Positions 1 to 33,114 of a stretch of 33,114 nucleotides of DNA are shown in pieces. The stretch comes from Candidatus Gastranaerophilales bacterium (GTDB taxonomy: Bacteria; Cyanobacteriota; Vampirovibrionia; Gastranaerophilales; Gastranaerophilaceae): NCBI GenBank assembly GCA_944324235.1, contig CALUVN010000025.1:1-33114 (forward strand), written 5' to 3'. A model generated the notes under the pieces. It did not search any database and was not told the origin of the DNA. It worked only from the letters and a program-made list of their open reading frames with translations. The translations under genes were made by a program, and so were the position numbers. How positions within the stretch are numbered: position 1 is the first letter of the stretch; each line of letters begins with the position of its first letter.

Positions 1-1055
1 TTTTGATCTTCCAGTTCTTCAAGGAAAATACTTTTTGAACCGCAGGTTCTAAAGTTTTTCATAATAGCTTTGTCCAGCGCATCAGTTGCAACGATTTTCC
101 CGTTAATATAAGTAACAGGAAGATTTTCTTCACTTTCTCTGCCTAATTCCTCAATATAACGTTTATCATCAGTATTTGCAAGAATTGTTCTTGTAACGTC
201 ATTCATAACGTCAAAAATATAGCGCTGTCTGTTCGACATACCGTCTGATGTTGTGATAAGACTGGTCGCCTTTTGCATTTCAGCAAGAGATTCCTTGTAA
301 TATCGGAGATGTCTTAACAGGATGGCAAGATTATAGTGTGCCTCATAATTCATAGGTGCAAGCTCAATAGCTTTGCAATAGTTAAGTCCCGCCTGCGCAT
401 AATCACCGTACAAATGCTGTGCCAGCGCAAGATTATACCTCGCATCATAATCTTTTTTCAGAATTTTAACCGCATGCTGGTAGGCATCAATCGCACTTTC
501 CAAATATTTTTTCTGCTGCGCCCATTCTTCATTTAAATATATGGACTTTTGCCTGTATGCAATTCCCATATTGTACCATGCACGCCCTCTGTTAACCTTT
601 GTGCTGAGTTTGTTACTATAAATAAACGGGATATACAAGAGCCAGCGTTTAATACTTATAATTTCCTTATATTGTCTGATTGCACCGTCAAAGTCTCCGA
701 GTTTTTCAGCCGATACAATCCCGTAATTCATTCTTGCCATTACATATTTAGGATTATATTCAATCGCTTTTTCATAAGCATCCACTGCAGAAAAATAATC
801 TTCATAAAGAATATAAATATTACCGAGGTTATACCACGCTCCGTAATGCTCCGGATAAAGTTTCAAACCTCTGTTGTATAAATCAATTGCCTTTTGCACT
901 TTACCTTTGCGAAGTGCTTTATCTCCCTTATACACACAATACATGCCTTTAACTTTATCTATCTGCTTGTTTGTCCAATCAGGAAACACAAAAACAGCAC
1001 AGCATACAAGAGCGACTATCAGAAAAAATGAAATTATAGAAATAATTTTACGCAA
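1..1055 (-). CDS. TPR-repeat protein with N-terminal membrane anchor (partial, C-terminus outside window)
   Basis: The minus-strand frame stays open from a TTG start at 1055 to the window edge (351 codons, no stop), so the C-terminus is missing. The start is set by a GAGG ribosome site at 1064-1067, eight bases upstream; the next in-frame ATG has no such site and would remove the hydrophobic N-terminus. Residues 3-22 form one hydrophobic segment (IISIISFFLIVALVCCAVFV), a signal anchor that places the rest outside the cytoplasmic membrane. Repeated 34-residue TPR units follow, for example around GAWYNLGNIY, ARYNLALAQHLYGDYAQA and AHYNLAILLRH. TPRs bind other proteins; nothing identifies the partner. 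It has its own promoter and lies behind the terminator of the lytic transglycosylase gene, so it is probably transcribed separately. The role is unknown. Confidence 0.85.
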   Translation of the reverse strand, partial: MRKIISIISFFLIVALVCCAVFVFPDWTNKQIDKVKGMYCVYKGDKALRKGKVQKAIDLYNRGLKLYPEHYGAWYNLGNIYILYEDYFSAVDAYEKAIEYNPKYVMARMNYGIVSAEKLGDFDGAIRQYKEIISIKRWLLYIPFIYSNKLSTKVNRGRAWYNMGIAYRQKSIYLNEEWAQQKKYLESAIDAYQHAVKILKKDYDARYNLALAQHLYGDYAQAGLNYCKAIELAPMNYEAHYNLAILLRHLRYYKESLAEMQKATSLITTSDGMSNRQRYIFDVMNDVTRTILANTDDKRYIEELGRESEENLPVTYINGKIVATDALDKAIMKNFRTCGSKSIFLEELEDQ

Positions 1056-1080
1056 AATAAATTCCTCACAATATATTTAT

Positions 1081-1109
1081 ATCATACCTGTCAAAAATTT
1101 TGTAAGCAA
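1081..1109 (-). promoter_or_regulatory. Candidate sigma-70 promoter of the TPR gene
   Basis: Reading on the minus strand, TTGCTT (1109-1104), a 17-base spacer and TATGAT (1086-1081) lie just upstream of the GAGG ribosome site and TTG start of the TPR gene. A TTGACA inside the spacer has no well-placed -10. Base pattern only. Confidence 0.4.
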
Positions 1110-1144
1110 GAATATTGCGGAAAATTTACGAGAATATGCACTAA

Positions 1145-1177
1145 AAAAACGCCTTGATATAAAATCAAAGCGTTTTT
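1145..1177 (-). terminator. Intrinsic terminator of the lytic transglycosylase gene
   Basis: On the minus strand the arms AAAAACGC-TTGAT and ATCAA-GCGTTTTT pair around a short loop with one bulged base and run into seven T residues. It lies 17 bases after the transglycosylase stop codon. The flanking A and T runs could also allow it to work in the opposite direction. Confidence 0.75.
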
Positions 1178-1194
1178 AAAAACCATATAAATTT

Positions 1195-1857
1195 TTAGAT
1201 AGCAATTGTTTGCGGAGCAACATCCAATTCAACAGGAGTCTCATCAACAACATCACTGTCAATATATCTGGTTACATACTCCTCAGCCGCAGGAACTTTA
1301 GGAGCAGGAGGCTGAACAGGAACAGGTGCAGCAACCGGAACATTAGTTTTAACGGCAGCAACAGATTGAGCAGCCTGTTGTTTATTACGAGCATTTACAA
1401 TTGCCGGATCTGATTTTAAATGATTGTAATCAGTCATAATTTTATTCACAAAACGTTTCGTTTCTTGAAACGGAGGAACAGAATTGTATTTTTTTACATT
1501 TCCTGGTCCTGCATTGTATGCAGCAAGTGCCAGTTCAACAGAGCCGAACATTTTATACATTTGCTTGTAATACATAATTCCGCCTCTGATATTGTCACTC
1601 AAAGAATAAGGATTCACACCCAATCTTCTTGCGGTAGAAGGCATAAGCTGATAAACGCCTATAGCACCATGTGCACTTCTGGCTTCGTGTCTGAAACCAG
1701 ACTCAGTTCTTGCAATACTTAACGCAATTGCAGGATCTACACCTAACTCAATAGAATGTTTTACTATTATATCCTTTACAGTATTAACATCAGCAGCCTG
1801 AGCTTGAGCAAATAACATTAACACTAGAGTAATAGTGAATAGTAATAATTTTTTCAA
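1195..1857 (-). CDS. Secreted lytic transglycosylase (SLT/GH23 family)
   Basis: This is a 220-residue exported murein hydrolase that would cleave the MurNAc-GlcNAc bond of peptidoglycan. A signal peptide (KKLLLFTITLVLMLFAQAQA) is followed by the SLT domain. It contains the family signature around ALSIARTESGFRHEARS, where the Glu of TESGF is the expected catalytic acid, then GAIGVYQLMPSTARRLGV, NIRGGIMYY and LALAAYNAGPGNV. The C-terminal 60 residues are Ala/Pro/Val-rich and low in complexity, probably a flexible tail. I chose the TTG start at 1857 because AGAGGA lies eight bases upstream and the protein then begins with a normal signal peptide. A longer reading from ATG 1908 adds 17 polar residues ahead of the signal peptide and looks less likely. 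Confidence 0.9.
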   Translation of the reverse strand: MKKLLLFTITLVLMLFAQAQAADVNTVKDIIVKHSIELGVDPAIALSIARTESGFRHEARSAHGAIGVYQLMPSTARRLGVNPYSLSDNIRGGIMYYKQMYKMFGSVELALAAYNAGPGNVKKYNSVPPFQETKRFVNKIMTDYNHLKSDPAIVNARNKQQAAQSVAAVKTNVPVAAPVPVQPPAPKVPAAEEYVTRYIDSDVVDETPVELDVAPQTIAI

Positions 1858-1960
1858 AATAAAATCCTCTGGTTGTAAATTGAATAAATCCCTAAATAAC
1901 ATAACCATCCTCTCCCTTTTTTCCGAATGTCAGAAATTTAGGAATGTAGTTTATACAAGT

Positions 1961-1988
1961 ATAATATTACAAAAAGATAAAATTTCAA
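1961..1988 (-). promoter_or_regulatory. Candidate promoter of the lytic transglycosylase gene
   Basis: Minus-strand TTGAAA (1988-1983), 16-base spacer, TATTAT (1966-1961). It lies about 100 bases before the chosen TTG start, in the divergent region shared with mtnP. Confidence 0.4.
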
Positions 1989-2004
1989 CCCTTGAAAATT
2001 TTTG

Positions 2005-2013
2005 TGTTACAAT
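2005..2013 (+). promoter_or_regulatory. Candidate extended -10 promoter element of the mtnP-yggT-trkA-trkH operon
   Basis: TGT directly before TACAAT (2008-2013) makes an extended -10. The best -35 at an acceptable distance is weak (TTCAAC, 18-base spacer). It lies about 45 bases upstream of the mtnP start. Confidence 0.3.
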
Positions 2014-2058
2014 AAGTGAAGAATTATTATTAAAAGTTAACAGTAAAAAGGGGAAATT

Positions 2059-2862
2059 ATGACAAACGAACAATTAGCAACAATAGGTGTTTTCGGAGGT
2101 TCTGGCTTTTACAAATTTTTAAATGACATAGAAGAAGTTAAAGTAGAAACCCCGTACGGAATGCCGAGTGATAATCTGTTAATCGGAAAAATAGGAAATC
2201 ACAAGGTTGCTTTTATGCCGAGACATGGAAGAAATCACACAATACTTCCTCATCTTATTAATTATAGAGCCAATGTATGGGCAATGAAATCAGTCGGCGT
2301 TCAAAGAGTAATTTCGCCTTGTGCTGCAGGAAGTTTGCAAAAACACGTAAAACCAGGAGATTTTGTAATCTGCGACCAATTTGTAGATTGGACTGACGGC
2401 AGAAAAACAACATTCTTTGAAGGGCCTGTTGTTACCCACCCTTCGCCTGCAGAAACTTATTGCCCTGAGCTTCGAGAACTAGCAATAAAAACAGGTAAAG
2501 AACTAGGAATAACAATTCATGAAACTGGAACTGTTGTTGTAATTAACGGACCAAGATTTTCAACTAAAGCAGAATCTAAATTCTTCACTAATCAAGGATG
2601 GGAAGTTATTAACATGACAGCATTCCCTGAAGCTTACCTCGTTAAAGAAATGGATATGTGCCCGCTCAATATATCTTTAATTACAGATTATGATGCAGGA
2701 CTTGTAGGCGATGTTCCTCCTGTTTCTCACCACGAAGTTATAAAAGTATTTGATTCTAACCTTTCACACCTGAAAGAATTGCTCTTTAAAATGATAGAAA
2801 ATATTCCGATGGAAAGAAATCATTGTGATTGCATGAATACCAAAAAGAATTCTCAATTATAA
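2059..2862 (+). CDS. mtnP: S-methyl-5'-thioadenosine phosphorylase
   Basis: This 267-residue enzyme of the PNP/MTAP family phosphorolyses methylthioadenosine to adenine and methylthioribose-1-phosphate in the cytosol, salvaging the by-product of polyamine synthesis. Family motifs are all present: the phosphate-binding start IGVFGGSGFY, MPRHGRNH, the NGPRFSTKAES loop, WEVINMTAFPE and TDYDAG. The Asp pair of DYD is what recognises the purine base. The Thr in INMT and the general pattern favour MTAP over guanosine/inosine phosphorylase, though MTAP-annotated relatives can also use inosine. ATG at 2059 is preceded by AAAAGGGGAAATT. It is the first gene of a run with yggT (11 bases), trkA and trkH; the metabolic link to potassium transport is not obvious. 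Confidence 0.92.
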   Translation: MTNEQLATIGVFGGSGFYKFLNDIEEVKVETPYGMPSDNLLIGKIGNHKVAFMPRHGRNHTILPHLINYRANVWAMKSVGVQRVISPCAAGSLQKHVKPGDFVICDQFVDWTDGRKTTFFEGPVVTHPSPAETYCPELRELAIKTGKELGITIHETGTVVVINGPRFSTKAESKFFTNQGWEVINMTAFPEAYLVKEMDMCPLNISLITDYDAGLVGDVPPVSHHEVIKVFDSNLSHLKELLFKMIENIPMERNHCDCMNTKKNSQL

Positions 2863-2873
2863 AGGAAAAGACG

Positions 2874-3137
2874 ATGTCAATTACAGCAGGAATCATTAAT
2901 ATATTCAATCTTTTTTATTTTCTGATAATACTTAGAATTTTTCTGAGCTGGATACCGTCAATCAACTGGAACGCACAGCCTTGGCGCACTATCGCAGAAG
3001 TTACTGATTTATATTTGAATCTTTTCAGAAAAATTATTCCGCCGATAGCCAACATGGACTTTTCACCGATTATAGCGCTTATAGTTTTGCAAATACTTGA
3101 AAATGTACTGCTGTATCTTGTACAGCAGCTCACGTAG
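2874..3137 (+). CDS. yggT: YggT family membrane protein
   Basis: This small 87-residue integral membrane protein has one YggT repeat: hydrophobic helix at about 8-25, the RIFLSWIPSINW motif, the amphipathic stretch LTDLYL-type LYLNLFRKIIPP and a second hydrophobic helix from about 60 (DFSPIIALIVLQILENVLLYL). Longer YggT proteins, as in E. coli, carry two such repeats. In cyanobacteria and plastids, relatives assist membrane cofactor assembly or division; the role here is unknown. The start at 2874 is fixed by AAAGGAAAAG upstream; an upstream in-frame ATG at 2829 overlaps the end of mtnP and lacks a ribosome site. Confidence 0.85.
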   Translation: MSITAGIINIFNLFYFLIILRIFLSWIPSINWNAQPWRTIAEVTDLYLNLFRKIIPPIANMDFSPIIALIVLQILENVLLYLVQQLT

Positions 3138-3150
3138 GAGATTGTGATTT

Positions 3151-4494
3151 ATGAAAATTGTCATCTATGGAGCGACCGATATAGGATGCTTGCTTGCAAC
3201 GGAATTTTTTGAAGACCACGATATAACAATAATTGATAATGAAGAAAGCCTGACAGATGAATTTAACAGGCTGGATATAAGTTTCATAAAAGGTAACGCT
3301 TCAAATATTCAGGTGTTACAGGATGCGGATATAAAAAGCGCGGATGTATTTATAGCCTGCACACCTCTTGATGAAGCAAATATTGTTGCCTGCCTTACAG
3401 CAAAAAAACTCAGCGGAGTCAGAACTATTTGTTTTGTTTCAAAAGAAGAATACAAATGCACTTTAAAATTTGAAAAAGACAATGACTTTTTCGGGGATTT
3501 TTTCATAGATTACATTGTATGGCCGGAAGAACTTTTAACACAGGACATCTTCAGAATCGTTACGGTTGCGCATGCTTTGGATGTTGAATATTTTGCTGAC
3601 GGACAGGCCAGACTTCTGGAGTTTAAATTAGAATCACACCATTCAATAGTTAATAAAAAAGTTAAAGACTGCGGGTTCACTGACGGGACTTTAATTGTAG
3701 GAATAACAAGAAACAGTGAACTTTTTATTCCGAACGGTGATACGGTATTACAGAATGATGATAAACTTATCTTTATGGGGACATCACTTTCTCTTGACTT
3801 ACTGGCCGGAGAATTTTTCTACGACAAAAGCAATGTAAAATCTGTCGCAATAATCGGCGGCGGCAATGTGGGTTTAATGCTTGCGCAAGCTCTTGAATCG
3901 CTTAAAATTAAAACAAAAGTCATTGAAAAAGATTATGAACGGTGTGAATGTATATCACAATACCTAAAAAACACACTGGTTATAAATGGCGACGGCACAA
4001 ACCTTTCCCTGCTGTCTGAAGAAGAAATAGGTGACTGCGATGTTGCAATAAGTGTAACCAACAACGACGAACGAAATTTGTTATGTTCGTTATTGTGCAA
4101 ACAGCTTGGAGTAAAAAGAGTAATAGCAAGAGTTGCAAAAGTTTTAAATATTCCTCTGTTTGAAAAAGTAGGAATAGATATCGCGATATCGCCAAAGAAT
4201 TCCGCAATCAGCGAAGTAAAAAACGACCTTGCTGAAACAAATGTAGGTATTTTAGCTACAGTAGAACAAGGGCAGGGTGAAGTTTTAGAAATTGAAATGC
4301 CTCAAGATTTTGATAACAAAAAAGTTATGGAATTAAAATTTCCTGCAAATGCTATCATCGGTGTTATTCAAAGAAAACACGGCATAATCATCCCAAAAGG
4401 TAACACTGTAATCAATAAAGGCGATATTTTAATTATATTTACAAAAGCTGATGATGCTGATGCAATTAAAAATTTTTTCAAGGTGAATAAATAA
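3151..4494 (+). CDS. trkA: Trk potassium uptake system regulatory subunit TrkA
   Basis: This 447-residue cytoplasmic peripheral protein gates the TrkH channel in response to bound NAD(H)/nucleotide. It is the full double-RCK form: TrkA-N at 1-125 beginning MKIVIYGATDIG with the acidic Asp at the end of strand 2 (ITIIDNE), TrkA-C at about 140-220, a second TrkA-N with a cleaner GGGNVG Rossmann motif near 230 and a second TrkA-C to the end (IVPKG-type IIPKGNTVINKGD). The first glycine motif reads GATDIG rather than GxGxxG, a small deviation. TAGGAG lies ten bases before the ATG. The stop overlaps the trkH start by one base (TAATG), so the subunits are translationally coupled. Confidence 0.94.
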   Translation: MKIVIYGATDIGCLLATEFFEDHDITIIDNEESLTDEFNRLDISFIKGNASNIQVLQDADIKSADVFIACTPLDEANIVACLTAKKLSGVRTICFVSKEEYKCTLKFEKDNDFFGDFFIDYIVWPEELLTQDIFRIVTVAHALDVEYFADGQARLLEFKLESHHSIVNKKVKDCGFTDGTLIVGITRNSELFIPNGDTVLQNDDKLIFMGTSLSLDLLAGEFFYDKSNVKSVAIIGGGNVGLMLAQALESLKIKTKVIEKDYERCECISQYLKNTLVINGDGTNLSLLSEEEIGDCDVAISVTNNDERNLLCSLLCKQLGVKRVIARVAKVLNIPLFEKVGIDIAISPKNSAISEVKNDLAETNVGILATVEQGQGEVLEIEMPQDFDNKKVMELKFPANAIIGVIQRKHGIIIPKGNTVINKGDILIIFTKADDADAIKNFFKVNK

Positions 4495-5963
4495 TGAGAC
4501 TAAACTATCTTGCTAATGCAATCGGACTAATAATGATTTATATAGGTATAGTAATACTGGCACCTATATTAATAGCATTAATCACACACGATACCTATTC
4601 AATAATGCCGTTTTTAACCGCAGGCATTATATCAACAACAATAGGACTTTGTCTCAGAAAATTTTTTCCAAACGCATCATCCGTTGAAAACTTAAATGAC
4701 ATCAAAAAAACTGAAGCACTCTTTGTAGTCGCAATATCATGGATAATCTTCGGTTTGATATCCGGCATTCCATATTTATTTTATGGCATAACCCCTGTAG
4801 ATGCAATGTTTGAAGCGACATCAGGCATAACAACAACAGGCGCAACAATTTTCACGACATTTGATTATCCGAAAGCACTGTTTTTCTGGAGATCACTAAC
4901 ACAGTGGCTTGGCGGCTTAGGAATAATCGTATTGTTCATTGCAGTACTTCCGCAATTTGCAGTAGCCGGCAGACAAATGTTTTTTGCGGAAGCACCCGGG
5001 CCTACTGAAGATAAGATTACACCAAGAATAAGAAACACAGCATCAACGCTGTGGGGAATTTATTTGATATTTACAATAATCCAAACCGTGCTATTAATGC
5101 TTGCAGGTATGCCTCTGTTTGATGCGATATGTAATTCATTTTCAACACTTGCAGCCGGAGGTTTTTCACCGAAAGCCAACAGCACCTTTGATTATCATTC
5201 AAATTTAATAACCTGGATTATGACAATATTTATGTTCATAGCAGGCAGTAACTTTATACTATGGATAAGAGCATTTAATCAAAAAAAGCCGTCTTTATTT
5301 ATAAAAAATGAAGAATTCAGATTGTACTTAAATTTGACAGTAATTTTTTCATTATTTATAGCGGCAAGCCTGATATATTCAAGCGGTTACAGCCCGTTCG
5401 AAGCGTTAACACACGCTTTTTATCAGGTCGCATCCATTTCAACATCTACAGGGAGTGCAAGTGTAGATTTTATAAAATGGGATTATACATCACAGATAAT
5501 TCTGTTTATAGTAATGTTTATGGGCGCCTGTTCAAGTTCAGCAGGCGGAGGTATAAAACTTACGAGATGGCTCATCGTTTTTAAAACAATGAAAAGCGAG
5601 CTTATAAGAATTCTGCACCCGAATGCAGTCTTTAACGTAAAAATAGATAATACAATCGTACCGAAAGAAGTTATCAGACAAATTATAGTATTTGTATTCT
5701 ACTATTTTGCAATTTTTATAATCGGTGCGATATTAATAAGTATAATAGAACAAAATATTATAGTTGGCTTAAGCACATCAATCACAACACTAGGCAACAT
5801 CGGCCCCGGATTTGCGCTGGCCGTTGGACCTATGGGAAATTTTGACAGCCTGCATATTATCACAAAAATTATCTGCATAATTTATATGCTTGTCGGCAGA
5901 CTTGAAATTATACCGTTTTTGGTGATGTTTCAACGCGACTTCTGGTCTATAAAAGAATCATAG
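4494..5963 (+). CDS. trkH: Trk potassium uptake channel subunit TrkH
   Basis: This 489-residue polytopic inner-membrane protein of the TrkH/KtrB family conducts K+ with TrkA as regulator. Four selectivity-filter-like loops are visible: TSGITTTGATIF, FSTLAAGGFS, STSTGSASV and TTLGNIGPGF. A long hydrophobic C-terminus follows. The intramembrane gate-loop region is glycine/serine-rich (MGACSSSAGGGIK). Length agrees with TrkH (about 485). It is the last gene of the operon; 102 bases follow before the TolC-like gene, with no clear terminator or promoter in that gap. Confidence 0.94.
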   Translation: MRLNYLANAIGLIMIYIGIVILAPILIALITHDTYSIMPFLTAGIISTTIGLCLRKFFPNASSVENLNDIKKTEALFVVAISWIIFGLISGIPYLFYGITPVDAMFEATSGITTTGATIFTTFDYPKALFFWRSLTQWLGGLGIIVLFIAVLPQFAVAGRQMFFAEAPGPTEDKITPRIRNTASTLWGIYLIFTIIQTVLLMLAGMPLFDAICNSFSTLAAGGFSPKANSTFDYHSNLITWIMTIFMFIAGSNFILWIRAFNQKKPSLFIKNEEFRLYLNLTVIFSLFIAASLIYSSGYSPFEALTHAFYQVASISTSTGSASVDFIKWDYTSQIILFIVMFMGACSSSAGGGIKLTRWLIVFKTMKSELIRILHPNAVFNVKIDNTIVPKEVIRQIIVFVFYYFAIFIIGAILISIIEQNIIVGLSTSITTLGNIGPGFALAVGPMGNFDSLHIITKIICIIYMLVGRLEIIPFLVMFQRDFWSIKES

Positions 5964-6065
5964 TAAAAAAATTTTAATGTTTATAAATGATTAAAATGAA
6001 CAAATAATATGTTTTAATCGTTGTATATATGTAAAAATAACCCAATCAAATGAGGATACTCCACA

Positions 6066-7541
6066 TTGTCATTACGCAGGAAAATAATTGGCTTAGTAAT
6101 ATGTATTGCTCTAAATTTAGGGCTTTGCAGCTTTGCATTAGAAGCCTCTGTTCAAATGATAGAAAAAGGTTCAGTCCTTTCAATGAATGATTGTCTTGAA
6201 ATAGCACTGGCAAACAGCCCGCTAATAAAACGTGCGAGATACAACTACGGAGTATCAGCAAAGAGTTACAGTATCTCAAAAACCGCATATTTCCCGACAA
6301 TAGGTGTAGGCACAGGATACTATGTGAATACTAACAGTTCTTCCGGCAGAGGCGGGATGTATAACAGAAATATGAGCAATAATTACTATTCTGCAGAAGC
6401 TTCATTGAATCAATTAATCTGGAACTTTGGAAAAACTAATGCGAACATTCGAATGTATAATTTTTACAGAATAGCGTCAATTTTTGACTTTGATACCATA
6501 GTACTTGATACTCTTTTTGAAGTAAAAACCAATTATTATAATGTTCTTGCTGCCAAAGCACAGGTTGAAATTAATAAAGCAAACGTACAAATTAACGAAA
6601 GAAATTACCAGAGAACAAAAGCTTATTTTGATGAAGGTATTCGTTCCAAAATAGATTTGGTAAACGCAGAAGTCTACCTCAGCGACTCAAAGGTATCACT
6701 TGTTAATTCCGAAAAAAATTACCAGAACGCCCTTGTCCAATTAAATAACTCAATGTATGTTGCATATACACCGGAATATGAGATAGAAAGCACAGAAAAC
6801 TTTAAATTCAATGATAACATGGCGGAAGTAAATCTTGAAGGTATATCACAAAAAGAAGACTACTCCGCACCTCCGGAAGATGTAGAAGATGCGTTTCTCA
6901 CCAGTCAAGTTGAAAAAATAGAAGTACTAACTGACTTTAAACTTAATCCTTTTCCTTATACATTTGAAGAATCACTTGAGATGGCATATGAAAACAGACC
7001 TGATTTAAAAGCCTATGATGCTACTCTCAGCGCAATGAAAGAAGCTCTTAAATACACAAAAAGAGAATATCTTCCGGAAATTAGCGGAAACGTAGGTTAT
7101 GGCTACAGAGATACCTACAATACCAATTCTTTCAATGTAGGGGTTTCACTGTCTACAAATGTTAATATACTTGCAACCAAACACGAAATAGACAGCGCAA
7201 AATTGCAGGTAGAATTAGCCAAAAATGAAATTGACTTAGCAAAACAAAATATATATTTTGAAGTTCAAGATGCCTATATAAATATGATGCAGCTGGAAAA
7301 ACAAATACCTCTGCTTGCAGTAAAAGTAAAACAAACCCTTGAAAATTTTGAGCTTGCTGACGGAAGATACGCTGTAGGCATAGGGGATTACATTGAGCTT
7401 CAAGATGCAAAAGTTAATTATAATAACGCACAACAATCTTATGTTGAAGCAGTATTTAATTATAACGTGGCAAGAGCAAACCTTGAAAAAGCAATAGCAC
7501 TGCCGCAAGAAATAACGACAACCATAGGGGATGAAAAATGA
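6066..7541 (+). CDS. TolC-family outer membrane efflux protein
   Basis: This 491-residue exported protein would form the outer-membrane channel of the tripartite pump encoded with it. A signal peptide occupies about residues 1-28 (RRKIIGLVICIALNLGLCSFALEA). Two OEP repeats follow, each with long coiled-coil helices: first around LFEVKTNYYNVLAAKAQVEINKAN and second around ESLEMAYENRPDLKAY to the C-terminus (YNNAQQSYVEAVFNYNVARANLEKA), as in TolC. An acidic insert lies between the halves (near 250-290). The TTG start at 6066 is supported by GAGGAT eight bases upstream. The stop overlaps the adaptor start by four bases. Confidence 0.9.
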   Translation: MSLRRKIIGLVICIALNLGLCSFALEASVQMIEKGSVLSMNDCLEIALANSPLIKRARYNYGVSAKSYSISKTAYFPTIGVGTGYYVNTNSSSGRGGMYNRNMSNNYYSAEASLNQLIWNFGKTNANIRMYNFYRIASIFDFDTIVLDTLFEVKTNYYNVLAAKAQVEINKANVQINERNYQRTKAYFDEGIRSKIDLVNAEVYLSDSKVSLVNSEKNYQNALVQLNNSMYVAYTPEYEIESTENFKFNDNMAEVNLEGISQKEDYSAPPEDVEDAFLTSQVEKIEVLTDFKLNPFPYTFEESLEMAYENRPDLKAYDATLSAMKEALKYTKREYLPEISGNVGYGYRDTYNTNSFNVGVSLSTNVNILATKHEIDSAKLQVELAKNEIDLAKQNIYFEVQDAYINMMQLEKQIPLLAVKVKQTLENFELADGRYAVGIGDYIELQDAKVNYNNAQQSYVEAVFNYNVARANLEKAIALPQEITTTIGDEK

Positions 7542-8695
7542 ACTTAGAAAAGAAATTTTTAATACCGCTAATAATCATAACAGGAATAATATTGCTGCTC
7601 ACAATCAGAACAGTTAATAAAAACAAGGTGCGCTACGAAACCTCAAAACTTGAACGATGCACAATTACTCAAATAGTAGAGGCGTCAGGAACAATTAATC
7701 CGGTAAACACAGTCAGCGTAGGTTCAACAGTATCAGGACTAATCAAAGATATTTATGTTGACTTTAACTCGGTAGTAAAAAAAGGACAGCTGCTTGCACA
7801 AATCGACCCTGCAAATTTTGAAGCATCAGTCCAGCAGGCACAGGCTTCAATCAATAACGCACAGGCAAATCTTGCAAGACTTAATGCAGTGATGGAAATG
7901 GATAAAAAAACTTACAACCGTTATAAAAGACTTTATGCAAAAAATTTCATAGCAAAAAGTGAACTTGATCAAGCAGAAAGCACATACCTTTCTGACCTTG
8001 CTCAAATAGGGGCAGCTCAGGCACAAATTGCACAGGCGGAAGCAACATATAAAACAGCAATGACAAACCTCGGCTACACAAAAATCATAGCCCCCGTAGA
8101 CGGAACTATTATCTCACGTGAAATAGACCTTGGACAACCGGTTGCCGCAAGCTTTCAAGCTCCGCAATTATTCACGATTGCGCAGGATTTAACAAAGATG
8201 CAAATTGAAGTAAATGTTTCTGAAGCAGATATCGGTAAAGTAAAAGAAGGTCAAGACGTAACTTATACTCTTGACGGATATCCAGACAGTATTTTTCACG
8301 GGAAAGTTACGCAGGTAAGAATTTCACCGACAACCGTCTCTAACGTTGTAACATATTCGGTCATTGTTGACGTTAATAATGAAGACTTAAAATTAATCCC
8401 CGGTATGACAGCAAATGTGTCAATTATAACAGATAAAAGCGAAGATATTCTCTGTGTGCCGAATATAGCCCTGAAATTTACACCGAATACGGACGGAACA
8501 AAATACAAAAATCAGGGAATCTGGATTATGCAAAAAAATAAACCAAAACGTATCGATGTCAAAACAGGTGTAAGCAATGATACTTCAACCGAACTTGAAT
8601 CCCCTGTTCTTGCTGAAGGAACAGAAATTATCACAGGAATAAAAGGTAAATCAAGGACTAAATCCCAAAGACGCCGCGGTCCTGGTATGTTTTAA
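7538..8695 (+). CDS. MacA-like periplasmic adaptor (HlyD/RND MFP family)
   Basis: This 385-residue membrane-fusion protein bridges the inner-membrane ABC transporter and the TolC-like channel. An N-terminal membrane anchor (about 6-24) is followed by a lipoyl half-motif (GTINPVNTVSVGSTVSGLI), an alpha-hairpin rich in Ala/Gln (about 85-165), the second lipoyl half (YTKIIAPVDGTIISREIDLG) and beta-barrel domains. The order matches MacA. The C-terminus is unusually basic (KSRTKSQRRR). Start ATG 7538 overlaps the upstream stop (ATGA), and ten bases separate it from the ATPase gene. Confidence 0.9.
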   Translation: MNLEKKFLIPLIIITGIILLLTIRTVNKNKVRYETSKLERCTITQIVEASGTINPVNTVSVGSTVSGLIKDIYVDFNSVVKKGQLLAQIDPANFEASVQQAQASINNAQANLARLNAVMEMDKKTYNRYKRLYAKNFIAKSELDQAESTYLSDLAQIGAAQAQIAQAEATYKTAMTNLGYTKIIAPVDGTIISREIDLGQPVAASFQAPQLFTIAQDLTKMQIEVNVSEADIGKVKEGQDVTYTLDGYPDSIFHGKVTQVRISPTTVSNVVTYSVIVDVNNEDLKLIPGMTANVSIITDKSEDILCVPNIALKFTPNTDGTKYKNQGIWIMQKNKPKRIDVKTGVSNDTSTELESPVLAEGTEIITGIKGKSRTKSQRRRGPGMF

Positions 8696-8705
8696 AGGAT
8701 AAAAA

Positions 8706-9410
8706 ATGAGCTTAATAGAAGTAAAACACGCTATAAAAACTTATCAAACAGGCGAAGACAGTTTTAACGCGCTTAATGATGTCTCGCTGAGCATAGAAAG
8801 GGGTGAATTTGTTGCGATAATGGGCGCGTCAGGTTCAGGCAAGTCAACTTTTATGAATATGCTCGGCACACTCGACAAACCAAACTCCGGAAGCTACTTT
8901 CTTGATGGGATAGATATGCTTTCACTGGATACAAATGCGCTTGCAGAAGTAAGAAATTCCAAAATGGGATTTGTATTTCAAGGATTTAATCTTATATCAA
9001 GAACCACTGCGCTGGAGAATGTAGAACTCCCGATGATATATAAAGGTATCCCTGAAGAAGAACGGATTAAACGGGCAAAACACGCACTGCAAATAGTAGG
9101 TTTGGAAAAACGCGAAGACCATATGCCAAACCAAATGTCAGGCGGTCAGCAGCAGCGTGTTGCAATAGCGCGTGCAATAGTAAACGATCCACCCCTTATT
9201 CTGGCAGACGAACCGACAGGAAACCTTGATACAAAAACCAGTATAGAAGTTATGGAGTTTTTTGTAAGCCTTAATAAAGATATGGGCAAAACAATAGTAC
9301 TTGTAACACACGAACCTGATATCGCGGCTTACTGCAAACGTGTCGTAAGATTTAAAGACGGTAACATAATTTCTGACGAAATAAATACGCACACAACAAT
9401 TCCATATTAA
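8706..9410 (+). CDS. MacB/LolD-type ABC transporter ATP-binding protein
   Basis: This 234-residue cytoplasmic ATPase powers the pump. Walker [10 protein letters not shown] is at 40-48, Q-loop FVFQGFN near 89-95, signature MSGGQQQRV at 144-152, Walker B ILADEP at 165-170 with TGNLD, and the H-loop His at 202 (VTHEPDIA). The protein contains only the nucleotide-binding domain; the membrane part is the next gene, so this is the split form of MacB. AAAGGAT precedes the ATG by six bases, and the permease gene begins 11 bases after the stop. Substrate cannot be told from sequence; macrolides, lipoproteins and peptides are known substrates in the family. Confidence 0.93.
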
Positions 9411-9421
9411 AAGGGGAACAA

Positions 9422-10651
9422 ATGTTAGACTTAAAATCAACAACAATAATGGCAATACGTTCATTAAAAATAAACAGAATGCGCTCAATGCTTACAAGTC
9501 TGGGCATAATCATCGGGGTTAGCGCTGTAATAATAATGCTTGCAGTCGGAACAGGAGCAAGCAAACGAATTGCAAAAGATATGGAATCAATGGGAAGCAA
9601 TCTTTTAATGGTACGTTCAGCTTCTGCGACATCCGGCGGGGTAAAAATGGGACTGGGTACAAAACCTACACTAACCCTCAAAGATGCTGAAGCTATAGAA
9701 ACAAACGCCCGCGGTATTCTTGCGGTCGCACCTTATTCATCAGGCACATACCAGCTGACTTACGGAAACCAGAACTGGTCAACGACGGTTGGCGGCACAA
9801 CTGCATCATATCTTTATATAAGAAATTATGAAATTTTGAGCGGCAGAAATTTTCTTCCGGAAGACCTTAAAAATAATACAAAAGTCGCAATAATAGGAAA
9901 CACAGTCGCTACAGAATTATTCGGAGATATGGACCCTATAAATAAAACAATGCGCGTAGGCGGTGTCCCGTTCAAAATTATCGGAACATTAAAAATCAAA
10001 GGTCAAAGCGGCATGGGGATGGATCAGGATGATTTGATATTTATTCCGATAACAACAGCGCAGAAAAAAGTTTTCGGTACTGATTTCCCGGGAACCGTAA
10101 AAATGATAAACGTTAAAGCTCAAAATGATGAAATTATCGCAACGACTTATGAAGATATTGCAGAACTACTCAGAACACGCCACCACATAGGGAAAAATCA
10201 GGAGGATGACTTCGAAATCAGAAATCTTGCAGAAATGCAGGAAACAATCAAATCCTCAGCAAGAACAATGTCAATTTTGCTCGGTGCAATCGCGTCTGTA
10301 TCACTGCTTGTCGGTGGAATAGGAATTATGAACATTATGCTGGTTTCAGTCACTGAACGAACAAAGGAAATCGGAATAAGAATGGCCATAGGCGCAAAAG
10401 CTTCAGATATAAGAATTCAATTTTTGATAGAATCATTTTTGTTATCGGTAATAGGCGGCGTAATAGGAGTAACAATCGGAGTATTAGGAGCAAAAAGCAT
10501 ACAGTTATTCTCTGATATGAGCATATCAATAACCAGTTTCTCAATATTCTTATCGCTTGGATTTTCAGGAGCTATCGGGGTTTTATTCGGATATTACCCT
10601 GCATACAAAGCGTCTCTGCTTAACCCGATTGACGCGCTCAGGTATGAATAA
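9422..10651 (+). CDS. MacB-type ABC transporter permease (FtsX family)
   Basis: This 409-residue inner-membrane permease has a first membrane segment at about 20-42 (MLTSLGIIIGVSAVIIMLAVG), a periplasmic MacB_PCD domain (about 45-270) and three C-terminal membrane helices of the FtsX domain, with the family loop VTERTKEIGIRMAIGAK and the ending YYPAYKASLLNPIDALRYE. This topology is that of MacB without its fused ATPase. AAAAGGGGAAC is the ribosome site. The gene ends four bases from the convergent aroE stop, leaving no room for a dedicated terminator. Confidence 0.93.
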   Translation: MLDLKSTTIMAIRSLKINRMRSMLTSLGIIIGVSAVIIMLAVGTGASKRIAKDMESMGSNLLMVRSASATSGGVKMGLGTKPTLTLKDAEAIETNARGILAVAPYSSGTYQLTYGNQNWSTTVGGTTASYLYIRNYEILSGRNFLPEDLKNNTKVAIIGNTVATELFGDMDPINKTMRVGGVPFKIIGTLKIKGQSGMGMDQDDLIFIPITTAQKKVFGTDFPGTVKMINVKAQNDEIIATTYEDIAELLRTRHHIGKNQEDDFEIRNLAEMQETIKSSARTMSILLGAIASVSLLVGGIGIMNIMLVSVTERTKEIGIRMAIGAKASDIRIQFLIESFLLSVIGGVIGVTIGVLGAKSIQLFSDMSISITSFSIFLSLGFSGAIGVLFGYYPAYKASLLNPIDALRYE

Positions 10652-10655
10652 GACC

Positions 10656-11498
10656 TTATGATAAAGCTTCCAATGCCGCAATTTTCATTTCAGCAAAATC
10701 AGGAGTTCTGCCAAACCAGATTTCCTGCGCTGATACTGCCTGATAAATCAGCATATCAAGACCGTTTATAGTCCGCAAACCGCTTTTTTCAGATTCCTTA
10801 AGCAGCAGTGTTTTTTTCGGGTTATATATAACATCATAAACAACTGCATGCTTTGGAATAGTCTGTATAGCGGCAGACTCAAGCGGCATCATATCTGCAG
10901 AACGGCCAAGCATACCGATAGGTGTAGTATTTACGACCATATCAAACATCGATAAATCACGAACACGTTCAATCTGATGAGTTTCAAAATTCACATTAGG
11001 AAACAGACGGCGCATATAATTCAATAAATCCATTGAATTAGGAATATTTCTTGTATAAAAATCAATGCCTTTCACTCCTAAATCAATTAAACCGATTGCA
11101 GCAGCCCTGCTTGCGCCACCTGTTCCCAGAATTGCAGCGCGTTTACCCGTAAGCACGATATCTGACGGTATAGCTTTTTTAAAACCTAAAACATCTGTGT
11201 TATAGCCTTTAAATATGACTTTATCATCGATTTTAACAGTATTAACCGCGCCTGCAATATCGGCAGTTCTGTCAACTTCCTGAAGGAATAGCGATATAGG
11301 GAGTTTTAACGGAATAGTAACATTAAAACCGCTGTAGTGATTGTGTTTAAAAAATTTGACTCTATCTACCAAATCCTCGGGATCAGTTTCAAGCAGTTCA
11401 TAAGAAGCATCAATTCCAAGACTCTTAAATCCGGCTTTATGAATTGCCGGAGATATTGAATGTCCTAAAGGATAACCTATCAAACCGAATTTATTCAT
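10656..11498 (-). CDS. aroE: Shikimate dehydrogenase
   Basis: This 280-residue NADPH-dependent enzyme reduces 3-dehydroshikimate to shikimate in aromatic amino acid synthesis. The substrate domain shows GYPLGHSISPAIH (both substrate-binding Ser residues) and NVTIPLK with catalytic Lys65; the paired Asp102 is in GYNTDVLGF. The nucleotide domain has GTGGASRA (125-132) and the C-terminal NGLDMLIYQA helix. Length is typical of AroE. It is last in the lptC-to-aroE operon; its ATG overlaps the topA stop by eight bases. Confidence 0.95.
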   Translation of the reverse strand: MNKFGLIGYPLGHSISPAIHKAGFKSLGIDASYELLETDPEDLVDRVKFFKHNHYSGFNVTIPLKLPISLFLQEVDRTADIAGAVNTVKIDDKVIFKGYNTDVLGFKKAIPSDIVLTGKRAAILGTGGASRAAAIGLIDLGVKGIDFYTRNIPNSMDLLNYMRRLFPNVNFETHQIERVRDLSMFDMVVNTTPIGMLGRSADMMPLESAAIQTIPKHAVVYDVIYNPKKTLLLKESEKSGLRTINGLDMLIYQAVSAQEIWFGRTPDFAEMKIAALEALS

Positions 11499-13833
11499 TT
11501 TCAGATATCTCCTCTGTATTCTGGTTTTCTACCGCACGTTTGTAACCGCAGTTTCTGTTTGAACACTCTACAACTTCACCTTTTTTAAGAACTTTTTTGA
11601 CAAGTAAAGCTCCGCAATCAGGACAAACCTCGCCTGTCGGCTCGTTCCAGAGTGTAAAATCGCATTCCGGATACCTGTTGCAGCCGAAAAATACAGTACC
11701 TTTTTTAGATTTACGTTCAACTATATCAGCCTGTCCGCATTTAGGACATTTAACGCCTGTTGAACGACGATACGGTTTTCTGTGTTTACAGTCTGCGTTT
11801 GTACATTCCATATACTTGCCGTACGGTCCTGTTTTAAAAATCATATCTGAACCGCATTTTTCACATTTTTCTTCGCAAACTTCCTGTGGTTTTTCAGTTG
11901 TTTCCTCGTCAGACTGTTCGCTCAGCGCATTCATGGACATAACAGTTTTACATTCCGGATAACCAGAACAACCCAAAAACTGAGTTCCGAAACGGCTGTT
12001 TCTGACAATCATAGGTTTGCCGCAGTTCGGACAGGTAATCTTTGTTTCAATATTTATTTTTTTAGCAGTTTTCATAACCGCATTAACCTCGTCCATAAAC
12101 GGACCGTAGAAGTCTTGCAAAACCTTATTCCAAACAGCTTTTTTATCAGCAATCTTATCCAGTTTTTCTTCCATGCCGGCAGTAAACTTGTAGTCCATAA
12201 TATCCGAGAATTGGGCCACCAGTTGTTTTGAAACAGCACGTCCCAAAATAGTCGGATGTAGAGCTTTATCTTTCTTTTCAACATATTTACGAGTTTGAAT
12301 AACCGTAATAATTGTTGCATAAGTAGACGGACGTCCGATACCGTATTCTTCCAGAGCTTTAACCAGAGACGCTTCGTTATATCTTGGAGGCGGCTGCGTA
12401 AAGTGCTGTTTCGGTGTAATTTTTTTACATTCGACCTTATCACCTTTTTCCAAATCAGGAATTTTAGAATCGGCTTCCTTATCATTTTCATCTTCATTAT
12501 CATTATAAAGTTTGAGGAAACCGTCAAACGTAACTTTACTTGTTCCGGCTTTCAATGTGTAATCCCCTGCCGTAATCTCGATTGACTTATTTGCAATTTC
12601 GGCGTTTGACATCTGGGAAGACATAAACTTTTCCCAGATTAATTTATACAATCTGTACTGATCGTTATCCAGATATTGTTTAATACTTTCAGGAGTTCTT
12701 TCAGGATAAGAAGGACGAATGGCTTCGTGCGCATCCTGTACGTTTTGTTTACCTTTTACATAAATATTAGGGGTTTCCGGATAATATTTTTCGCCAAAAT
12801 TCTTCAGGATAAAATCTTTGGCCATAGCCTGTGCATCATCCGAAACGCGGACACTGTCGGTTCTCATATACGTAATCAAACCAACTGCACCTGATTCGAG
12901 TTCAATACCTTCATAGAGTTTTTGAGCAACCTGCATTGTTTTTTGAACGCCGAATCCGAGTTTTGAACTTGCAGCTCTTTGAAGTGTTGAAGTTATAAAA
13001 GGCGCTGTTGGTTTTCTTTTGGTTGATTTATTCGTAACCTTGGAAACGTTAAAATCAGCACCTGTCAGGTAATCGACAATTTTTTGTGCTTCTTCCTGAT
13101 TTTTTACAGTTTTTTCAATAGGTTTATCTTTATATTTTGCGACTTCGGCTTCAAAAATTTTATTATCTTTAGCCAAATCAGCATGGATAGACCAGTATTC
13201 CTGAGGAACGAAAGCTTCGATTTCGTCTTCCCGTTCGCAAATCATACGCAGAGCAACGGATTGAACACGACCTGCAGAGAGGTTATAATTTCCCATTTGC
13301 TTCCACAGGACAGGACTTAACTTATAACCTACAAGTTTATCCAGAATTTGTCTTGTCTGCTGTGCCTGCACCATATCCATATTAATACTGCGCGGATGCT
13401 CTACGGAGTATTTTACGGCTTTCGGTGTAATTTCGTTGAATTCAATACGCTTAATTTTATCTTCAGGCACATCAAGAATTTGTCTGACATGCCATGCAAT
13501 AGCTTCCCCTTCGCGGTCGGGGTCGGAAGCTATATAGATGTTATCAAATTTTTTTGCAAGAGTATTCAGCTTTTTGACGACATCTTTTTTCCCCGGAATT
13601 ATTTCGAATTTCGGTTCAAAGTTGTTGTCTACATCAAACCCCAGATTATCTGTTTTCGGGTCTTTTGTAGGTAAATTTCTTATGTGACCGTAGCTTGCTT
13701 CTATCTGGTAACTGTCACCTAGAATTTTTTTGATAGTTTTAGACTTCGCAGGAGACTCAACTATTACCAGCGATTTTTCTTTTTTAGATGTTTTTTTTGA
13801 TTCAGTATTTTCCTGTGCGGCCGTCTTTGCCAT
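11491..13833 (-). CDS. topA: DNA topoisomerase I (type IA)
   Basis: This 780-residue enzyme relaxes negatively supercoiled DNA by single-strand passage. The toprim domain begins SLVIVESPAKSKTI and has the acidic triad in SDPDREGEA (Asp104, Asp106). The active-site Tyr is 322 in LITYMRTDSVR. The arch and domain-IV segments include LSAGRVQSVALR and YGIGRPSTYATII. The C-terminus (about 600-770) carries four four-Cys zinc-ribbon units (starting CPNCGKP, CEKCGSD, CPKCGQA, CPDCGAL). ATG 13833 follows AGAGGAG. It sits between dprA (22 bases upstream) and aroE (8-base overlap); dprA next to topA is a common bacterial pairing. Confidence 0.96.
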   Translation of the reverse strand: MAKTAAQENTESKKTSKKEKSLVIVESPAKSKTIKKILGDSYQIEASYGHIRNLPTKDPKTDNLGFDVDNNFEPKFEIIPGKKDVVKKLNTLAKKFDNIYIASDPDREGEAIAWHVRQILDVPEDKIKRIEFNEITPKAVKYSVEHPRSINMDMVQAQQTRQILDKLVGYKLSPVLWKQMGNYNLSAGRVQSVALRMICEREDEIEAFVPQEYWSIHADLAKDNKIFEAEVAKYKDKPIEKTVKNQEEAQKIVDYLTGADFNVSKVTNKSTKRKPTAPFITSTLQRAASSKLGFGVQKTMQVAQKLYEGIELESGAVGLITYMRTDSVRVSDDAQAMAKDFILKNFGEKYYPETPNIYVKGKQNVQDAHEAIRPSYPERTPESIKQYLDNDQYRLYKLIWEKFMSSQMSNAEIANKSIEITAGDYTLKAGTSKVTFDGFLKLYNDNEDENDKEADSKIPDLEKGDKVECKKITPKQHFTQPPPRYNEASLVKALEEYGIGRPSTYATIITVIQTRKYVEKKDKALHPTILGRAVSKQLVAQFSDIMDYKFTAGMEEKLDKIADKKAVWNKVLQDFYGPFMDEVNAVMKTAKKINIETKITCPNCGKPMIVRNSRFGTQFLGCSGYPECKTVMSMNALSEQSDEETTEKPQEVCEEKCEKCGSDMIFKTGPYGKYMECTNADCKHRKPYRRSTGVKCPKCGQADIVERKSKKGTVFFGCNRYPECDFTLWNEPTGEVCPDCGALLVKKVLKKGEVVECSNRNCGYKRAVENQNTEEISENE

Positions 13834-13855
13834 AACTCCTCTGCCTTATTAATTA

Positions 13856-14944
13856 CTAAACTTTTTTATAACGGTCTCCGCCGACTTGTTTTATTATCCC
13901 TTTAAGCTCCATCATTGTCAAGACTGTCAGCAAATTTTCAAGCGGAATTTTTGTTAATGAAATCAGTTCATCTACGCCTTTTTCTTCTAATTCTAGAGCG
14001 TTGTAAACTTTTAATTCATCCTCATCAAGTTCTGAAAAATCAAATTTTGTCTGCTCGTGAGTTTTAATTTCCCAGCCGAGAGCATTCAAAATGTCATCGG
14101 CACATGTTGCAATAGCAGCCCCCTGTTTTATCAGTTTATAAATCCCTGCCGTATTAGGATTTGTAATCAGACCGGGCACACATATTAATTCACGCCCCTG
14201 CTCAAGTGTTAAATTTGCCGTAATCAAAGCTCCGCTTTTTAATGAAGCTTCAACAACCAATGTCCCGTAAGATAGACCTGAGACAATCCTATTCCTTTGA
14301 GGAAATCTGAATTTTAGCGGCTCAAATGTCGGATAGTATTCAGTAAATATTACCCCGTTGCCGTTTTCTATTTTTTTGTACAAATCTTTGTTTGATGTCG
14401 GGTAAATATAATCAAAACCGCTTGCAATAACTCCGATTGTTTTAAGGTTATTTTTTATCGCAGCGCTGTGAGCTGTAGTATCAAGTCCTGCAGCCAGCCC
14501 TGATACGATACAAATATCAGTCCCTGAAAGTTCTGACATTATTTTATTTAAAGCTTCGCCTGCATGAAAAGTTGCTTTGCGTGAACCGACAACAGCAAGA
14601 GTTCTTTCAAAATTGCATAAATCCAAGTCGCCTTTATAATATAAAACTGCAGGCGGATTAAAAATATTTTTTAGCAGGGACGGATAATTTTCATCCTCCA
14701 GAGTTAAAAATTTAACCCCTCTGTCGACGACATCAGAATAAGCTTTATCGACATTAATTTTATCTCGAAGTTCAATAAACTTTTCGGCCTTTTTTACGCT
14801 CAAACCGTCGATATCTGACAAATCTTTTAAGCTTGAATTAAAAGCAGTCTCAATATCTCCGAAGTAATTATAAAGCCGTTGAATAAAAGCACTGTCAAGT
14901 TGTTCAACAGATGATAATGCAATCCAGTATTTACTTTTGTTCAT
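13856..14944 (-). CDS. dprA: DNA-processing protein DprA (Smf)
   Basis: This 362-residue protein binds incoming single-stranded DNA during natural transformation and loads RecA; many non-competent bacteria also keep it. An N-terminal helical region (1-80, with a helix-hairpin-helix-like segment IDGLSVKKAEKFIEL) precedes the Rossmann domain: LAVVGSRKAT, IVSGLAAGLDTTAH, GVIASGFDYIYP, FPQRNRIVSGLS, VVEASLKSGALITA and VPGLITNPNTAG. A short winged-helix DprA C-terminal domain (about 300-362) is present. It overlaps the upstream TPR gene by 14 bases, so it is co-transcribed. With pilT elsewhere in the window it is compatible with DNA uptake, but no comEC or comEA is visible here. Confidence 0.95.
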   Translation of the reverse strand: MNKSKYWIALSSVEQLDSAFIQRLYNYFGDIETAFNSSLKDLSDIDGLSVKKAEKFIELRDKINVDKAYSDVVDRGVKFLTLEDENYPSLLKNIFNPPAVLYYKGDLDLCNFERTLAVVGSRKATFHAGEALNKIMSELSGTDICIVSGLAAGLDTTAHSAAIKNNLKTIGVIASGFDYIYPTSNKDLYKKIENGNGVIFTEYYPTFEPLKFRFPQRNRIVSGLSYGTLVVEASLKSGALITANLTLEQGRELICVPGLITNPNTAGIYKLIKQGAAIATCADDILNALGWEIKTHEQTKFDFSELDEDELKVYNALELEEKGVDELISLTKIPLENLLTVLTMMELKGIIKQVGGDRYKKV

Positions 14945-15713
14945 TGTCTCTTTTCTTTTTAATGCGGTTAATCAGTTCTTTTACACTGTCAATTTCTTCC
15001 TGCGGGACATCCATTGCTATATAATCTTCAAAGTATTCTATAGCATCATCATAATCCCCTCTTGCGAGGAATAATATAGCAACCTTTTTATATGCAGGAT
15101 GAAATTTATCATTAACGGCAATAGCTTTTAAATAATTTGAAATAGCTTTATCAATCTCATTATTTGCTTCGTAAGCCTGAGCCAGATAATAATAAATCCA
15201 CTCATTATTTTCTTTATATTGAAGAACATTTTCCAAATTTTCAATAGCTAAATCATAATTTCCCAGCTCAAAATGAACTTTTGCAAGATCATAATACGCA
15301 TCGTAATTTTCAGGCTGGGCATCAAGTATTTTTTCAAGTTCGTCAATCGCCAAATCCAATCTGGCATCTTCCATATAAAATCTTGCAAGATAATGACTCA
15401 AAATCAAATCTTCCGGCAATTCATAAATTCCGTTTGTTAAAAGATTGATACCGCTTTCAAAATTTCCCTGCTTGTAATACAAATCAGCAAGGTTAATATA
15501 AACCTGAGGGATTTTAGGATTTATGTCCAAAGATTTTAGAAAATACTGTTCCGCTTTTTCTAGATTATTCAAATTCATATAACACAATGCCATATTGTTA
15601 TAAATTTCGGCATTGTCATGTTCAGTTTCCAGAACTGCGCTGAATTCATCTATAGCTTTTTCGTATTCTCTTTTTTTAAATAATTCTATTGCTTTATCAA
15701 TTTTAGTTTCCAT
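14931..15713 (-). CDS. Cytoplasmic TPR-repeat protein
   Basis: This 260-residue protein is built almost wholly of about seven 34-residue TPR units, for example AEIYNNMALCYMNLNNLEKA, QVYINLADLYYKQGNFESG, DAYYDLAKVHFELGNYDLA and WIYYYLAQAYEANNEIDKA. It has no signal peptide or membrane segment, and its last 30 residues are Lys/Glu-rich. TPRs make a protein-binding superhelix; the partner is unknown. It lies ten bases after the LptA-like gene and overlaps dprA, so it belongs to the same transcript. An envelope-assembly or DNA-processing partner role is only a guess from position. AGAGG precedes the ATG. Confidence 0.88.
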   Translation of the reverse strand: METKIDKAIELFKKREYEKAIDEFSAVLETEHDNAEIYNNMALCYMNLNNLEKAEQYFLKSLDINPKIPQVYINLADLYYKQGNFESGINLLTNGIYELPEDLILSHYLARFYMEDARLDLAIDELEKILDAQPENYDAYYDLAKVHFELGNYDLAIENLENVLQYKENNEWIYYYLAQAYEANNEIDKAISNYLKAIAVNDKFHPAYKKVAILFLARGDYDDAIEYFEDYIAMDVPQEEIDSVKELINRIKKKRDNEQK

Positions 15714-15723
15714 AAATCCTCTT

Positions 15724-16698
15724 TTACAATCCTAATCCTACATTTTCATCCTGACCGGAACCGATATTTCTGATAACTGTTCTTGTATTACCTTCTGCAT
15801 GGAAATCTTTCGGATCAATTACCATCTTAATTTTATCCGCATAAATTGTTCTCAAGCCCTGCGTAATTGCGGATCGGCCAGAAAAGTAAATTTCATTCGG
15901 CTTATTCGTTTTCTTATCAGGATACACTGTAACTTTAGGTCCTTCGGCAAAATAATCCTGATACCATATTCTGACATTTCCGCTCGCAGTGAAAACTGAT
16001 TTATCCTGACTGTATTCCTGATAAGTTGACTTCAGTACAAGATTTTCACCATTATCCATAGCAACTTTTGATGTTGTATTTCCGCGTGCTTTCAGCATTT
16101 TTGTTTTGGAATCATATTTGAAATTATCTGCAAAAGAATCGTTATTTTTTTCTTTTACTCTGGCGTTTCCAATCAATTCCAAATCCTGAACATCACCGTT
16201 CTTATCAGTTTTTATAATCGCTTTATCAGAGAATGTTTCAGTCTCTTTATAAACTATAGTAACAGTTCCTTCCGCAATCATGACACCTGTCTTTGTATCA
16301 TATTCCTGAGTATCGGCATTGATTACGATTATAGGAGTTTTGCCGTCGTACACAATAGATTGGGTATCACCTTCCGCGCGGACAATTTTGTTTATCAATG
16401 AAACTTTTAATATATTTGCTTTAACTTCTCTTTTTTTATTCTTTTTAATTTCAAAAGCATACGGTTTGTCATAAAAAGTCGCAGTATCCAGCTGCTGGTC
16501 TTTTGTTACGTTAACATCCGCTGATTGACCGACAACTTTTAAATCTCCGATTGAAACATTAACATCTCCTTGAAATTTAATCTTGCTCTCATCTTCCGAA
16601 TAGCTCTGCGTTTTTGATTCAATTACCAAATCGGCAGCATTTACTGCAATCCCTGCGGTCATTAAAAGCAACATTATAGCTAAAATTATCTTTTTCAT
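15724..16698 (-). CDS. lptA: LptA/OstA-like lipopolysaccharide transport periplasmic protein
   Basis: This 324-residue exported protein has a signal peptide at 1-21 (KKIILAIMLLLMTAGIAVNA, cleavage before ADLVIE). The mature part is repeated short beta strands of the OstA/LptA jelly-roll type: KIKFQGDVNVSIGDLKVVGQ, ANILKVSLINKIVRAEGD, GVMIAEGTVTIVY and SVFTASGNVRIWYQDYFAEG. LptA bridges the periplasm to carry LPS to the outer membrane. E. coli LptA is about 185 residues; this one is long enough for two stacked OstA units. It overlaps the LptC-like gene by four bases and has GGAG upstream. A related OstA-fold role is possible, but the pairing with LptC argues for LPS export. Confidence 0.85.
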   Translation of the reverse strand: MKKIILAIMLLLMTAGIAVNAADLVIESKTQSYSEDESKIKFQGDVNVSIGDLKVVGQSADVNVTKDQQLDTATFYDKPYAFEIKKNKKREVKANILKVSLINKIVRAEGDTQSIVYDGKTPIIVINADTQEYDTKTGVMIAEGTVTIVYKETETFSDKAIIKTDKNGDVQDLELIGNARVKEKNNDSFADNFKYDSKTKMLKARGNTTSKVAMDNGENLVLKSTYQEYSQDKSVFTASGNVRIWYQDYFAEGPKVTVYPDKKTNKPNEIYFSGRSAITQGLRTIYADKIKMVIDPKDFHAEGNTRTVIRNIGSGQDENVGLGL

Positions 16699-17366
16699 TC
16701 TTTCTCCTTAACATCATAGATTTTAGAAACAGTATTCCCTGATATTTTAAAGGACTCAAAATCAGGACTTATGACAATTTTTTCTGCTGTTGATATAAAT
16801 TCTTTGCCTTTAGAAACCTCAACATGCCCTCTGGCAACAATCGGTTTTTTACTGCCTGACCATTTCAGACAGTCTGCCTTCAAAGATATTCCGTCTTTTA
16901 AAACTATATGTGTGTCATTGTACAAAATTATCTCACTCTTTTTTGAATTATAAGTGCCTTTGGATGATTCAAAACTCATTGAGACTTCATTATTATCATC
17001 ATAAAAATTACCTATAACACTGTTCAAAACAGCAATTCCGTTTTTGCTGTCATATTTACCGGTTTCACCATATATTTCCCAGTATTTTTTTTCGTTTTTG
17101 GTCTCAGTCAGAATGATGCCTTTTATCAAAGCTTCCTGCTGATCGGATGAGGTTTGAAGCTGACTGCGGTTAAAATTATGTGTAATAACACCGGCGGAAA
17201 TAAATGCCCATACCATTATTCCGATAATTGTCAAAAAAGCCGATAAGTATGCCTTTTTCTTCCTGCTTAAATTTTGCCATTTTTCTATAAGTTTCATATA
17301 TAAAATGTTAGCATAAACTATTAAATTTGCACAAAAAAGAATTAAATATCTTAATATTTCAAACAT
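16695..17366 (-). CDS. lptC: LptC-like LPS export protein
   Basis: This 223-residue inner-membrane-anchored protein has a beta-strand-rich periplasmic part like LptC: KYWEIYGETGKYDSKNGIAV, GTYNSKKSEIILYNDT and ISLKADCLKWSGSKKPIVA. It would receive LPS from the LptBFG transporter and hand it to LptA, encoded directly downstream with a four-base overlap. The start is uncertain. From ATG 17366 the protein has two hydrophobic stretches (4-23 and 40-62); from ATG 17297 (KLIEKWQNLSRKKK onward) it has the single anchor usual for LptC. Neither has a clear ribosome site. It heads the six-gene operon ending with aroE and is divergent from dapA. Confidence 0.8.
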   Translation of the reverse strand: MFEILRYLILFCANLIVYANILYMKLIEKWQNLSRKKKAYLSAFLTIIGIMVWAFISAGVITHNFNRSQLQTSSDQQEALIKGIILTETKNEKKYWEIYGETGKYDSKNGIAVLNSVIGNFYDDNNEVSMSFESSKGTYNSKKSEIILYNDTHIVLKDGISLKADCLKWSGSKKPIVARGHVEVSKGKEFISTAEKIVISPDFESFKISGNTVSKIYDVKEKE

Positions 17367-17383
17367 GAAATTTAAATTTGTTT

Positions 17384-17389
17384 TATAAT
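17384..17389 (+). promoter_or_regulatory. Candidate -10 box for dapA
   Basis: A consensus TATAAT lies 33 bases before the dapA start and leaves the GAGG ribosome site (17411-17414) inside the transcript. No good -35 is present at 16-18 bases, so it is weakly supported. A second possible pair (TTGTTT, 17 bases, TAATAT) would start too close to the gene. Confidence 0.3.
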
Positions 17390-17421
17390 CGTAGAAGGGA
17401 TAATATAAATGAGGTTAAATT

Positions 17422-18315
17422 ATGTCTTTAAGATTTGATGCAGGAGAAGTTATTACGGCAATGGTTACGCCGTTCAACGCAAAAAAAGAGATTGACTACG
17501 ATAAAACAGAAACTCTGGTTAAGCATCTTATTTCCAAAGGCAGTGACGCAGTTCTGGTTTGCGGGACAACAGGAGAATCGCCGACACTGACTCACGAAGA
17601 AGAAATAGAACTTGTCAGCACTGCTAAACGTGCAGCTGCAAATCAGGCTAAAGTTATTATGGGGGCAGGCTCTAATTCTACAGAAACTGCTGTCAAAATG
17701 ACTAAACTTGCAGAAAAAGAAGAAGCCGATGCTATTCTTTCAGTCGTGCCTTATTACAACAAACCCTCACAGCAAGGAATGATTGCCCATTTTTCTGCTA
17801 TTGCGGAAAGTACATCCCTGCCGATAATTTTATACAATATTCCATCAAGAACCGGTGTTAACATGTCAGTTGATACAGTTAAATATCTGGCGCAAAAATA
17901 TCAGAATATTGTAGCACTTAAACAAAGCTTTGGAGATATGGATGTCATCACGGAATTAAAACTGAATTGCCCGGACGATTTTGCAATATATTCAGGAGAT
18001 GACAGCCTGACTCTACCTATGCTGTCACTTGGTGCACACGGAGTAATTTCTGTTGCATCTCACCTGTTCGGGACTGAAATTAAATCAATGATTAGAAATT
18101 TCAAAACAGGCGATGTTCTTGCTGCCAAAAATATGCATCAAAAATTATATCCTTGTTTCAAAAAATTCTTTATGGCCCCGAATCCTGTTCCTATAAAAGC
18201 AGCACTGGCATATAAAGGATTGATTGAAGATTTCGTACGACGTCCGCTTGTCGAACTTTCTCAAAGCGAACAGGCTGAATTAATTTCGGCTGTTAACAAC
18301 TTCTATCACGATTAG
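17422..18315 (+). CDS. dapA: 4-hydroxy-tetrahydrodipicolinate synthase
   Basis: This 297-residue TIM-barrel aldolase condenses pyruvate with aspartate semialdehyde, the first committed step to diaminopimelate and lysine. It shows CGTTGESPTL (pyruvate-binding Thr pair at 49-50), YYNKPSQQG, the catalytic Tyr139 and Arg143 in YNIPSRTGVN, the Schiff-base Lys167 in ALKQSFGDM, and SGDDSLTLPMLSLGAHGVIS. The Lys context KQSFGD differs from the usual KEASGD, but the catalytic residues are intact, which argues for DapA over N-acetylneuraminate lyase or other relatives. GAGG lies seven bases before ATG. It stands ahead of secD-secF with 73 bases between. Confidence 0.92.
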   Translation: MSLRFDAGEVITAMVTPFNAKKEIDYDKTETLVKHLISKGSDAVLVCGTTGESPTLTHEEEIELVSTAKRAAANQAKVIMGAGSNSTETAVKMTKLAEKEEADAILSVVPYYNKPSQQGMIAHFSAIAESTSLPIILYNIPSRTGVNMSVDTVKYLAQKYQNIVALKQSFGDMDVITELKLNCPDDFAIYSGDDSLTLPMLSLGAHGVISVASHLFGTEIKSMIRNFKTGDVLAAKNMHQKLYPCFKKFFMAPNPVPIKAALAYKGLIEDFVRRPLVELSQSEQAELISAVNNFYHD

Positions 18316-18328
18316 CCCGTCAGGCTAA
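18312..18328 (+). other. Small hairpin after dapA
   Basis: TTAGCC and GGCTAA pair around the loop CGTCA, overlapping the dapA stop codon. No T-run follows on either strand, so it is at best a weak attenuator or an mRNA 3'-end stabiliser ahead of secD. Confidence 0.35.
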
Positions 18329-18388
18329 GAGTTATAAAAAAAGAATTAATGTAAATTATAATTAGTATTTATAAGAGGATTAAAAAAA

Positions 18389-19693
18389 GTGAAAAACAAA
18401 ATTATGATGTTTTGGGCCATTGTAGCAATCGTTATCGTATCTACGATATTGATTATAGTTAAGCCCACAAAATTAGGATTAGATTTGGTTGGAGGGTCCA
18501 GACTGGTACTGGAAGCTCAAACTACAAAATCTATACCAAAAATTACCCCTGAAGTTATGGGGAACTTGCAATTTGCAATCGAAAATCGGGTAAACAAACT
18601 CGGTGTTGCCGAAACTGTTGTTCAACAGGTAGGTGAAAAAAAATTACTTATTGAAATTCCGGATGTTACGGACTTAGATGAAGCAAAATCTTTCCTTGGG
18701 GAAACTGCAGATCTTGAATTTAAAAGAGAAATTCAGGATGAAAACGGAGTTCACTGGGAATCAACAGGATTGAGCGGTAAAGATCTTTCAAGAGCATCAT
18801 TGTCAACCGATCAGGTCGGGCAATGGGTTGTGTCTCTTGAATTCAACGCAGAAGGTGCTAAAAAATTCGCAGATTTGACAAAAGAATTAGTCGGACAAAA
18901 AATGGCTATATTCTTTGATGGAGAACTTCAATCAGATCCTGTTATCAGAGAAGTAATATATGGCGGAAAAGCACAAATTTCCGGAGGAGAAAGCGGCTTT
19001 GAACAAGCTGAAGCGCAAAGAATGGTTAACCTGTTAAATGCCGGTGCTTTACCGGTACCTGCAGTAATCGTTGAAGAAAATACTGTAGGTCCTACGCTCG
19101 GTGCTGACAGTATTGCTAAATCTAAAAAAGCAGGTATTATAGGACTTTCTGCAGTTATGATATTTATGATTGCATTCTATCACGTACCTGGATTAATTGC
19201 TGACATTGCATTAATAATATACAGTTTGATATTATTTGCTCTATTCAAAACAATCCCTGTTACTTTAACACTGGCAGGCATTGCGGGCTTTATCCTTTCA
19301 ATAGGTATGGCGGTTGACGCGAACATCCTTATTTTTGAAAGAACAAAAGAAGAATTAAGAGCCGGAAGAAACCTGTTCACTGCTATTAATTCGGGATTCG
19401 ACAGAGCGTTCACCAGTATTTTTGACTCAAATATGACAACAATAATAACATGTACAATCCTTTATCTTTTAGGAACAAGCGTTGTTAAAGGTTTTGCCCT
19501 GACTCTTGCATTAGGTGTCATTGTATCAATGTTCAGTGCAATTACAGTCACTAAAAACTTCATGCACTTAATCTTCGGTACAGGTGAACTTAAACATCCG
19601 GCATTATTCGGATTAAGAAAAGACGAAATCGGACAAAGCTATGAAGCTACAGAAACTAAACGTGAAAAAGCACGTTTCGGTATTTTGGACTAA
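18389..19693 (+). CDS. secD: Protein translocase subunit SecD
   Basis: This 434-residue membrane protein works with SecF to drive late steps of Sec-dependent export using the proton or sodium gradient. TM1 is at about 5-24, followed by GLDLVGGSRLVLE, the periplasmic P1 region, then GAALPVP-type NAGALPVPAVIVEENTVGPT and five C-terminal TM helices with MAVDANILIFERTKEELRAG. It starts with GTG at 18389; AGAGGAT at 18374 is the ribosome site. It is followed by secF after 35 bases. Length is within the range of short SecD proteins. Confidence 0.95.
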   Translation: MKNKIMMFWAIVAIVIVSTILIIVKPTKLGLDLVGGSRLVLEAQTTKSIPKITPEVMGNLQFAIENRVNKLGVAETVVQQVGEKKLLIEIPDVTDLDEAKSFLGETADLEFKREIQDENGVHWESTGLSGKDLSRASLSTDQVGQWVVSLEFNAEGAKKFADLTKELVGQKMAIFFDGELQSDPVIREVIYGGKAQISGGESGFEQAEAQRMVNLLNAGALPVPAVIVEENTVGPTLGADSIAKSKKAGIIGLSAVMIFMIAFYHVPGLIADIALIIYSLILFALFKTIPVTLTLAGIAGFILSIGMAVDANILIFERTKEELRAGRNLFTAINSGFDRAFTSIFDSNMTTIITCTILYLLGTSVVKGFALTLALGVIVSMFSAITVTKNFMHLIFGTGELKHPALFGLRKDEIGQSYEATETKREKARFGILD

Positions 19694-19728
19694 CATAATT
19701 CTGAAAAGATATAGAAAGGTAAAAAATT

Positions 19729-20715
19729 ATGATAAATACAGGTAAAAAACATTTAGTTCATATTGTAAAATACAGATGGTGGTGGATGGCTCTGACCTGC
19801 CTTTTACTTGTACCGGGTATTATTGCAATGATTTATTCATCAGTAACCTATGCAAACCACGCACCGATGAAAGTCGGGATTGACTACACAGGCGGTACAA
19901 TCCTGCAATACGGGCTTGAACAAAAATTGAGCAGCAATGATGTTGCGAAAACAAGAACCAATCTTGAAAATGCCGGAATTGAAAATCCGTATATTCAAAT
20001 CTTGAATGTGAACACTGAACAACAAGAAAAAACTAAATCAAATATAAATTCAATAATTTCAATAAGAACAAAATTTATTGATAAAGATTCTAATACAACA
20101 TCAGTTATCACAGAACAACTCAAAAAAGACTATACAAATCCGGAACTAATTTCGGTAAGTTCTGTAGGGCCAACAATGGGTAAAGAACTCTTCAAAAATT
20201 CTTTAATTGCTGTTACGCTGGCCTTTTTAGGAATAGTAGCATATTTGTCATTCAGATTCCGATTTGACTATGCGCTTGCGGCTATTCTGGGGGTACTGCA
20301 CGATGTACTGTTTGTATGCGGAATATTTTCAATACTCGGTCTGTTTTATAATGTACAAATCGACGGTTTATTTATCACTGCGGTTCTGACTGTAATAGGT
20401 TTCTCCGTACACGATACAATTGTTGTATTTGACAGAATAAGAGAAAACTTAAGATATTACTCAAAGAAAATGACTTTTGGTGAAATTGTAGACGCATCAG
20501 TTAACCAAACTTTAACAAGAAGCATCAATACCTCATTAACAACATTAATTACATTACTGGCATTGTACTTCTGGGGTGGTGTTACAACAAAAGATTTCGT
20601 TCTTTGTATGATTCTTGGTATTGCAATAGGAACTTATTCAAGTATATTCTTCTGCAGTATGCTTGTTGATTTTTGGAATGACAAACAGACTAAAAGCAAA
20701 CAAGTCTCAGCATAA
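19729..20715 (+). CDS. secF: Protein translocase subunit SecF
   Basis: This 328-residue protein is the partner of SecD. TM1 is near 15-40, followed by MKVGIDYTGGTILQYGL (the SecF counterpart of the SecD glycine motif), a periplasmic domain to about 140, then SVGPTMGKELFKNSLIA and five TM helices including TVIGFSVHDTIVVFDRIREN and TRSINTSLTTLITLLALYF. ATG 19729 follows AGAAAGG. It ends the operon, and a strong terminator lies 23 bases downstream. Confidence 0.95.
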   Translation: MINTGKKHLVHIVKYRWWWMALTCLLLVPGIIAMIYSSVTYANHAPMKVGIDYTGGTILQYGLEQKLSSNDVAKTRTNLENAGIENPYIQILNVNTEQQEKTKSNINSIISIRTKFIDKDSNTTSVITEQLKKDYTNPELISVSSVGPTMGKELFKNSLIAVTLAFLGIVAYLSFRFRFDYALAAILGVLHDVLFVCGIFSILGLFYNVQIDGLFITAVLTVIGFSVHDTIVVFDRIRENLRYYSKKMTFGEIVDASVNQTLTRSINTSLTTLITLLALYFWGGVTTKDFVLCMILGIAIGTYSSIFFCSMLVDFWNDKQTKSKQVSA

Positions 20716-20738
20716 AAATGTATATCTTGAAAATAATA

Positions 20739-20763
20739 AAAAGACCGTTAAAAACGGTCTTTT
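20739..20763. terminator. Bidirectional intrinsic terminator between secF and the convergent small gene
   Basis: AAAAGACCGTT and AACGGTCTTTT form a perfect 11-bp stem with an AAA loop. T-runs follow on both strands, so it can end secF (plus) and the 112-aa gene (minus). Confidence 0.9.
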
Positions 20764-20790
20764 TATTTTGTATACGGATTAAGAGCATAT

Positions 20791-21129
20791 TTATTTTAAC
20801 TTAGCCGCAGTCTTTATACTGTCTCTAACCATCTGTGCGCCGTCAAAGTATGCTTTTTTACAAAGACTGTCAATCTTTAGAGAATCGTTCATAATATCAA
20901 GCTCTTTTTGCCAGTTAGGTCTTGTGTTTTGTAATTTCCCATCTGTAATCTTGTTGATAATATTAAAATATCTTTCAGGATCTTTTTCTTTTATTTGACC
21001 GGAAATATTTTTAATGCAAGTCTTATCATATTCTACACCATCTCTTATTGTATATGCAGCAACTCCAAGACCAACAACAGTTGCGCAAACTGCAAAGATA
21101 TTAGCACATGTATCTTTATTTATACGCAT
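20791..21129 (-). CDS. Small hypothetical protein with one N-terminal membrane segment
   Basis: This 112-residue protein is not recognised. I start it at ATG 21129 because GGAGA lies eight bases upstream, just after the pdxA stop; a longer frame to 21168 would overlap pdxA without a ribosome site. Residues 8-28 (ANIFAVCATVVGLGVAAYTI) form a hydrophobic segment. The rest is charged and probably helical (GQIKEKDPERYFNIINKITD, ELDIMNDSLKIDSLC), with a likely cytosolic or periplasmic tail of about 80 residues. It is the last gene of the ssb-kinase-pdxA transcript and ends before a shared terminator. The position suggests co-expression only, not function. Confidence 0.7.
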   Translation of the reverse strand: MRINKDTCANIFAVCATVVGLGVAAYTIRDGVEYDKTCIKNISGQIKEKDPERYFNIINKITDGKLQNTRPNWQKELDIMNDSLKIDSLCKKAYFDGAQMVRDSIKTAAKLK

Positions 21130-21142
21130 ATAATTTTCTCCA

Positions 21143-22093
21143 TTATAAAACTGCTTTAATAGCCTCAATCATACCGCTTTCATCCGCAATATTTTGTCCG
21201 GCTATATCAAAAGCAGTGCCATGCCCGGGGGATGTTCTTATAATATCAAGCCCTATAGTCATATTTACTGTCTTAAGACCGGCGACGGTTTTAATCGGAA
21301 TAAGTCCCTGATCATGGTAAACTGCAATATAACAGTCAAACGGAATCTTATGAGGCTTTAAATAAGCCTGTGCCGCATTATAGAACAAAGTATCCGCAGG
21401 TTGCGGCGGAGTAATATCAATACCTTTTGAAATTAATTCCATACAAGCCGGACTTAAAATTTCTTTTTCTTCAGTTCCAAGCACGCCATCTTCGCCAGCA
21501 TGAGGATTAAAACCACACAGAGCAAATTTAGGATTAGGAATATTTAATTTATTTACAAAAAATTCCTGCAGCAGTTCTACTTTATTTATAACATCCTGCT
21601 TGGTAAACTTAATTTCTCTTACAGCACAATGTCTTGTCAACAGAAGTACGCGAAAATCATTAGCTAAAAATAGCATCTCTGCGTGCTGCTTATCATGAGA
21701 TAAAAATTTCTGCAAAATTTCAGTCTGACCGCTGTAAAAATGTCCGGCCAGATACAGCGCAAATTTTGAAACAGGAGCTGTCACCAGAGCTTTTGGTGAA
21801 AAATTTAAAACAACCTCTGCAGCCTTTTTTAAGGACAAATACACAAAATCACCGGATTCCTTTGTGTTCTTGCCAGGCTGAATAGAACTGTCAAACGGTA
21901 TTTCTATAATTCCATAATTTTTATCCGGCGTACCATAATGGTTTATTATTTTCTTATTTGATATTAATAAAACCTTATCTGCTGGCAAATCAAGTGCTTT
22001 CAATGCCTTTATTGTAATCTCCGGTCCAATACCATTTGGATCGCCTGTTGTAATTATGATTTTATCTTTTATTTTATTATTCATGATTTTCAA
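21143..22093 (-). CDS. pdxA: PdxA-family 4-phospho acid dehydrogenase (PdxA or PdxA2)
   Basis: This 316-residue NAD-dependent metal dehydrogenase has all PdxA landmarks: ITTGDPNGIGPEIT, VTAPVSKFAL, metal-binding His in AGHFYSGQTE, in GFNPHAGEDGVLGTEE and in YHDQGLIPIK, and IIRTSPGHGTAFDIAG. Classical PdxA oxidises 4-phosphohydroxythreonine in pyridoxal phosphate synthesis. PdxA2 enzymes encoded beside a DUF1537 kinase instead oxidise 4-phospho-threonate or -erythronate, which decarboxylates to dihydroxyacetone phosphate. Because it overlaps exactly such a kinase gene by 17 bases, the catabolic role is favoured, but the sequence alone does not settle it; one enzyme could serve both. Confidence 0.9.
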   Translation of the reverse strand: MKIMNNKIKDKIIITTGDPNGIGPEITIKALKALDLPADKVLLISNKKIINHYGTPDKNYGIIEIPFDSSIQPGKNTKESGDFVYLSLKKAAEVVLNFSPKALVTAPVSKFALYLAGHFYSGQTEILQKFLSHDKQHAEMLFLANDFRVLLLTRHCAVREIKFTKQDVINKVELLQEFFVNKLNIPNPKFALCGFNPHAGEDGVLGTEEKEILSPACMELISKGIDITPPQPADTLFYNAAQAYLKPHKIPFDCYIAVYHDQGLIPIKTVAGLKTVNMTIGLDIIRTSPGHGTAFDIAGQNIADESGMIEAIKAVL

Positions 22094-23384
22094 AGTAATT
22101 TAAAATATCAACAAGAGTATTAACCCCGCCAAGATTACCCGATTTAGTAACAATCCAATGGGCATCATGGTCAAGACAAAGAGCGATTGCAGGAGCAACT
22201 TCATCAATTAATTGAAGCTGGCTTGCCCCAATAGCACTGCAGCATTTATATGAGGTTTCTCCACCGAGGGTGATTAACAAAACATCCTTTACTTCCAAAA
22301 CTCTTTTAGCAAGCTCGGCCAAAAAATCAGTAATAACCTTGGCAAGACCGGATCTTGTGAGTTCTGCATTCAGAGAATCTTCTGAAAAACCGTCAAAATC
22401 GCGCAGTAAATTTGAGGTATAAACAACTACGATATTGTTAAGACCTAAATTTAAGACTATTCTATTAACAAGTTCATCTTGAACTCCGCCAACAATAGTT
22501 TTAAGATCTAAATTAACAAACAAAGTATTTTCAAACTCATCACTTTGTTCCAACTGTTCTATTTGTTTAGCGGTAATATTTGTAGCACTGCCGGATACAA
22601 TAAGTTTTGGAAGAACAGGTATTGTCTTATTAATATGCTGCAATTCCAAATCGGAATACCAGTACTCACTCAACTCGTGCGCGAATGCTGCTGTGCCTAC
22701 AGGTAAAATTTTATATTCCAACTTGTTCATTGCAAGAGTAATTTGTTCGATATCAACAGTTGACACCGCATCCATAACAATAATCTTTTTACCCTCTGAA
22801 ATTAGCTCCTTCAATCTCTTAATAATAGGACCAGCACCTTTCATAACGGTTTTAAGTTCAACAGAGCCTACCAAATCGGAATTTTCACCGAGCTGCATTT
22901 CCATTAAAGTAGGAACATGAGATTCAAATATAGGGGAATGCGGGTCTCTTGCCATTTCGGTTCTTTCAATAGGAACACCCTTTAACAAATGATAGCCGCC
23001 AATAGTTACTCTGCCTTCTTGAGGGAAGGCCGGAACAAGAATTGCAGCATCAAGTTCTAATGTATCAAGAACAGCCAGAACCTCAACAGCAATATTACCT
23101 CGAAGAGTAGAGTCGATTTTTTTAAAATAATAATCGGCACTTATAGTCTCGGCAAATCGTCTTGTGGCATGAATAACTTTTTCAACAGCTTCATGAGGTT
23201 CAACATTTCTTGTTTCTGTTGAAATTGCCCAAACCTGAGTACCCTTCATATTGAGAGGAGCATCAGAACTGTCATCCAGAAGGATTTGAGTATTTGCACC
23301 TTTTAAATAAAACTGCAACGCAGTATCATTAGCGCCTGTTAAATCATCTGCAATAATACAGGCTATATTTGAACTAATCATCAT
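22077..23384 (-). CDS. Four-carbon acid sugar kinase (DUF1537; DtnK/OtnK type)
   Basis: This 435-residue cytosolic kinase has the N-terminal sugar-acid-binding domain with its hallmark ADDLTGANDTA at about 12-22 and IDSTLRGNIAVE, and the C-terminal nucleotide-binding domain with LLITLGGETSYKCC and WIVTKSGNLGG. Characterised members phosphorylate D-threonate, D-erythronate or 3-oxo-tetronate at C4. With the downstream PdxA-family gene (17-base overlap) the expected pathway is threonate or erythronate to dihydroxyacetone phosphate. No class II aldolase (OtnC) or isomerase (OtnI) is nearby, which argues against the 3-oxo-tetronate variant. It begins with ATGATG overlapping the ssb stop. Confidence 0.88.
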   Translation of the reverse strand: MMISSNIACIIADDLTGANDTALQFYLKGANTQILLDDSSDAPLNMKGTQVWAISTETRNVEPHEAVEKVIHATRRFAETISADYYFKKIDSTLRGNIAVEVLAVLDTLELDAAILVPAFPQEGRVTIGGYHLLKGVPIERTEMARDPHSPIFESHVPTLMEMQLGENSDLVGSVELKTVMKGAGPIIKRLKELISEGKKIIVMDAVSTVDIEQITLAMNKLEYKILPVGTAAFAHELSEYWYSDLELQHINKTIPVLPKLIVSGSATNITAKQIEQLEQSDEFENTLFVNLDLKTIVGGVQDELVNRIVLNLGLNNIVVVYTSNLLRDFDGFSEDSLNAELTRSGLAKVITDFLAELAKRVLEVKDVLLITLGGETSYKCCSAIGASQLQLIDEVAPAIALCLDHDAHWIVTKSGNLGGVNTLVDILNYFENHE

Positions 23385-23716
23385 AAAACTTCAGCGTCTC
23401 TTTTTGATCCTAAAAGTCTAATACTGTTTGCAATGACAAGAAAATTTTCTCTATCGGAACCGGTCACTTTATCAGTCCATTTATTCTGTCCGATTCTACC
23501 GTCAACTGCAACCTGAATACCTTTTTTAACATATTCTCCGGCAAATTCAGCCTGTTTATCCCAAACATCGATATTAAACCAGTCAGCAACTTCTGACTTT
23601 GTTTTTGAATCCCAGCGATTAACCGCAACAGAAAAATTAGCTTTAACTTTGCCTGATTCAAAATATTTAATTTCCGCATCGCGGCCAACACGACCTACAA
23701 GTACGACACTATTCAT
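23381..23716 (-). CDS. ssb: Short single-stranded DNA-binding protein
   Basis: This 111-residue OB-fold protein has NSVVLVGRVGRDAEIKYFES, ANFSVAVNRWDSK, DWFNIDVWDKQAEFAGEYVKKG, VAVDGRIGQNKW and NFLVIANSIRLLG, the full SSB core. It lacks the disordered linker and acidic DIPF-like tip that in typical SSBs recruits replication and repair proteins (it ends LGSKRDAEVL). It may therefore be an accessory SSB, or a lineage with a tailless form. AAAGAGG precedes the ATG. The stop overlaps the kinase start by four bases, an unusual coupling of a DNA-binding protein to sugar-acid catabolism. Confidence 0.9.
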   Translation of the reverse strand: MNSVVLVGRVGRDAEIKYFESGKVKANFSVAVNRWDSKTKSEVADWFNIDVWDKQAEFAGEYVKKGIQVAVDGRIGQNKWTDKVTGSDRENFLVIANSIRLLGSKRDAEVL

Positions 23717-23872
23717 TTTATACCTCTTTTCTAATTAGTGATATAAATATTTTACAACAAAAATAACATATCTCTAAGAAAAAGGCACAAGTTTAAAAAA
23801 AATTAATACAAATATATGGTGCTAGTTATAAGATTATCATTTAACATAAAAAGAAGTCAAGGAAATATCATA

Positions 23873-24565
23873 ATGAAAAAAGAAAAAGGTTTTACGTTAG
23901 CTGAAGTATTAATAACTCTTGGTATAATCGGAGTTGTTGCGGCTATGACAATGCCGACGCTTGTAAATAACAGCAGAAATCAGGAATGTCGCGCGGGCTT
24001 AAAAACAGGTTATTCATTGATTAGTAATGCACTTACAGCAATGAGAGCAGATGAACTTTCTACACGCTCCGGAGATTATGCAAGCAGGGAATTTACATCC
24101 GTATTCAGAGATTATTTTAAACTTGGCAGTAAGGGAGGAAATTATCAGGATTGCGTTGATAATACAATTTTTATAACAACAGAAAACAGTAAAAATAACC
24201 CTAGTGATTATGACTCTGATTATCTGACTTACGACCGGAAAACAAACATCTACACAAAATTTCTGGATGACGGACAGTTTATACTGGCTAACGGTATGCT
24301 TGTTGCTATTGAAAATAAAGAACCTCCCACAATTTACATAAGCATAGATGTTAACGGGAAAATAAAAAAGCCGAATATCTGGGGAATAGATTTATTTACA
24401 TTTCAACTAATGGAAAACGGGCAGCTTCTGCCAATGGGCGCGGACGGCACGGATTATGAAGATGATGAAGTCTACTGCGATCCTGACGGAGAAAGTGCGA
24501 TTAACGGAATTGCATGTACTGCAAAAGCGATTTCGGATGATTCATACTGGAAAAACCTGAAGTAA
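23873..24565 (+). CDS. Prepilin-type protein (type II secretion / type IV pilin-like)
   Basis: This 230-residue protein carries a textbook type III signal: leader MKKEKG, cleavage before FTLAE with Gly at -1 and Glu at +5, then a hydrophobic helix (VLITLGIIGVVAAMTMPTLV). It would be processed by prepilin peptidase and assembled into a pilus or pseudopilus, or anchored in the inner membrane. The C-terminal domain is acidic and has several Cys residues (QDCVDN, YCDPDGES, GIACTAK), possibly disulfides, and Asp-rich segments that might bind Ca2+. I start at ATG 23873 (AGGAAA upstream) because an upstream in-frame ATG puts 19 residues before the leader. It stands alone, not in a pilus operon; many such genes are typical of Gastranaerophilales-like genomes (recollection, not shown here). 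Confidence 0.88.
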   Translation: MKKEKGFTLAEVLITLGIIGVVAAMTMPTLVNNSRNQECRAGLKTGYSLISNALTAMRADELSTRSGDYASREFTSVFRDYFKLGSKGGNYQDCVDNTIFITTENSKNNPSDYDSDYLTYDRKTNIYTKFLDDGQFILANGMLVAIENKEPPTIYISIDVNGKIKKPNIWGIDLFTFQLMENGQLLPMGADGTDYEDDEVYCDPDGESAINGIACTAKAISDDSYWKNLK

Positions 24566-24573
24566 GGTTAAAC

Positions 24574-24602
24574 TTGTAATTCTGTCCTGCTGGTGATATA
24601 AA
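24574..24602 (+). promoter_or_regulatory. Strong candidate promoter of thrS (extended -10)
   Basis: TTGTAA (24574-24579), a 17-base spacer and TATAAA (24597-24602) preceded by TGA form an extended -10 promoter. The expected transcript start near 24609 gives a leader of about 100 bases. CTGCT (24587-24591) and AGCAG (24611-24615) form a dyad around the -10, which might be an operator or chance. Confidence 0.6.
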
Positions 24603-24610
24603 TTAATTAT

Positions 24611-24640
24611 AGCAGTTAGGGGGGTCCACCCCGGGGGCTG
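24611..24640 (+). promoter_or_regulatory. GC-rich hairpin element in the thrS leader
   Basis: In an AT-rich gap, six G, TCCA, four C and five G run in a row. GGGG (24621-24624) and CCCC (24629-24632) close a TCCA tetraloop, and CAG (24613-24615) can pair with CTG (24638-24640). It would sit at the very 5' end of the thrS mRNA. No T-box consensus is present, so tRNA-sensing of that type is not supported. Direct binding by ThrRS, as known for E. coli thrS, is possible but only an inference. Confidence 0.45.
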
Positions 24641-24708
24641 ATGTGATTATATAAGTGTTGTTATATTTTTTACATCCGCCAAATTCCCAAAGGACAGAAG
24701 AGGATAAA

Positions 24709-26514
24709 ATGGAAAAAAATGAATCAACTTTAGGAGTGCTCCGCCACTCAACTTCACACATTATGGCACAGGCTGTTCAAAAGCTGTTTCCACAAGCAAA
24801 GTTAGCTATCGGACCGGCTACTGACACAGGTTTTTACTATGACTTTGATATGACTGACGGCCACGCTTTTACTGAAGAAGATTTAACAAAAATCGAAGAA
24901 GAAATGAAAAACATCATCAAACAAAATCTCTCGTTTGAAAAGTATGAGATTAAAGATGTTGATGCTCAAATCGCGGAATTCAAATCTCAAGGAGAAATTT
25001 ACAAAGCTGAACTTCTTGAAGAACACAGAAATGACAATCCTACATTGTATTTGACTAAAGACAAAGACGGTAATGTGCTTTTTAATGACCTTTGCGCAGG
25101 TCCGCACATCCCAAACACTTCATATATAAAAGGAAATGCAATTAAATTGCTGAAAGTCGCAGGTGCATACTGGAGAGGCAATGAAAAAAATAAAATGCTT
25201 CAACGTATTTATGCTACAGCTTTCTGGACGAAAGAAGACCTTGCTGATTACCTCAACTTTCTTGAAGAAGCTGAAAAACGCGACCACAGAAAACTTGGTG
25301 CTAAACTTGATTTATTCTCTGTAAGAGAAGAAATCGGCGGAGGGCTCGTCCTCTGGCATCCGAACCTTGCTGTAGTCAGAGAAGAAATTGAAAATTACTG
25401 GAGAACAGAACATAGAAAACGCGGTTACGTTATCGTTAATACCCCGCAAATAGCAAAATCTAAGCTCTGGGAACTTTCCGGACACATTGACCACTACAGA
25501 GAAAATATGTTCTTTATCCAAAAAGAAAATGAAGAAGACGAACAGTACATTGTTAAACCAATGAACTGCCCGTTCCATATTTTAATTTATCAGGCAAACA
25601 GATATTCTTACCGTTCATTGCCACTTAGAATGGCAGAACTTGGTACAGTTTACAGAAAAGAAAAATCAGGTGCACTCTCCGGATTAACCCGTGTACAAGG
25701 ATTTACACAGGATGATGCCCACATTTTCTGTACACCTGAACAACTTGTTGACGAAATCAACGAAATTATTGACTTTGTTGCTGATACTATGGCAATGTTC
25801 AATTTACCGTTTGAAGTCGAACTTTCAACAAGACCTGAAAGCTTTGTCGGAGAAATTGAAAACTGGAACAGAGCTGAAGCAGGGTTGAAAGAAGCAATGG
25901 ACCGACGCGGTATGAAATATGAAATTAATGAAGGAGACGGAGCGTTCTACGGCCCAAAAATCGACTTTAAAGTAAAAGATGCGATAGGCAGAACATGGCA
26001 ATGTGCTACAATCCAGTTAGACTTTAACCTTCCGGAACGTTTCGGCATCAAATATCAGGATAAAGACGGTTCAATGAAAACACCGGTAATGCTTCACCGT
26101 GTAATATTTGGCTCAATGGAACGGTTCCACGGTATATTAATTGAACATTTTGCAGGTGCTTTCCCTACATGGCTTGCACCAACACAGGTTGCAATTGTAC
26201 CTATCAGTAATGAAAAACACACTGATTTCGCTGAACAGGTTTACAAAAAAATGCGTAATGCCGGTATCAGAGTAAAACTTGATGACCGTTCTGAAAGTAT
26301 GAATTACAAAATCAGAGAAAGTCTGCAAGACAAGAAAATTCCTTATGTAGTCGTAATCGGCGATAAGGAAATTGAATCTAATGCACTTGCAGTTCGTGCC
26401 CGTGGTATCGGTCAGGTAGGAACTATGGGCGTTGATGAATTCATCAATAAAATTGAAGAAGAAATCAATGCAAGACGAATAGATTCTTTCGCTAAAAATA
26501 TGGTTAACGCATAA
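24709..26514 (+). CDS. thrS: Threonyl-tRNA synthetase (without TGS domain)
   Basis: This 601-residue class II synthetase charges tRNA-Thr. The editing domain is complete: HSTSH (His13, His17) and CAGPH supply the Ser-editing pocket. The core has AYWRGNEKNKMLQRIY, motif 2 with the zinc Cys in KPMNCPFHI, GFTQDDAHIF (zinc His), and motif 3 PVMLHRVIFGSMERF (zinc His). The anticodon domain is at the C-terminus (PTWLAPTQVAIVPI onward). E. coli ThrRS is 642 residues and begins with a 60-residue TGS domain; here the protein begins directly at the editing domain, and no TGS-like sequence lies upstream. AGAGGA fixes ATG 24709; a longer frame from 24655 encodes no recognisable domain. Confidence 0.95.
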   Translation: MEKNESTLGVLRHSTSHIMAQAVQKLFPQAKLAIGPATDTGFYYDFDMTDGHAFTEEDLTKIEEEMKNIIKQNLSFEKYEIKDVDAQIAEFKSQGEIYKAELLEEHRNDNPTLYLTKDKDGNVLFNDLCAGPHIPNTSYIKGNAIKLLKVAGAYWRGNEKNKMLQRIYATAFWTKEDLADYLNFLEEAEKRDHRKLGAKLDLFSVREEIGGGLVLWHPNLAVVREEIENYWRTEHRKRGYVIVNTPQIAKSKLWELSGHIDHYRENMFFIQKENEEDEQYIVKPMNCPFHILIYQANRYSYRSLPLRMAELGTVYRKEKSGALSGLTRVQGFTQDDAHIFCTPEQLVDEINEIIDFVADTMAMFNLPFEVELSTRPESFVGEIENWNRAEAGLKEAMDRRGMKYEINEGDGAFYGPKIDFKVKDAIGRTWQCATIQLDFNLPERFGIKYQDKDGSMKTPVMLHRVIFGSMERFHGILIEHFAGAFPTWLAPTQVAIVPISNEKHTDFAEQVYKKMRNAGIRVKLDDRSESMNYKIRESLQDKKIPYVVVIGDKEIESNALAVRARGIGQVGTMGVDEFINKIEEEINARRIDSFAKNMVNA

Positions 26515-26527
26515 GTTATAGTACAAA

Positions 26528-26565
26528 CAGGGGCTGAGTTTTTAAATCACAGCCCCTGCTTTAAT
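26528..26565 (+). terminator. Hairpin terminator after thrS
   Basis: CAGGGGCTG (26528-26536) and CAGCCCCTG (26550-26558) form a perfect 9-bp GC-rich stem 13 bases after the thrS stop. The following tract (CTTTAATAG) is only partly T-rich, so read-through into the WG-repeat gene is possible. Confidence 0.7.
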
Positions 26566-26581
26566 AGTTTAGGAGAAAAAT

Positions 26582-27448
26582 ATGAAAAAGAATTTAGTGA
26601 TTATGATGGCATTTTTAGCTGTTACAGCATGCGGCAATGCTTATGCAAATGACGCCGCTGCTGTCAATGCTGCAGGAACAGCAGCTGTAGTATCGACTAT
26701 CGTTGCTAATGATGCAATGAAAGCATCTTCCGAACCAACACCTACAAATCTGGTATCCGGCAAATCGCCTCGTTATGATGATACCATTTATAACTATTAT
26801 GCAGATATTACAGGCTACAAAGAAAATAACCTCTGGGGATTTAAAGACCCTGCAGGAAAAATTCTTGTACAACCAACTTATAAAGACATAGAAGCCTTTA
26901 ATGCTGAATTTATTAAAGTACAGGCTAACAACGGTAAATACGGACTGATAAATCTGAAAGGCCAAGCTGTACTGCCGGCGGTTTACACATCAATTAGAGA
27001 GCTTAACGCCGATTATTATATGATAAGTCAAGATTGGAAATACGGAATAACCGACGCTAATGCTAAAATTTTAATATCACCTCAGTATAAAAAAATTGAT
27101 GATTTAAGAGATAACTATTTTAAAGCATGCAATGATACTGCCTGCGGGGTTGTAACTTCTGCCAATAAAACTATAGTTCCTTTCCGTTATGAAAATGTTG
27201 ACACTCTCGGCGACAGCTTCTTTAAAGTAAAATATGAAGGCAAATGGGGAGTTATGACAGACACCGGAAACTCTATTATTGCTTCAAAATATGATAATGT
27301 AGCTATGAGCAACTACGGTTACATAAAAATTAAGTATAATAAAAAATGGGGTGCTGCAGATACGAAAGGTAAAATTGTACTTGAGCCTGAATACGGTCCT
27401 TTCAGAATTAATTGGAAACTCCGCTCGCTATATAAAAACAGTAAATAA
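26582..27448 (+). CDS. WG-repeat exported protein, probable lipoprotein
   Basis: This 288-residue protein has an N-terminal signal (KKNLVIMMAFLAVTACGNAYA). VTAC fits a lipobox, with Cys17 as the lipidated residue; cleavage after AYA by signal peptidase I is the alternative. From about residue 80 there are six WG-type repeats of 20-35 residues, each starting with a W/Y-G step: LWGFKDPAGKILVQPTY, KYGLINLKGQAVLPAVY, KYGITDANAKILISPQY, CGVVTSANKTIVPFRY, KWGVMTDTGNSIIASKY and KWGAADTKGKIVLEPEY. WG repeats are thought to form a beta-propeller-like surface; the function is unknown. AGGAG precedes the ATG. It stands between the thrS terminator and a strong shared terminator. Confidence 0.85.
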   Translation: MKKNLVIMMAFLAVTACGNAYANDAAAVNAAGTAAVVSTIVANDAMKASSEPTPTNLVSGKSPRYDDTIYNYYADITGYKENNLWGFKDPAGKILVQPTYKDIEAFNAEFIKVQANNGKYGLINLKGQAVLPAVYTSIRELNADYYMISQDWKYGITDANAKILISPQYKKIDDLRDNYFKACNDTACGVVTSANKTIVPFRYENVDTLGDSFFKVKYEGKWGVMTDTGNSIIASKYDNVAMSNYGYIKIKYNKKWGAADTKGKIVLEPEYGPFRINWKLRSLYKNSK

Positions 27449-27466
27449 AATAAAAATTTTACAATC

Positions 27467-27509
27467 TAAAAGAATTCTTCGCTTATGTATTAAGCGAAGA
27501 ATTCTTTTA
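27467..27509. terminator. Perfect 19-bp bidirectional terminator
   Basis: Arms 27467-27485 and 27491-27509 are exact inverted complements with a TGTAT loop; the arm begins TAAAAGAATTCTTCGC. A-runs on one side and T-runs on the other serve both strands. It lies between the convergent WG-repeat and flavodiiron genes and closes the whole PerR operon. Confidence 0.92.
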
Positions 27510-27538
27510 TTATATAAACAGTAAAAACTATTACTTAA

Positions 27539-28723
27539 CTAAACAATTCCGATAGATTTATGTTTTTCATAAATACTTTCGGCCATTACATCAAGTTTTT
27601 TGAAATCATCAGCAGTAGGTTTTCCTTTAATTTGAAGAGGTTCAACCAAATCTAATTTTAAAGGAGCGAGCATATCTGCGATGACATCAAATAATTTACC
27701 GCCCCAGCCGTAAGAACCGAGTAATGTCGCAAACTTTGCTTTTGGTCTTAAAACAGCTGCCAGATAAGCAACATTCACAGCCATCGGGTGCGGGCCGGCA
27801 AGCACCATTGAAGTTCCCATTGCAATAGTTGCAGCATCAACCAATTGCATTGCCAAATCGCCTAAATCGTCATCAACAATATCAAATTTAAATGTTTTAA
27901 CACCTTTTGCCTCTAATTTATCTGAAAGATAATCAATCATTTCTTTTGTACTGTTGTACATAGAAACATAAGGCATTACAACAAGATTTTTAGGTTCATC
28001 AGCTGTCCAATCAGCATAAGCATCCAAAATATATTTTGGATTTTTATAGACAGGCCCATGGCTTGGCAAAATCATATCAACATTCATATCCTGAATCATT
28101 TTTGTATAACGTTTACACATAGTTCTAAACGGCATCATGATTTCTGCATAATAACGTTTTGCACTTTTATAAAGTTCTTCGCTTTCAACAGCAAAAACAT
28201 CTGAGAATGTATAGTGAGCACCCAAAAAGTCACATGTACAAATTACGTTATCTTCTTTAATGTAAGTAAACATTGTATCCGGCCAGTGTACACCCGGAGC
28301 GAATATAAATTTCAGAGTTTTATCGCCGAGAGAAACTTCTTCACCGTCAGATACTACACGAATTTTTTCTTCAGGAACGTGCAGCATAGATTTTATATTC
28401 TCAGCACATTTAGGATTTGTGAGCACTACAGCGTTAGGATATTTTTCCAACAATGCAGGAATAGAGCCGGAGTGATCCTGCTCTCCATGGTTTGCAACAA
28501 TATAATCAACTTTACCTAACTGATTTTCCACAAGACGTTTAATATATTCATTAGTCTTTGGAGGGTACATTGTATCAATAATCGCAGTCTTTTCACTGCC
28601 TTTTACAAGGTATGAATTATAACTTGTGCCGTGTTCCAGAGGAATTAATTCATCAAAAATTCTTCTGTCACAATCGTTTAAACCGCAGTAGTAAATGTTA
28701 TTTTTAATTTCCTGAAATTTCAT
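27539..28723 (-). CDS. fprA: Flavodiiron protein (class A, FprA type)
   Basis: This 394-residue cytosolic enzyme reduces O2 to water and/or NO to N2O in anaerobes. The N-terminal metallo-beta-lactamase-like domain has every iron ligand: His79, Glu81, Asp83 and His84 in NHGEQDHSG, His146 in GVHWPD, Asp165 in CDFLGAH and His222 in PSHGP. The C-terminal flavodoxin domain (about 250-394) has the FMN loop VSMYNSTKEM. No rubredoxin or flavin-reductase domain is fused, so an external donor is required; the rubredoxin in the same operon is the obvious candidate. AAGGAG precedes the ATG. It is the last gene of the perR operon. Confidence 0.95.
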   Translation of the reverse strand: MKFQEIKNNIYYCGLNDCDRRIFDELIPLEHGTSYNSYLVKGSEKTAIIDTMYPPKTNEYIKRLVENQLGKVDYIVANHGEQDHSGSIPALLEKYPNAVVLTNPKCAENIKSMLHVPEEKIRVVSDGEEVSLGDKTLKFIFAPGVHWPDTMFTYIKEDNVICTCDFLGAHYTFSDVFAVESEELYKSAKRYYAEIMMPFRTMCKRYTKMIQDMNVDMILPSHGPVYKNPKYILDAYADWTADEPKNLVVMPYVSMYNSTKEMIDYLSDKLEAKGVKTFKFDIVDDDLGDLAMQLVDAATIAMGTSMVLAGPHPMAVNVAYLAAVLRPKAKFATLLGSYGWGGKLFDVIADMLAPLKLDLVEPLQIKGKPTADDFKKLDVMAESIYEKHKSIGIV

Positions 28724-28747
28724 AACTGTCTCCTTTGCATATTTATA

Positions 28748-29284
28748 TTATCTCGGTCTTTTAAAAAAGAAAACTTTTTCGTTAGCGCAAACTGGACAAT
28801 AATCCGGTTTTTCGACCTGCTGCATTGCGCAACCGCAGACGGAACATTCCCAGTTAAAAGTTCCGTCAGGGTTTGGTTGTACTTCATCAGAAATTGATAA
28901 TGATAATTTCTTTAAAGTTTTTTCATGTTCTTTTTCAATATCTGAAATCAGATTAAAAAGTTCGGCAATATGCTCATATCCCTCTTCTGCAGCAGTCTTG
29001 GCAAACTCTGGATAGTGAACAGCACTTTCTTCTTTTTCTATTTCAAGCGCATGATTTACTATCCTGCGTACATCAGGATATTTCCCGTCACAAAACCATT
29101 TCATCCAAATTTTAGCGTGTTCTTTCTCATTTATGGCTGCTTCCTGAAAAAAATAACTAATATCTTCATACCCTTCTTGCTTAGCCAGCATTGCAAATAT
29201 TTGATATTTTGTACAGGTTATTGCTTCTTCTATAAAGGCACGTCTAAGATTTTTCTTTGTTTCTGAGTCATTAAATCCGCCCAT
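28748..29284 (-). CDS. Rubrerythrin, divergent copy
   Basis: This 178-residue non-haem peroxidase reduces H2O2 to water. Diiron ligands are preserved: Glu20, Glu53 and His56 (NEKEHAKIW), Glu83 and Glu86, Glu117 and His120 (IEKEHEKTL). The C-terminal rubredoxin-like centre has CSVC (147-150) and CPVC (163-166). Around the first helix it reads FIEEAITCTKYQ instead of the usual [11 protein letters not shown], so it has drifted from the neighbouring copy and may differ in partner or rate. It lies 19 bases after the other rubrerythrin gene and 24 bases before fprA. AAAGGAT precedes the ATG. Confidence 0.93.
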   Translation of the reverse strand: MGGFNDSETKKNLRRAFIEEAITCTKYQIFAMLAKQEGYEDISYFFQEAAINEKEHAKIWMKWFCDGKYPDVRRIVNHALEIEKEESAVHYPEFAKTAAEEGYEHIAELFNLISDIEKEHEKTLKKLSLSISDEVQPNPDGTFNWECSVCGCAMQQVEKPDYCPVCANEKVFFFKRPR

Positions 29285-29303
29285 TTTAATCCTTTCTATT
29301 ACT

Positions 29304-29843
29304 TTAATAATTTTGAGCTTTCATGTAGAAATAGGCTTTCGGATGCTTGCACACAGGACATAATTCAATAGCAGAAGCACCTTCATAGCTGTGTCCGCAA
29401 TTACTGCATTCCCACACAACAGATTCTGATTTTTCAAAAACAGTACCGTTTTGCACGGCAGCAAGCAGCTTTCTGTATCTTTCCTCGTGCTCTTTTTCTA
29501 TATTGCCAACAAGCGTAAAGAGTGCTGATATTGTTTCAAAACCTTCTTCTTTTGCCTCTTTAGCAAATTTTGCATACATATCAGTCCACTCGTAATTTTC
29601 ACCGGCAGCAGCATCTTCAAGATTTTTGATAGTTTCTGGAATTGCACCGTCGTGCAAGAGTTTGAACCAGATTTTTGCATGTTCTTTTTCATTATTTGCG
29701 GTTTCTTCAAATATTTTACTTATTTGAACAAAACCCTCTTTTTTAGCCTGAGAAGCATAGTAGGTGTACTTATTTCTGGCTTCAGACTCACCTGCAAACG
29801 CAGTTTTTAAATTCTGCTCTGTTTTAGAACCTTTTAATTCCAT
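29304..29843 (-). CDS. rbr: Rubrerythrin, canonical copy
   Basis: This 179-residue peroxidase has the canonical N-terminus [20 protein letters not shown] (Glu19), [10 protein letters not shown] (Glu52, His55), Glu82 and Glu85 in GENYEW, and IEKEHEERY (Glu116, His119). The C-terminal Fe(Cys)4 centre is built by CSNC (146-149) and CPVC (162-165). Rubrerythrins take electrons from rubredoxin or NADH oxidoreductases to detoxify H2O2. It follows the rubredoxin gene by 12 bases with GAAGAGG upstream, so the donor and enzyme are co-made under PerR control. Confidence 0.95.
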
Positions 29844-29855
29844 AAATACCTCTTC

Positions 29856-29993
29856 CTATTCTTCTTCAAACATATCTTTGCCTACTGCGCACAAAGGGCA
29901 AACATAATCATCCGGCAAATTTTCAAACGGGACATTATCATTTTCTGCAGGATCGTAAACATATCCGCAAACTGTGCATACATACTTTTTCAT
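29856..29993 (-). CDS. Rubredoxin (45 aa)
   Basis: A short gene beginning [19 protein letters not shown] and ending in FEEE. The two iron-binding CxxC pairs are CTVC (6-9) and CPLC (32-35) in the usual spacing, with the aromatic and Gly residues of rubredoxin (CGYVYDP) in place. The usual Trp before the second pair is replaced: the segment reads [10 protein letters not shown]. It is an electron carrier for the rubrerythrins and the flavodiiron protein encoded downstream. GGAGG lies seven bases before the ATG, a very strong ribosome site, so high expression is likely. It follows perR after 12 bases. Confidence 0.95.
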
Positions 29994-30005
29994 ATTATAC
30001 CTCCT

Positions 30006-30389
30006 TTACTTACATATCTTTTTACAATCATTACACAATCCATGAAATATTACATCATGCGACTGTATAACAAACCCTGTTTTTTCCTCTGTGTTTTTGA
30101 CAATATCAGCAGCGACATCAGCAGGAATGTCAAATATTTTTTTACACTCCTTACAAATAAAATGGTAATGTTCATCTGTATTGTGGTCATAGTGGGCAGA
30201 ATTTTCCAACCCGTCAATTTTTTTTATTCGCCCTGATTCCGTAAGCTGGTTAAGATTGCGGTATAAAGTTGCAAGACTAACCGAACTATCAGACTTAGAC
30301 ATTATATCATAAATATATTCTGCGGTCGGGTGCACAACATTTTCCCGCAGAGTTTGGAGTACAGATTCTCTTTGCTTTGAATAATTCAT
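30006..30389 (-). CDS. perR: Peroxide-sensing Fur-family repressor PerR
   Basis: This 127-residue metal-dependent repressor has a winged-helix domain with the recognition helix SLATLYRNLNQL. Aligned by a constant offset of 17 to B. subtilis PerR, it has all five regulatory-metal ligands (His20, Asp68, His74, His76, Asp87) and the four structural-zinc Cys (79, 82, 119, 122). The Asp at 87, where Fur has Glu, favours PerR. Iron-catalysed oxidation of His ligands would release it from DNA. The N-terminus is about 17 residues shorter than in B. subtilis. It leads the rubredoxin-rubrerythrin-fprA operon and sits beside a matching operator, so autoregulation is likely. Confidence 0.92.
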   Translation of the reverse strand: MNYSKQRESVLQTLRENVVHPTAEYIYDIMSKSDSSVSLATLYRNLNQLTESGRIKKIDGLENSAHYDHNTDEHYHFICKECKKIFDIPADVAADIVKNTEEKTGFVIQSHDVIFHGLCNDCKKICK

Positions 30390-30421
30390 TTGAACATCTC
30401 CATTTATGATACCAATTTCAG

Positions 30422-30448
30422 TTTATATTATATGAGAATTATTGTCAA
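30422..30448 (-). promoter_or_regulatory. Promoter of the perR operon
   Basis: On the minus strand, TTGACA (30448-30443) is followed by TATAAA (30427-30422) with a 15-base spacer; TAAACT (30425-30420) at 17 bases is the alternative -10. The -35 is a perfect consensus and lies about 55 bases before the perR start, after the end of recO. Confidence 0.6.
30433..30447. promoter_or_regulatory. 7-1-7 Fur/PerR-type operator overlapping the perR -35
   Basis: The sequence TGAGAATTATTGTCA is a 7-1-7 inverted repeat with one arm mismatch. Compared with consensus from general knowledge, it matches 12 of 14 positions of the Fur box TGATAATnATTATCA and 10 of 14 of the PerR box TTATAATnATTATAA. It covers most of the TTGACA -35, so a bound repressor would block the promoter. 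Confidence 0.65.
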
Positions 30449-30461
30449 GTTTTCCCAAAAG

Positions 30462-31223
30462 CTAGACTACATCTTGCAAAATAGCAGTAGATTTAAATTT
30501 TTTAGGAGAATGCGAAGTAATATATGTCTTTAAAATATCAAAAGAAACCATACAGATTTTTTCATTAGCAATATCTTCGTATTTTGATTTTTCATCCAAA
30601 GAAACCTCAAGAAGTGACTTTAAAAAATCTCTGAGTTTGTAGTGCATCATGGAAGAAACATGCTGTTCAGAACTGCAATTTGCACAAACAATACCACCGT
30701 GCTTTTGAGAAAAATACATACTTTCACTCCCGATGAGGCAGCCGCAAATCAGGCATCTGTCAAGTTCAATACCGAACCCCGAGACTTGCATCATTTTTAG
30801 CTGGAACTTAATCACTGCAATAAGAATTTCAATTTTTGAAGATGATTCGGCAATTTTCTCCAGAACTTTATATAAAAGATTATAAATATCAGCCGAACAC
30901 GGATCATCTTCGACTCCGAAATTACTTACAATTTCGCTGACATACATGGAGTAGAAAATTTTATCCATATTTTCTCTGGTTTTTCTAAAAGTGTTAAGCG
31001 CCTCAGCCTGACAAATAGTATCAAGATTTCTGCCTTTATGGAGCATAAGTTTGTTGGCAACAAGCATATCCATTCTTGCGCCTAATTTACTTTTAGTTTT
31101 TTTCACACCCTTGGCGACCCCTTTAATCAAACCTTTTTCTTTAGAATACATGACAATAATCTTATCAGACTCTGAAAGATTGTAGGATTTGAGGTTAATC
31201 GCGTCGGTTACGAAATTCTCCAT
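30462..31223 (-). CDS. recO: DNA repair protein RecO
   Basis: This 253-residue RecFOR-pathway protein loads RecA on SSB-coated single-stranded DNA. An N-terminal OB fold (1-80: DAINLKSYNLSESDKIIVMYSKEKGLIKGVAKGVKK in two parts) is followed by a helical region and a four-Cys zinc site made by CLICGC (about 157-162) and CANC. The C-terminal tail is basic (SPKKFKSTAI). It begins six bases after pilT and shares its transcript. RecO and the short SSB in this window could interact, but the SSB lacks the acidic tip that RecO normally grips. Confidence 0.93.
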   Translation of the reverse strand: MENFVTDAINLKSYNLSESDKIIVMYSKEKGLIKGVAKGVKKTKSKLGARMDMLVANKLMLHKGRNLDTICQAEALNTFRKTRENMDKIFYSMYVSEIVSNFGVEDDPCSADIYNLLYKVLEKIAESSSKIEILIAVIKFQLKMMQVSGFGIELDRCLICGCLIGSESMYFSQKHGGIVCANCSSEQHVSSMMHYKLRDFLKSLLEVSLDEKSKYEDIANEKICMVSFDILKTYITSHSPKKFKSTAILQDVV

Positions 31224-31229
31224 CCCTAA

Positions 31230-32324
31230 TTAGCCTTTTGTTCCGTGGAATACTCCTCTGAACATTTGTTGTAATTCGTTTTTATTGTCTGAGTACATCA
31301 TAGCAGTTTCTTCTGTAATGAAATCTCTTTCGTACAACTTATACAGTGACATATTCATAGTAATCATACTGTTGAAACCGCCTTTTTTAACAAGTTCATA
31401 GATTTCTTCCAACTCGTCTTTTTCAATAAAATCTTTAACAGTCGGAGTAACGATAAGAACCTCACATGCAGGAACACGGCCAGATCCTGAAGACACAGGA
31501 ACAAGTTTCTGCGCAACAGTTCCGCGCAAAATTTGAGCGAGTTGAGAACGGACATAAGCTCTGTCAGAAGGTTCAAACATGTTTACGATTCTGTTAACAG
31601 TTTGTACCGCGTCATTTGTGTGAATTGTTGCAAATACAAGGTGACCTGTTTCAGCTGCTTTTAAGGCAGAAGTAATGGTATCCTTATCACGAATTTCTCC
31701 GATAAATACAACATCAGGGTCCTGACGTAGCGCATACTTAATACCATCCGGGAAAGACGGTGTATCAATCAGGATTTGACGTTGAGAAACAATTGATTTT
31801 TTATTTGAGAAAATAAATTCAACAGGGTCTTCAATAGTAATAATGTGCTTCTGATAGTTTGAGTTAATATAATCAATCAAGGAAGCAATTGTTGTAGACT
31901 TACCGGAGCCAGTAGGTCCGGTAATCAATACAAGACCGTTGTTCAGAGTTGAGAACTGTTCAATAGATTGAGGCAAATTAAGCTCTGTAACCTTTTTAAT
32001 TTCGTAAGGAATAGTCCTGATAACAAGTGCAGACTTGCCAAGACAACGGCTCAAGTTTACACGAAAACGAGCAACACCTTTAATTTCATAAGCAAAATCC
32101 AAATCAAACAAAGCATTTATTTTACCTTTAGAATGCTTCGGAATCAAGATATCATAAGCATCCAGAATATCATCTTCCGTCAACTGCGGCATGTCAATTT
32201 TAATAATTCTACCATCTTTTCTTATCGCAGGTCTTTCATCTACTGCGAGGTGCACATCAGATGCAGCAATAGCAACTGCTTTTTTCAAAAAACTTACAAT
32301 ATCAAATTTACTTGTTTCGCCCAT
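31230..32324 (-). CDS. pilT: Type IV pilus retraction ATPase PilT
   Basis: This 364-residue hexameric cytoplasmic ATPase depolymerises type IV pili for twitching, adhesion and DNA uptake. The N-terminal PAS-like domain (ASDVHLAVDERPAIRKDG) is followed by the secretion-ATPase core: Walker A GPTGSGKS at 136-143, the Asp box ITIEDPVEF, Walker B VVFIGEIRD near 205-212 and the His box GHLVFATIHTNDA. The AIRDG-like retraction region reads EEIYELVKKGG, a close variant. It is PilT rather than PilB because of its length and lack of the N-terminal GSPII_E domain. AAGAGGAT precedes the ATG. Other pilus genes are not in this window. Confidence 0.94.
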   Translation of the reverse strand: MGETSKFDIVSFLKKAVAIAASDVHLAVDERPAIRKDGRIIKIDMPQLTEDDILDAYDILIPKHSKGKINALFDLDFAYEIKGVARFRVNLSRCLGKSALVIRTIPYEIKKVTELNLPQSIEQFSTLNNGLVLITGPTGSGKSTTIASLIDYINSNYQKHIITIEDPVEFIFSNKKSIVSQRQILIDTPSFPDGIKYALRQDPDVVFIGEIRDKDTITSALKAAETGHLVFATIHTNDAVQTVNRIVNMFEPSDRAYVRSQLAQILRGTVAQKLVPVSSGSGRVPACEVLIVTPTVKDFIEKDELEEIYELVKKGGFNSMITMNMSLYKLYERDFITEETAMMYSDNKNELQQMFRGVFHGTKG

Positions 32325-32350
32325 ACTATCCTCTTCTTACTATTGATTTG

Positions 32351-32379
32351 ATTATACCATTATTTATAGGATAAGACAA
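32351..32379 (-). promoter_or_regulatory. Promoter of pilT-recO (extended -10)
   Basis: On the minus strand, TTGTCT (32379-32374), exactly 17 bases, then consensus TATAAT (32356-32351) preceded by TGG, an extended -10. The transcript would start about 20 bases before the pilT ATG. Confidence 0.75.
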
Positions 32380-32420
32380 TAATATATAAAAAAACTCATA
32401 AAAATAGAGTATTTTAGGAT

Positions 32421-32442
32421 GTAACAAATTTGTAACAAATTT
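32421..32442. repeat. Tandem GTAACAAATTT repeat
   Basis: Two exact copies of an 11-base unit (32421-32431 and 32432-32442); ACAAATTTGT at 32424-32433 is a perfect palindrome. It lies between the pilT promoter and the candidate small RNA and overlaps its -35, so it could be an operator. Confidence 0.5.
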
Positions 32443-32458
32443 ATAAAAAGAGTAAATT
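32430..32458 (+). promoter_or_regulatory. Candidate plus-strand promoter upstream of the putative small RNA
   Basis: TTGTAA (32430-32435), a 17-base spacer, TAAATT (32453-32458). The -35 is the same as in the thrS promoter. Base pattern only. Confidence 0.4.
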
Positions 32459-32464
32459 GTGCGA

Positions 32465-32649
32465 GCAAAAAATACTTTATATAAATGTAAGGGAAATTAA
32501 AAAGGGAAATAATACTTACGGGAAAAATCAATTCTGTTTATCAAGTTATATAAACGAGAATACTAAAAAAGATTTTTTTATACTCTCTCTCTTAATATCC
32601 TCGTGTTTATTTAATGTTGCCACTAATCTTAATGGCAACTTTTTCTTTT
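32465..32649 (+). ncRNA. Putative small RNA of about 185 nt, no known family
   Basis: A plus-strand promoter-like pair at 32430-32458 and an intrinsic terminator at 32616-32649 delimit a transcript with no credible reading frame. Internal pairings are visible: GTAAG with CTTAC in its first third, GTTTAT with ATAAAC around CAAGTTAT, and ACGAG with CTCGT closing an AT-rich stem, followed by the terminator hairpin. The length resembles 6S RNA, but the 5' and 3' ends do not pair as 6S requires. A frame through the region from a TTG at 32457 has no ribosome site and runs across the terminator. Existence of the RNA is inference. Confidence 0.35.
32616..32649 (+). terminator. Intrinsic terminator, plus strand
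   Basis: GTTGCCA (32616-32622) and TGGCAAC (32633-32639) form a 7-bp stem with a 10-base loop, followed by TTTTTCTTTT. It is oriented plus only; the other strand lacks a T-run. No protein gene lies upstream on this strand, which is why a small RNA is proposed. Confidence 0.8.
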
Positions 32650-32869
32650 ATATAAAGGATATAAAGCAATTTGCGGCCAGCTGAAAAAAGTTATATTTAT
32701 TGAATTGCTACAGTTTTGCAACACTAAATTTAAAATTACCGTAAATTTACCGTAGGAAATTTTGTAATAATGAGCGGTCACAAAATCAATATTTTACAAT
32801 AATGCCAGCAGTAAGTTTTATATTTGCGTAACATACTTTTGGGGCGTAACTCTGAAGTTATTTCATGGG
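32650..32869. other. Gene-free AT-rich stretch
   Basis: No frame with a ribosome site is seen on either strand. It contains a direct repeat of TTACCGTA (in attaccgtaaatttaccgta, about 32737-32755) and several -10-like boxes, but nothing I can assign. Confidence 0.5.
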
Positions 32870-32905
32870 CTTACAAACGGTAAGATTCCGAAACAAGTTC
32901 GGAAT
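32870..32905. repeat. Tandem small hairpins (intergenic palindromes)
   Basis: CTTAC/GTAAG (32870-32884, 5-base loop) is followed directly by ATTCCGAA/TTCGGAAT (32885-32905, loop ACAAG), an exact 8-bp stem. Palindromes of this ATTCCGAA type recur between genes in many bacteria, as I recall, so this may be a dispersed REP-like unit. Confidence 0.6.
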
Positions 32906-32917
32906 GACATTATATCT

Positions 32918-32953
32918 AAAATTCTTTGGTGCAAATCGCGTGCCGTCTTTATC
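32918..32953. repeat. 36-base direct repeat, copy 1
   Basis: Begins AAAATTCTTTGGTGCAAATC and ends GTCTTTATC. It matches copy 2 (33079-33114) at 34 of 36 positions with an offset of 161 bases. Confidence 0.9.
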
Positions 32954-33012
32954 AAACTATTTAGGAATGCTTCTAGGACATTAACGGCGGCAGGGGGATT
33001 TTGCTAAGTCGT

Positions 33013-33037
33013 TGGCGAGAATGGGGAATTCGAGCCC
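33013..33037 (-). other. tRNA-3'-end-like sequence
   Basis: On the minus strand GGGCTCGAATTCCCC followed by a seven-base stretch and GCCA resembles a T-arm, acceptor strand and CCA end. The T-stem is only three pairs, and no complementary 5' acceptor strand or D-arm is found, so it is not a working tRNA. It may be a tRNA remnant (attachment-site scar) or coincidence. Confidence 0.25.
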
Positions 33038-33039
33038 TA

Positions 33040-33062
33040 CGGATTAGTATGCAACGCTAACC
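33040..33062. repeat. Seven-pair stem inside the repeat unit
   Basis: On the plus strand GGATTAG and CTAACCC flank the loop TATGCAACG; on the minus strand the pairing includes one G-T wobble. It shows that the segment between the direct repeats is structured. Confidence 0.5.
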
Positions 33063-33078
33063 CAATGAATTTTTAACA

Positions 33079-33114
33079 AAAATTCTTTGGTGCAAATCAC
33101 GTGCCGTATTTATC
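33079..33114. repeat. 36-base direct repeat, copy 2 (at window end)
   Basis: Second copy, differing from copy 1 only at two positions (A for G, A for C). The match reaches the last base of the window, so the true repeat may be longer. Confidence 0.9.

Follow-up and report, generated by a model that had tools for sequence, protein, structure and literature searches.

Hairpin units carrying tRNA 3′-end copies form tandem arrays behind tRNA genes of Gastranaerophilales, with a possible integron-like mode of capture

RESULTS

Tandem units at the end of the contig

The window, i.e., the whole stretch of 33,114 nucleotides analyzed here, ends where contig C25 ends. A tRNA search of the window found no tRNA genes, and the gene beside the array described below encodes a type II/IV secretion ATPase (T2SSE, E value of 7.6e-46). 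From the sequence of the window, the original prediction had called two 36-base copies spaced by 161 bases, the second of which reaches the window edge, such that an array might start there. Both parts are borne out. Self-comparison of the window shows that the inner 36 bases of the two copies agree at 34 of 36 positions and that the match extends to 51 nt at 86% identity (32903 to 32953 and 33064 to 33114, offset of 161), a length far beyond chance. The contig breaks off inside an array.

Read on the minus strand, the window edge comprises one full unit (32985 to 33108) and the truncated start of a second. A unit starts with the left arm, which repeats the 3′ end of the local tRNA imperfectly and in inverted orientation; A+T-rich hairpin 1 and then hairpin 2 follow, and after a few bases the unit closes with a direct copy of the same 3′ end. 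In the complete unit of the window, which scores 134.8 bits with model R1 and 115.1 bits with model R2, the parts on the minus strand are the left arm (33089 to 33108), an imperfect inverted tRNA-Glu(CTC) 3′ end (alignment A1 and a specificity test over 86 units); hairpin 1 (33062 to 33090), which changes rapidly and in a compensatory manner among relatives (fold and pair counts); hairpin 2 (33004 to 33047), the most conserved sequence of the unit (alignment, fold, and pair counts); and the second tRNA 3′-end copy (32985 to 33001), which runs from T-loop base 57 to the discriminator base and meets the rest of the unit at a junction between 33002 and 33001. On the same strand, an inter-unit spacer (32948 to 32984) leads to a trailing partial unit (32918 to 32947), seen by self-comparison of the window and made up of a left arm and the first half of hairpin 1, nothing more. 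At the other side, positions 33109 to 33114 (minus strand) are the start of the spacer toward the next unit or tRNA gene, cut off by the contig end. An arm-like copy immediately behind the last unit recurs elsewhere, being present at 19 of 106 terminal units versus 0 of 106 in a control stretch. The T-arm-like sequence noted earlier on the minus strand is also real and is explained by the tRNA-Glu(CTC) 3′-end sequence of the unit, direct on the right and inverted on the left. A short inverted repeat, GATTCCGAAACAAGTTCGGAATGACA, adjoins the array end at 32884 to 32909; similar sequences lie upstream of the tRNA in L021 and L022, and it resembles a dispersed repeat.

Three congeneric genomes (G001 to G003) and members of other genera carry the window-type unit, often in tandem when read on the minus strand. 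Wherever the contigs of these relatives continue, tRNA-Glu(CTC) lies directly in front of the unit. In the window's own assembly, a 72-base tRNA-Glu(CTC) query, run without a positive-control genome, gave no match, and this tRNA is absent among the 30 typed of the 37 tRNA loci of the genome. The repeat query likewise matched itself alone in its own genome at an E value of ≤0.001; the arrays were seen in relatives. The assembly break at the window edge was probably caused by the array.

Distribution of the units

The genomes surveyed are metagenome bins. Model R1 detected units in 112 of 288 genomes of the family, spread over 25 of 41 genera, and model R2 detected them in 132 of 286 genomes of the order, 3 of which fall outside the family. 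In a class-wide sample, 74 of 240 genomes were positive, and all 74 belong to the order. A pattern hit in Betaproteobacteria (L075) was not confirmed by the model and was discarded; the remaining 17 of the 18 stretches were confirmed. No Rfam family covers the units, tRNAs being the sole matches, and phage and plasmid records gave no match to them. The one hit among viral contigs, a tRNA-Thr locus with a unit (L332), is probably host flank. Among open-licence papers, we found none on such tRNA-anchored units.

Units are linked to tRNA genes through a single junction

From 143 hits, two weak ones were not carried forward and further weak or short ones were omitted; 135 units entered the tree, in which unit cores cluster mostly by tRNA isotype. 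A same-strand tRNA gene lies within 600 nt upstream of 111 of the 135, and 21 anticodons are represented. For the other 24, no same-strand tRNA is found within that distance, in part because contigs end. A model-free count of second tRNA 3′ ends agrees with this link: within 600 nt downstream, they occur at 14 of 34 tRNAs in G278 (one of these cases, Met, is a longer tRNA copy) and at 3 of 30 in the window's own genome, whereas the upstream control gave none in either genome.

For units at most 70 nt from the tRNA, the copy begins at T-loop base 57 in 75 of 88, and element-specific bases precede the base-57 copy in 69 of these 75. By an exact-repeat measure, 53 of 73 begin at the base-57 point. 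There is thus a single junction, which lies after C56 of the T-loop. GTTC is fixed before the insertion point, and the length of the duplication is not fixed: the right limit of the repeat varies and often includes the terminator behind the tRNA. The four bases preceding the right junction vary as well (AGCA in 30 of 75, then many others). A terminator-like hairpin is often located between tRNA and unit.

In 84 of 86 units, the left arm scores higher against the inverted end of its local tRNA than against other isotypes on average, with an observed mean score of 19.4 compared to 12.4 for permuted assignments and a maximum of 13.8 in 2,000 permutations; the fit is poor for Arg(CCT), Lys(CTT), and Pro(CGG). 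The unit thus tracks the local tRNA at both ends.

Selection acts on the secondary structure

A consensus structure obtained with RNAalifold from 12 units contains 35 pairs, 10 of which are changed on both sides. Among 110 model-aligned units, both partners have changed in 34 of the 35 pairs and 93.4% of cells remain paired, with a covariation score of 0.609, compared to 0.040 to 0.077 for slid versions and 0.165 for shuffles; these pairing and covariation figures are somewhat inflated, as the alignment was fitted to the structure, yet the slid controls are so far below that the effect is no artifact of the fitting. Hairpin 1 varies freely in sequence while its pairing is kept. In G043, two neighboring units differ by compensating changes in hairpin 1, and the part behind it is nearly identical. 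The secondary structure of the unit is under selection.

As for the functional strand, we lean toward the tRNA strand over the plus strand of the window, because G·T exceeds A·C there over all pairs (166 versus 64 cells; 28 versus 14 in hairpin 1 and 46 versus 32 in hairpin 2). On the plus strand of the window, hairpin 2 has tandem G·A mismatches and a lower energy. In the hairpins, G·T accounts for 2 to 3% of cells, versus 5.8% in the acceptor stems of the tRNAs at these loci, a control that consists of acceptor stems only, with the best-pairing frame chosen by script. A second control based on tRNA T-stems, in which 184 of 670 cells showed neither a pair nor a wobble, was dropped.

Empty and loaded cassettes

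The 161-base units contain no gene. In seven loaded inserts, by comparison, tRNA-end copies lie on both sides, a unit stands before the second copy, and additional DNA, mostly with genes, is located between the tRNA (or the preceding unit) and the unit. Empty and loaded cassettes both exist. Cargo between tRNA and unit reaches 2.7 kb and often has genes on the opposite strand. In L263, tRNA-Ser(TGA) is followed by three cassettes, one of them empty and two loaded, and the tRNA end is present there in four exact copies; the two loaded inserts encode a 570-amino-acid (aa) Mrr-type nuclease (Mrr_cat domain, E value of 1.9e-22) and a 243-aa protein without a match. Here, as in an integron, a structured site lies at one end of the cassette, cassettes are in tandem, and the point of addition is fixed. 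The remaining loaded inserts are one in L231 (a 241-aa protein without a match), one in L236 (a 414-aa protein without a match), two in L241 behind tRNA-Arg(ACG) (several open reading frames [ORFs], including HTH_3 and one weak HAD-type), and one of about 840 bp in L091. The tRNA-end copies are off by one and two bases in L241 and by four on the left in L091, and they are exact in the others. Among the cargo proteins searched, which were a subset of the ORFs of the loaded cassettes, there was no PF00589 integrase.

Three loci do not count among the seven: L233 (no right-end copy), L275 (556 bp between copies), and L243, where a third unit follows 1.8 kb encoding Zeta_toxin-like (E value of 3.5e-9) and DUF6613 proteins and no tRNA-end copy was found at that third unit. 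L234 and L235 were considered as loaded cassettes and rejected; their second copy includes more of the upstream part of the tRNA, and they were therefore filed as ordinary islands.

Some units far from a tRNA are the right end of a longer insert. An AbiH protein (E value of 2e-36) is encoded near a unit whose tRNA was not reached, and the same applies to a retron type VI reverse transcriptase (E value of 8.5e-79) near the unit of L228. In that locus, positions 4349 to 6887 hold an HTH gene, the reverse transcriptase, and an HsdM-like ORF (HTH and HsdM assigned by eye). These genes are possibly a retron and restriction cargo.

Relatives differ in units and cargo

Close relatives differ in both units and cargo. 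G294 and G302, of one genus, match at 93% over 1,051 aligned positions that include tRNA-Arg(CCT) and the sequence leading to it; past this gene, G294 has ∼1.66 kb of cargo, whereas in G302 an empty unit follows directly. At tRNA-Glu(TTC), G118 is one unit short of G162, with flanking matches of 93% and 97%, a state that could have arisen from unit loss by homologous recombination. Among eight congeneric relatives of G046, tRNA-Glu(CTC) stands without a unit in the stretch viewed in G009, G176, and G320, and G220, a relative of G046, has a left arm and hairpin 1 alone. One unit of G294 is 98.7% identical over 158 nt to a unit of G141, from another genus, with unrelated upstream flanks. This near-identity possibly reflects transfer between genera; the metagenome contig is short, and a binning error is possible as well.

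Neither an excised circle nor a clean pre-insertion site was seen, and the clustering of cores by isotype also fits old vertical descent. We infer, rather than observe, that the units move.

Further repeats

A second subfamily of units differs in its hairpins and in its junction, where the tRNA copy is mostly preceded by ..CAAGA or ..AAGAC. It again combines a second tRNA 3′ end with stable folds and falls outside models R1 and R2. In the window's own genome, such units lie behind tRNA-Arg(TCT) (L311, 1291 to 1500, minus strand), tRNA-Asp(GTC) (L317, 1313 to 1500, minus strand), and tRNA-Gly(GCC) (L323, 1573 to 1782, plus strand), and several G278 tRNAs have them as well (L165, L169, L171, L174, and L183 to L185).

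Separately, a motif of 30 bp (TAATTTAA..TTAAATTA), whose inverted ends match perfectly over 8 bp, occurs as a dispersed repeat in L284 to L301; genomes of one genus have as many as 6 copies. It resembles a dif arm in part. The motif stands in front of units in L039, L115, L125, and L272, some of which have no nearby tRNA. A larger mobile element around the tRNA-less units of L039, L115, and L125, suggested by this shared front motif, was considered and set aside. The motif was found in 9 of 22 genomes, repeated in some and mostly within one genus, and was therefore treated as a separate repeat.

DISCUSSION

A proposed cassette system and its alternatives

For the nature of the repeat, the original prediction had offered three options, each of which holds in part. 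Relatives contain tandem units of ∼161 bases; the units form a family with covarying hairpins, as expected of structured intergenic repeats; and the tRNA 3′ end is duplicated in the manner of an attachment site. The mobile element that was to stand beside this duplication fared less well: no integrase directly explains the repeat, and the retron-type reverse transcriptase near the unit of L228, a relative, is probably cargo. Not foreseen were the many different tRNA hosts, the arms that track the local tRNA, and the gene-carrying units.

Our best explanation, to which we assign about an even chance, is an integron-like cassette system that is anchored in tRNA genes and whose site is used as a folded strand. 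A cassette begins with the tRNA 3′ end (base 57 onward), in most cases continues with a terminator or spacer, may carry genes, and ends with the left arm, hairpin 1, hairpin 2, and the junction; the 161-base units would be gene-free cassettes. One strand of the unit would fold, with the left arm pairing with the right end, and this pairing would rebuild, as a short duplex, a copy of the tRNA gene's end, the crossover point lying at the base of the stem. A trans-acting recombinase would join this folded site to the T-loop of whichever tRNA gene it matches, and as the cassette supplies a new 3′ end, the tRNA would survive. The window would then end within a cassette array, with the anchoring tRNA-Glu(CTC) gene beyond the contig end. 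Given that the ends follow the tRNA, that the crossover falls at the start of the stem, and that the hairpins are kept, a folded-strand site is the simplest account. We regard the architecture as secure and mobility as likely, and we infer the folded-strand mechanism.

As to the recombinase, PF00589 genes were present in all 32 genomes tested, with just two each in G002, G008, and G211 (frames of 287 to 337 aa). In these 32 genomes, no PF00589 gene was tied to the arrays or shown to be an intI. Many short tyrosine recombinase frames of ∼180 to 200 aa, several per genome, occur across the family, and G176 has many. Phage-type integrases lie near units in L089, L235, and L272 and may belong to other elements.

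These integrases could also be taken in favor of a different account, in which the units are remnants or small relatives of tRNA-targeted integrative elements, deleted down to the att region, and double-stranded attP and attB are recombined by a tyrosine integrase that was formerly present in cis or now acts in trans. The 3′ ends of tRNA genes are the classic target of integrative elements, which adds to its appeal. We nevertheless consider it unlikely, because duplex att sites conserve sequence, whereas the units have retained base pairing despite two-sided changes in 34 of 35 pairs, and because the searched cargo proteins of the seven loaded cassettes include no integrase. The strong covariation and the excess of G·T over A·C on the tRNA strand would suit a structured RNA produced by read-through from the tRNA promoter, similar to rtT and aiding tRNA processing or regulation. 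Such an RNA is quite improbable here: a terminator-like hairpin often separates tRNA from unit, up to 2.7 kb of cargo intervenes with genes often on the opposite strand, wobble should be common yet stays at 2 to 3% (versus 5.8% in acceptor stems), and Rfam yields only tRNAs.

A little more doubtful still is the action of an HUH (Y1) transposase on folded single strands, in the manner of IS200/IS605 or a non-autonomous derivative, with left cleavage at the T-loop GTTC. The constant GTTC before the insertion point, the folding of one strand, and the unfixed duplication length agree with it, but the bases before the right junction vary (AGCA in 30 of 75) and tRNA-end copies at both ends are foreign to the IS200/IS605 group. 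Finally, mobility could be dispensed with altogether if tandem duplication and unequal crossing-over acted behind tRNA genes and palindromes were perfected by template switching, a process known to be able to perfect inverted repeats. Copy number and repeat length do vary, as this would predict; we give it very little credence in view of the one junction point and the core shared across 21 anticodons, and of the loaded cassettes that share that junction.

Returning to the tRNA-anchored cassette system, we tentatively raise a stronger version, which we hold to be somewhat improbable: a second, independent kind of integron, operating genome-wide in Gastranaerophilales, with tRNA genes as platforms, a folded single strand as the site that imitates the end of the tRNA gene it enters, and one recombinase serving many intact tRNAs.

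Meaning of the units

Integrons are the textbook case of cassette capture via a folded single strand, and the family described here has a comparable anatomy. If the mechanism holds, folded-site cassette capture has arisen in another form, and recombinase specificity becomes testable on many natural sites. In these uncultured gut bacteria, tRNA genes serve as docking places, with defense-type genes among the cargo. A practical way to search for mobile genes in the order follows, namely, to scan the DNA behind tRNAs for a second tRNA end that begins at base 57. The units probably also explain contig breaks and the missing tRNA in the window's assembly.

Comparison with known systems

The 178-bp repeats of Escherichia coli tyrT, the source of rtT RNA (Rfam RF00391), are arranged in tandem behind a tRNA gene, and every repeat includes the 3′ end of that tRNA. 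The units resemble them in these respects and differ in their many tRNA species, covarying hairpins, and gene cargo; the RF00391 model gave no match at the gathering score. Prochlorococcus tycheposons, from a related phylum, are likewise cargo elements at tRNA genes. They carry tyrosine recombinases and are far larger than the units, and we know of no structured small unit for them. With IS200/IS605 elements and their non-autonomous derivatives, the units share a folded single strand, non-autonomous copies, and a fixed insertion context. Unlike that group, in which both cleavage points have conserved tetranucleotides, the units have a variable right side, with no conserved tetranucleotide before the right junction, and tRNA-end copies at both ends.

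Closer parallels exist with tRNA-targeted integrative elements and their cis-mobilizable remnants, in which the tRNA 3′ end is duplicated and the tRNA is restored by the element. The 3′-end duplication is found here too, and neither the searched cargo proteins nor the 161-base units include an integrase in cis. In contrast to integrative elements, the units are as small as ∼125 to 160 bp, lack an integrase, possess selected hairpins and an inverted tRNA-end arm, and stand in tandem behind many tRNAs.

In integron attC recombination, one strand alone acts, and the features read are structural rather than sequence based (PMC2727003). The units are like integron cassettes in being non-autonomous, tandem, and empty or loaded; their folded site, like attC, is conserved in structure more than in sequence; and cassettes are added at one fixed point, with restriction and other accessory genes as cargo. 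The differences are that the platform here is a tRNA gene, of which there are many per genome; that the site consists of two hairpins plus a stem copying the tRNA end, unlike attC; and that cargo lies on either strand. Near the arrays, no intI was identified, and reading the units by eye revealed no attC boxes (RYYYAAC ... GTTRRRY) at the junction, which is of the form element/R57. We make no claim of integron membership; the units work like a cassette system.
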